Origin: a virus
Length of the DNA: 37,816 bases
Strand: one strand, 5' to 3'
Virus record (IMG/VR): IMGVR_UViG_3300021519_000022
Location: 1-37,816 of that record
In this document: positions 1 through 37,816 of the stretch, one piece after another
Layout of the letters: every line of letters starts with the position of its first letter
How positions within the stretch are numbered: position 1 is the first letter of the stretch
Notes under the pieces: model-generated
The model's database searches: none
Told to the model about the DNA's origin: nothing
What the model saw: only the letters and a program-made list of their open reading frames with translations
Made by a program: the position numbers and the translations under genes

Positions 1-44
1 TTTCAGAGGGGGGTGTTGTAAAATACATACAGGAGAATAGAAAT

Positions 45-512
45 ATGCAAAATAAACTACCGCCAGAGTTACACATTGTTCATGGAACTAAGGGAGAGAA
101 CCAAGGGGTTCTACTGCCTGAATCAATCCGCAAAAGAATCCCAGCCGCTGAATGGTTGGACAAACCTAATGCTTGGGACAAACGAAAATTCATTTTAGAA
201 ACTGCTGATTTCTTATATATCACTTATGGCATAGGAAATGACCAGGACAAACATACTATTTCTATGCTGGCAGATCAGATGGATTTGTATATTCAATGCA
301 ACAAGGGAATAGCAGAGCAAGGAATCATCAGCGAATATAACGATGGTAAGACTGTTGGTCCTAATCCTCATGTGGCTATCAGGGAAAAGACCCTAGCCAA
401 AATTATCTTGTTAATGAACGAATTAGGGCTTACCCCTAGAAGCCGTTTATCGTCTAGTAAAGTAGAGGAAAACAGTTCTGTTGCTAAATTCCTAAAAGGA
501 CCTAAAGGTTAA
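45..512 (+). CDS. terS: Terminase small subunit, P27 family
   Basis: A 155-residue protein that would recognise phage DNA and load the large terminase. The N-terminal Gly-Thr-Lys-Gly segment (residues 14-17) and the C-terminal stretch ending in LGLTPRSR match the usual plan of P27-type small terminases, in which a conserved L-G-L-T-P/S-x-S-R box lies near the end. A good ribosome site (AGGAGAA) lies 8 bases before the ATG. The stop TAA shares its last A with the ATG of the large subunit, so the two are translationally coupled. The gene sits just downstream of an HNH gene if the ends are joined, the arrangement of many cos-type phages. The family call rests on motif order and position, not on a search. 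Confidence 0.85.
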   Translation: MQNKLPPELHIVHGTKGENQGVLLPESIRKRIPAAEWLDKPNAWDKRKFILETADFLYITYGIGNDQDKHTISMLADQMDLYIQCNKGIAEQGIISEYNDGKTVGPNPHVAIREKTLAKIILLMNELGLTPRSRLSSSKVEENSSVAKFLKGPKG

Positions 513-2176
513 TGGATTGGCAAGATGGTGTTTTATATGCAGTTCAAGTAGCTAAAGGCGAAATTAATGTTTGCCGCAATGTAAAGCTGGCTTGTCAGCG
601 TTTCTTGAATTTTCTTGAAAACAAGGAATGGGAATGGGAGTTTGACCCAGACTATCCAATCCATGTCCTAAACTTTGCATCTGCGCTAAAACATACTAAA
701 GGACCTGATGCGGGTAAGCCCGTAATTCTTGAGCCTTTTCAGATTCTTTTTATTTGTGCCATTTATGGGTTTAGGTCTAAGAAAAATCATGCCGATAGAA
801 TGGTGCGAGATGTCATTTTGTTTATTCCCCGTAAAGCTGGTAAATCTACACTAACATCCATTATTGGCTTGTATGAGCTACTATGTGGAGAAGCTGGTTC
901 AGAAGTCTTTACCCTGGCTACGAACAGGGAACAGGCATCTATTGTTTTTGATGCCGCAAAAGGGTTTATTGAAAACATGGATACTGAACTGGCGAATCAG
1001 TTTAATGTCAGCAAATATGAGATTAAGAAGGCTGGTGATTCTCAGTCTATGTTTAAGGCTTTAAGCCGAGATACCAAAAAAACAGGCGATGGTAAGAATC
1101 CCAGTTGCGTTATCGTGGATGAAGCTAGTGCCATAGTAGATCGCAACTCAATCGAAGTCCTACATTCAGGTATGGTTGCTAGGAGTAATCCATTAAGGGT
1201 TTACATCACTACCGCCAGCTTTACTAAAGACACCAAGTTCTATGAAGATATGGATATGCTGGAATCTATCCTAAATGGGGATGTAGTGGATAACCCTAGG
1301 TGGTTTGGTTTGCTTTATGGCTTAGATTTGCAAGACGATTGGAAAGACCCTATAAATTGGGCAAAAGCTAATCCGATGCATGGCATTAGCGTATTTGACG
1401 ATGCCATTAAGGACAGAGCAGAAGAAGCCAAACATAAACCAGCAACCCTTAATGAGTTCTTATGTAAGACCCTTAACATATTTGTTAGTGCCAATTCTGC
1501 TTGGATTGATAGGGCTTATTGGGATGCGCCAGAGTGTTTAATCACAGAAGAACGCCATTCCGATGATGTATTTATTGGATTTGACTTGGCAGCAACTAGA
1601 GATTTAAACGCAGTATGCACTTTAAAGCGTTTTGGCGAATCTGATTTTGAGGCTAATTGGCAATTCTTTTTACCAGAAGAAGGATTTGAGTTAATCCCCA
1701 AGCATTACAAAGATGTTTTTAGATGTGCTATAGATTCTGGCATCCTTAAACTAACCGAAGGTAATGTCATGGATGATAGGGAAATTAGTGAATTTATCAA
1801 GATGCAAGCCGAAAAATATAATGTAAAAGAGGTAGGCTACGATGCTTATAATGCGGCTAGTTTGGTTGCTAGGTTGCATGATTCTGGGATTCCTGTAAAA
1901 AAAGTAGGTCAGGGAATGGCAGTTTTAAATAATCCTTCTAAATTTGTTGAAAAAATGATTTTAGGAAAAAACATTAAACACGATGGCAATCCATTTGTAG
2001 GTTGGCAGTTAGGGGGATGTGAAGTGTTTACCGATGTGAATGGTAACATTAAGGTTAGAAAGAATGAAGCCGATAAAGCACATAAGGTTGATGGTATTAT
2101 TGCAATGATTATAGCCTTCCATTGTGCTTTAGATAATCCATTTACATCAAACAGCTTTGGCTTTAGATCGTTTTAG
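512..2176 (+). CDS. terL: Terminase large subunit (ATPase and nuclease)
   Basis: The 554-residue packaging motor. The N-terminal ATPase carries a Walker A-like loop PRKAGKST (residues 106-113) and a Walker B element VIVDE (residues 200-204). The C-terminal nuclease has the first acidic residue in GFDLAATRD (Asp358), a middle acidic motif in VGYDAYNAA, and a last one in KVDGIIAM, the pattern of the RNase H-like terminase nuclease. This is the Terminase_1 type common in HK97-like phages. It powers DNA entry into the prohead through the portal and cuts the concatemer. It is coupled to the small subunit by a TAATG overlap. Length and motifs are normal. Confidence 0.95.
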   Translation: MDWQDGVLYAVQVAKGEINVCRNVKLACQRFLNFLENKEWEWEFDPDYPIHVLNFASALKHTKGPDAGKPVILEPFQILFICAIYGFRSKKNHADRMVRDVILFIPRKAGKSTLTSIIGLYELLCGEAGSEVFTLATNREQASIVFDAAKGFIENMDTELANQFNVSKYEIKKAGDSQSMFKALSRDTKKTGDGKNPSCVIVDEASAIVDRNSIEVLHSGMVARSNPLRVYITTASFTKDTKFYEDMDMLESILNGDVVDNPRWFGLLYGLDLQDDWKDPINWAKANPMHGISVFDDAIKDRAEEAKHKPATLNEFLCKTLNIFVSANSAWIDRAYWDAPECLITEERHSDDVFIGFDLAATRDLNAVCTLKRFGESDFEANWQFFLPEEGFELIPKHYKDVFRCAIDSGILKLTEGNVMDDREISEFIKMQAEKYNVKEVGYDAYNAASLVARLHDSGIPVKKVGQGMAVLNNPSKFVEKMILGKNIKHDGNPFVGWQLGGCEVFTDVNGNIKVRKNEADKAHKVDGIIAMIIAFHCALDNPFTSNSFGFRSF

Positions 2177-2206
2177 TATAGAATAATCATATTCTAGGAG
2201 AAAAAA

Positions 2207-3604
2207 ATGGGTATTTTAGATATTTTTAAAGGTAAAAAAGTAGATTCAACAGAATCTAATACCCTTTTTGGTCAAACTCAACTTGGTAATAATGTTATTT
2301 ATCAAGGTCAAGGTGGCAAACAAACTGTATCTCAGCAATTACTTTATGTAACTACATCTAGCGCAACTGCCGCTGGTCGTACTGTTGATATGTCGGTATT
2401 AAGCCGCAATAGCACCATTATGAGTTGCGTAGGTGTTAAGGCTAGGGCATTAGCTCAATTACCTATTCGCATAATGTATAAAGCAGACGATGGCACATTT
2501 GTTAATGCTTTGGAATCAGATAAAGTTGGTTCTAGAGATAAAGCCAAAGCAAAACAAGTATTAAATTTGCTTACTATGCCTAATAATTTTGAAAGCCAAT
2601 ACGAATTTTGGTATCAATGGAGTATGTGGCAAGATTTAGCTGGTGAAACCTTTACCTTATGGTGGAGAAAAGACCAAACTGATTCTGTAGCTACTCCATT
2701 AGAGATGTATAACCTAGATGCAACCCTAATTACTTGCCAAATTACTCCAGCAAGATACCCAGCTTACCGCTTATCTACTCCTAGTTATGGCTTTAATAAA
2801 GATGAATTATTAGCGGCACATCAAGTTATGCACATTAAAGAAGCGGCTTGGCAAGGTGCGGCTGGTTTTAATAAAGGCATATTGGCAACTGAATTAGTAG
2901 CTTTAGACCAAGATATTGACCTTTATTCAAACTTTATTATGCAAAATGGCGCAAAGCCAACTGGTATGTTTGTTACTGACCAAGTAATTCCAGATGGCAA
3001 ATATAAAGAAATTGCAGCACGACTTAAAGAAGCCTGGTCTAGTATGACAGGTTCTAGAAATAGCGATTTAAGCAAACCAGGACAAGGAATGTTGTTAGAT
3101 CAAGGAATGAAATATCAGCCTTTACAAATGCTAACCCTTCAAGATGCTGATTGCGCTAGATTAAAAGAACAAACCATTAAGCGTATTTGCGCTTTGTTTG
3201 GTATTCCCCCACAAATGCTTGGAATAACAGAAGGCAAATTTAATAATACTCAAACATTATTAGATGAATTTTATAAAACCACCATGTATCCAATGGTAAT
3301 TAATATTGAACAAGGATTAAATCGTCATTTGTTAAAAGGTTATCCAAGTCTATGTATTCGATTTGATACAAAGGATTTCTTAAAAGGCGCACCATTAGAC
3401 CAAATGAATTTTGTAAATTCTGGAGTATCTGGTGGCATTATGACCCCTAATGAAGCTAGAGAATATCTAAATATGCCAAAAATGGATGGAGAAGATGAAT
3501 TAACTTCAAAATCTAAAGTAACAGAACCAATTTCAGGAAGTTCACCACAAGATACTGGCGGTGGTGGTGGAAATCAAAAACGCAAGATGAATATAGGCAA
3601 ATAA
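2207..3604 (+). CDS. Portal protein, HK97 family
   Basis: A 465-residue protein expected to form the dodecameric ring at the packaging vertex. Family signs are its position between large terminase and protease, a length of about 400-500 residues, a central region with alternating hydrophobic helices, the segment RICALFGIPPQMLG typical of HK97-type portals (the helix and loop that face the channel), and a low-complexity Gly/Lys tail. The start has a strong ribosome site (AGGAG) 6 bases upstream. The short gap before it (2177-2206) contains the near-palindrome TAGAATAATCATATTCTA, which could be a weak hairpin. The stop overlaps the ATG of the next small ORF. Confidence 0.93.
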   Translation: MGILDIFKGKKVDSTESNTLFGQTQLGNNVIYQGQGGKQTVSQQLLYVTTSSATAAGRTVDMSVLSRNSTIMSCVGVKARALAQLPIRIMYKADDGTFVNALESDKVGSRDKAKAKQVLNLLTMPNNFESQYEFWYQWSMWQDLAGETFTLWWRKDQTDSVATPLEMYNLDATLITCQITPARYPAYRLSTPSYGFNKDELLAAHQVMHIKEAAWQGAAGFNKGILATELVALDQDIDLYSNFIMQNGAKPTGMFVTDQVIPDGKYKEIAARLKEAWSSMTGSRNSDLSKPGQGMLLDQGMKYQPLQMLTLQDADCARLKEQTIKRICALFGIPPQMLGITEGKFNNTQTLLDEFYKTTMYPMVINIEQGLNRHLLKGYPSLCIRFDTKDFLKGAPLDQMNFVNSGVSGGIMTPNEAREYLNMPKMDGEDELTSKSKVTEPISGSSPQDTGGGGGNQKRKMNIGK

Positions 3605-3810
3605 TGATACTATTACACAAAATTTTAGATATACTTAACCTACAAGTTAAAGATAGTAATGTTAAACTACCAAAAGCTGTAGTTAAAACCCCAAAAATAC
3701 AAGATAATAATCAGGCTATTAACAACGGGGTTATCAATGAAAAATCTACTTCTAGTTTGCGAAGCAAAAGTTCAACTGGGACAAAGCGCAGACGAAGCAC
3801 AAAATCCTAG
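3604..3810 (+). CDS. Small basic ORF between portal and protease, unknown
   Basis: A possible 68-residue lysine- and serine-rich protein. The ATG overlaps the portal stop as TAATG, which would allow coupled translation. The last 74 bases overlap the protease gene in another frame, and without this ORF there would be a 130-base gap. I do not recognise the protein. It may be a real small head gene, or simply open sequence whose translation keeps ribosomes moving toward the protease start. The very basic C-terminus is read from the protease-coding DNA and may be an accident of overlap. Confidence 0.4.
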   Translation: MILLHKILDILNLQVKDSNVKLPKAVVKTPKIQDNNQAINNGVINEKSTSSLRSKSSTGTKRRRSTKS

Positions 3811-4528
3811 CGGAGCAATCGAAGCGAGAGCTACTACTTGGGGCGCAAGAGAAGGCGCAGATGGTCGCAAATTCAATTATCAACCAGAAGGCTTTGCTCA
3901 ATGGGCTGATGAGTTTGCAAATGCTGGCAAACCAATGCCAATGTTTTTAAATCATAACGATATGGGTATGCCTGTTGGTCAATGGGATGAAATCGCATTT
4001 GATGAAGCTGGTATGACTGCTAAAGGTCGTTTATTTATGAATACATCTGCTGGTTCTGATGTTTATTCAGTATTAAAAGAATCTCCAAATCTATTTGGTG
4101 GTGTATCTGTTGGTGCTTATGCAGATGAAGCCATTATGGTTGATGCAGACGGAAATCCTGTGGATGAACCTTCTGATGAAGCCTATTTTCAAATTAAAAA
4201 AGGTGGATTGCGTGAAATTAGCGTAGTTATGTATCCTAATAATCCAGCCGCCGAAGTAATGAAATTAGAGTGTTTTGATGCCGAAGGGCATTTGAACCCT
4301 CGTATAGTTGAGGAAGCCTTGCGTGATGCTGGTCTTTCCAAGAAAGGTGCGACCACCGCATCTTCTGTCTTTAAGAAAATCCTTGAACAGCGTGATGCAG
4401 TTGAGGAAGTTATTAAAGATGCCCCACAACAGGGTGAGCCTGAAGCGGTGGTAAAAGAAGCCGACACAATCCTTAAAGCCTTAGAGCAAAGAGAATTGTT
4501 GAAGGTATTATCTAAACGCATTAAGTAA
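3737..4528 (+). CDS. HK97-type prohead maturation protease
   Basis: A 263-residue serine protease that would remove the capsid delta domain during head maturation. The U35 pattern is visible: His73 in MFLNHND, Ser124 in GGVSVGAY, and a following strand LREISVVMYPNNPAAEV that is highly typical of this family. The Glu/Lys-rich C-terminal third (about 190-263) is helical and probably serves as a scaffold-binding or self-cleaved tail. GGGG six bases before the ATG gives a modest ribosome site. The gene lies directly before the capsid gene, the standard order. Its obvious substrate is the first capsid protein, because the second lacks the N-terminal region. Confidence 0.92.
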   Translation: MKNLLLVCEAKVQLGQSADEAQNPSGAIEARATTWGAREGADGRKFNYQPEGFAQWADEFANAGKPMPMFLNHNDMGMPVGQWDEIAFDEAGMTAKGRLFMNTSAGSDVYSVLKESPNLFGGVSVGAYADEAIMVDADGNPVDEPSDEAYFQIKKGGLREISVVMYPNNPAAEVMKLECFDAEGHLNPRIVEEALRDAGLSKKGATTASSVFKKILEQRDAVEEVIKDAPQQGEPEAVVKEADTILKALEQRELLKVLSKRIK

Positions 4529-4538
4529 AGGAAATATT

Positions 4539-5873
4539 ATGTCTGAGCAAATCATTGCAAAGCTAGACGAAATCGAAGCTAATACAGTAGCCAAGATTGA
4601 AGAAGGCAAAGCCGAAGCAGTAAAAAAAGTTGAAGAAGTTGTTGTAGCTTTTGAAGAAAAAGTTGCCGCTTTGGAAGCTAAAGTTAGCCAATTAGGCGCA
4701 ACTCCAGCAATCAAGACTTACAAATCTGTTGGTTCTGAAGTAAACCGCATGGTTAAAGAACAGTTGAAATCTTTTGTATCTAGCGATGCTCGTGTGCAAA
4801 AAGAAATTAAAATGTTTGAAGATGCTGGTCAATACGATGCGTATTTTAAAGAAGCATCTGCATTAACAGGTAGTGGTGCTGGTGTAGGTGGTCGTACAGC
4901 CTATGACCCTGTATTCGTTCCATTGCGTTTGATGAATCCTATGCGTGGTGTTGCTCGTACTGTTGCTACTGATGGCTCAACCTATCAGTTTCGTGCCAAG
5001 GTAGGCAATGCTGGTGCGGCTTGGGGCTATTCAATCCAAAATAACGGCTCTGCAACAACTGAAGATACAAATATTTGGCAATTAACTTTGCAAGATTTGA
5101 ATGTCCAGTTCCCTATCCGTACAGCCGCTTTGGATGACATTGATGGTTTAGAAGGTAATGTAGTTAGCGACATGATGGCTGAGTTCTCACAAGCTGAAGC
5201 ATTATCCATGATTCAAAATAATGACCAAGGCGCAACTTCTTTGGCTTATGGCGGTTCTAATGGTCTGCGTGGTTTGAATCAGTATGGTGGTGCTAATAGC
5301 TCATTTACTGGTGGTACAACTTCTGCTGCTGCTTTTGGTACTTCTGGTACTGGTTCTACAAGCGGTTTGCATAGTCTTGCTACTTATGACCAGCTAACAA
5401 GCAATGCTGCATCTGTAACAACCAACAGCATTACTTATAAAGATGTAGTGAACTTTATCTATGCATTGCCACAACAATACTGGACAGAATCTGCCAAGTT
5501 TGTTGTATCACCACTATTGCTACAAGCAATTCGTGGATTGGTAGATTCACAAGGTCGCCCAATCTATGTTGATGGTTTGGCTCGCAATGATGGAATTGTT
5601 GGTTCTTTACTTGGCTTTGATGTTGTAGTAAACAAGTATCTGTCTAGCCCTAACTCATCTTCATCTACTGCTGGTACAACTAGCTTGTATCCAATGTATT
5701 TTGGTGATTGGCAAAAGTGTTTCACAATCGTTGATCGCTTGAACATGATTCTCCGTAGATATGACCAAACTGCTCCTGGTTACATAACTTTCTTTGGAGA
5801 AAAAAGGCTCGCCACCAGCGTTGTTGATCCTAATGCCTTAGTTCGTTATCGTTCTACTGCAACTGCAACCTAA
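4539..5873 (+). CDS. Major capsid protein 1, HK97 fold, with N-terminal delta domain
   Basis: A 444-residue capsid protein. Residues 1-54 are a Glu/Lys/Ala heptad-rich coiled coil, the expected scaffolding delta domain. The conserved start of the mature shell protein is around residue 105 (EASALTGSGAGVGG). Later landmarks are the Gly-rich loops, and ITFFGEKR in the C-terminal domain, typical of the HK97 family. Cleavage near residue 100 by the upstream protease would leave about 340 residues. A strong ribosome site (AAAGGAAA) and codon use rich in common codons suggest high expression. It is followed at once by a rho-independent terminator and a paralogous gene. Confidence 0.95.
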   Translation: MSEQIIAKLDEIEANTVAKIEEGKAEAVKKVEEVVVAFEEKVAALEAKVSQLGATPAIKTYKSVGSEVNRMVKEQLKSFVSSDARVQKEIKMFEDAGQYDAYFKEASALTGSGAGVGGRTAYDPVFVPLRLMNPMRGVARTVATDGSTYQFRAKVGNAGAAWGYSIQNNGSATTEDTNIWQLTLQDLNVQFPIRTAALDDIDGLEGNVVSDMMAEFSQAEALSMIQNNDQGATSLAYGGSNGLRGLNQYGGANSSFTGGTTSAAAFGTSGTGSTSGLHSLATYDQLTSNAASVTTNSITYKDVVNFIYALPQQYWTESAKFVVSPLLLQAIRGLVDSQGRPIYVDGLARNDGIVGSLLGFDVVVNKYLSSPNSSSSTAGTTSLYPMYFGDWQKCFTIVDRLNMILRRYDQTAPGYITFFGEKRLATSVVDPNALVRYRSTATAT

Positions 5874-5879
5874 TAGGAT

Positions 5880-5915
5880 GGGTGGGTCAAAAGCCCACCC
5901 TTTCTTTATTATTAT
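5880..5915 (+). terminator. Rho-independent terminator between the two capsid genes
   Basis: Bases 5880-5887 (GGGTGGGT) pair with 5893-5900 (GCCCACCC) around a 5-base loop, seven Watson-Crick pairs and a closing T-G wobble. A run of T residues broken by single bases follows (5901-5920). It lies 7 bases after the stop of capsid gene 1 and 30 bases before capsid gene 2, so partial read-through would set the ratio of the two capsid proteins. Confidence 0.85.
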
Positions 5916-5929
5916 TTTTTGGAATATAT

Positions 5930-6961
5930 ATGAAATCAACTCTAATTTACGAAGCCATTAAAAAAGCCTTAGTAGAAGGTGAAGCTAAAATCAATTTGAA
6001 TGAAGCATCAGCGATTACTGGCTCTGGAAGTGGGGTTGGTGGTCGTGTTATTTATGACGATGCCTTTGCGGCAAGTCGTTTAGAAAATCCCTTGCGTATG
6101 GTTGCAAGACAGATTCCTACAATAGGTTCAGATGAAGCCTTTGTTGCTAAAAAGGGAAATGCTTTAGACCAAACAAATCCTTGGGGATATACTCCTGACA
6201 ATAATACTGGTAGCCCTGATACTGCTACTAGCTTTTGGCAAATTCCTATGCGTGTTATTAGCACAGTTTTGCCTATTCGTACTGCCGTCTTATCAGATGT
6301 AAATAATTTAGAAGAAACTGTTGTTGCAGATTTAATGGCTGAATTTAGTCAAATTGAAGCACAATCAATGATTTCAAATAATGACCAATCAGGCTCTAGC
6401 ACTACTTCTACTGGGGGTACAGATGGACTTAGAGGTCTTAATAGCTATGCTGGTTCTACTTCTGCCGCCGCTTATGGTTCTAATGGTTCTGCAATTACTA
6501 ATGGCTTACACACAGTATTACAAGTAGCACAAGCCTCTGCAACAGCAGTAGCTTATGATGATTTAGCAAGTTTACAAGCCGCATTGCCAGCGCAATATTT
6601 ATACAAACCTACAACTGCTTGGATGATGCATCCAACCACTATTGGTGTACTGCGTAAACTTAAAGCATCTACTGGTGGCACACCTATGTTTATGGAAGTT
6701 GGAGATGACGATGGTGGTTCTGTTATTTATATTTTTGGGCATAGGGTTATTCCTAACTCTTATATGGATGTAGCTGGTAGTGGCAAATATCCTGTGTACC
6801 TTGCTGAATGGGAAAAGTTTGTAACCATTGCAGATAATGAAGAAATGACCATTAAGCGTTTTGACCAAACTTCTCCTGGATTTATTAGTCTATATGCAGA
6901 AAAGCGCATGGTATCAACAATTAGGGATGTATTTGCTGGTGTCCGTTTATACGGAGTTTAA
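5930..6961 (+). CDS. Second capsid protein, delta-less paralog of major capsid protein 1
   Basis: A 343-residue HK97-fold protein clearly homologous to the preceding gene: EASAITGSGSGVGG against EASALTGSGAGVGG, LPIRTAVLSDV against FPIRTAALDDI, DLMAEFSQIEAQSMI against DMMAEFSQAEALSMI, and a matching C-terminal fold landmark. Residue 30 here aligns with residue 110 of capsid 1, so the 80-residue coiled-coil scaffold region is missing and this protein has about the length of mature capsid 1. I place the start at 5930 because the longer in-frame GTG at 5882 lies inside the terminator hairpin and would add a T-run-encoded leader. The ribosome site is weak (TTTTGGAA). It may be a minor shell or vertex subunit. 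Confidence 0.88.
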   Translation: MKSTLIYEAIKKALVEGEAKINLNEASAITGSGSGVGGRVIYDDAFAASRLENPLRMVARQIPTIGSDEAFVAKKGNALDQTNPWGYTPDNNTGSPDTATSFWQIPMRVISTVLPIRTAVLSDVNNLEETVVADLMAEFSQIEAQSMISNNDQSGSSTTSTGGTDGLRGLNSYAGSTSAAAYGSNGSAITNGLHTVLQVAQASATAVAYDDLASLQAALPAQYLYKPTTAWMMHPTTIGVLRKLKASTGGTPMFMEVGDDDGGSVIYIFGHRVIPNSYMDVAGSGKYPVYLAEWEKFVTIADNEEMTIKRFDQTSPGFISLYAEKRMVSTIRDVFAGVRLYGV

Positions 6962-6964
6962 TAA

Positions 6965-7633
6965 ATGGCTACTGATACCCTTACGGCTGGTCCTTATTTA
7001 GGATCATCTAGGAATCCTTATTCTTATGAGAAAGTTGAGCAGATTAGCAGAGATATTGCTACTGCTTGGCTAACTCTAGATGAAATTACCCAACAATTAA
7101 ACTTATTTGGCGATGAAAGCCAAGATACTTATCTATCTAGCATTGAATTAGCGACCCGTATGGCGATTGAGGACTACTTAGGTATGTCCATATTCCCTAT
7201 TACCTATAAAGCGTACTACGGGGCTACAAACACTACTGGAACGGATATGTCTTTGGACTTGCCAGAAGTATCACAAGATTCTGGTACAACTGCTGGTGTA
7301 GTCATAAATTCTGTTGGTTATTACAATGGAAATGTCCCACCAGTATTTACAACTTTAGCTTCTAGTTCATATTTTTATGATGCAACAGGAAATAAAGTAA
7401 TTGTTTTTTCTGGTATGCCAAATTCAGTTAATACTGTAATGACAAACCCTATTGTTATAACTTATCAAACCAAAGCTAATCCTTTGGCACAATATCCTGT
7501 AATTAAACAAGCTGGATTATTGCTTTTAACCCATATTTATAATAATCGTAGCAATACGACATCTGGCGGCTTACAGGAAATTCCTTTTGGCGTGGCTCAG
7601 TTATTGCGCCCATATAAACCACTTGTAATGTGA
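6965..7633 (+). CDS. Head-tail connector (gp6/gp8-like adaptor)
   Basis: A 222-residue protein expected to form the adaptor ring under the portal. The N-terminal helical part, with LDEITQQLNLFGDESQD followed by IELATRMAIEDYLG, matches the phiE125 gp8/HK97 gp6 type of DNA-packaging connector, which begins with such a helix pair and continues into a beta region. The C-terminal part KQAGLLLLTHIYNNR is also typical of that family. It starts 3 bases after the capsid 2 stop, with GGAG about 9 bases upstream. Confidence 0.75.
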   Translation: MATDTLTAGPYLGSSRNPYSYEKVEQISRDIATAWLTLDEITQQLNLFGDESQDTYLSSIELATRMAIEDYLGMSIFPITYKAYYGATNTTGTDMSLDLPEVSQDSGTTAGVVINSVGYYNGNVPPVFTTLASSSYFYDATGNKVIVFSGMPNSVNTVMTNPIVITYQTKANPLAQYPVIKQAGLLLLTHIYNNRSNTTSGGLQEIPFGVAQLLRPYKPLVM

Positions 7634-7641
7634 GCATATAA

Positions 7642-7986
7642 ATGGCTATTGCTCGTTATGAGAATATATCTGTAAATAGAGTAGTCAATTCCATAGATAC
7701 TTATGGTCAGCAAACCACTACTACTACCCTTTGGTTTCAAACTAGGGCATTAGTTCATTCTGTTAAAAATTCATTAAATATTACTAAAGATGAACGCATT
7801 TATACGGATTTAGTAAATTTTAAACTTAATTACACCCCTAATATTAAAGAAATTGTAGATAATCAAAATCTTTATAGCGTTACTTGGAGAGCTAGGGCAT
7901 GGCGTATTGATTCAGCCGTTGAAGCTGATGATCGCATGACTACTACCTTATTCTGTTATCGCAATGACCCAGTTGTGCCTGTATGA
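7642..7986 (+). CDS. Head closure (stopper) protein
   Basis: A 114-residue, strand-rich protein in the position of the SPP1 gp16/HK97 gp7-type head-closure proteins. The sequence contains the aromatic-rich YSVTWRARAWRIDS strand that often occurs near the middle or end of this family. Its stop overlaps the next start as ATGA, so the two are coupled. Function is inferred from length, strand pattern and order (adaptor, closure, tail terminator). I see no catalytic motif. Confidence 0.6.
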   Translation: MAIARYENISVNRVVNSIDTYGQQTTTTTLWFQTRALVHSVKNSLNITKDERIYTDLVNFKLNYTPNIKEIVDNQNLYSVTWRARAWRIDSAVEADDRMTTTLFCYRNDPVVPV

Positions 7987-8396
7987 GCCAAAACAATCCT
8001 TCAAATTACGCCAAAGCTATCCAATATCAGTTGGCAAGCATTGTTTCGCCTATTCCTGTATATGCTAATTTCAATAGAAACTTTGCTACTGAATCAACCT
8101 TTATTACTTGGCAATTAAGGAATATTCATCAGCCTGTTTATACTGGACAAAATCAAAACAATAAAGGAATAGATACCCCTGTATTTCAAATTTCTATATT
8201 TAGTCAAAATATGGCAACAGCTTTTGATGTTTCTAATACAATATTACAATCTTTACATGGCTATTCTGGACAATTTGGCGGTTCTACTGGATTTTGGATT
8301 GCCAAGGCTGATGTAATGTGGCTTTATAATACATTTGACGATACTATTGGTTTGCAACAGATTATCTTGGATTGCACCTTGGATATTCCAACTTAA
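7983..8396 (+). CDS. Tail terminator protein
   Basis: A 137-residue protein in the place of the lambda U-like tail terminator, which caps the tail tube and joins it to the head. Its N-terminal helix (YAKAIQYQLASI) followed by the strand pair PVYANFNRNFATESTFITW resembles the common DUF3168-type terminators. It overlaps the preceding gene by 4 bases and immediately precedes the tube genes, which supports the role. No more specific motif is visible. Confidence 0.6.
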   Translation: MSQNNPSNYAKAIQYQLASIVSPIPVYANFNRNFATESTFITWQLRNIHQPVYTGQNQNNKGIDTPVFQISIFSQNMATAFDVSNTILQSLHGYSGQFGGSTGFWIAKADVMWLYNTFDDTIGLQQIILDCTLDIPT

Positions 8397-8402
8397 TAAG
8401 AT
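8372..8402 (+). promoter_or_regulatory. Possible promoter for the tail-tube genes
   Basis: TTGCAC (8372-8377) and TAAGAT (8397-8402) lie 19 bases apart, a rather long spacer. The predicted start near 8409 would leave a short leader containing AAAGGA before the first tail-tube ATG. The same TAAGAT hexamer precedes three other starts in this genome, which is why I list this one. It would give tail-tube mRNA independent of upstream read-through. Confidence 0.35.
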
Positions 8403-8436
8403 AGAATTACTTAACTTTTAATTAAAGGAATTAATC

Positions 8437-8931
8437 ATGGCACTCCCAAGTAAAGTCCTACCAGGATTTAGTGCGGCACTATATTTACAGCCTACTAGCA
8501 CTCCAACACCATTAACGCTTTCTCAATTAAGCACTTTAGCTTCTGTTGCCGCTATTGCAACAACTGGTAATTTACTTAATGTAGAAGCTATCCCAGCTTT
8601 TGGTCAAGATGATGCAGTTGCTTCATTTATGGTTGCTGGAAGCCGTCAAAGCGACAAAATTCCTACGCAGTCTGCCCCAACTTCATTGACAATTACTGCT
8701 CCTTGGAATCCATCTGATGCAAATCTTTTATTGGTTCGTGGTGATGCGTATAGCGGTATTGTAGAACGCACTTATGTAATTTCTGCTACCGATGGTTCAA
8801 ATATTGTTTATTACGCTTTCAATGCTCGTGCTTCTATGTTTCACATTGATGCACAACCTGGCGCAGAAGCTAAAGCTGTATTTTCAATTCACCCTAGAGG
8901 CAATCTCTATGGCTGGTCTAACAACGCATAA
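8437..8931 (+). CDS. Major tail (tube) protein 1
   Basis: A 164-residue protein, probably the main subunit of the tail tube. Position after the tail terminator and before the G/GT chaperones, length, a clear ribosome site (AAAGGA) and alternating beta-strand pattern fit a lambda V/HK97-type tube protein. The C-terminal two thirds are nearly the same as those of the next gene, including a 22-residue identical run starting AGSRQSDK. The C-terminus ends HPRGNLYGWSNNA. Confidence 0.8.
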   Translation: MALPSKVLPGFSAALYLQPTSTPTPLTLSQLSTLASVAAIATTGNLLNVEAIPAFGQDDAVASFMVAGSRQSDKIPTQSAPTSLTITAPWNPSDANLLLVRGDAYSGIVERTYVISATDGSNIVYYAFNARASMFHIDAQPGAEAKAVFSIHPRGNLYGWSNNA

Positions 8932-8940
8932 GGAATAATC

Positions 8941-9459
8941 ATGGCAGCTCCAAATTTAGTATTACCAGGGTTTTCAGCATCTTTATGGTGTCAAACTGGA
9001 ACAACCCCAACAGCTTTTACAACTACTAATTTAGCAATCTGGACAGCACAAGTAGCTACTATTGTTGGCACATCAGCAAATGGTACTGGCGCATCTGGAA
9101 CTCAATTAAATGTGGAAGCAGTACCCGCATTTGGTCAGGATGATGCGGTTGCATCTTTTATGATTGCTGGATCAAGACAGTCAGATAAAATTCCAACTCA
9201 ATCAGCACCAACATCTTTAACAATTACTGCCGCATGGAATCCAAGTGATTCTGGTTTATTGTTAATGCGTGGCGATGCTTATAGTGGAGTTATTGATCGT
9301 ACTTTTGTTATTGCAGCAGTTAGTGGCGCAACTACTATTGCTTATGCTTTTAATGGTCGAGTATCTATGTTCCATATTGATGCACAGCCAGGTGCTGAAT
9401 CCAAATGCGTATTTACTGTTCATCCTAGAGGCAATCAGTATGGTTGGTCTAACACTTAA
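8941..9459 (+). CDS. Major tail (tube) protein 2, paralog of protein 1
   Basis: A 172-residue paralog of the preceding gene, starting 9 bases after its stop with ribosome site AAGGAATA. The first 55 residues differ (an extra Ala/Thr/Gly-rich insertion), while from LNVEAVPAFGQDD onward the proteins are very similar. At DNA level many synonymous positions differ, for example serine AGC against TCA in the same aligned place. This points to an old duplication, with both copies kept under purifying selection. It could form mixed tubes or one end of the tube. Confidence 0.8.
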   Translation: MAAPNLVLPGFSASLWCQTGTTPTAFTTTNLAIWTAQVATIVGTSANGTGASGTQLNVEAVPAFGQDDAVASFMIAGSRQSDKIPTQSAPTSLTITAAWNPSDSGLLLMRGDAYSGVIDRTFVIAAVSGATTIAYAFNGRVSMFHIDAQPGAESKCVFTVHPRGNQYGWSNT

Positions 9460-9472
9460 TTAGGAAATGAAT

Positions 9473-9634
9473 ATGAAAGTTCAATTTGCTAATGGAAAAA
9501 TATTTGAAGCCACCGACATTGACGATGCTATTGCTCAATGTTTAGGTGGTGGAGATGATCCATTTAATCCTGTAGTTATACAAGACGAACCACAAAAGAA
9601 AACAATAAAAAATGCAAATACAGTCGAGCAATGA
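9473..9634 (+). CDS. Small acidic protein, unknown
   Basis: A 53-residue ORF with AGGA 7 bases before the ATG, in the right place to fill the gap after the tube genes. It begins MKVQFANGKIFEATDIDDA, then has a Gly-Asp-Asp segment and a Lys-rich end. Its last 23 bases overlap the next ORF in another frame. The location between tube and neck genes suggests a tail or assembly role, but I do not recognise the family. Confidence 0.6.
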   Translation: MKVQFANGKIFEATDIDDAIAQCLGGGDDPFNPVVIQDEPQKKTIKNANTVEQ

Positions 9635-9836
9635 TTTATTAGGGTTTTTGATTAGTCAATCCAATTCAGGAGTAAAGAATTGGTTTGGCTTTCAACAACA
9701 GCGTATTGCTGGAATCAATACAGCGTATGAGATTGCAAAATATCATGCTGATACATTATCTCCAGAGGAAGTCGTTGATTATGTCGTTAAATTAAATAAC
9801 GCCATTTATCAAAAGATGATTAAAAACGGAGAGTAG
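9612..9836 (+). CDS. Small tail-region protein, unknown
   Basis: A 74-residue, mainly helical protein with no recognised motif. It starts inside the preceding small gene and ends 1 base before the next ATG, so it is tightly packed in the operon. The ribosome site is poor, so translation is probably coupled to the upstream gene. Possibly an assembly cofactor; no function can be stated. Confidence 0.6.
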   Translation: MQIQSSNDLLGFLISQSNSGVKNWFGFQQQRIAGINTAYEIAKYHADTLSPEEVVDYVVKLNNAIYQKMIKNGE

Positions 9837-9837
9837 C

Positions 9838-10353
9838 ATGGCTGATAAGATTACTTTTGAGTTCAAGGGTTTTAAAGAATTACAAGAAATCTTTAAAGAA
9901 ATGCAAGATGATTTTGGCGAGAAAGATCAAAAAAAAATTTTAGTAAGTGGCGTTAGACAAGCTATGAAGCCTGTTTTGGCTATGGCTAGAATGAGAGCAC
10001 CAGTTGATACTGGAGCTTTGGGTTCTTCTCTTAGAATTGAAGCTAGAAAGCCTAATACTAAAGATAGGCGTTCTCGTTATTACAATTCTGGTCAAGTAGC
10101 TATGGCATTGGTATCAACAGCCCCTGGCAATGTATTGGCTAAGAAAAAATGGAAAAATAAAAAGACAGGTGCAAAACAAGTTGGCATACCATCTGATGCT
10201 AGAGCCAATGTTCAAGAATTTGGTAGTTATAAAATGGCGGCACATCCATATATGCGTTCTTCTTTAGAATCACAATCTCAAGCAGTTACTGATAATTTAG
10301 GTAATAATTTAGGATTAGCATTAGATAAATACAAAGCAAAAAACATTAAATAA
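9838..10353 (+). CDS. HK97 gp10-like neck / tail completion protein
   Basis: A 171-residue basic protein. The segment RAPVDTGALGSSLRIE (around residues 59-74) is the hallmark of the HK97 gp10-like family, and the later VQEFGSYKMAAHPYMRSSLE also fits that family (normally EFGT..M.A.PFMRPA). Members act at the head-tail joint or in tail completion. Here the gene lies after the tube genes and two small ORFs, whereas in many related phages it lies between head closure and tail terminator. GGAG lies about 6 bases before the ATG. Confidence 0.85.
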   Translation: MADKITFEFKGFKELQEIFKEMQDDFGEKDQKKILVSGVRQAMKPVLAMARMRAPVDTGALGSSLRIEARKPNTKDRRSRYYNSGQVAMALVSTAPGNVLAKKKWKNKKTGAKQVGIPSDARANVQEFGSYKMAAHPYMRSSLESQSQAVTDNLGNNLGLALDKYKAKNIK

Positions 10354-10361
10354 GGAAAGAT

Positions 10362-10847
10362 ATGAGCAATTTAGTAGAAGCCTTTGGCAAAAAGTTTGCC
10401 GAAAATAAAGATTTAATCCGCATTCGTTCATTTGAACTTGCTGGAAATACTTTTAAAGTAAAGATTCCCCTTACATCTGAATATGAATCCATGCTAGAAC
10501 GCATGAGAATAATAGATGATGTTAAGGTAACTGAATATTATAAAGAGCTAACTAAGAATTTTGATTCTTCTAAAGAATCTATTAATAAAGATTTAGGCAT
10601 TATTTTTGAAGAAAACGATATTAAGATTCAAGGCAGATCAATGATGGATACTGCCAAAAATAAATATTTAACTGAATATCGTATTTTAGAAATGATTAAG
10701 TTATTAGTTCCAGAAGAAGGATATTCTTTGGATGATTTAACTTATTTAGAAATTGATGAATTATTCCCATTTTCTATTCAATTAGAATTGATTGAAAAGA
10801 TTGGGAATGTTATATCTCCAGCATATAAGGATACAAGGGGAAAGTAG
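10362..10847 (+). CDS. Tail assembly chaperone (G-like), short product
   Basis: A 161-residue helical protein located between the neck/tube genes and the tape measure, the position of lambda gpG. A good ribosome site (AAGGAAAG) precedes the ATG. The last codons are AGG GGA AAG TAG, so the lambda slippery heptamer G-GGA-AAG (10838-10844) ends right at the stop codon. Most ribosomes should stop here and yield G. Some should shift by -1 and make the GT fusion listed separately. The protein would coat the tape measure during tail assembly and is absent from the virion in known systems. Confidence 0.85.
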   Translation: MSNLVEAFGKKFAENKDLIRIRSFELAGNTFKVKIPLTSEYESMLERMRIIDDVKVTEYYKELTKNFDSSKESINKDLGIIFEENDIKIQGRSMMDTAKNKYLTEYRILEMIKLLVPEEGYSLDDLTYLEIDELFPFSIQLELIEKIGNVISPAYKDTRGK

Positions 10848-11191
10848 TAAGGTCAGTCCGTAAGCAAGTTAAGGCTTATTTAACGGCTCATGGTACTGAC
10901 CCAGCAACAGTTGATGAAGAAACTTTTAATAACATCTGCATTATGTATAACGATGGAGTTATTGGCAATTTAGGATTATTGCAAGTATTGGCAAGTCATA
11001 CGGCTGGGCATTTTAATAGTTTATTGCCAAAAGGCGGTTCACCTTACAAATTACAAGATATAATACCGAATCAATACGATTATCTTTATCCACCATTAAC
11101 TGAGGAAGCAAAACGGGAGCAAGTTAGTAAAAACTTACTATCTTTTGCAATGATGCACCCAGGCGCACCAGATGTATTAAATGGACAATAG
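10362..11191 (+). CDS. Tail assembly chaperone fusion (GT-like) made by -1 frameshift
   Basis: Predicted 276-residue product: 161 residues of G, then, after slipping on GGGAAAG, 115 residues read from 10844 in the -1 frame. The T part starts VVRSVRKQVKAYL and ends at the TAG 11189-11191. It has no start codon near its beginning, and the first ATG (10943) would lose a third of the domain and has no ribosome site. Expression by frameshift, as in lambda, therefore explains the layout best. The T extension binds tail-tube subunits in lambda and would bring them to the tape measure. Confidence 0.85.
10838..10844 (+). other. Programmed -1 frameshift site GGGAAAG
   Basis: The heptamer GGGAAAG is in the phase G-GGA-AAG, identical in sequence and phase to the lambda G-T slip site. 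The zero-frame TAG follows directly (10845-10847). The -1 frame is open from 10829 to the TAG at 11189, which fixes the shift to a short window that contains this heptamer. Confidence 0.88.
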
Positions 11192-11208
11192 AAGGGTAGG
11201 AACATAAA

Positions 11209-13134
11209 ATTGCTAACACTATTGCACAATTAGCTGTAAAGCTAGGTTTAGAAACAACCGACTTTACTCAAGGCATTGAAAAAGCCAAAAGCCAGCTTAC
11301 TGATTTAGCTAATAAAATTCCTACTCTTGCGGCAGTTGGTGTAGCGGCATTTGCCGCCATGACTGCTAAAGCATTAGAGTTTTCGGATCGTATGTCCGAT
11401 CTTTCCGATGCTACCGATATTAGTATTGCCAGCATCCTAAAGATTTCAGAAGCCCTAGAACAATCTGGCGGTCATGCGGATGAAGCTGGTAAGAACCTTA
11501 CTAAGTTTGTTCAAAATATTGATGCGGCTGCTCAAGGCTCAAAAACAGCGCAAGATGCGTTTGCAAGGGCTGGAGTAAGTCTAAAAGATTTAGCTAGTAT
11601 GTCCACAGAGCAACTGCTCAATAAAACAACTGCTGGCATTGCTCAAATAGGCGATGTTGCTAGTAGAACTGGAATTGCTGTAGCCCTATTCGGAAAAGGA
11701 ATTAAGGGCGTGGATATGGAACGCTTTAATGAATTAGTGTCTCAATCCTCAAAAGAATTTCAAAAGTATGCTGATGCGGTTTCTAATGCCGCAGACCTTC
11801 ACGATAAGTTAGAAGCTAAAGCTACTAAAACTTTAGTAATGTTTACTAATGCTTTCTTGCCAGCTTTAAATACCATGTTTGATGCCCTTAATAAAACTGG
11901 CGGCGCAATGGAAACTGTCATGGACATTGCTGGTAAATGGTTTATGGGCATGATTTATGCTGGAAAACTTGCTGTAACTGTATTTGAAACTATTAATGCC
12001 GCAGTCAATCTAGTTGGATTGACTATGGATGATATTGCTCATGGCAAGTTTGATAACTTTATGAATAGGCTAAAAGAATATGATGCCTATGTTGCAAAGT
12101 TGCGTGAAGGCGATAGGCAGTTTGCTTACAAATTATTGCATCCTGAATCAGCGGTCAAGCCTACTGGTGGAGATACAAGCCGAACAGTTACAGCCGCTAA
12201 AGACACAGAAGCTGATAAACAAAAGCAAATGCTTTATACAGCCAGTCTTATTTCTGGTGAATATCAAAGACAAGTTAATTTTTCATTACAGCAATTAAGA
12301 ACTCGTGATGCAATGGTCGGCATGACCACAAATGAAAGAAAGATTCAAGAAGCAATTAATCAGCAACTAGATGCAACAAGTAAAAAAATTGATGAAATTA
12401 CTAAATTGCGTGAAGCCGCCGCTGGTCGTGGTGCAGAACAAAAAGTGCTTGATGAATACGATAAACAAATTGCTAAAGTAAAAGAGATTGGTGAAGCATC
12501 AGCAAAATCAGCAAAACAAATTGAAACAGCTTCTATTGAAGCCCAGCGTACATTCTCTTTTGGTTGGGATAAAGCATTTGCTCAATATGCGGAAGATGCT
12601 TATAACTATGGAAAAATGGCAGAAGAATCATTTAATGCCATTACAGGCAATATGACTTCTGCTTTAGATAAATTTGTTGATACTGGAAAACTATCTTTTA
12701 GCGATTTAGCACAAAGCATTATTAAAGACCTTATTAAAATTCAGTTGCGTATGCAAATGATGCAATTATTTAGTTCTGCTGGCGGTATGCTTGGTGGTAT
12801 GTTTGGTGGTGGTGGACCAACAGAAGTAAGCGCAGTAACTTCCTATATTGGTCCAGCATTTGCAGATGGTGGAAGTCCCTCAGTTGGAGTGCCATCTTTA
12901 GTTGGTGAGAATGGTCCTGAATTATTTGTCCCAAGAAGTTCTGGAACAATTATTCCAAATAATAAACTTGGCGATGCGTTAGGTGGTGGTGGCAATGTTA
13001 CTTACAATGGTCCATATATTGCAAGTATGCAAGCTATTGATACTCAGTCAAGTATTCAATTCTTAGCTAAAAACAAAATGACCATTTGGTCAATGAATCA
13101 ATCCGCTAATCGTTCAATTCCAGCAAGTAGATAA
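11209..13134 (+). CDS. Tape measure protein, probable ATT start
   Basis: A 641-residue protein that sets tail length. The C-terminal part (about 470-540), with LDKFVDTGKLSFSDLAQSII followed by KDLIKIQLRMQM and Gly-rich segments, matches the lambda gpH C-terminal family, and VGENGPELFVPRSSGTI is another typical end motif. An ATG at 11359 is the first standard start, but the frame is open back to 11200 and encodes an N-terminus typical of such proteins (ANTIAQLAVKLGLETTDF). ATT at 11209 lies 7 bases after AGGA, with no ATG, GTG, TTG or CTG between. I therefore place the start at ATT; the other possibility is a base error or mutation from ATG. Confidence 0.85.
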   Translation: MANTIAQLAVKLGLETTDFTQGIEKAKSQLTDLANKIPTLAAVGVAAFAAMTAKALEFSDRMSDLSDATDISIASILKISEALEQSGGHADEAGKNLTKFVQNIDAAAQGSKTAQDAFARAGVSLKDLASMSTEQLLNKTTAGIAQIGDVASRTGIAVALFGKGIKGVDMERFNELVSQSSKEFQKYADAVSNAADLHDKLEAKATKTLVMFTNAFLPALNTMFDALNKTGGAMETVMDIAGKWFMGMIYAGKLAVTVFETINAAVNLVGLTMDDIAHGKFDNFMNRLKEYDAYVAKLREGDRQFAYKLLHPESAVKPTGGDTSRTVTAAKDTEADKQKQMLYTASLISGEYQRQVNFSLQQLRTRDAMVGMTTNERKIQEAINQQLDATSKKIDEITKLREAAAGRGAEQKVLDEYDKQIAKVKEIGEASAKSAKQIETASIEAQRTFSFGWDKAFAQYAEDAYNYGKMAEESFNAITGNMTSALDKFVDTGKLSFSDLAQSIIKDLIKIQLRMQMMQLFSSAGGMLGGMFGGGGPTEVSAVTSYIGPAFADGGSPSVGVPSLVGENGPELFVPRSSGTIIPNNKLGDALGGGGNVTYNGPYIASMQAIDTQSSIQFLAKNKMTIWSMNQSANRSIPASR

Positions 13135-13136
13135 TT

Positions 13137-13817
13137 ATGGCACTTACAGACATCCTATCAATTAGCGAATCAGTTGGCATCAATGACCAGCGATTTGTGG
13201 GTCAAGTAGTTAGTCGCAATCAAAGAATAAGCACTTCTGAAATTATTACAGTCGTGCCATTTGCTTTTGAAATGAAACCAATGAATTATTTGCTTTACAG
13301 CAAGAATAGGTCTTTGCTTAATTCTTTGCGAATCCCTGATAAATCATTAGCACAATATCTTAATTTTGGTTCTACTGGCTGGGTAAACTATATTGCTTAT
13401 CAAGGTGATATGACTAGCGGTCAAATAGCTACTTGCCAATGGCAAATTGCTTCTGCTAATAAAACTTTGGTATTAGGTTCTTTGCCATCAATAAGTTCAT
13501 CACTTTATATTGTAAAAGCTGGTGATTTTTGTCAAGTGGGGTTATATGCTTATATTGCTACGGCTGATGTGCTTCGTGGTAGTGGGACTACTGTTAATAT
13601 TCCTGTTCATAGAAACCTTATCACTACTTTATCAACTCCTGTTAATGCTGTAATAGGTCAATATGGAACTACTGTAAGTATGGGTGGTAATACTTACACA
13701 GGAACAACATTTCAAGTAATTCTAAGGGATTACCCTACTTATACTTTAATTCCAATGACCAACGATTCTTTTATTCAATGGTCAGGTTCATTTAAAGCAT
13801 TTGAAAGTGTGCTATGA
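13137..13817 (+). CDS. Minor tail protein, likely distal tail
   Basis: A 226-residue, strand-rich protein directly after the tape measure, where siphoviruses encode distal tail or tip proteins (lambda M/L region). There is no clear catalytic motif and no strong ribosome site. The ATG follows the tape measure stop by 2 bases and its own stop overlaps the next start (ATGA), so it belongs to a coupled tail-tip block. The role is inferred from location only. Confidence 0.6.
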   Translation: MALTDILSISESVGINDQRFVGQVVSRNQRISTSEIITVVPFAFEMKPMNYLLYSKNRSLLNSLRIPDKSLAQYLNFGSTGWVNYIAYQGDMTSGQIATCQWQIASANKTLVLGSLPSISSSLYIVKAGDFCQVGLYAYIATADVLRGSGTTVNIPVHRNLITTLSTPVNAVIGQYGTTVSMGGNTYTGTTFQVILRDYPTYTLIPMTNDSFIQWSGSFKAFESVL

Positions 13818-14419
13818 ATGTCATAACACCAGTAGTTGATACAAATAATATTCGTTATGCGGATTTTGTTCGTGTAACAACTCCTGATGCTACTTATCGT
13901 TTTGCTACAACAGCATCAGCCTTAACAATTTCAGCAGTTGATTCACAGCCATTTAGTGCATTAGGCATTTTAATGAAAGTTGGCGATACTCAGCGTGATA
14001 TTAAATCTACCGCAAATGAAACAGTTTTTACTATGGTTGGCATTGATACTGCTATGCTTGGTTGGGTTCTTGGTAATCAAATTAAAGGTTCACAAATTGA
14101 AGCATGGAAAGGTTTTTTTAACACAAATGGTGAGTTAATTACAACTGGCGGTACAGGCGGTCTTTATCAATTTTTTAATGGTTATGTTAATTCATTTTCT
14201 ATTCAAGAAACATGGATGGAAGAAGTAAGACAATTTGTTGGTACTATTTCAGTAGCGGCATCATCCATTCAAATTATTCTTAAAAATAGAACTGCTGGTA
14301 GATTTACCAATAATAATAATTGGCAGTATTTTAATCCTACTGATTCTAGTATGGATAGAGTGGCTTTTATTACTAATATTAATTATAACTTTGGGAAAGA
14401 TGCCCCAGCAAACAGCTAA
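13814..14419 (+). CDS. Minor tail / baseplate hub-type protein
   Basis: A 201-residue protein in the position of lambda L-like tip proteins. The end region RTAGRFTNNNNWQYFNPTDSSMDRV resembles the conserved ending of many tail-tip proteins (Arg-Arg-Thr-Asn, then Phe-x-Pro-x-D and a strand ending in Trp/Phe-Gly-Lys), which supports a structural role. It is coupled at both ends, ATGA with the previous gene and TAATG with the next. Confidence 0.6.
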   Translation: MNVITPVVDTNNIRYADFVRVTTPDATYRFATTASALTISAVDSQPFSALGILMKVGDTQRDIKSTANETVFTMVGIDTAMLGWVLGNQIKGSQIEAWKGFFNTNGELITTGGTGGLYQFFNGYVNSFSIQETWMEEVRQFVGTISVAASSIQIILKNRTAGRFTNNNNWQYFNPTDSSMDRVAFITNINYNFGKDAPANS

Positions 14420-14853
14420 TGATAAGAACAATTACAAAATATGATAAACCTAAAATAATAGAAATAATGAAATTGTTTAGGTCAGAATCAAATGCAGTTG
14501 AATTTAAATCTATAGACAATGAGCCTTATTGGAATATGTTATTAGATAGTATTATTGCTGGACAAGGTGTTTGTTTTTATGAGGAAGATATTGGCATATT
14601 AATGGCGGTAATTACTCCGTCAATTTGGTGCAATAAAACCTTTACTTTGCATGAAATAGCTTGGTATGTGAAACCTGAATATCGTAATACATCTATAGGA
14701 TATAGGTTGTTAAAACGCTATATAGAATATGGAAAAGCATTAAAAGAAGAAAAAAGAATTAAGTTTTTTATAATGGGAAAGATGCCATCTAGCCCAGATA
14801 TTAAATATAGCAAATTCGGATTTAGGAAAATAGATGAAAGTTGGATTCAATAA
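14419..14853 (+). CDS. GNAT-family N-acetyltransferase
   Basis: A 144-residue protein with the GNAT plan: an N-terminal helix pair, a strand GVCFYEEDIGILMAV, then EIAWYVKPEYRNTSIGYRLLKRYIEYG, where R89-NTSI-G94 is the acetyl-CoA-binding motif A (R/Q-x-x-G-x-G/A relaxed), and a final FGFRKIDESWI strand typical of the family end. It would transfer an acetyl group from acetyl-CoA to an unknown amine. It sits in the tail-tip block, overlaps the J-like gene by 20 bases and is coupled to the previous gene, so its substrate may be a tail protein or a host target produced late. The position is seen also in other small phages. Confidence 0.75.
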   Translation: MIRTITKYDKPKIIEIMKLFRSESNAVEFKSIDNEPYWNMLLDSIIAGQGVCFYEEDIGILMAVITPSIWCNKTFTLHEIAWYVKPEYRNTSIGYRLLKRYIEYGKALKEEKRIKFFIMGKMPSSPDIKYSKFGFRKIDESWIQ

Positions 14854-17800
14854 ATTTTTACTTTTAGCGTTCTTGTTTACTTTAACAAGTCCAGCTTATG
14901 CTTTTGGAACTATGATTGTTGCCGCTTTAGGCGGTGCGGCATTTTTTGGCGTTACTGCGGCTGCGGCAATAGCTATGGCAATCAATATGGTTGTATCAAT
15001 AATTGTTTCAAAAGCATTTGCAAATAATCCATCTTTTGATAATGGAACTTCAGGTTCTAGTCCTAACCCTGGCAATCGTCAGCAAGTGCCGCCAGCAACT
15101 GATAATAAACTTCCAGTAGTTTATGGCTCTGCTTATGTAGGCGGTACAGTAACTGATTTAAGTATTAGCTCAGATAATCAACAGCTTTATTATGTTCTTT
15201 CAATTTGTGAAGTAACAAGTACAAATTCAGGTCAAACTCCTGACGCAATTACTTTTGGTGATATTTATTATAGTGGAAAAAAAGTAACATTTCAAAGTAA
15301 TGGATATACAGTAGCAAGTCTTTTAGATGAATCAACAGGAACATACGATACATCGGTAAATGGTAGGATTCAAATATTCCTTTATAACAATGGGTCTAAT
15401 TCTCCAGTAAATTCTACTCAATCAGCAATTAGCGTTATGCAAACTTCTGGTCTTATATATCAATGGGATTCTAGTAAACTAATGAGTAATTGCGCTTTTG
15501 CAATTCTTCATCTTTCGTATAGTCAAAGTGCTGGTATTCGTGGTATTGAACAAACTAAATTTCAAGTAACAAATTCAAAAACTAATACTGGCGATTGTAT
15601 TTATGATTATTTAATTAATACTCGTTATGGTTGCTCTATTCCATCCTCGCAAATTGATACTGTTAGTCTTTCGGCATTAACTACTTATTCAAATCAAAGC
15701 TATAGTTATGAACCTTACAATGGTGGATATGCTACACAATCAAGATTTAAATTTAATGGTTCTTTAGATACAAAAAGAACTGTAATGGAAAATTTACAAG
15801 ATATGGCTTCTTGTTGCGATTGTTTAATTAAATATACAGAAATTACTGGTCTTTGGGGTGTGGTGGTTCAATCACCAGCATATACAGTAGCTATGGATAT
15901 TAATGATAGCAATATGATATCCGCAATTCAAATTACTCCATTAGACATTGCTAGTTCTTATAATGTTGTTGAATGTAAATTTCCTGATTCATCAAATCAA
16001 GATGCTTTTAATTCAACTACTTTTAATTTAGCTACTATAGCTCCTTTATTATTATATCCGAATGAACCAGTAAATAAAGTTTCTATAAGTTTGCCATTAA
16101 CAAACAATAGTATTACGGCTCAATTTTTAGCCATTAGATTATTAAAATCTGGTCGTGAAGATTTGCAAGTTCAAGTAAGTGTGAATTTTGTAGGAATTCA
16201 ATTAGATGCTGGAGATGTGGTTACAGTTACTAATAGTAATTATGGATGGGTAGCAAAATTATTTAGAATAAATAAAGTAATCCAAGCATTTAATGAAGAT
16301 GGTTCTATTGCTGTGCAATTAAATATGTCTGAATTTAATCCATCCGTATATGATGATTTATTTATTACTGAATTTACCCCAGCACCTAATACTGGTATTG
16401 GTAGTCCAACAACATTTGGCACTTTAGATGCTCCTGTAATTATTTCTCAATATCCAACAAATACAAATCCATCTTTTATTTTACAAGTAAGAACTGCTCC
16501 TTTTGGTATTACGCAATATGCAGAAATTTGGTATTCAGCTTATGCAAACCCATTACAAGAACAAATGTATTTTGCTGGAACAAGTGAAATTCAATCTAAT
16601 GGAACACCTTGGTTGCCTTATACACTTCTTCCAAATATTACATTAACTAATATTCCAACTGGAAATTGGTATTTCTTTAGCCGTTCTGTAAATAGTATTG
16701 CTTCATCAGCTTATAGTCCTCATAGCACATTATTACAATGGCGACCAACTACATTTCAATATTCTTTACAATATTTAAATGTTGCTTATGCCGATTCAAT
16801 TACTGGAACAGGGTTTAATTTAAATCCTAGAAATAAAGCGTACTATGGTTTGCGTAACACATCTACTACTGATATAAGCACAAACCCAGCAGATTACACA
16901 TGGTATTTAGCTACTACAGCTTTTGGCACAAATGTTTATTTGCTTTATAGCAATAGAACTGGTCGTAAATTTAGTTTTAGTTCTGGATTTGCTGACTATG
17001 CGGCTGGCACAGCACAATTTGTTCCTACTCAAACTTTAGTATATGATCCTTCAATTTGGAATGGTTTACCAGATGGAACTAACAATATTAATTTAGATTT
17101 AAGAACTGGTCAGGTTATACAAACTGGCTCTACTACTGTAACTTCAGGACAAGTTGCAATTTATAATAATGCAGATGGAAACATCATAGCTGGATTACAA
17201 GAATATTTAGATTTTGGTGGTGCTTATACTAAAACAGCTAATGCGGCTACCCTTACTATTGATATTTATGGAAGGGTTGTAGGTTTTGAATCTCCAGATA
17301 ATTTTTATTATACAAAAGAACAATTTACAGCTACATCTGGTCAAACTGTATTTTCTGTAACTCGTTCAACTGGATATATTAGCGGTCAATGTCTTGTATT
17401 TAAAAATGGATGTTTATTAAATACTACCGAATATACCGATACTGGCGGTTCAACTGGGACTGTTACTTTGTCAATAGGGTCTACTACTGGAGATAAAATA
17501 TCTATTATTTCCATGAAATCTACTTCATCGGTTTCTTTATCCACAAGTGCGGCTAGTGGTACTGGTTCTATTGCTACTTTAACTTTTGCAATTAGGTCAG
17601 TACCGCCATATACAATAGGTCAAAGTATTACAATAAGCGGAATAGTTCCATCAGGATATAATGGGACATATACAGTTACAGGCTGTACTGCATCTACTGT
17701 ATCTTATGCTAATGCAACAACTGGTTCACAATCAACATCAGGAACTGTAGTTCCTACAAACCCAATTTATAGTTCATTTAGTAGAAATAGTGTTTCTCTT

Positions 17801-18211
17801 ACAAATCAAGCATCTTATACCGCATCAGGGTTTACCATTAATGATGGGTTTGAATTATTGTTTCTTAATGGAACTGTGGTAAATGCTCAAGATTATAATT
17901 TATCAGGTCAAACCATAACCTTTGTGGGTAACGCTTCTGGGGATTTAGAGGTTATTCAATGGTCAGCCAATAACCTTGGAGTGCCTAACGGAACTCCAGT
18001 AAATGCTGATTATTTCACAATAATTGGACAAGCAAATTATAATTTTAGCTACAATATTAACGCTTTTAATCTATATAATAATGGAGCATTGCAATTTAAT
18101 GGAACTGATGTTACTGCTACATCTGGCTCAGTATATACTTTGACAACAACACCAACAGCAAACACTAACATTTTAGTGCAACAAACCTTTGGAAGAACAG
18201 GAGCAGTCTAA
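14834..18211 (+). CDS. J-like tail tip / central fibre protein
   Basis: A 1125-residue protein that would form the tail tip and contact the host. QVPPATDNKLPVVYGSAYVGG, split here by residue numbering near 90-110, is typical of J-like tip proteins. A region up to about residue 520 forms the hub, then a fibronectin-like segment around 540-620, and the last 300 residues hold fibre modules including FTATSGQTVFSVTRST. The N-terminus is unusual: MKVGFNKFLLLAFLFTLTSP followed by AYA-F reads as a Sec signal peptide, and another hydrophobic stretch follows. The start has a good ribosome site (TAGGAAAA) inside the GNAT gene, so I keep it. Ends with QQTFGRTGAV and a stop directly abutting the next ATG. 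Confidence 0.82.
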   Translation: MKVGFNKFLLLAFLFTLTSPAYAFGTMIVAALGGAAFFGVTAAAAIAMAINMVVSIIVSKAFANNPSFDNGTSGSSPNPGNRQQVPPATDNKLPVVYGSAYVGGTVTDLSISSDNQQLYYVLSICEVTSTNSGQTPDAITFGDIYYSGKKVTFQSNGYTVASLLDESTGTYDTSVNGRIQIFLYNNGSNSPVNSTQSAISVMQTSGLIYQWDSSKLMSNCAFAILHLSYSQSAGIRGIEQTKFQVTNSKTNTGDCIYDYLINTRYGCSIPSSQIDTVSLSALTTYSNQSYSYEPYNGGYATQSRFKFNGSLDTKRTVMENLQDMASCCDCLIKYTEITGLWGVVVQSPAYTVAMDINDSNMISAIQITPLDIASSYNVVECKFPDSSNQDAFNSTTFNLATIAPLLLYPNEPVNKVSISLPLTNNSITAQFLAIRLLKSGREDLQVQVSVNFVGIQLDAGDVVTVTNSNYGWVAKLFRINKVIQAFNEDGSIAVQLNMSEFNPSVYDDLFITEFTPAPNTGIGSPTTFGTLDAPVIISQYPTNTNPSFILQVRTAPFGITQYAEIWYSAYANPLQEQMYFAGTSEIQSNGTPWLPYTLLPNITLTNIPTGNWYFFSRSVNSIASSAYSPHSTLLQWRPTTFQYSLQYLNVAYADSITGTGFNLNPRNKAYYGLRNTSTTDISTNPADYTWYLATTAFGTNVYLLYSNRTGRKFSFSSGFADYAAGTAQFVPTQTLVYDPSIWNGLPDGTNNINLDLRTGQVIQTGSTTVTSGQVAIYNNADGNIIAGLQEYLDFGGAYTKTANAATLTIDIYGRVVGFESPDNFYYTKEQFTATSGQTVFSVTRSTGYISGQCLVFKNGCLLNTTEYTDTGGSTGTVTLSIGSTTGDKISIISMKSTSSVSLSTSAASGTGSIATLTFAIRSVPPYTIGQSITISGIVPSGYNGTYTVTGCTASTVSYANATTGSQSTSGTVVPTNPIYSSFSRNSVSLTNQASYTASGFTINDGFELLFLNGTVVNAQDYNLSGQTITFVGNASGDLEVIQWSANNLGVPNGTPVNADYFTIIGQANYNFSYNINAFNLYNNGALQFNGTDVTATSGSVYTLTTTPTANTNILVQQTFGRTGAV

Positions 18212-18988
18212 ATGACACAAGCCTTTAATTTATCGCAATTTGCAAATAAACTAAATTCATCAGGTCAAACTGATAATACAGGTTTACAAAATAATTCTGT
18301 AACTGTACTTGCTGGCACAGGCATGAGTGGCGGTGGCTCAGTAGCATTGGGTTCATCTATAACACTTACTAACGCTGGTGTTACTTCGGTTAATGGTTCT
18401 ACTGGTGCTGTTACTGTTTCATCTAGTTATATTGGTTTGCAATATCAACTTTTTACTGCTAGTGGAACATTTACAGTTCCTTCTGGAATTACTGCTGTAA
18501 AAGTTACTTTTATTGGCTCTGGTGGTGGTGGTGGTGGTGGTGGGTCTTATGCTTCTACATCTCCAGGAGGTAGTGGCACTTCAGGGGGAACATCTTCTTT
18601 TGGTTCATATATTTCTGCAACTGGTGGAACTTTTGGAACTGGTGGATATGGAGTTTCTTGTGGGTGCGGTACTGTTCCTGTTACTGGAACTTCTGGCACA
18701 AGAGGTGGTAATACAGGAGCAACATATTCTATTGCATATCCAGTTGTAACAAACGCAAGTTATGTTCCTTATGGTGCTGGTGGTGGTGGTGGTGGTGGTA
18801 CATCTGGATTTGGTAGCGGTGGCTCTGGTGGTGGTGGTGGATATGGAGTTACAAATATAACTGGTTTGACTTCTGGCGGTACTGTTACTGTAACTATTGG
18901 TGCTGGTGGTACAGGCGGTACAGCCGCTGGTGCTGGTGCATCTGCTGGGGCTGCTGGTGTTAAAGGGGCTTTTCTTGTTGAATGGTAA
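18212..18988 (+). CDS. Glycine-rich tail adhesin
   Basis: A 258-residue probable receptor-binding protein. Residues 1-75 form a connector with SVNGSTGAVTVSS; residues 80-105 carry FTASGTFTVPSGITAVKVTF, the common fibre strand module. The rest is Gly-rich (runs of eight and seven Gly at about 104-111 and 190-196), interrupted by variable Ser/Thr/Tyr/Cys segments. This resembles the polyglycine-sandwich adhesins at phage fibre tips, where loops between Gly runs contact the receptor. Two Cys in SCGCG (around 150) are rare for such a protein. Its ATG follows the J-like stop without a gap. Confidence 0.75.
   Translation: MTQAFNLSQFANKLNSSGQTDNTGLQNNSVTVLAGTGMSGGGSVALGSSITLTNAGVTSVNGSTGAVTVSSSYIGLQYQLFTASGTFTVPSGITAVKVTFIGSGGGGGGGGSYASTSPGGSGTSGGTSSFGSYISATGGTFGTGGYGVSCGCGTVPVTGTSGTRGGNTGATYSIAYPVVTNASYVPYGAGGGGGGGTSGFGSGGSGGGGGYGVTNITGLTSGGTVTVTIGAGGTGGTAAGAGASAGAAGVKGAFLVEW
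18521..18838 (+). repeat. GGT triplet repeats in the adhesin gene
   Basis: Three in-frame GGT runs: seven copies at 18521-18541, seven at 18779-18799 and four at 18827-18838. Copy-number change would alter the length of the polyglycine segments without breaking the frame. The bases are coding, and the repeats are nearly pure where other Gly codons (GGA, GGC) could serve. Confidence 0.85.
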
Positions 18989-18999
18989 AAGGAAATAAA

Positions 19000-19311
19000 A
19001 TGGGACAAAATTATTTAATTATTGAAAACAATATAGTAACTAACATTGTTGTTTGGGATGGCAATATAAATACATGGACACCGCCAAGTAATTCTATTCA
19101 ATTACTTCAAGAAGTTGTGCCAGCAATGGTTTGGAAATTAGATACAACTTTAATTCCTTTTTCTTATGTTTTAACAGAAGAAATGGGTATGGGCGGTATG
19201 TATTATACTTGGGATGGTTCTGTAGTAACCACAAATGAACCACAACCACAACCACCTACACCAGCTACAGACCAAGCAGTAGCAACTGGATTGCAAACAA
19301 TAGGAGAATAA
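19000..19311 (+). CDS. Tail-fibre-associated small protein, unknown
   Basis: A 103-residue protein with N-terminal MGQNYLIIENNIVTNIVVWD, a pattern common in short proteins encoded next to phage fibres, and a Pro/Gln-rich end (NEPQPQPPTP). I choose the ATG at 19000 because it has AAAGGAAA in good position; the in-frame ATG at 18982 lies within the adhesin gene and lacks a ribosome site. It could be a fibre assembly or attachment factor; no domain is certain. Confidence 0.65.
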   Translation: MGQNYLIIENNIVTNIVVWDGNINTWTPPSNSIQLLQEVVPAMVWKLDTTLIPFSYVLTEEMGMGGMYYTWDGSVVTTNEPQPQPPTPATDQAVATGLQTIGE

Positions 19312-19312
19312 T

Positions 19313-19594
19313 GTGGTAATTGGTATTCTTCCGAAACACGATTTTACTTATGATGGTGCAACTGTTAAGGTTTATCATGCTAACAAAGGTGAAGGCATAC
19401 CAATGCACATTCATATTTATTCTCATGCAACAACTTGTATGAATGGTTCTTGTAAATTTACTCAAGATGGTATTGAAGTAATTGCTAACAAAAATACTCA
19501 GCCTTTCAATCTTTTGGCTGGCAAATGGCATGAAATAGAAGCATTAGAAGATGACACAGTATTTGTAAATGTATTTGCAGAAGGTAAGAATTAA
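19313..19594 (+). CDS. Small cupin-fold protein
   Basis: A 93-residue protein with cupin-type metal ligands: H32-x-H34-x3-H38, where cupins usually have H-x-H-x3-4-E, and a second motif with Pro64, Gly70 and H73. The start is GTG, with AGGAG 6 bases upstream; an ATG two bases earlier runs into a stop after two codons. Cupins bind a metal or a sugar, so a role in modifying or binding a receptor glycan is possible, but the substrate is unknown. It lies among fibre genes. Confidence 0.65.
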   Translation: MVIGILPKHDFTYDGATVKVYHANKGEGIPMHIHIYSHATTCMNGSCKFTQDGIEVIANKNTQPFNLLAGKWHEIEALEDDTVFVNVFAEGKN

Positions 19595-19673
19595 AGTAAA
19601 ATAATCAAAAGACAAGATATGATTCATAGGTGAGTGGAGTGCCATTCCCTATTAACCGAGTATTGGAGAAATC

Positions 19674-20156
19674 ATGGCAGTCTTTAACAAAAACACTTTG
19701 ACCCAAGTTTCAGGGTTTGACAACCAGATTATTGCTGGTGAACTGGTATATAACCAAAAAACCTATTGGAACTTGGCTTTAAATACGGATGGAACTGCCA
19801 TTGATTTAACTGGGGCAACTATTAATGCTCAAATTATTCGCAGAAAATTATCCAATGTTCAAGATACTAGATATGGCTTGTCTTTTGATATTGCTGACTA
19901 TACCCCTACTCCTACCGCTATTCCTTTAACGATTACTAATCGTAGCGATACCACAGGGCAATTTACCCTGACGATTGACGATTCGGCTTGGGCTTTAACT
20001 ACTACTGACACAGACTTAGATATAGCATCTATTAATGGTGCTGGCTTTTCTGGTCGTATTAAGATTAGCTTTCCAGCAAGTGGCACAACTCCAGCAAATG
20101 ATTTAATTATCTTTTTGCTATTCCTAGTTAGGTCTGATGCAATCGTGGTGAATTAA
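19674..20156 (+). CDS. Tail-fibre N-terminal/baseplate-type protein
   Basis: A 160-residue strand-rich protein starting after an 80-base gap, with GGAG 6 bases before the ATG. The middle, IDLTGATINAQIIRRKLS, resembles the beta-sandwich modules found at the N-terminus of upper-baseplate proteins (BppU-like). It probably connects a side fibre, the large protein encoded 2 bases downstream, to the tail. This is inference from fold pattern and position. Confidence 0.5.
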   Translation: MAVFNKNTLTQVSGFDNQIIAGELVYNQKTYWNLALNTDGTAIDLTGATINAQIIRRKLSNVQDTRYGLSFDIADYTPTPTAIPLTITNRSDTTGQFTLTIDDSAWALTTTDTDLDIASINGAGFSGRIKISFPASGTTPANDLIIFLLFLVRSDAIVVN

Positions 20157-20158
20157 CC

Positions 20159-23100
20159 ATGACTGATATTACTATTACAACCGCACAAGGCGGCAATAAC
20201 CTTGCTATTGATGTTGCTAGAGGAACTGATTTAATTCTTGATGTATCTATTGGTAATCAAATTACTATGGTTGTAGATCAAGGAATACAAGGTTCTAGTG
20301 GCACAAGTGGATATTCAGGCATAAGTGGCTACTCTGGGTTCTCAGGCTACTCAGGAATTTCAGGCTACTCATCTTATTCAGGCTATTCTGGAATCTCAGG
20401 ATATAGCGGAAAATCAGGCTATTCTGGAATCTCAGGATATAGCGGTTCTGGTGTATCTGGATATTCAGGAAGCGGAGTAAGTGGTTATAGCGGATATAGC
20501 GGTATCTCAGGCTTTTCAGGACAGTCTGGGGCATCTACATCAGGATATAGCGGATATAGCGGTATAAGCGGTTTTAGTGGCTATAGTGGGTATTCAGGAA
20601 GTGGAGTATCAGGTTACTCTGGTTCAGGACTTTCAGGATATTCTGGATGGTCTGGAATCTCTGGATATTCTGGTCAATCAGGAGCTTCAACTTCTGGTTA
20701 CTCTGGTTTTAGTGGGCAATCTGGCTATTCAGGATATAGCGGTAGCGGAGTTTCTGGTTATTCTGGGTATAGCGGTAGCGGACTATCAGGTTATAGTGGA
20801 TTTTCTGGTCAGTCTGGATATTCAGGTTCTGGTATCTCAGGCTTTTCTGGAATAAGTGGTTACTCTGGAAAATCAGGATACTCTGGTGCTGTAGGTGCTG
20901 GTGGAACTATTGGTAATTGGGGATCATTTTGGGATACAACAACTCAGACAACTACTGCCAATACCCCAACTGCAATTACTTTAAATTCCGCAGACACTAA
21001 TAATACTGGGGTATCAGTTGCTAGTAGTTCAAGAGTAACCTTTGTTAATGCTGGAACTTATAGTCTAACTTTTTCTTTACAACTTACAAATCATAGCACC
21101 GCTTTAGGTTCTATTCAAATTTGGCTAAAGAAAAATGGCACAAACATTACAGATAGCAACACACATTATGATGTTCCTGATAAACAAGGAAGTGCATTTT
21201 CATCCAATGTTGTAACTATAAATTATGTGCTGCAACTTAATGCTGCTGACTATATTGAAGTTTATTGGGATACTCCAAATGTTTCTGTTTACTTAGAAAC
21301 TTTAGCTGGAAATGCAACTTATCCTGAAACTCCATCCATAATCTTTACTGCAACACAAGTAATGTATGGTCAATCAGGATATTCTGGTTATAGTGGATAT
21401 TCAGGAACAAATGGTACATCAGGTTTCTCAGGTTATAGTGGTTCAGGAATTTCAGGCTACTCTGGATATAGCGGATCAGGAATAAGTGGATATTCTGGAT
21501 ATAGCGGAAGTGGAATTTCTGGTTATTCTGGTATCTCTGGATATAGTGGTGCTGGCAGTCCCCCTGGTGGTTCTACTACTCAAATTCAATACAATAACTC
21601 TGGTGTGTTTGGTGGAGTACCCCAACTAACTTACAATGGTACTACGCTGGCAAGGACAGGCGGCACAATCGATAACACAGTTATTGGTGCTACTACTGCA
21701 AATACTGGTAAATTCACCACTTTAGAAGCCACAGGAAATGTGGACTTAGGTACTGGCTCTGCAAACTATGTAGATGTTGTTGGTGGTGCGGCTACTATTT
21801 CACCAGTTATTGCTCCAATGGGAACAGACACTAATATCTCTTTGGTATTAGACCCTAAAGGAACTGGCGCATTAAATATAGCATCAGGCTCTAAAGGTGT
21901 AAACCTTAGCAATGGTAATACTGTAACTGCTATTAATAGGTCTGCGGCTGGAAGTGGATATACATCATTCCCAACTCCAACTGTTGCAGTACCTACAACT
22001 GCTGGTGGTGTTCAAGCGGTAATTGCAGTAAACAATATGGTTTCAAGTGCCGCTACTATTGCTGGCGGTGGCACAGGATACACAGTTGGCGATGTATTAA
22101 CGCTTGTTGGTGGAACTGGAACTGCTGGAACATTTACTGTATCAACTGTATCTTCAGGTGTTATTACAGCCGTAACTTCTACAACAGGAAGTGCATATAC
22201 AGTCTTGCCATCTAACCCAGTATCCGTTACTGGTGGCACAGGCACAGGAGCAACGCTAACTGTAACTTATGGTATTGGTACAACATTTACTATTTCTACT
22301 GCTGGCTCAGGTTATGTAGAGCAACCAGCTATTACTTTTTCAGGTGGTGGTGGTACTGGTGCATCAGCCTATGCCGTTGTTGGTGCTGGTGCTGTATTCC
22401 GTTCACTTGGCTCTACAGGAACTCAGTCATTAGACTTTTATACACCTAGTTCTATCAATAGTGGAGTTCCAGCTTTTAGAATAAGGGATGGTGTAAATGC
22501 TGATAGTTACCCAATAGTTTCAAATACTACTGGTTCAGTTGCATTTACTACTGGTGGTGCTTCCAATGCGGCAATGTTTTTGATTGCTGGTACAGCACCA
22601 ATATCTTTTCAAACTGGTGGTAGCGCAACTCAATTTAGGGCTAACCATGTTGCTTCTGCTGTAAATTATCTTCAAGCATCAGGTGGTGCGGCTGGTATTT
22701 CTCCTCATTTACTTGCGGCTGGTACAGATACCGATATACCTATGGTGTTACAACCTAAAGGTGCTGGTGCAATACAAGCGCAATTGGTTACATCAGGCTC
22801 TACTACTGGCGGTAACGCTAGAGGTGCTAATGCGGTTGATTGGCAGACTACAAGAACTGCGGCATCACAAGTTGCAAGCGGCACAGCTTCTGTTATTGGC
22901 GGTGGCTATCAAAATACATCTTCTGGAAATTACAACACTATAAGCGGTGGTCAAGGAAACATAGCAAATTCATCTTATGGTGGTGTTGGTAGTGGTGCTT
23001 CAAATACCATTGCCGCCAATTATTCTTTTATTGGTGGTGGAACAAGCAATTCAATTACTAATGGTGCTGCAAGTAATTATTCATTTATAGGCTCAGGCGT

Positions 23101-24187
23101 ATCAAATTCTGCTCATGGTGTATATAATTTTGTTGGCGGTGGTTTTACAAATTCAGGAACAGTTGCCGCAGCAGTAACATCACAATCTGCAACCATGAAT
23201 GGCACAACTGCGGTTACATTAAGTGGTTCTAACGCTAGTATTAAAGTCGGTCAATACATTGGCGGTACTTCAATAGCCTCGGATACTTATGTTGCCGCAA
23301 TTAGTGGCACAAGTTTAACTTTAAGTAAAAATGCTAGCGGTTCATCCACTTCAACCTTATCTTTCTATACACCTCATGGTGTAGTAGTAGGTGGCGGTAA
23401 TAACCAAGCAACAGGCTCTTACTCATTTATTGGTGGTGGTGGCGATGCTGGTACTGCGGCTAACCGAAATGCGGCATCAGCAGATTGGGCTACTGTATGT
23501 GGCGGCATTAAAAATGTGGCATCAGGAATTGGCTCATTTGTTGGTGGTGGTGGCACAGACGGAACAAACATTGGTGGAAATTTAGCTTCAGGCGTATATT
23601 CCGCTATTGTTGGTGGCTACAACCATACAGCAAGCGGTACTGGTTCTTTTGTTGGAAACGGATTTAATCATGCCGCAAATGGTTCATATTCTGCATTAAT
23701 AAACGGCACAAGAGGAAACACTAGAAGTGTTCAAGGATATGTTGCTTTCCCTGCTGTTGAACCTATTGCCACAACTTCAGGATGTACACAAGCTGGTTTA
23801 CTTGTATTAGGTGTTGCAACTACAGATGCTACTGCCACAGTATTAAGGTCTAACTCATCTGCCGCAAGTGGAACAAACCAAGTAATCCTACCTAATAACT
23901 CTGCTTACTTCTTTAAAGGTGAAGTGATTGCTGGTGTAACTAGCGCTGGCGATACTAAGGGCTGGACTATTGAAGGTGTAATTAAGCGTGGTGCTGGTGT
24001 AGGAACAACAGCGATTGTAGGAACTGCAACAGTTACTTCTTTATACGCTGATACTGGTGCGGCAACTTGGGCAGTAACGGCTACGGCTGACACCACCAAT
24101 GGTGGATTAAAGATTACAGCAACAGGACAAGCATCAACTACTATTCGCTGGGTAGCAAAAGTAGAAACAACTGAAATGACATTCTAA
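20159..24187 (+). CDS. Long tail fibre with collagen-like repeats
   Basis: A 1342-residue mosaic fibre. Residues about 47-244 are Gly-x-Ser triplets, mostly GYS and GIS, with Gly at every third residue as in collagen but without proline. Residues about 250-400 form a C1q/TNF-like beta-sandwich (NWGSFWDTTTQTTTANTPTA at the start, IIFTATQVM at the end). A second triplet block spans about 403-464. Then come GGSTTQIQYNN, which is a common fibre motif, a strand-rich region with DTNISLVLDPKGTGALNI repeated later as DTDIPMVLQPKGAGAIQA, a YadA-head-like repeat region (about 911-1198; NTxSGNYN, GGGxxN, ASGxGSFVGGG), and a terminal beta domain. Trimeric structure is expected. It probably recognises cell-surface structures. 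Confidence 0.8.
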   Translation: MTDITITTAQGGNNLAIDVARGTDLILDVSIGNQITMVVDQGIQGSSGTSGYSGISGYSGFSGYSGISGYSSYSGYSGISGYSGKSGYSGISGYSGSGVSGYSGSGVSGYSGYSGISGFSGQSGASTSGYSGYSGISGFSGYSGYSGSGVSGYSGSGLSGYSGWSGISGYSGQSGASTSGYSGFSGQSGYSGYSGSGVSGYSGYSGSGLSGYSGFSGQSGYSGSGISGFSGISGYSGKSGYSGAVGAGGTIGNWGSFWDTTTQTTTANTPTAITLNSADTNNTGVSVASSSRVTFVNAGTYSLTFSLQLTNHSTALGSIQIWLKKNGTNITDSNTHYDVPDKQGSAFSSNVVTINYVLQLNAADYIEVYWDTPNVSVYLETLAGNATYPETPSIIFTATQVMYGQSGYSGYSGYSGTNGTSGFSGYSGSGISGYSGYSGSGISGYSGYSGSGISGYSGISGYSGAGSPPGGSTTQIQYNNSGVFGGVPQLTYNGTTLARTGGTIDNTVIGATTANTGKFTTLEATGNVDLGTGSANYVDVVGGAATISPVIAPMGTDTNISLVLDPKGTGALNIASGSKGVNLSNGNTVTAINRSAAGSGYTSFPTPTVAVPTTAGGVQAVIAVNNMVSSAATIAGGGTGYTVGDVLTLVGGTGTAGTFTVSTVSSGVITAVTSTTGSAYTVLPSNPVSVTGGTGTGATLTVTYGIGTTFTISTAGSGYVEQPAITFSGGGGTGASAYAVVGAGAVFRSLGSTGTQSLDFYTPSSINSGVPAFRIRDGVNADSYPIVSNTTGSVAFTTGGASNAAMFLIAGTAPISFQTGGSATQFRANHVASAVNYLQASGGAAGISPHLLAAGTDTDIPMVLQPKGAGAIQAQLVTSGSTTGGNARGANAVDWQTTRTAASQVASGTASVIGGGYQNTSSGNYNTISGGQGNIANSSYGGVGSGASNTIAANYSFIGGGTSNSITNGAASNYSFIGSGVSNSAHGVYNFVGGGFTNSGTVAAAVTSQSATMNGTTAVTLSGSNASIKVGQYIGGTSIASDTYVAAISGTSLTLSKNASGSSTSTLSFYTPHGVVVGGGNNQATGSYSFIGGGGDAGTAANRNAASADWATVCGGIKNVASGIGSFVGGGGTDGTNIGGNLASGVYSAIVGGYNHTASGTGSFVGNGFNHAANGSYSALINGTRGNTRSVQGYVAFPAVEPIATTSGCTQAGLLVLGVATTDATATVLRSNSSAASGTNQVILPNNSAYFFKGEVIAGVTSAGDTKGWTIEGVIKRGAGVGTTAIVGTATVTSLYADTGAATWAVTATADTTNGGLKITATGQASTTIRWVAKVETTEMTF
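20297..20890 (+). repeat. Coding repeat block 1, Gly-Tyr-Ser triplets
   Basis: About 200 codons of degenerate 9- and 18-base units translating as GYSGIS, GYSGYS, GSGVSG and GQSGAS. Codons for the same unit vary (TATTCAGG, TATAGCGG, TACTCTGG), which limits slippage while keeping the protein pattern. Not a CRISPR array, as there is no constant repeat with spacers. Confidence 0.9.
21367..21555 (+). repeat. Coding repeat block 2, Gly-Tyr-Ser triplets
   Basis: A shorter copy of the same protein repeat in the same reading frame, about 62 codons, separated from block 1 by the C1q-like domain. It ends in GYSGAGSPPGGS, where Pro appears for the first time. Confidence 0.88.
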
Positions 24188-24197
24188 GGAGAATTAA

Positions 24198-24467
24198 ATG
24201 GCTTTAAAACTTAACCTAGAGCAAACTCAATTTGGTGTACCAGCACCTGAGGCTTATGCTCGCATTACTAACTTCTTTGGCACTAAAGACCAAATTCAAG
24301 TGCAAGTAGCTATTCATTTTAATGAAGATGCTAGGCATGGCAATATGGCTACTGTCAAAGAAAATGCTCACTATATTGCTATTGAAGATTTAAAGGGCGA
24401 TATTATTCCAGCAATCTATGAAGTATTAAAGACATTCAGCGATTACGCTGGCTCAGAGGATGCTTAA
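24198..24467 (+). CDS. Small protein after the fibre gene, unknown
   Basis: An 89-residue mixed alpha/beta protein with a strong ribosome site (TAAGGAG). The middle (QIQVQVAIHFNEDARHGNMA) alternates hydrophobic residues. It is placed at the end of the tail block, where fibre chaperones or small virion proteins are often found. I do not recognise it. Confidence 0.65.
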   Translation: MALKLNLEQTQFGVPAPEAYARITNFFGTKDQIQVQVAIHFNEDARHGNMATVKENAHYIAIEDLKGDIIPAIYEVLKTFSDYAGSEDA

Positions 24468-24478
24468 ATAAATAAAAT

Positions 24479-25063
24479 ATGACACAAAATAATATAAAAG
24501 AATTAGAAAACAATTTTGAAAGAGCCGTATTTTTAAAGGGTGACCCAGTTTATCCTAGAGAAGCCAGTAGATATATCTGGGCTAATGAACATCTATTAGG
24601 TAAAAATATATTAGAGATTGGTTGCTCTAGTGGTTATGGCATTCAATTTTTACCAAATGATATACATTATGTTGGTGTTGATTACGATTTAAGAATTACT
24701 CAATGTGCCTCTATGCAAGGCTGGCGAAACAATACTTTGTATGTTCATGCCGACATCAATACATTAAAACTGCAACAACATGACACTATTATTGCTTTTG
24801 AAGTCATAGAGCATCTTGATAATGGCTTAGAGATTGTAAAGAAATTACAACAGCATTGTAAAAGATTGCTGATAACTGTTCCCCACAATGAGCCAGTAGG
24901 ATTTTGGGGTGAACATCATAAACTTCATGGTCTTACAGAAAAGGATTTTCCTGATTTCCACTTTGAATATATAGATGAGCATGGCAATATTTCAAGTCTA
25001 TTAAGGGCTTTAGATGCTAGTAATCGCTTTAATCTAATGATCTGTAGGTGGGACAATGCCTAA
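24479..25063 (+). CDS. SAM-dependent methyltransferase, class I
   Basis: A 194-residue enzyme with motif I ILEIGCSSGYG (residues 44-54), an acidic strand end GVDYD (66-70) for the ribose hydroxyls, and IIAFEVIEHLDNG as motif post-II, the UbiE/Methyltransf_11 plan. It would methylate a small molecule, sugar or protein; the neighbouring glycosyltransferase suggests a sugar chain. No Shine-Dalgarno sequence is visible before the ATG. Its end overlaps the next gene by 8 bases. Confidence 0.82.
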   Translation: MTQNNIKELENNFERAVFLKGDPVYPREASRYIWANEHLLGKNILEIGCSSGYGIQFLPNDIHYVGVDYDLRITQCASMQGWRNNTLYVHADINTLKLQQHDTIIAFEVIEHLDNGLEIVKKLQQHCKRLLITVPHNEPVGFWGEHHKLHGLTEKDFPDFHFEYIDEHGNISSLLRALDASNRFNLMICRWDNA

Positions 25064-26021
25064 AGTCTTATGTTCTGTAGCGACTAGAGGGCGGTACTTT
25101 ACTACTCTACCTTTAGTTCTGCAAGCCATTATTAATCAAACCCAGTTACCAGATAAGTTGGTAATTTTTGATGATAACAATGAACCAAATGATATGCGGA
25201 AAGAAATGATTTATCAGTATTTCTTTCAAATGCTTAATATAAAGGGTGTCAAATGGGAATGGTTATATGCTGAAAAAAAAGGACAGCATCATATTCATCA
25301 ACAAGCAAATAGAATGGGATTTGATTGGGTCTGGAGAGTAGATGACGATGCTATTCCAGAATCAAATGTATTGGAACAACTTTGTAGTCACATTGATACT
25401 ACAGTAGGTGCTATTGGTGGATCAGTTCTTACCATGCCTAATGTATTTGATATTTCCAAATCTACAGGAAAAATAAAAGATATTGATTCAGAACCTAATA
25501 TTCAATGGAGTAACATAAATGTTACTAATGAAGTTGAGCATCTGCATTGCTCATTCCTATATAGGGCTGGTATCCATGATTACAATTTAGGGCTTTCTAG
25601 AGTAGCCCACAGAGAAGAAACCTTATTTACCTATGGTATATACCAAAAGAAATATAAAGTTTTAGTTGTGCCAAATGCTATTACTTGGCATTTAAAAGCA
25701 AAAGGTGGCATAAGAAGCGAAACAAAACAGGAGATGTATGCTCATGATGAACAAATTTTTAGGAACATTGTCGGCTTATCTAATAAAACCATTGTGGTTC
25801 TTAATAGTGGTCTTGGGGATCATATTGTCTTTAGCCGTATTCTTTCAGACATTCCAAACCCTGTGGTCTTTACTTGCTACCCTGAAATAGTGCCAGGGCG
25901 ATCTATAGCCGAAGCACAAGCCTTATTTGGCAATATTGACCAATATAATATCTACGGCAAGATGGATCAATGGAAATGGAAAGATAGCCTTGAGAACGCT
26001 TATAGGAAGCTCTATTTATGA
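25056..26021 (+). CDS. Glycosyltransferase family 2 fused to a GT9-like N-terminal half
   Basis: A 321-residue protein. Residues 1-240 are a GT-A/GT2 enzyme: an N-terminal strand CSVATRGR, a nucleotide-sugar aspartate in VIFDDNNEP, and the metal-binding triad D96-D98 in RVDDDAIPE, followed by a His in ITWHLKAKGG. From about 245 a separate Rossmann-like start IVVLNSGLGDHIVFSRIL resembles the N-terminal half of GT9 heptosyltransferases. The protein ends 76 residues later, and the next gene supplies the GT9 C-terminal half. The ATGA overlap ties the two together. It probably adds sugars to LPS or to a phage structural protein. Confidence 0.78.
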   Translation: MPKVLCSVATRGRYFTTLPLVLQAIINQTQLPDKLVIFDDNNEPNDMRKEMIYQYFFQMLNIKGVKWEWLYAEKKGQHHIHQQANRMGFDWVWRVDDDAIPESNVLEQLCSHIDTTVGAIGGSVLTMPNVFDISKSTGKIKDIDSEPNIQWSNINVTNEVEHLHCSFLYRAGIHDYNLGLSRVAHREETLFTYGIYQKKYKVLVVPNAITWHLKAKGGIRSETKQEMYAHDEQIFRNIVGLSNKTIVVLNSGLGDHIVFSRILSDIPNPVVFTCYPEIVPGRSIAEAQALFGNIDQYNIYGKMDQWKWKDSLENAYRKLYL

Positions 26022-26446
26022 TTCTGATACATCCCTATGCCAAAACCCTACAAAATGGCAAGCAAAACCCTAAAAACTATCCTTACTGGAAAGAATTAAT
26101 AGGATTAATTTCTGAGGAAATAATACAGATTGGTGTAAAAGGTGAAGAACAACTTGTTCCAGATTTTCGCAAGAATTTGCCAATTATTGAATTAAGACAG
26201 CTTATTAAAGATTGCCGTACTTGGATTTCAGTTGATAGCTTCTTTCAGCATCTTGCATGGAGTGAAGGCAAGCCAGGCATTGTTTTGTGGTCAGTATCTG
26301 ATCCGCTAATATTTGGTCATGCTGAAAACATCAATTTGCTTAAAGATAGAGCAACTTTGACCCCTAATCAATTCCTTTGGTGGGATTTTACTGAATATAA
26401 TTTAGAAGCATTTACTTCTCCAGAAGAAGTGTTAAAATGCCTGTAA
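26018..26446 (+). CDS. GT9 (heptosyltransferase-like) C-terminal half
   Basis: A 142-residue protein with the recognisable GT9 end domain: an initial strand MILIHPYAKT (the start of the C-terminal Rossmann domain), then WISVDSFFQHLAW, the equivalent of the D-S-x-x-x-H-L-A nucleotide-sugar motif, and PGIVLWSVSDPLIFGH, the P-x-x-x-L-x-G-x-x-x-P equivalent. It lacks the N-terminal acceptor domain, which seems to lie on the end of the upstream protein. The two chains likely assemble, or the split arose by a stop between domains. The overlap is 4 bases (ATGA). Confidence 0.72.
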   Translation: MILIHPYAKTLQNGKQNPKNYPYWKELIGLISEEIIQIGVKGEEQLVPDFRKNLPIIELRQLIKDCRTWISVDSFFQHLAWSEGKPGIVLWSVSDPLIFGHAENINLLKDRATLTPNQFLWWDFTEYNLEAFTSPEEVLKCL

Positions 26447-26448
26447 AT

Positions 26449-26490
26449 TCCAGATAAAATAAGATTGATTAATAAACCCGATTATCTGGA
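26449..26490 (+). promoter_or_regulatory. Hairpin covering the ribosome site of the first lysis gene
   Basis: TCCAGATAA (26449-26457) is exactly complementary to TTATCTGGA (26482-26490), nine base pairs with a 24-base loop. The 3' arm contains GGA of the ribosome site GGAG (26488-26491), 5 bases before the ATG. In an mRNA reading through from the upstream genes the site would be masked. A TAAGAT element (26460-26465) in the loop could start a shorter transcript lacking the 5' arm, which would free it. Confidence 0.6.
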
Positions 26491-26496
26491 GTTGCT

Positions 26497-26745
26497 ATGA
26501 CTTTAAATGAGATAGACAAACAAGAATTAAAAAATCTATTTAAAGAAGTAATTTCAGAAGCCGTAGAAAGCCATCCTCTTTCAGATGATGAAGTCAAATG
26601 GGTTAGATTAGCAATAGAAGCAGAAGCTAAAAAAGCCGCATTTAGGCAAGCGGTTATTGATAAAACATTTATTGGTTTAATAAGTTCAGGTGCATTAGCT
26701 CTCGCTTATTACGCCATAGACTTTGTAAAAATTCATTGGAAATGA
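26497..26745 (+). CDS. Lysis-cassette membrane protein (holin/antiholin candidate)
   Basis: An 82-residue protein with a charged helical N-terminal two thirds and one membrane segment near the C-terminus (about 58-76, FIGLISSGALALAYYAIDFV), ending in KIHWK. Its place at the head of the lysis block and its overlap with the next holin-like gene suggest that it is a holin partner or antiholin. Single-span class III holins have the reverse arrangement less often, so the role is uncertain. Confidence 0.6.
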   Translation: MTLNEIDKQELKNLFKEVISEAVESHPLSDDEVKWVRLAIEAEAKKAAFRQAVIDKTFIGLISSGALALAYYAIDFVKIHWK

Positions 26746-26945
26746 AACAAATGATTCATGGGGCTATGAAGTCCCGAACAATGTGGTTTTCCCTTGCATT
26801 AGCCATTTTAGGGGCTATATTTGATAACCTTTCATATATCCAGCCATTTCTTGATCCTAAGATTTATGGAATTGGGCTTATGGTTATTGCTATTTGCATC
26901 GCTATTCTTAGGGTTAATACTTATAATGCTTTGGATGAGAAATGA
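26742..26945 (+). CDS. Holin, two membrane segments
   Basis: A 67-residue protein with two hydrophobic helices (about 15-32 and 42-57) and a charged tail, the plan of a class II holin. The ATG at 26742 overlaps the previous stop (ATGA); a TTG further upstream is unlikely. The start region reads MKQM, so a second ATG lies three codons later; this dual-start pattern, with a Lys between the two starts, is known from lambda-type and phage 21-type holins (MKMP, MKSM). It would time the release of the endolysin. Confidence 0.75.
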   Translation: MKQMIHGAMKSRTMWFSLALAILGAIFDNLSYIQPFLDPKIYGIGLMVIAICIAILRVNTYNALDEK

Positions 26946-27343
26946 TTGATTATGCAAAACTGGCAATTATTGGTGCTGTGTTATCTATTGCTTTTGGCTC
27001 TGGGTGGTGGTTGGGCTATTCACGATATGTTGAATATAAGAAATCAGTTGAAATTGCCGCCAAAGTACAAGAAGCCAAAGTCGAATCAATCACTAAGCAA
27101 CAAGCATTAGTTACTAAATCCATTGAGAAAGAATATGAAGCTAAACTTAATCTTTTGCGCCAGTATTATGCTAATGGGGTGCGCCAGCCCAATTCCAGCG
27201 GTTTGTCCACCAATTCAGGCATCACCCCCAAGCCGTTTGATGCTCTTGCCGCCTACTCAATACTTGCTGGACAATGCGCTGAAACAACCCAGCAATTAGT
27301 CAGTTTGCAATCTTGGCTTAATGAGCAAATGGGCATTAAATGA
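26942..27343 (+). CDS. Inner-membrane spanin (Rz-like)
   Basis: A 133-residue protein with one N-terminal membrane anchor (about 5-25), a Lys/Glu-rich coiled coil (30-78), and a C-terminal helix with GQCAETTQQLVSLQSWL, a strongly typical Rz end. It would connect the inner membrane to an Rz1 lipoprotein and fuse the membranes at the end of lysis. An Rz1-like gene is embedded in its +1 frame. It overlaps holin and endolysin genes by 4 bases each. Confidence 0.85.
   Translation: MIDYAKLAIIGAVLSIAFGSGWWLGYSRYVEYKKSVEIAAKVQEAKVESITKQQALVTKSIEKEYEAKLNLLRQYYANGVRQPNSSGLSTNSGITPKPFDALAAYSILAGQCAETTQQLVSLQSWLNEQMGIK
27135..27299 (+). CDS. Outer-membrane spanin (Rz1-like lipoprotein), embedded in the Rz gene
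   Basis: A 54-residue ORF in the +1 frame entirely inside the Rz-like gene, the lambda arrangement. It begins MKLNLIFCASIMLMGC, a signal peptide with a perfect lipobox (Leu-Met-Gly-Cys; lipidated Cys16). The predicted mature part is 39 residues and rich in proline (9 Pro), as in known Rz1. The +2 residue is Ala, not Asp, so the outer membrane would be its destination. The DNA of this stretch is visibly richer in G and C than its surroundings, as expected from double coding. No strong ribosome site is visible. Confidence 0.85.
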   Translation: MKLNLIFCASIMLMGCASPIPAVCPPIQASPPSRLMLLPPTQYLLDNALKQPSN

Positions 27344-27873
27344 TTAACAATTTTAGTAAGTCTTTAGATAACATATTAAAGGCTGAAGGCGGTTTTTCTG
27401 CTGATCCTAAAGACCCTGGCAATCATTTACCAGATGGTCGTGCTGGCTGTACGAATATGGGTGTAACTCAGGCTGCATGGGAAGAATATTTAGGACATAA
27501 GGTTTCTATAGCCGATATGCAAGCCTTAACCAAAGAACAAGTAAATAAGTTTTATAAGAACAAATACTGGGATCGGGTGCAAGCTGATACCCTTCCAACA
27601 GGATTGGATTTTTTAGCTACAAGTTTTGCTATTAATGCTGGCGTGGGTTCTTCTGCCAAACTTATTCAAAAATGCGTTAATTCAGTTCCAGATGGAATGA
27701 TAGGATCAAGAACCCTTCAAATTATTTCTGGGGTTGATCCTAAAGAACTTATTGAAAAGTTTAGTGAAGCTAAAGAACAATATTACAAAAGCCTAAAACT
27801 ATTTTCCCTATACGGGCATGGTTGGCTCAATCGGGTTGCATCTGAAAAAGCTATTGCCTTGGCAATGCTTTAA
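27340..27873 (+). CDS. Endolysin, GH108-type muramidase
   Basis: A 177-residue cell-wall hydrolase. The N-terminal domain has LKAEGGFSADPKDPGN, the GH108 motif with catalytic Glu16, followed by GCTNMGVTQAAW, and KFYKNKYWDRVQADTLP, all typical. The C-terminal third (about 95-177) is the PG_binding_3 domain usually fused to it, including a DGMIGSRTL segment. No signal peptide or SAR anchor is visible, so release depends on a holin that makes large holes. It is the last gene of the rightward late block. Confidence 0.92.
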   Translation: MINNFSKSLDNILKAEGGFSADPKDPGNHLPDGRAGCTNMGVTQAAWEEYLGHKVSIADMQALTKEQVNKFYKNKYWDRVQADTLPTGLDFLATSFAINAGVGSSAKLIQKCVNSVPDGMIGSRTLQIISGVDPKELIEKFSEAKEQYYKSLKLFSLYGHGWLNRVASEKAIALAML

Positions 27874-28304
27874 AAACGATTATCTTCCAAGATGCGGCTT
27901 TTCTCTATTAGCCAATCTTTAGGTACTAAAAAGGCTTTCTTGGCAAACATATCGCCAATCCCTGTAAACATCCTATAGGTAAGCATTTTATTAAAGATCA
28001 CTTGAGTGATTTCTTTAGGTGTAATGGAAAACATTACTTCACCATCGTAAAAAATCCACCAATCAGCCCCAGTTGCCATTAAAGCTGATGGTTTTCCGTT
28101 CATTTCAAACTCAATGACGATGTTACCCGTTTTACAACTCATAGGGTCATACTTTACTTCTATGCCCTTTTGAATCTCTGGAATCCAAATATCGTAATCT
28201 TTAAGGGCAGTAACAATATGAGCTTGTGGGTACTTTTTTTGAATTATCTTGAGTACCTTTTTTTCAATTTCTAACCCTCGTTCAAGATCGGCAGCAAAAC
28301 TCAT
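27870..28304 (-). CDS. PD-(D/E)XK nuclease-like protein
   Basis: A 144-residue protein with a compact PD-(D/E)xK pattern: Glu13 in an N-terminal helix, Asp38 in DYDIW, and E49-V-K51 followed by a strand-turn. It is probably a small nuclease, but its substrate is not evident. It is the last gene of the leftward operon and overlaps the endolysin by 4 bases tail to tail. Its start overlaps the stop of the upstream gene (ATGA). Confidence 0.65.
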   Translation of the reverse strand: MSFAADLERGLEIEKKVLKIIQKKYPQAHIVTALKDYDIWIPEIQKGIEVKYDPMSCKTGNIVIEFEMNGKPSALMATGADWWIFYDGEVMFSITPKEITQVIFNKMLTYRMFTGIGDMFAKKAFLVPKDWLIEKSRILEDNRF

Positions 28305-28468
28305 TTTTGTGCCTTTCTTAGTATTGCTCTAGCAAAACTGTATGGAACATTTAACTCTTGACAAGTTACTTCAGTCCACACTTGTTCTATTTCTTCATCT
28401 GTTAGGTTTAGCATACCCAAGGCATCTGCATAACCTTTTTCATATCCTTCATTCCATTCAGTTTTCAT
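28301..28468 (-). CDS. Small protein, unknown
   Basis: A 55-residue protein filling the gap between two leftward genes. It begins MKTEWNEGYEKGYADALG, a Gly/Tyr-spaced amphipathic helix often seen in small phage proteins, then an acidic helix. It overlaps both neighbours (ATGA downstream, 1 base upstream), which supports a real coupled gene. Function unknown. Confidence 0.7.
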   Translation of the reverse strand: MKTEWNEGYEKGYADALGMLNLTDEEIEQVWTEVTCQELNVPYSFARAILRKAQK

Positions 28469-28662
28469 TAAAATCTTCCAATCGTTAGCCAGAATCCATA
28501 AGCAAATACAGCCAAGAATAACAATGCCCCCAAGAACGCACCAAAACCGCTGAAATCAGACGATTCAGGTCGTTCTATGGCAGTAGCATAGTCAGCATCT
28601 TTAAACGCTTCTGAAGCCGTTTTATAGGCTTTGCCTACCATTCCAAAGTTTCTTGTGCTCAT
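28468..28662 (-). CDS. Small C-tail-anchored membrane protein, unknown
   Basis: A 64-residue protein with an N-terminal polar part and one C-terminal membrane helix (about 43-61, FGAFLGALLFLAVFAYGFW). I place the start at 28662 because that ATG overlaps the stop of the upstream membrane peptide (TGATG); a longer ORF starting at 28722 would read that peptide's coding DNA in another frame. Unknown role at the host inner membrane in early infection. Confidence 0.6.
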   Translation of the reverse strand: MSTRNFGMVGKAYKTASEAFKDADYATAIERPESSDFSGFGAFLGALLFLAVFAYGFWLTIGRF

Positions 28663-28739
28663 CAGAACCCCCAGCCAAACATACAACCAAGAATTACACC
28701 CAAAATAATTACTCCAACCCATTCAATTAGCTTATTCAT
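28662..28739 (-). CDS. Membrane micropeptide, 25 residues
   Basis: An ORF of 25 residues reading MNKLIEWVGVIILGVILGCM and ending FGWGF: one hydrophobic helix with a basic/acidic start. Its ATG overlaps the upstream stop (ATGA) and its stop overlaps the downstream start (TGATG). This exact packing on both sides is the main evidence that it is translated. Confidence 0.55.
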   Translation of the reverse strand: MNKLIEWVGVIILGVILGCMFGWGF

Positions 28740-28996
28740 AATGGCAACTCCTCTTGTTTAGCGTTTAAAGATTGTAAAAATTTAGTTAAAACTGTTGGAT
28801 CATCTTCTTTAAAGATTTTATAAAAAATATGTTTATTTGGAATCCGAACTGAATGTTCGTATGTTCTACCAGTTATTACATAACCAGAGAAAGCACGACA
28901 AGCCAGTTCTTGTTCTTCACAGATGTAGCGTTTAATGCAATTATCGCAAGGTGCTGGTTGTTCAAATACTCTGCGTATATCAATTCTGTTAGCCAT
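28736..28996 (-). CDS. Small Cys-cluster protein, likely metal binding
   Basis: An 86-residue protein with C17-x2-C20-x5-C26-x6-C33, which could bind zinc or an iron-sulfur cluster, followed by a basic strand region and a helical tail. GAGG precedes the start. The pattern fits small phage regulators but is not specific. Member of the leftward early operon. Confidence 0.65.
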   Translation of the reverse strand: MANRIDIRRVFEQPAPCDNCIKRYICEEQELACRAFSGYVITGRTYEHSVRIPNKHIFYKIFKEDDPTVLTKFLQSLNAKQEELPL

Positions 28997-28998
28997 GA

Positions 28999-29295
28999 TT
29001 AAGCTACCTCTAACATTTTATCTACTAAATTAAAATCGCCAGTAATGGTGCTAAATGGAGTTGCTCTGTCTGTATCTAAACCTTCAAATCTTCTGCCAGA
29101 TTTAAGTAAACCGCCATTATGTTGATAACCTAAAGCATCTGAGATTTCAAAATAACAATCGTATGTTACCCATCCAATTAATGCGCCAAACTTATCAAAC
29201 AATGGAGTATGTTTAGAAAAATAATAGCTAGGCTCTTTTATAAAACCGCCATGAGCCAAAACTGCAACTGCTTCTTTAAATTTAAAAGTTTTCAT
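28999..29295 (-). CDS. Hypothetical early protein
   Basis: A 98-residue soluble protein with several aromatic residues (PSYYFSKHTPLFDKFG, WVTYDCYF). A ribosome site AGGGGAAA precedes the ATG. A hairpin terminator lies just upstream, so it is probably expressed less than the first gene of the operon unless read-through occurs. No known family recognised. Confidence 0.6.
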   Translation of the reverse strand: MKTFKFKEAVAVLAHGGFIKEPSYYFSKHTPLFDKFGALIGWVTYDCYFEISDALGYQHNGGLLKSGRRFEGLDTDRATPFSTITGDFNLVDKMLEVA

Positions 29296-29307
29296 TTGTT
29301 TCCCCTA

Positions 29308-29328
29308 TGAAAAGCCCCCGAAGGGGCT
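29308..29328 (-). terminator. Rho-independent terminator with TTCG loop (leftward)
   Basis: On the minus strand AGCCCC (29328-29323) pairs with GGGGCT (29318-29313) around a TTCG tetraloop, followed by TTTTC. It lies between the first leftward gene and the rest of the operon, so it may attenuate expression of the downstream genes. The T tract is short, so read-through is likely. Confidence 0.7.
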
Positions 29329-29334
29329 GATTAA

Positions 29335-29517
29335 TTAAGCTACTAACTTTTCTCTTTCTAAAGTTTTAAAAACATCCACAATTCTTAAAAGATCGGATGG
29401 GCTAACTTCAAGCTGTAATTCATCTTTAAAAAATTGTTGTAATTGTTGAACAGTTTTATCGCTAACAATATAACCATCATTAGTTCTAAAACCCATTGGC
29501 ATAAAATTTGATTTCAT
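29335..29517 (-). CDS. First gene of the leftward operon, unknown
   Basis: A 60-residue protein, mostly helical, with VSDKTVQQLQQFFKDELQLE then a second helix. The start is fixed at 29517 by a very strong ribosome site (GAAGGAG, 6 bases away). A longer frame starting at 29580 would run through the predicted promoter. As the first, best translated early gene it may act on the host, but no function is recognised. Confidence 0.65.
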   Translation of the reverse strand: MKSNFMPMGFRTNDGYIVSDKTVQQLQQFFKDELQLEVSPSDLLRIVDVFKTLEREKLVA

Positions 29518-29553
29518 TTTTAACTCCTTCACATATCCCGCTTGATTGCGGTA

Positions 29554-29602
29554 TGTAGAAATATTAAGCCTACTTAACAATAGAAAACTTGATCTAGGTC
29601 AA
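29554..29602 (-). promoter_or_regulatory. Predicted leftward promoter with FNR/CRP-type dyad
   Basis: TTGATCTAGGTCAA (29589-29602) matches the FNR consensus TTGAT-N4-ATCAA in 9 of 10 half-site positions and is nearly palindromic. On the minus strand a -10-like TAATAT lies at 29566-29561, giving a start near 29554, so the dyad is centred at about -41.5, the class II activator position. A second possible reading is a -35 TTGACC in the dyad with a weak -10. The dyad could instead bind a phage repressor. Confidence 0.5.
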
Positions 29603-30028
29603 GAAAATTAAAAATAATTGACAAAACTTATTAGGACAAACCCTAATCTGTATAAATTTACAGTATGTGTTTTTATACAGTATGAGCCGTATTTGATATT
29701 TATAAGGCTCAAATTATGAGCCGTAAAATTTACAAAAACCTTTATTTGTAAAGTATTAGCAACATAATTGTAAAATTTCCCGATAGGGAATAGTTGCTTA
29801 AAAATGTAGCATATATTACACAAATTTCCCGATAAGGAAACTTTACAATTAGTTATAAAAACTTTACAAATACCGACAATATGTATATTTTTTGCTGATT
29901 TTTATACATATAGGTATCAATATGTATACGCAATCAATACTTATAGGTTACAAAAATGTGTTATTAATGTCCTATTTTTGCATGATTTTTTATTGAAATT
30001 TCATGCACTTACAAGCGTTTTTAAAATA
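29603..30028. promoter_or_regulatory. AT-rich, repeat-dense control region without genes
   Basis: No credible coding sequence on either strand. It contains many repeats: CTGTATAAA/TTTATACAG inverted (29648-29680); TATGAGCCGTA twice (29681-29691, 29715-29725) with GGCTCA/TGAGCC; TTTACAAA/TTTGTAAA (29729-29752); a TTTCCCGATARGGAA operator-like element twice (29776-29790 and 29825-29839); ATATGTATA at 29879 and 29920 with its inverse at 29903. TTGACA lies at 29618-29623 on the plus strand. It could hold operators or the replication origin. Confidence 0.6.
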
Positions 30029-30031
30029 GGT

Positions 30032-30086
30032 GGGTGGAGCATCGTGTGAAGGAGTATGGAACTAGGGGGTAATTCCAGCCCCACCC
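30032..30086 (-). terminator. Structured element / leftward terminator candidate
   Basis: Starting 4 bases after the stop of the nuclease gene, minus-strand GGGTGGGGC (30086-30078) pairs with GCTCCACCC (30040-30032), nine pairs including one wobble. Inside it GGAATTA (30076-30070) pairs with TAGTTCC (30064-30058) around a CCCCC loop. After the outer stem comes ACCTATTTT. The element is more elaborate than a simple terminator. Confidence 0.5.
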
Positions 30087-30090
30087 ATTG

Positions 30091-30873
30091 TTAGATTTTA
30101 TTCTTTATCTGATAGACCCGCAATAGATGGCAAAATATAGCCCAGCCATCACTAATATCGGCTGAATCGTGAATAATAAGTCGTACTTGATTCGTATCAG
30201 CATTAATAAGCAAATTGCCACAAATAGCATCAGGCATACCAAGACCTTCACGATAAGCCGCACATTGGTAAATCCATTCATCGTATGCCTTTATTTTGTC
30301 TAAATCAGTTGTCTTGGTTTTTACATCAATAATTGCGCCTGGGAAATCTGTTAAAGGGTCTGGTGGAGCATAAAGGTCGCATTTGCCGCCATAGCGTAGC
30401 TTTTGATGAGCAAAAGATTGTTCTGCCACCCATTTATGAAGCCCTAATTCGTTATCTAGGGTTTGTTCCGTTTCATAGACATACTTGGGGTACTCTGGGA
30501 TATAGACTTCATCTTCAAAGTAAGTTTCAATGATGGCATGAATGGTATTCCCTCTTTCTGCGGCTTTTCTTCCCGCTTCTTTTGAGTCAAATAACACCCT
30601 TTCAAGCCATGCTGGTTCTGGCTCATTTTCATTCCTTGGCAAAGTTAAAGCTGATAAAAGAATTTGTTGGTTTAGCCATGTTTGTAGCCCTGGCTTGGCT
30701 ATTTGCCCTAATATGGTCGTAACGCTAGGGACTAAGTTTAGTTTCCTAGCATCTCTTAGCGTTGTATTGCGGATTCCTGTGCCGTCAGATTTGGTAATTG
30801 TATAGGCTGGTTCGCCTGTATCGGCGTGATACCAATGCCCAGCATCAGAGCTATGCTCACTTTTTACTAACAT
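30091..30873 (-). CDS. Cas4/RecB-like PD-(D/E)XK exonuclease
   Basis: A 260-residue nuclease. The motifs are His112 in RGNTIHAIIE (motif I), Asp166 in GGKCDLYAP, D183-V-K185 in IIDVKTK, and Q203-x3-Y207 in YQCAAY, the RecB/Cas4/lambda-exonuclease pattern. It lies with an SSB-like gene in one operon, which suggests DNA recombination, end processing or host DNA degradation. A good ribosome site (AGGGGGAA) precedes the ATG. The Cys cluster of Cas4 is not evident. Confidence 0.85.
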   Translation of the reverse strand: MLVKSEHSSDAGHWYHADTGEPAYTITKSDGTGIRNTTLRDARKLNLVPSVTTILGQIAKPGLQTWLNQQILLSALTLPRNENEPEPAWLERVLFDSKEAGRKAAERGNTIHAIIETYFEDEVYIPEYPKYVYETEQTLDNELGLHKWVAEQSFAHQKLRYGGKCDLYAPPDPLTDFPGAIIDVKTKTTDLDKIKAYDEWIYQCAAYREGLGMPDAICGNLLINADTNQVRLIIHDSADISDGWAIFCHLLRVYQIKNKI

Positions 30874-30896
30874 TACACTTCCCCCTATAAATTTGG

Positions 30897-31094
30897 CTAT
30901 TCGCCTAAATTAAGTATTAATTCTCTTTCAACTGGATTGCTGACCTGATCGGCACATACCCGAATAGCCGTATTAAGGACTGATTTCATTCCTTCACGAC
31001 TAAAAGCCATTACTGGTCTTTCATCGTCATATCCAACTTCTTCAAAAGTTCGAATTGCGGTTGAATTTATCGTATCTTTAATCGTGCTATTCAT
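30897..31094 (-). CDS. Small helical protein, unknown
   Basis: A 65-residue protein between the nuclease and SSB-like genes. Mostly helical with an acidic middle (GYDDERPVMAF). A distant ribosome site (AGGAAAGG, 11 bases). No family recognised. The operon position suggests an accessory to DNA metabolism. Confidence 0.65.
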   Translation of the reverse strand: MNSTIKDTINSTAIRTFEEVGYDDERPVMAFSREGMKSVLNTAIRVCADQVSNPVERELILNLGE

Positions 31095-31108
31095 GGTATT
31101 AACCTTTC

Positions 31109-31708
31109 CTAAAAGGGTATTGGATCATCTTCAATGCTGTTATTAACTACACCATTACAGTTCTGCCATTCAGCAGATTCCATAATTACTTTCTTCAATC
31201 CATCTGACAGGCTTTCAAATACAGCCCTGTCATACTCTTGAAGGTTAAGATAAACAAAAGGATTCTCAATATCTGGAAATCCAGCTTTAACAACTGATGA
31301 TGGAACTGGGTTTAATCCCATAATGTTGCAATAAGTTTTTCCATCTCTTTCGGTATGGGTGAGATTGAGATAAGCCCATTTGCCAAGTAAGTCTTTAAGG
31401 TTAAAACCTTTAAGTTGTGGCTCAGTTAAGCCTTTACCAGCCCAGCTTTCTAAGTCAGCCCGTAGCCCTGATTGTTGGTTTAAAGACAGCGTATAGCGTT
31501 TGGATTGCACCATAGGCTTGCCATCTTCCATTGCGTAGCCATCACCATGCAATTCAAAAGTAAACATTACTTTGCGTTGCATTTTGATTGCCCCTTGCCA
31601 AGTAACCTTTTGAGTTCCTAAATCAAGGATGCGGACTAAGCTACCAAGCACCAATCCGCTTGGGGGTAATTTGTAACTGGTATTCTGTTGAGTTTCTGCC
31701 ACAATCAT
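31109..31708 (-). CDS. Single-stranded-DNA-binding-like protein with SSB-type acidic tip
   Basis: A 199-residue protein whose strand-rich body (SLVRILDLGTQKVTWQGAIK, KVMFTFELHGDG, GKTYCNIMGLNPVP) resembles an OB-fold seen in phage SSB or annealing-related proteins. The C-terminus, SIEDDPIPF, is very like the acidic tip of bacterial SSB (D-D-D-I-P-F), which binds many repair proteins. It is encoded with a RecB-like nuclease. It could protect single strands in replication and recruit host enzymes. Its start overlaps the previous stop (ATGA), with GGAGTGAG upstream. Confidence 0.65.
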   Translation of the reverse strand: MIVAETQQNTSYKLPPSGLVLGSLVRILDLGTQKVTWQGAIKMQRKVMFTFELHGDGYAMEDGKPMVQSKRYTLSLNQQSGLRADLESWAGKGLTEPQLKGFNLKDLLGKWAYLNLTHTERDGKTYCNIMGLNPVPSSVVKAGFPDIENPFVYLNLQEYDRAVFESLSDGLKKVIMESAEWQNCNGVVNNSIEDDPIPF

Positions 31709-31899
31709 TTTCTCACTCCAAAAATATTATTAAATTCATTAAAAATAGCGTCTAAATGCGTTAAACAAACAGGCTTTGGATTAAAACCACAAGCGTATTT
31801 CAGCGTATCAATTTGATCTTTCGATAAAATCATGCCGCCTTCTAGCTCCATAAATATCCAATGTAAATCTTGCTCAAGTTCTGCCATATCATTGCTCAT
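31705..31899 (-). CDS. First gene of the recombination operon, unknown
   Basis: A 64-residue, acidic helical protein with a very strong ribosome site (AAAAAGGAGAAA). It begins MSNDMAELEQDLHWIFMELE. The coupling to the SSB-like gene (4-base overlap) and the position next to the divergent promoter mean it is expressed first. Function unknown. Confidence 0.65.
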   Translation of the reverse strand: MSNDMAELEQDLHWIFMELEGGMILSKDQIDTLKYACGFNPKPVCLTHLDAIFNEFNNIFGVRK

Positions 31900-31938
31900 A
31901 ATTTCTCCTTTTTACTCACCGAACCATTCGGTAGCAAT

Positions 31939-31966
31939 ACATTAACATAGCTTAAAAAGATGTGCA
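31939..31966 (-). promoter_or_regulatory. Leftward promoter of the recombination operon
   Basis: Minus strand TTGCAC (-35, 31967-31962) and TAATGT (-10, 31944-31939) are 17 bases apart, with a start near 31932. The -35 lies in one of two direct GGTTGCA units (31963-31969 and 31973-31979 on this strand), so a repressor bound there would block it. Confidence 0.5.
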
Positions 31967-31971
31967 ACCCC

Positions 31972-32000
31972 TTGCAACCACAATAGCAAAAAGTTAAGAT
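31972..32000 (+). promoter_or_regulatory. Promoter of the regulator gene, probably leaderless
   Basis: TTGCAA (31972-31977), 17-base spacer, TAAGAT (31995-32000). The start is predicted at 32006-32008, at or next to the ATG of the regulator, which has no ribosome site. The -35 lies in the second GGTTGCA unit, so this promoter and the leftward one are back to back and share an operator. Compare lambda cI from PRM. Confidence 0.6.
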
Positions 32001-32007
32001 TGCTCAA

Positions 32008-32262
32008 ATGAACAATAAATTAACCTTCACAGACAGCCAAATAATTGACCTTTTAGGCGGTTGCACAAAAGTAGCAAAGCTATGTAATATCAGCGTTCCA
32101 GCGGTTTCTATGTGGCGCAAAAAGGGCATACCTTATGCACAATATGTATTTCTTGGGGCAAGCCTTGAAACAGCTAGTCATGGATTAATCACTAGAAAAG
32201 ACCTTTTGCCTAAGACCTGGCATATCGTTTTCCCTGAGTTGATACCTAAACACGAAAAATAG
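32008..32262 (+). CDS. YdaS/Cro-like transcription regulator
   Basis: An 84-residue DNA-binding protein. Residues 14-41, LLGGCTKVAKLCNISVPAVS followed by MWRKKGIP, form a helix-turn-helix typical of YdaS/Cro proteins (G-G-x-x-x-V-A-x-x-L-x-V-S...A-V-S-x-W). The end, LITRKDLLPKTWHIVFPEL, with R-x-D-L/P-W, is also typical of that family. It probably binds the GGTTGCA repeats upstream; another copy lies inside its own gene (32059-32065). No CI-like partner is seen. Likely a switch between early operons. Confidence 0.85.
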   Translation: MNNKLTFTDSQIIDLLGGCTKVAKLCNISVPAVSMWRKKGIPYAQYVFLGASLETASHGLITRKDLLPKTWHIVFPELIPKHEK

Positions 32263-32277
32263 ATATATACTCAATTC

Positions 32278-32476
32278 CCTTAGATTGGCGGCTCTAACGA
32301 TATCGTGGCGGTCTAAGGTTACAGCGTTACCAGTAGGGTAAGAGGATGAAACAGCGCAATGTAGGTGGCGAAGTCAGAGCCTACTCCTCGTAAGTCTGGC
32401 GGGTTATGCGATACCGATTGGTAAAGTGTATGAAGGCAACCTAGGTAGGCTAGGTTTGCTCTCCGAAAGGTAAAGA
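32278..32476 (+). ncRNA. Candidate structured non-coding RNA, strand assumed plus
   Basis: No credible ORF; visibly more G and C than its surroundings. Several helices can be drawn: CCTTAGA (32278-32284) with TCTAAGG (32312-32318) enclosing the self-complementary ACGATATCGT; TTACC (32327-32331) with GGTAA (32337-32341); GAGGA (32342-32346) with TCCTC (32385-32389) coaxial with GTAGG (32361-32365) paired to CCTAC (32380-32384); CGG..TAT/ATACCG (32400-32416); GCAACCTAG with CTAGGTTTGC (about 32436-32459); and CC-GAAA-GG (32463-32470). TGGCG recurs four times. It is flanked by a regulator and an early gene with a strong -10 at its 3' side. Family unknown. Confidence 0.55.
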
Positions 32477-32499
32477 TAATTAATCACTAGTAATTAATA

Positions 32500-32505
32500 T
32501 AAGAT
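32500..32505 (+). promoter_or_regulatory. -10 element TAAGAT before an SD-less start
   Basis: TAAGAT ends 7 bases before the ATG at 32512, so transcription would start at the ATG (leaderless). No good -35 is seen. The identical hexamer stands in the same place before the regulator gene and before the HNH gene. Confidence 0.4.
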
Positions 32506-32511
32506 AGAACT

Positions 32512-32778
32512 ATGAATTACTTTATTGCCGCAATACTTCTTTATTATTTCAATGCTGGCACAGTCTGGTGGGTAGGATTTGTAAGTTTAATTTTTATAGA
32601 ATTAGGATTATTAGGTTACAGAGCTTACAAAGAAGCTACTAAAAAGCCAATTTATGAAGCAACTTTAAAAGACATTGTTAAGCTGGATGGATCGCCATAT
32701 ACCTATGAAGATTTACAAAAGATTTGGAATCATGGTTATCAAAACGGCTTTAATAACGCCCACATGAGTAAACAATGA
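32512..32778 (+). CDS. Membrane protein, unknown
   Basis: An 88-residue protein with two N-terminal hydrophobic helices (about 3-21 and 22-38), then a soluble tail with YTYEDLQKIWNHGYQNGFNN. There is no ribosome site upstream; initiation may be leaderless. It is the first gene of the rightward early block and is coupled to the next by ATGA. Function unknown. Confidence 0.65.
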   Translation: MNYFIAAILLYYFNAGTVWWVGFVSLIFIELGLLGYRAYKEATKKPIYEATLKDIVKLDGSPYTYEDLQKIWNHGYQNGFNNAHMSKQ

Positions 32779-33047
32779 AAATTACAGTCAAAAAAGTTAA
32801 AGAAAATAAAGATGGTTCAGCCGATGTTGAAGTATGTTATGACAAGGCTGGACTACAGTTTTTAGTGCAACAAGGGGTAATTTGCACACTAGTAGAAGCA
32901 ATCGTACAAGAAAATACAGGGGAGAAATACAATGTTTCAGACATTCTGGGAACTTTACCCAAGAAAAGTGGCAAAAAGGGCGGCAGAAAAGGCTTGGAAC
33001 AAACTAAGCAAGCAAGACCAAGAAGAAGCTCTAAAAGCCCTACCTAA
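32775..33047 (+). CDS. Small early protein overlapping the replication gene
   Basis: A 90-residue product. The first half (MKITVKKVKENKDGSADVEV then a helix pair) looks like a real small phage protein. The second half, very Lys/Arg/Gly-rich, is read from DNA that also codes for the start of the replication-like gene, an overlap of 116 bases. Either both are translated in full or the basic tail is a tolerated by-product of stop-codon loss. Confidence 0.6.
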   Translation: MKITVKKVKENKDGSADVEVCYDKAGLQFLVQQGVICTLVEAIVQENTGEKYNVSDILGTLPKKSGKKGGRKGLEQTKQARPRRSSKSPT

Positions 33048-33369
33048 TCACATCAAGTATTGGCAACTTAAAGACACAGATAAAGAATTCATTTGTCATG
33101 CTCAAACTTGGCTCAATCAGGGCAGATTTGAGGATGAAATTGATTTAGCACCAACAGTATCTAAAAAGCCACAGATTCCTTGGTATTCAAATGATGAAAT
33201 GACATTAGCAAAGGGGCGTGAACTTGCGATTAATCCACATCCAGGAGAAACAATGGGGCAATACCGATCCCGTTTACAGGCATCAATGCACAGTCAGGCA
33301 ACTAATTCTGTGGCGCAGAACATGGGGACTAGCTACCTTTCGCAAATATATAATAAAGACAAAATTTAG
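32932..33369 (+). CDS. Replication-initiation-like protein (O/DnaT-type C-terminal domain)
   Basis: A 145-residue protein with the segment TFWELYPRKVAKRAAEKAWN at its N-terminus and, some 40 residues later, FICHAQTWLNQGRFEDE. This pair (W-x-x-Y-P-R-K...P-x-T-W-L-N-x-x-R-W) marks the helicase-loader/primosome domain found at the C-terminus of many phage replication proteins. Here it stands alone with no N-terminal DNA-binding part, so it might load a host helicase. A strong ribosome site AGGGGAG lies 7 bases before the ATG. No DNA polymerase or helicase gene is visible, so host enzymes would be used. Confidence 0.75.
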   Translation: MFQTFWELYPRKVAKRAAEKAWNKLSKQDQEEALKALPNHIKYWQLKDTDKEFICHAQTWLNQGRFEDEIDLAPTVSKKPQIPWYSNDEMTLAKGRELAINPHPGETMGQYRSRLQASMHSQATNSVAQNMGTSYLSQIYNKDKI

Positions 33370-33438
33370 CCAGCAAGTGTGGGATGATTTTGCAGAGCAA
33401 TATAAATTAGGTAATACAGCACAAGAGGGGGAATGGAA

Positions 33439-33582
33439 ATGTCAGGATGGCTTATTGTTTTAACTGGTTGTATCTATGCTTACATAGCATTAGAACAAGG
33501 CTTTAAGGGTAATATCTCAATGATGGTGGTATATGGGGGATATTCTGTAAGCAATATTGGCTTATATTGGATGGCTAAATGA
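33439..33582 (+). CDS. Small membrane protein before the methyltransferase
   Basis: A 47-residue protein with two short hydrophobic helices (MSGWLIVLTGCIYAYIALEQ, then VVYGGYSVSNIGLYWM). GAGGGGGA lies 7 bases before the ATG; an ATG 6 bases earlier is too close. The stop overlaps the methyltransferase start (ATGA), which supports translation. Unknown function. The 69 bases before it (33370-33438) hold no clear gene, only an open frame without an ATG. Confidence 0.6.
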   Translation: MSGWLIVLTGCIYAYIALEQGFKGNISMMVVYGGYSVSNIGLYWMAK

Positions 33583-34508
33583 ATAAAGTCTATTGGGGGG
33601 ATTGTCGTGATGCAATGCGGCAAATGGCTAAAGATGGTATTAAAGTTCAATCTTGCATAACTAGCCCACCATATTACGGATTGCGTGATTATGGGCATGA
33701 TGGACAAATTGGCAATGAACAAACACCAAAAGAATTTATAGATAATTTGGTTGAAGTTTTTGCTTGTGTATGGGATGTTCTTGAAGATAACGGCACTCTT
33801 TGGGTAAATCTTGGAGATAGTTATTACAATTACAGACCAGGTAAAGGTCAAAGGGTTGTAGCAAACTCCATAGCAAGTCAGAAAGCATCAGAATTTGAAC
33901 ATAGTGCAAAGCGTGGCAATAAATTAGAAGGCTATAAAGAAAAAGACCTTATGGGTATGCCTTGGCGTTTAGCTTTTGCTTTGCAAGATTTTGGATGGAC
34001 ATTAAGACAAGACATTATTTGGCATAAACCTAACCCTATGCCAGAATCAATGAAAGATCGTTGCACCAAAGCTCATGAATACATATTTTTGCTAACAAAA
34101 CAGCCTAAGTATTATTTTGACAATGAAGCCATAAAAGACCCAGTTAAAGAAGATTGGGGAACAAGGGACAGAACAAATGGTAAATATCAAAATGAAGGAA
34201 CAGGACTACAACCACATTCAGGATTAGAAAAATCATACGATATGGCTAATAAGCGTTCTGTCTGGTCAATTAATACAAAACCTTATTCTGGGGCGCATTT
34301 TGCAGTATTTCCACAAGAACTTGTTGAACCAATGATTTTGGCTGGTAGTAAAGTTGGTGATATTATTCTTGATCCTTTTTTTGGTAGTGGAACAACTGGG
34401 CAAGTTGCACAGAATTTAGGCAGAAAATGGATAGGTTGTGAATTAAATAAAGATTATGAATGTTTGCAAAATGAACGCCTAATGCAACAAGGATTGGAAT
34501 TAATATGA
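33579..34508 (+). CDS. DNA methyltransferase, N4-cytosine/N6-adenine (beta class)
   Basis: A 309-residue enzyme. The catalytic motif IV is TSPPY (residues 28-32), close to the N-terminus, and the AdoMet motif I is DPFFGSGTTG (from Asp265), near the C-terminus. This order defines the beta class. SPPY is more common in N4-cytosine enzymes, but some methylate adenine. No restriction partner is seen, so it likely protects phage DNA from host restriction or marks it. The variable central region (about 95-235) would read the target sequence, which I cannot predict. Coupled on both sides by ATGA. Confidence 0.92.
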   Translation: MNKVYWGDCRDAMRQMAKDGIKVQSCITSPPYYGLRDYGHDGQIGNEQTPKEFIDNLVEVFACVWDVLEDNGTLWVNLGDSYYNYRPGKGQRVVANSIASQKASEFEHSAKRGNKLEGYKEKDLMGMPWRLAFALQDFGWTLRQDIIWHKPNPMPESMKDRCTKAHEYIFLLTKQPKYYFDNEAIKDPVKEDWGTRDRTNGKYQNEGTGLQPHSGLEKSYDMANKRSVWSINTKPYSGAHFAVFPQELVEPMILAGSKVGDIILDPFFGSGTTGQVAQNLGRKWIGCELNKDYECLQNERLMQQGLELI

Positions 34509-34837
34509 GTAAAGACTATGATCCGAATGATGCGGTTGAATTTATCTTTAAAAAAGCTGGGGCGTATTCGGCGGCTCGGGGCAAGTTGGCAGAGGTCGAA
34601 GCCTTTAAGTCTAGTCTTAAAGCAATTAAGATGGCGCAATCGGGGGAATCTTCCCTTGGCGCACAAGAAAGAGAAGCATATAGAAGTGTTGAATATCAAG
34701 AGCTATGTAAGGCTATCGGGGTTGCAACAGAAGAAGTAGAGAAGCTAAGATGGGAAATAAGGGCGGCAGAAATGCGTTGGGAAACCTGGAGAACGCAACA
34801 AGCCACGAATAGACAAGTTGAAAGGATGTTGGGATGA
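34505..34837 (+). CDS. Coiled-coil early protein, unknown
   Basis: A 110-residue helical protein (FKSSLKAIKMAQSGESSLGA, then QEREAYRSVEYQELCKAIGV and EEVEKLRWEIRAAEMRWETW). This helix pattern with L-x-x-Q-E-R-x-A-Y is common in phage early clusters next to recombination genes, but no function is known to me. Overlaps both neighbours by 4 bases. Confidence 0.75.
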   Translation: MSKDYDPNDAVEFIFKKAGAYSAARGKLAEVEAFKSSLKAIKMAQSGESSLGAQEREAYRSVEYQELCKAIGVATEEVEKLRWEIRAAEMRWETWRTQQATNRQVERMLG

Positions 34838-35010
34838 AAGATTATTCAGAAGTGTATTTATTAATTAAAGCCAAACTTGCGCTTTACCATTCTTTAACCC
34901 TTAAAGGGCATTTTGATAAAGCTACTGATGTGGCTATTGAATTGGCTGATTTATCAATCAAACTGGAGCAATCAACTCTTGAGTATGTACCGCAACCCCA
35001 AACTACTTAA
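34834..35010 (+). CDS. Small helical protein, unknown
   Basis: A 58-residue ORF, two helices (MKDYSEVYLLIKAKLALYHS, then KATDVAIELADLSIKLEQS) and a Pro/Gln end. Its ATG overlaps the previous stop (ATGA) and its end overlaps the following nuclease gene by 26 bases in another frame. Probably real from the tight packing. Confidence 0.65.
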   Translation: MKDYSEVYLLIKAKLALYHSLTLKGHFDKATDVAIELADLSIKLEQSTLEYVPQPQTT

Positions 35011-35272
35011 AGCAGTTGCAACCTTACCTTGCCAGAATTGCGGATTAGATGACGGAACAACAGTTGCCGCCCATTCAAATCAGCTTAGAGATGGCAAAGG
35101 TAGAGGACTTAAAGCCCATGATTATCGGGTTGCGACCTTGTGCTTTAAGTGCCATGCGGAACTCGATCAAGGATCGAAACTCAACAAATCCGAAAGGGTT
35201 GAGATGTGGGAGAGTGCATATCGTTCCACCATTGCAGAACTTTTTGAAAGGCATCTAATTGTCGTTAAATGA
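34985..35272 (+). CDS. YbcO/DUF1364-type HNH-like nuclease
   Basis: A 95-residue zinc-binding protein with PCQNCG (C16, C19), VAAHSNQLRDGKGRGLKAHD (His30) and TLCFKCHAELDQG (C53, C56, H57), the plan of the DUF1364/YbcO recombination-associated nucleases found in the nin region of lambdoid phages. I prefer the ATG at 34985; a longer reading from 34913 would add a leader from the overlapping gene. It would process DNA junctions or branches. Last gene of this rightward block. Confidence 0.8.
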   Translation: MYRNPKLLKAVATLPCQNCGLDDGTTVAAHSNQLRDGKGRGLKAHDYRVATLCFKCHAELDQGSKLNKSERVEMWESAYRSTIAELFERHLIVVK

Positions 35273-35333
35273 TTTATTTCTCTATTTTGGAATAGTTATT
35301 ATGCTTTTATTGCCCTTGGCAATATGGATAGCT

Positions 35334-35687
35334 TTATAACTCTAGATGATCTAGACCAAGGGATTTACCCACAAGGGTACATCGCCGCCTAAATTCTTTA
35401 CCATGATGCAACCATTTATCACCCTTTTGCCTATGGAAAGAACAATGTACCATTTCATGCGCCAGGGTAGATAACATAGTCATGTAAAACGCACATCTAG
35501 CAGATGATATTGTGATGGTGTGTTCAAAGTCCCCACCCGTATCAAATTGATAAGTACCAAGGGCATCTGTATCGTACACAATTTGAAAATCCACTTCTTC
35601 TGGCAAAGGCATCTGCCATTTAGTGAATGGATAAGCGCAACTCAAACTAGCATAAGCATGGCGCACAATTTCTGGATTAAGTTTCAT
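35334..35687 (-). CDS. SprT-like zinc metalloprotease domain protein
   Basis: A 117-residue protein with H77-E78-x2-H81 in TLAHEMVHCSFH and H95 in HHGKEFRRRC, the SprT/Spartan active site. Such enzymes cut DNA-bound proteins, so it may clear DNA-protein crosslinks during replication, but the phage substrate is unknown. It is encoded leftward, in a two-gene pair with an exonuclease (ATGA overlap), inside a mainly rightward region. Confidence 0.85.
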   Translation of the reverse strand: MKLNPEIVRHAYASLSCAYPFTKWQMPLPEEVDFQIVYDTDALGTYQFDTGGDFEHTITISSARCAFYMTMLSTLAHEMVHCSFHRQKGDKWLHHGKEFRRRCTLVGKSLGLDHLEL

Positions 35688-36427
35688 GCTAAATGTTTAA
35701 GTTTGGCATGAGGTATGCAAGTTCTAGTATCTGTGCAATATCCACCACAAGCCTTGCATTGATAGCGTTGATAAGCCCCAGTTGTTGTGTATCTAAAACC
35801 TTTACTGATTAAATGAGGTTTTGAACAAGTAGGACATACAAACCCATCACGATCCCTCATTATATTTTGATTTATTGGCGATTTAATCCAAGGCAGCAAG
35901 CGGTTATACAATTTTTCAAGTAATACTACATCCTGAATGTTGTAATCTTCCATTGTTTTCCAAGCCTTGCGGTCATTATTCATGCACTTAACCCACAGGA
36001 TATGACCCTCATGCTCTTTCTTTTTGCCCAAACCTAATCTCTGGGCTACATAATCCAATTTATTACTAGGAAATCTAAACTGGCTTTTAACTACCCGCAG
36101 TAAATCAATTTGTTTAGACGGGGCTGGCGGGTGCATCTTATGAATAATAAATTCTTTGTTCAAGGTAGGCATATCAAATTTAGTGCCGTTGTAATGAACT
36201 ACTGCATCAGCTTCTTCTAATAATCCATGTATGCCTTCTAGCATAGATTTAGAGGTACTTTTAAATGTAGAATCAAAGTAAACTTGTTTTTCCCCTAACC
36301 ATTTAGCTGAATAGCATAAGGTATATGATGATTCTAATAGCTGGGATAATCCCACATTCTGTTGCCATATACCCCACACATGGGCTACATTAGGCGATGT
36401 TTCAATATCTAGTAGTAGAATCTTCAC
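35684..36427 (-). CDS. RNase H-like 3'-5' exonuclease with C-terminal zinc ribbon
   Basis: A 247-residue nuclease of the DEDD/YprB type: D7 and E9 in LLDIETSP, D85 in HYNGTKFDMPTL, and Y162-x3-D166 in EDYNIQDVVLLEKLY. After residue 190 a zinc ribbon follows (C198, C201, C224, C227). The start is a GTG at 36427 with AAGGGAAC upstream. It may trim DNA or RNA ends. A 45-bp gap separates it from the divergent next gene, so divergent promoters must lie there. Confidence 0.85.
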   Translation of the reverse strand: MKILLLDIETSPNVAHVWGIWQQNVGLSQLLESSYTLCYSAKWLGEKQVYFDSTFKSTSKSMLEGIHGLLEEADAVVHYNGTKFDMPTLNKEFIIHKMHPPAPSKQIDLLRVVKSQFRFPSNKLDYVAQRLGLGKKKEHEGHILWVKCMNNDRKAWKTMEDYNIQDVVLLEKLYNRLLPWIKSPINQNIMRDRDGFVCPTCSKPHLISKGFRYTTTGAYQRYQCKACGGYCTDTRTCIPHAKLKHLA

Positions 36428-36472
36428 AATGTTCCCTTAAATCAATAAGTTATCAGATACTAACCTATATAT

Positions 36473-36757
36473 ATGGCATACGCAAAAAGAGTGGATTCTA
36501 ACCAAGCAGATATTGTTAGAGCCTTTAAGAATATGGGTTGTTCAGTATTTGATAGCAGTCGTATGGCTGGCGGTTTTCCAGATTTAGTTATAGGAATTAA
36601 TAAAATTACTTGCCTTGTTGAAATTAAATCGTCTGCTGTTGCCCGTTACACTTCAGCCCAAGAAGCCTTTATGCTTAATTGGCATGGTTCAACTGTTGCT
36701 AGAATAGATAGCGTTGATGCGGCAATACGCCTAGTTAATATGCTTAAAAAAGGTTAA
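36473..36757 (+). CDS. VRR-NUC-type nuclease
   Basis: A 94-residue PD-(D/E)xK enzyme with Q11 in the first helix, D37 in GGFPDLVIG, and E50-I-K52 in LVEIKSS, followed by Q63, the compact VRR-NUC/phage resolvase-like plan. It could cut branched DNA before packaging. The ATG lies at the end of a TATATAT stretch without ribosome site. It is divergent from the exonuclease gene. Confidence 0.85.
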   Translation: MAYAKRVDSNQADIVRAFKNMGCSVFDSSRMAGGFPDLVIGINKITCLVEIKSSAVARYTSAQEAFMLNWHGSTVARIDSVDAAIRLVNMLKKG

Positions 36758-36765
36758 AATAGATT

Positions 36766-37257
36766 ATGCCTATCGTAAAGAAAACTGATGGATGGTATTG
36801 GGGAAAATCTGGACCATTCCCAACTAAGACTAAAGCCTTACAAATAGGTCAAGCCGCCCATGCAAACGGATTTAAGGAATCAGAAATGGATAAAAATCTT
36901 ATTGGTGAATTTGTAGGAACATTGCTACATTCAGCCACCATTGTTCACTTTATGCATTTACAGACACAATCCTATTCTGTTCATAAAGCACTTCAAAAAT
37001 ACTATGAGAGCATTGTGGATGCCGCAGATACAGTAGCAGAATCCATACAGGGATCGGCTGGTGAGCTAATTGCTCCATATCCAGCTATGTTTGGTAATCC
37101 AGAAGTAGCCCCTTTAGATTATTTAAAATCTATTAGGGACTATGTAACAGTTGCCCGAAAAGACATATTTCCCGAATATAGCAACATTCAAAATGAAATA
37201 GATGCAGTAATGACCTTATTAGATAGCACCATATATAGGCTTACATTCCTTAAATAA
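36766..37257 (+). CDS. Dps/ferritin-like protein with N-terminal phage domain
   Basis: A 163-residue protein. Residues 1-38 (GWYWGKSGPFPTKTKALQIG) form a small module common in phage proteins. Residues 41-163 resemble DUF5856, a ferritin-like helical bundle: HSATIVHFMHLQTQSYSVHK, then YYESIVDAADTVAES recalls the Dps pattern (H-W...T...H-x-x-L...D-x-x-D...A-E). An internal ATG at codon 41 has AAGGA 7 bases upstream, so a short form without the N-terminal module may be made. Possible DNA- or iron-related role; uncertain. Confidence 0.65.
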   Translation: MPIVKKTDGWYWGKSGPFPTKTKALQIGQAAHANGFKESEMDKNLIGEFVGTLLHSATIVHFMHLQTQSYSVHKALQKYYESIVDAADTVAESIQGSAGELIAPYPAMFGNPEVAPLDYLKSIRDYVTVARKDIFPEYSNIQNEIDAVMTLLDSTIYRLTFLK

Positions 37258-37299
37258 GCGTTGCGCCCAAACAACACATACCAGCTGTAATAAACAAGA

Positions 37300-37305
37300 T
37301 AAGAT
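37300..37305 (+). promoter_or_regulatory. -10 element TAAGAT before the HNH gene
   Basis: TAAGAT ends 9 bases before the ATG at 37315, which has no Shine-Dalgarno sequence. Transcription would start about 2-3 bases before the ATG. No convincing -35 is present. The same octamer TAAGATAG occurs at 8397 and 32500. Confidence 0.35.
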
Positions 37306-37314
37306 AGTGACAAT

Positions 37315-37770
37315 ATGCCAACAATACCTAAGCTCACTAAGTGCTTAACATTAGGATGTAGAGAAGAACGCAGTAAGTTCAATGCTTACTGTATGGGTCA
37401 TGGTGGTAGAGATACATTCGATCATCGCCGATACAACACAAGCAATAAGCGTAAGGATGCTATTGAGAAATATCAAGCAATTCAATGGCGTAAGCTCAGA
37501 CAGATACAATTAAGTAAGCATCCATTATGTGCTGCCTGTCTATCTGAAGGGTGCATAACCCAAGCATTGCATATAGATCATCTATTCCCCTGGTCACAGT
37601 TAGGAGAAGATGCGTTCTATATCAACATCTTTCAATCCTTATGCCATTCATGCCACAGTATTAAGACCACATTAGAACAGCGTGATATATACAGGCACTA
37701 TGGCATACCTAATAAGGACTACAAGATAAGGGATTACTCAAGTGTCATGGTGCTATATGAAAGAATATAA
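37315..37770 (+). CDS. HNH endonuclease next to the terminase end
   Basis: A 151-residue nuclease with C72-x2-C75, H86-I-D-H89 in LHIDHLFPWSQ, N104 and C110-x2-C113-H114, the HNH fold with zinc knuckles. Near its start there is another Cys/His set (C10, C15, C26, H29). Where an HNH gene lies directly before the small terminase, as here when the ends are joined, it is often needed for cutting and packaging of cos-type DNA (HK97 gp74 is the known case). It could also be a homing-type enzyme. Confidence 0.88.
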   Translation: MPTIPKLTKCLTLGCREERSKFNAYCMGHGGRDTFDHRRYNTSNKRKDAIEKYQAIQWRKLRQIQLSKHPLCAACLSEGCITQALHIDHLFPWSQLGEDAFYINIFQSLCHSCHSIKTTLEQRDIYRHYGIPNKDYKIRDYSSVMVLYERI

Positions 37771-37816
37771 AAGGGCTTAGGCAAGCGATTAAGGGCATTG
37801 TTGAGCCATCCTATGC

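Follow-up and report, generated by a model that had tools for sequence, protein, structure and literature searches.

Tandem HK97-fold capsid genes in small freshwater phages: a universally paired paralog that may build the capsid vertices

Most tailed phages build the hexamers and the pentamers of their shell from one protein, T4 being the textbook exception. The head module of the virus sequence analyzed here (IMG/VR record IMGVR_UViG_3300021519_000022, all 37,816 bases of which we call the window) is of the ordinary HK97 type, with two capsid genes, MCP1 and MCP2, in place of one (Table 1). What does the second gene do? Elsewhere in the window, the putative major tail protein is also tandem-duplicated (8437-8931 and 8941-9459, 65% identity), GYSG/GFSG-type collagen-like repeats follow one another over a long stretch of the N-terminal part of a 1342-aa protein (20159-24187), and an ORF run beyond the tail genes (24479-26446) resembles, by eye only, a methyltransferase and glycosyltransferases.

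Table 1. Head-module features of the window; a slash marks a predicted cut
Feature	Position	Strand	Basis
Small terminase	45-512		
Large terminase	512-2176		
Portal	2207-3604		
S78-family prohead protease, 263 aa	3737..4528	+	Pfam PF04586, 4e-9; PHROG head maturation protease
MCP1, full-length major capsid protein, 444 aa	4539..5873	+	PF05065, 2.7e-33; RcGTA capsid profile match, 4.3e-12
Putative MCP1 cleavage site, F103-K104-E105/A106	4845..4856	+	E105 in 118/118
Intrinsic terminator-like hairpin, GGGTGGGT-CAAAA-GCCCACCC plus T-rich tail, directly 3' of the MCP1 stop	5880..5909	+	Top scan site
MCP2, second HK97-fold capsid protein, 343 aa	5930..6961	+	39% identity to MCP1; PF05065, 1.2e-21; Foldseek
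Putative MCP2 cleavage site, L23-N24-E25/A26	5996..6007	+	E25 in 117/117
MCP2 A domain, about residues 205-299 (limits approximate, from the low-confidence MCP2 model), most diverged from MCP1	6542..6826	+	Between/within identity ratio 0.45
Head-tail connector, 3' of MCP2	6965..7633	+	PF05135, 3.5e-5; PHROG head-tail adaptor

The two proteins are HK97-fold paralogs, as the original prediction had claimed for this tandem pair. By BLASTP, residues 97-436 of MCP1 align with residues 17-339 of MCP2 (39% identity, 58% positives, E 2e-65); both belong to the Pfam family Phage_capsid (PF05065) and to PHROG 10 (“major head protein”), and both match by profile the RcGTA capsid (Rcc01687, 6tb9), with which they share the HK97 fold (2.4e-5 for MCP2). 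Structures were predicted from 18-row alignments and, given their low confidence (pLDDT 50.8 for MCP2 and 38.5 for MCP1), only the fold match was drawn on: at E-values up to 0.001, the MCP2 model gave 50 Foldseek matches to shells of the HK97 fold, from phages, encapsulins and their relatives, and not to another fold, with the RcGTA capsid as the best (6.5e-9). MCP1 is laid out as a helical delta region (about residues 1-104) followed by the HK97 core; in its low-confidence model residues 1-107 are mostly helical, in keeping with a delta/scaffold region. MCP2 had been described as lacking the scaffold and starting just before the mature end. Most of the delta region is indeed missing, but the protein keeps a short N-terminal extension of about 24 residues upstream of the mature end, aligned with the last delta-region helix, together with the cleavage motif. 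Its start is most likely the ATG at 5930 and not the GTG at 5882 of the mechanical ORF call, because that codon lies inside the intergenic hairpin and the orthologs begin at the position of 5930. A single capsid gene split by a frameshift or sequencing error was rejected, as both HK97 cores are complete and the second has a start of its own beyond the hairpin.

We assembled 330 homologous loci from scans of IMG/VR, of bacterial and archaeal genomes and of a phage collection; some are overlapping pieces of one contig, so the distinct phages number fewer than 330, and the complete and unique proteins in the set number 227 for MCP1 and 233 for MCP2. MCP1 is followed by MCP2 in 313 of the 330 loci and the remaining 17 end at a contig edge within 187 bases of the expected partner, which excludes chance pairing. 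The pair is universal in these small freshwater phages and kept in every genome that could be checked, the original prediction having proposed to look for it in other freshwater phages; MCP2 thus follows the major capsid gene as its paralog throughout the group, a trait by which a T4 gp24-type protein would be recognized. In two of the scans MCP2 relatives numbered at least 566 and at least 596. Relatives without MCP2, sought to date the duplication, were not found among the 330 loci. Within the bacterial and archaeal genome scan, only two contigs in bins carried an MCP2 relative. One of the two is labelled as a Candidatus Nitrosotalea MAG (locus L178) and is probably a mis-binned phage contig.

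The group has a cultured member, the Methylophilaceae phage P19250A (KX815270), which has the same gene order and both capsid genes (63% identity for MCP1 and 57% for MCP2 by tblastn); its MCP2 (P19250A_0006) is annotated “hypothetical”. It differs from the window in having one major tail gene instead of two. The tail-protein duplication is common to 19 other loci, the gene being single-copy in most loci. Phages SfII, Bcep176, VW-6S and Shpa share the HK97 fold and the portal-protease-capsid-connector order of the window but have one capsid gene each.

A tree built from 32 pairs, with an outgroup of four single-capsid phages, resolves MCP1 and MCP2 as one clade each (SH-aLRT 92 and 99, respectively), which places a single duplication before the group spread; given the long outgroup branches, the root is unsure. 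The 39% identity and the single deep split in the tree led us to reject a duplication of recent or local origin. Purifying selection acts on both genes: the median dN/dS is 0.13 for MCP1 and 0.19 for MCP2, the faster-evolving of the two. Distances across phages correlate only partially between the two genes (Mantel r 0.41), a hint that genomes have exchanged some of them.

The original prediction held that the second protein needs no maturation cleavage, a claim that the alignments do not support. Glu105 of MCP1 is invariant, with a hydrophobic residue at P3 and mostly A, D or S at P1', and Glu25 of MCP2 is equally invariant in the same hydrophobic-x-Glu/Ala setting (118/118 and 117/117 orthologs). 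In the larger set the motif is present in 227/227 unique MCP1 and 231/233 unique MCP2 proteins, and of the two exceptions one (L130) still has LKE/A and the other (L209) is a fragment. At L209:5815-6755, MCP2 appears as two overlapping ORFs, an assembly frameshift error or a broken gene. The adjacent S78 protease has its catalytic residues H73 and S124 invariant in 117 orthologs. Because the MCP2 motif is invariant as in MCP1, MCP2 is probably processed by this protease; both proteins are probably cut after the motif Glu, with predicted propeptides of about 105 residues in MCP1 and about 25 in MCP2. A Glu specificity for the enzyme would follow from analogy with other phages (T4 and SPN3US). 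T4 gp21 cuts after L/I-x-E, and HK97's own protease cuts at a different sequence. The SPN3US prohead protease gp245 cuts after A-x-E (PMC10052503).

Between the capsid genes stands the hairpin of Table 1, which ranks first among the terminator-like sites of the 20 kb scanned. Among loci with a unique MCP2, a perfect G+C-rich hairpin with a T-run follows MCP1 in 108/126; by the same criteria there was none after MCP2 (0/117) or before MCP1 (0/118), and controls gave 2 hits in 378 windows inside MCP1 and 4 in 378 shuffles. All perfect hairpins found after MCP1 comprise 63 distinct stems, so pairing is kept while the sequence changes. Read plainly, most transcripts would stop after MCP1 and read-through would supply less of MCP2 and of the genes behind it; alternatively, the hairpin could stabilize the 3' end of the MCP1 message. 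As a control of the ratio between the capsid proteins it would be unspecific, acting on all downstream genes beyond MCP2.

MCP1 and MCP2 have not diverged evenly. The ratio of between-family to within-family identity is 0.92 around the cleavage site, 0.60-0.72 in the P-domain segments and 0.45 in the A domain, the cleavage site/N-arm motif being the region best conserved between the two. A domains meet at the capsomer centre. Within each family, too, no region varies more than the A domain, so its divergence between MCP1 and MCP2 is only suggestive.

The original prediction had likened the pair to T4, where a capsid paralog forms pentamers, and the likeness is closer than it claimed: the order is the same, the extension of the second protein is shorter, and the A domain is the most diverged part. 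In T4 the major and then the minor capsid gene stand in tandem, and the two are likewise HK97-fold paralogs that arose by duplication. The T4 minor protein gp24, a paralog of gp23, occupies 11 vertices, gp24 loses 10 N-terminal residues and gp23 65 (about 25 against 105 predicted here), and some T4 bypass mutations map to the A domain (PMC9958956), which is thus implicated in capsomer choice there and diverged more than the rest here. The two systems also differ: T4, a 170-kb myophage, has a prolate head, separate scaffold proteins and about 20% identity between gp23 and gp24, whereas the present phage is of the 38-kb HK97 type with a delta-type scaffold region, an S78 protease, an intergenic hairpin and 39% identity between its capsid proteins. 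No T4 protein was found among the Pfam, PHROG, PDB-sequence or phage tblastn matches, so MCP2 may work like gp24 and is nevertheless not filed as a gp24.

We lean, if only slightly, towards MCP2 being a minor shell protein with a dedicated role, produced by a tandem duplication of the major capsid gene and specialized since, most likely forming the pentameric corners of a shell whose hexamers are made of MCP1. This vertex role is favoured because the A domain is the most diverged region, because T4 offers a precedent and because MCP2 expression is apparently limited. MCP1 would be made in excess, most transcripts ending at the hairpin, with smaller amounts of MCP2 coming from read-through; the procapsid would be nucleated by the MCP1 delta region, and MCP2 pentamers would join through the shared P-domain and N-arm surfaces, their five-fold packing being set by the A domains of MCP2 itself. 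The S78 protease would then cut both proteins at hydrophobic-x-Glu/Ala. A T=7 shell, as would suit a genome of this size, would comprise 55 penton and 360 hexamer subunits. On this reading MCP2 would be found in virions, cleaved, in penton stoichiometry and at the vertices; for P19250A_0006, the predicted mature start under this model is AAGLQGSGLNVGGR, following a cut after VNE.

The main rival to the vertex role, which we consider unlikely, is that MCP2 co-assembles at variable positions in the MCP1 lattice and tunes the shell, as in two-component encapsulins. Such shells exist: family 2B encapsulins (Streptomyces lydicus) combine two HK97-fold proteins in one shell of variable composition, although they are cellular compartments without DNA packaging (PMC12407261). 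The Foldseek matches of the MCP2 model include chains of these two-component encapsulins, and MCP1 and MCP2 have kept their P-domain surfaces relatively similar. Mixed capsomers, however, would bring strongly diverged A domains together, and the retention of MCP2 in every testable genome suggests a fixed role.

The variants of MCP2 bear on the other possibilities. An extra N-terminal domain of about 100 aa, matching PHROG 2859, is present in 11/233 unique MCP2 proteins (loci L018, L020, L030-L034, L036, L037, L039-L041, L045, L108, L110 and L169); the same domain is N-terminal in the protease-capsid fusions of Synechococcus phage S-CBS3 and Roseobacter phage CRP-406. In two of the 233 (L022:5001-6242 and L105) the E-loop region is enlarged by an insert of roughly 70 residues, for which the L022 copy has PHROG matches, one of them to a tail-fibre family. 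The 227 unique MCP1 proteins all fall between 431 and 490 aa. The additions to MCP2 suggest that it sits where bulk is tolerated.

MCP2 could also regulate assembly or size, or build, in low copy, only the portal-adjacent capsomers. A probably hairpin-limited expression would fit, as would the fusion to a domain that also heads the S-CBS3 and CRP-406 protease-capsid proteins, but MCP2 is a complete shell protein of mature length with a conserved N-arm and P-domain, and most MCP2s lack the extra domain; we regard such a role as decidedly unlikely. Still less probable is a protein that stays out of the virion, acting for example as a decoy or inhibiting assembly, or kept as a redundant spare: the faster evolution of MCP2 and the “hypothetical” label in P19250A are compatible with it, and universal retention, purifying selection and the conserved processing motif speak against it. 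Least probable of all, MCP2 would serve mainly as a head-surface platform displaying binding domains, an idea drawn from the E-loop inserts, one with a tail-fibre match, beside the steady length of MCP1, yet confined to two of the 233 proteins and lacking an insert in the window's own MCP2.

Tandem HK97-capsid paralogs in siphophages did not come up in the open-access literature that we searched, and the novelty of the pair is provisional. It is possible, and we propose it only tentatively, that a two-subunit shell with its own penton protein arose independently in a very common small HK97-type lineage of freshwater phages, the subunit ratio being set by a terminator between the genes and the penton gene serving as a socket for an N-terminal head domain or an adhesin-like E-loop insert. 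If MCP2 does form the vertices, these phages would provide a second, independent T4-like case, this time among small HK97-type phages, with one relative in culture and hundreds more in metagenomes. The 39% identity of the paralogs, against about 20% in T4, would let the changes from a quasi-equivalent capsid protein to hexamer-only and pentamer-only forms be traced directly, and a conserved “hypothetical protein” adjoining the capsid gene in abundant freshwater phages would gain a function.
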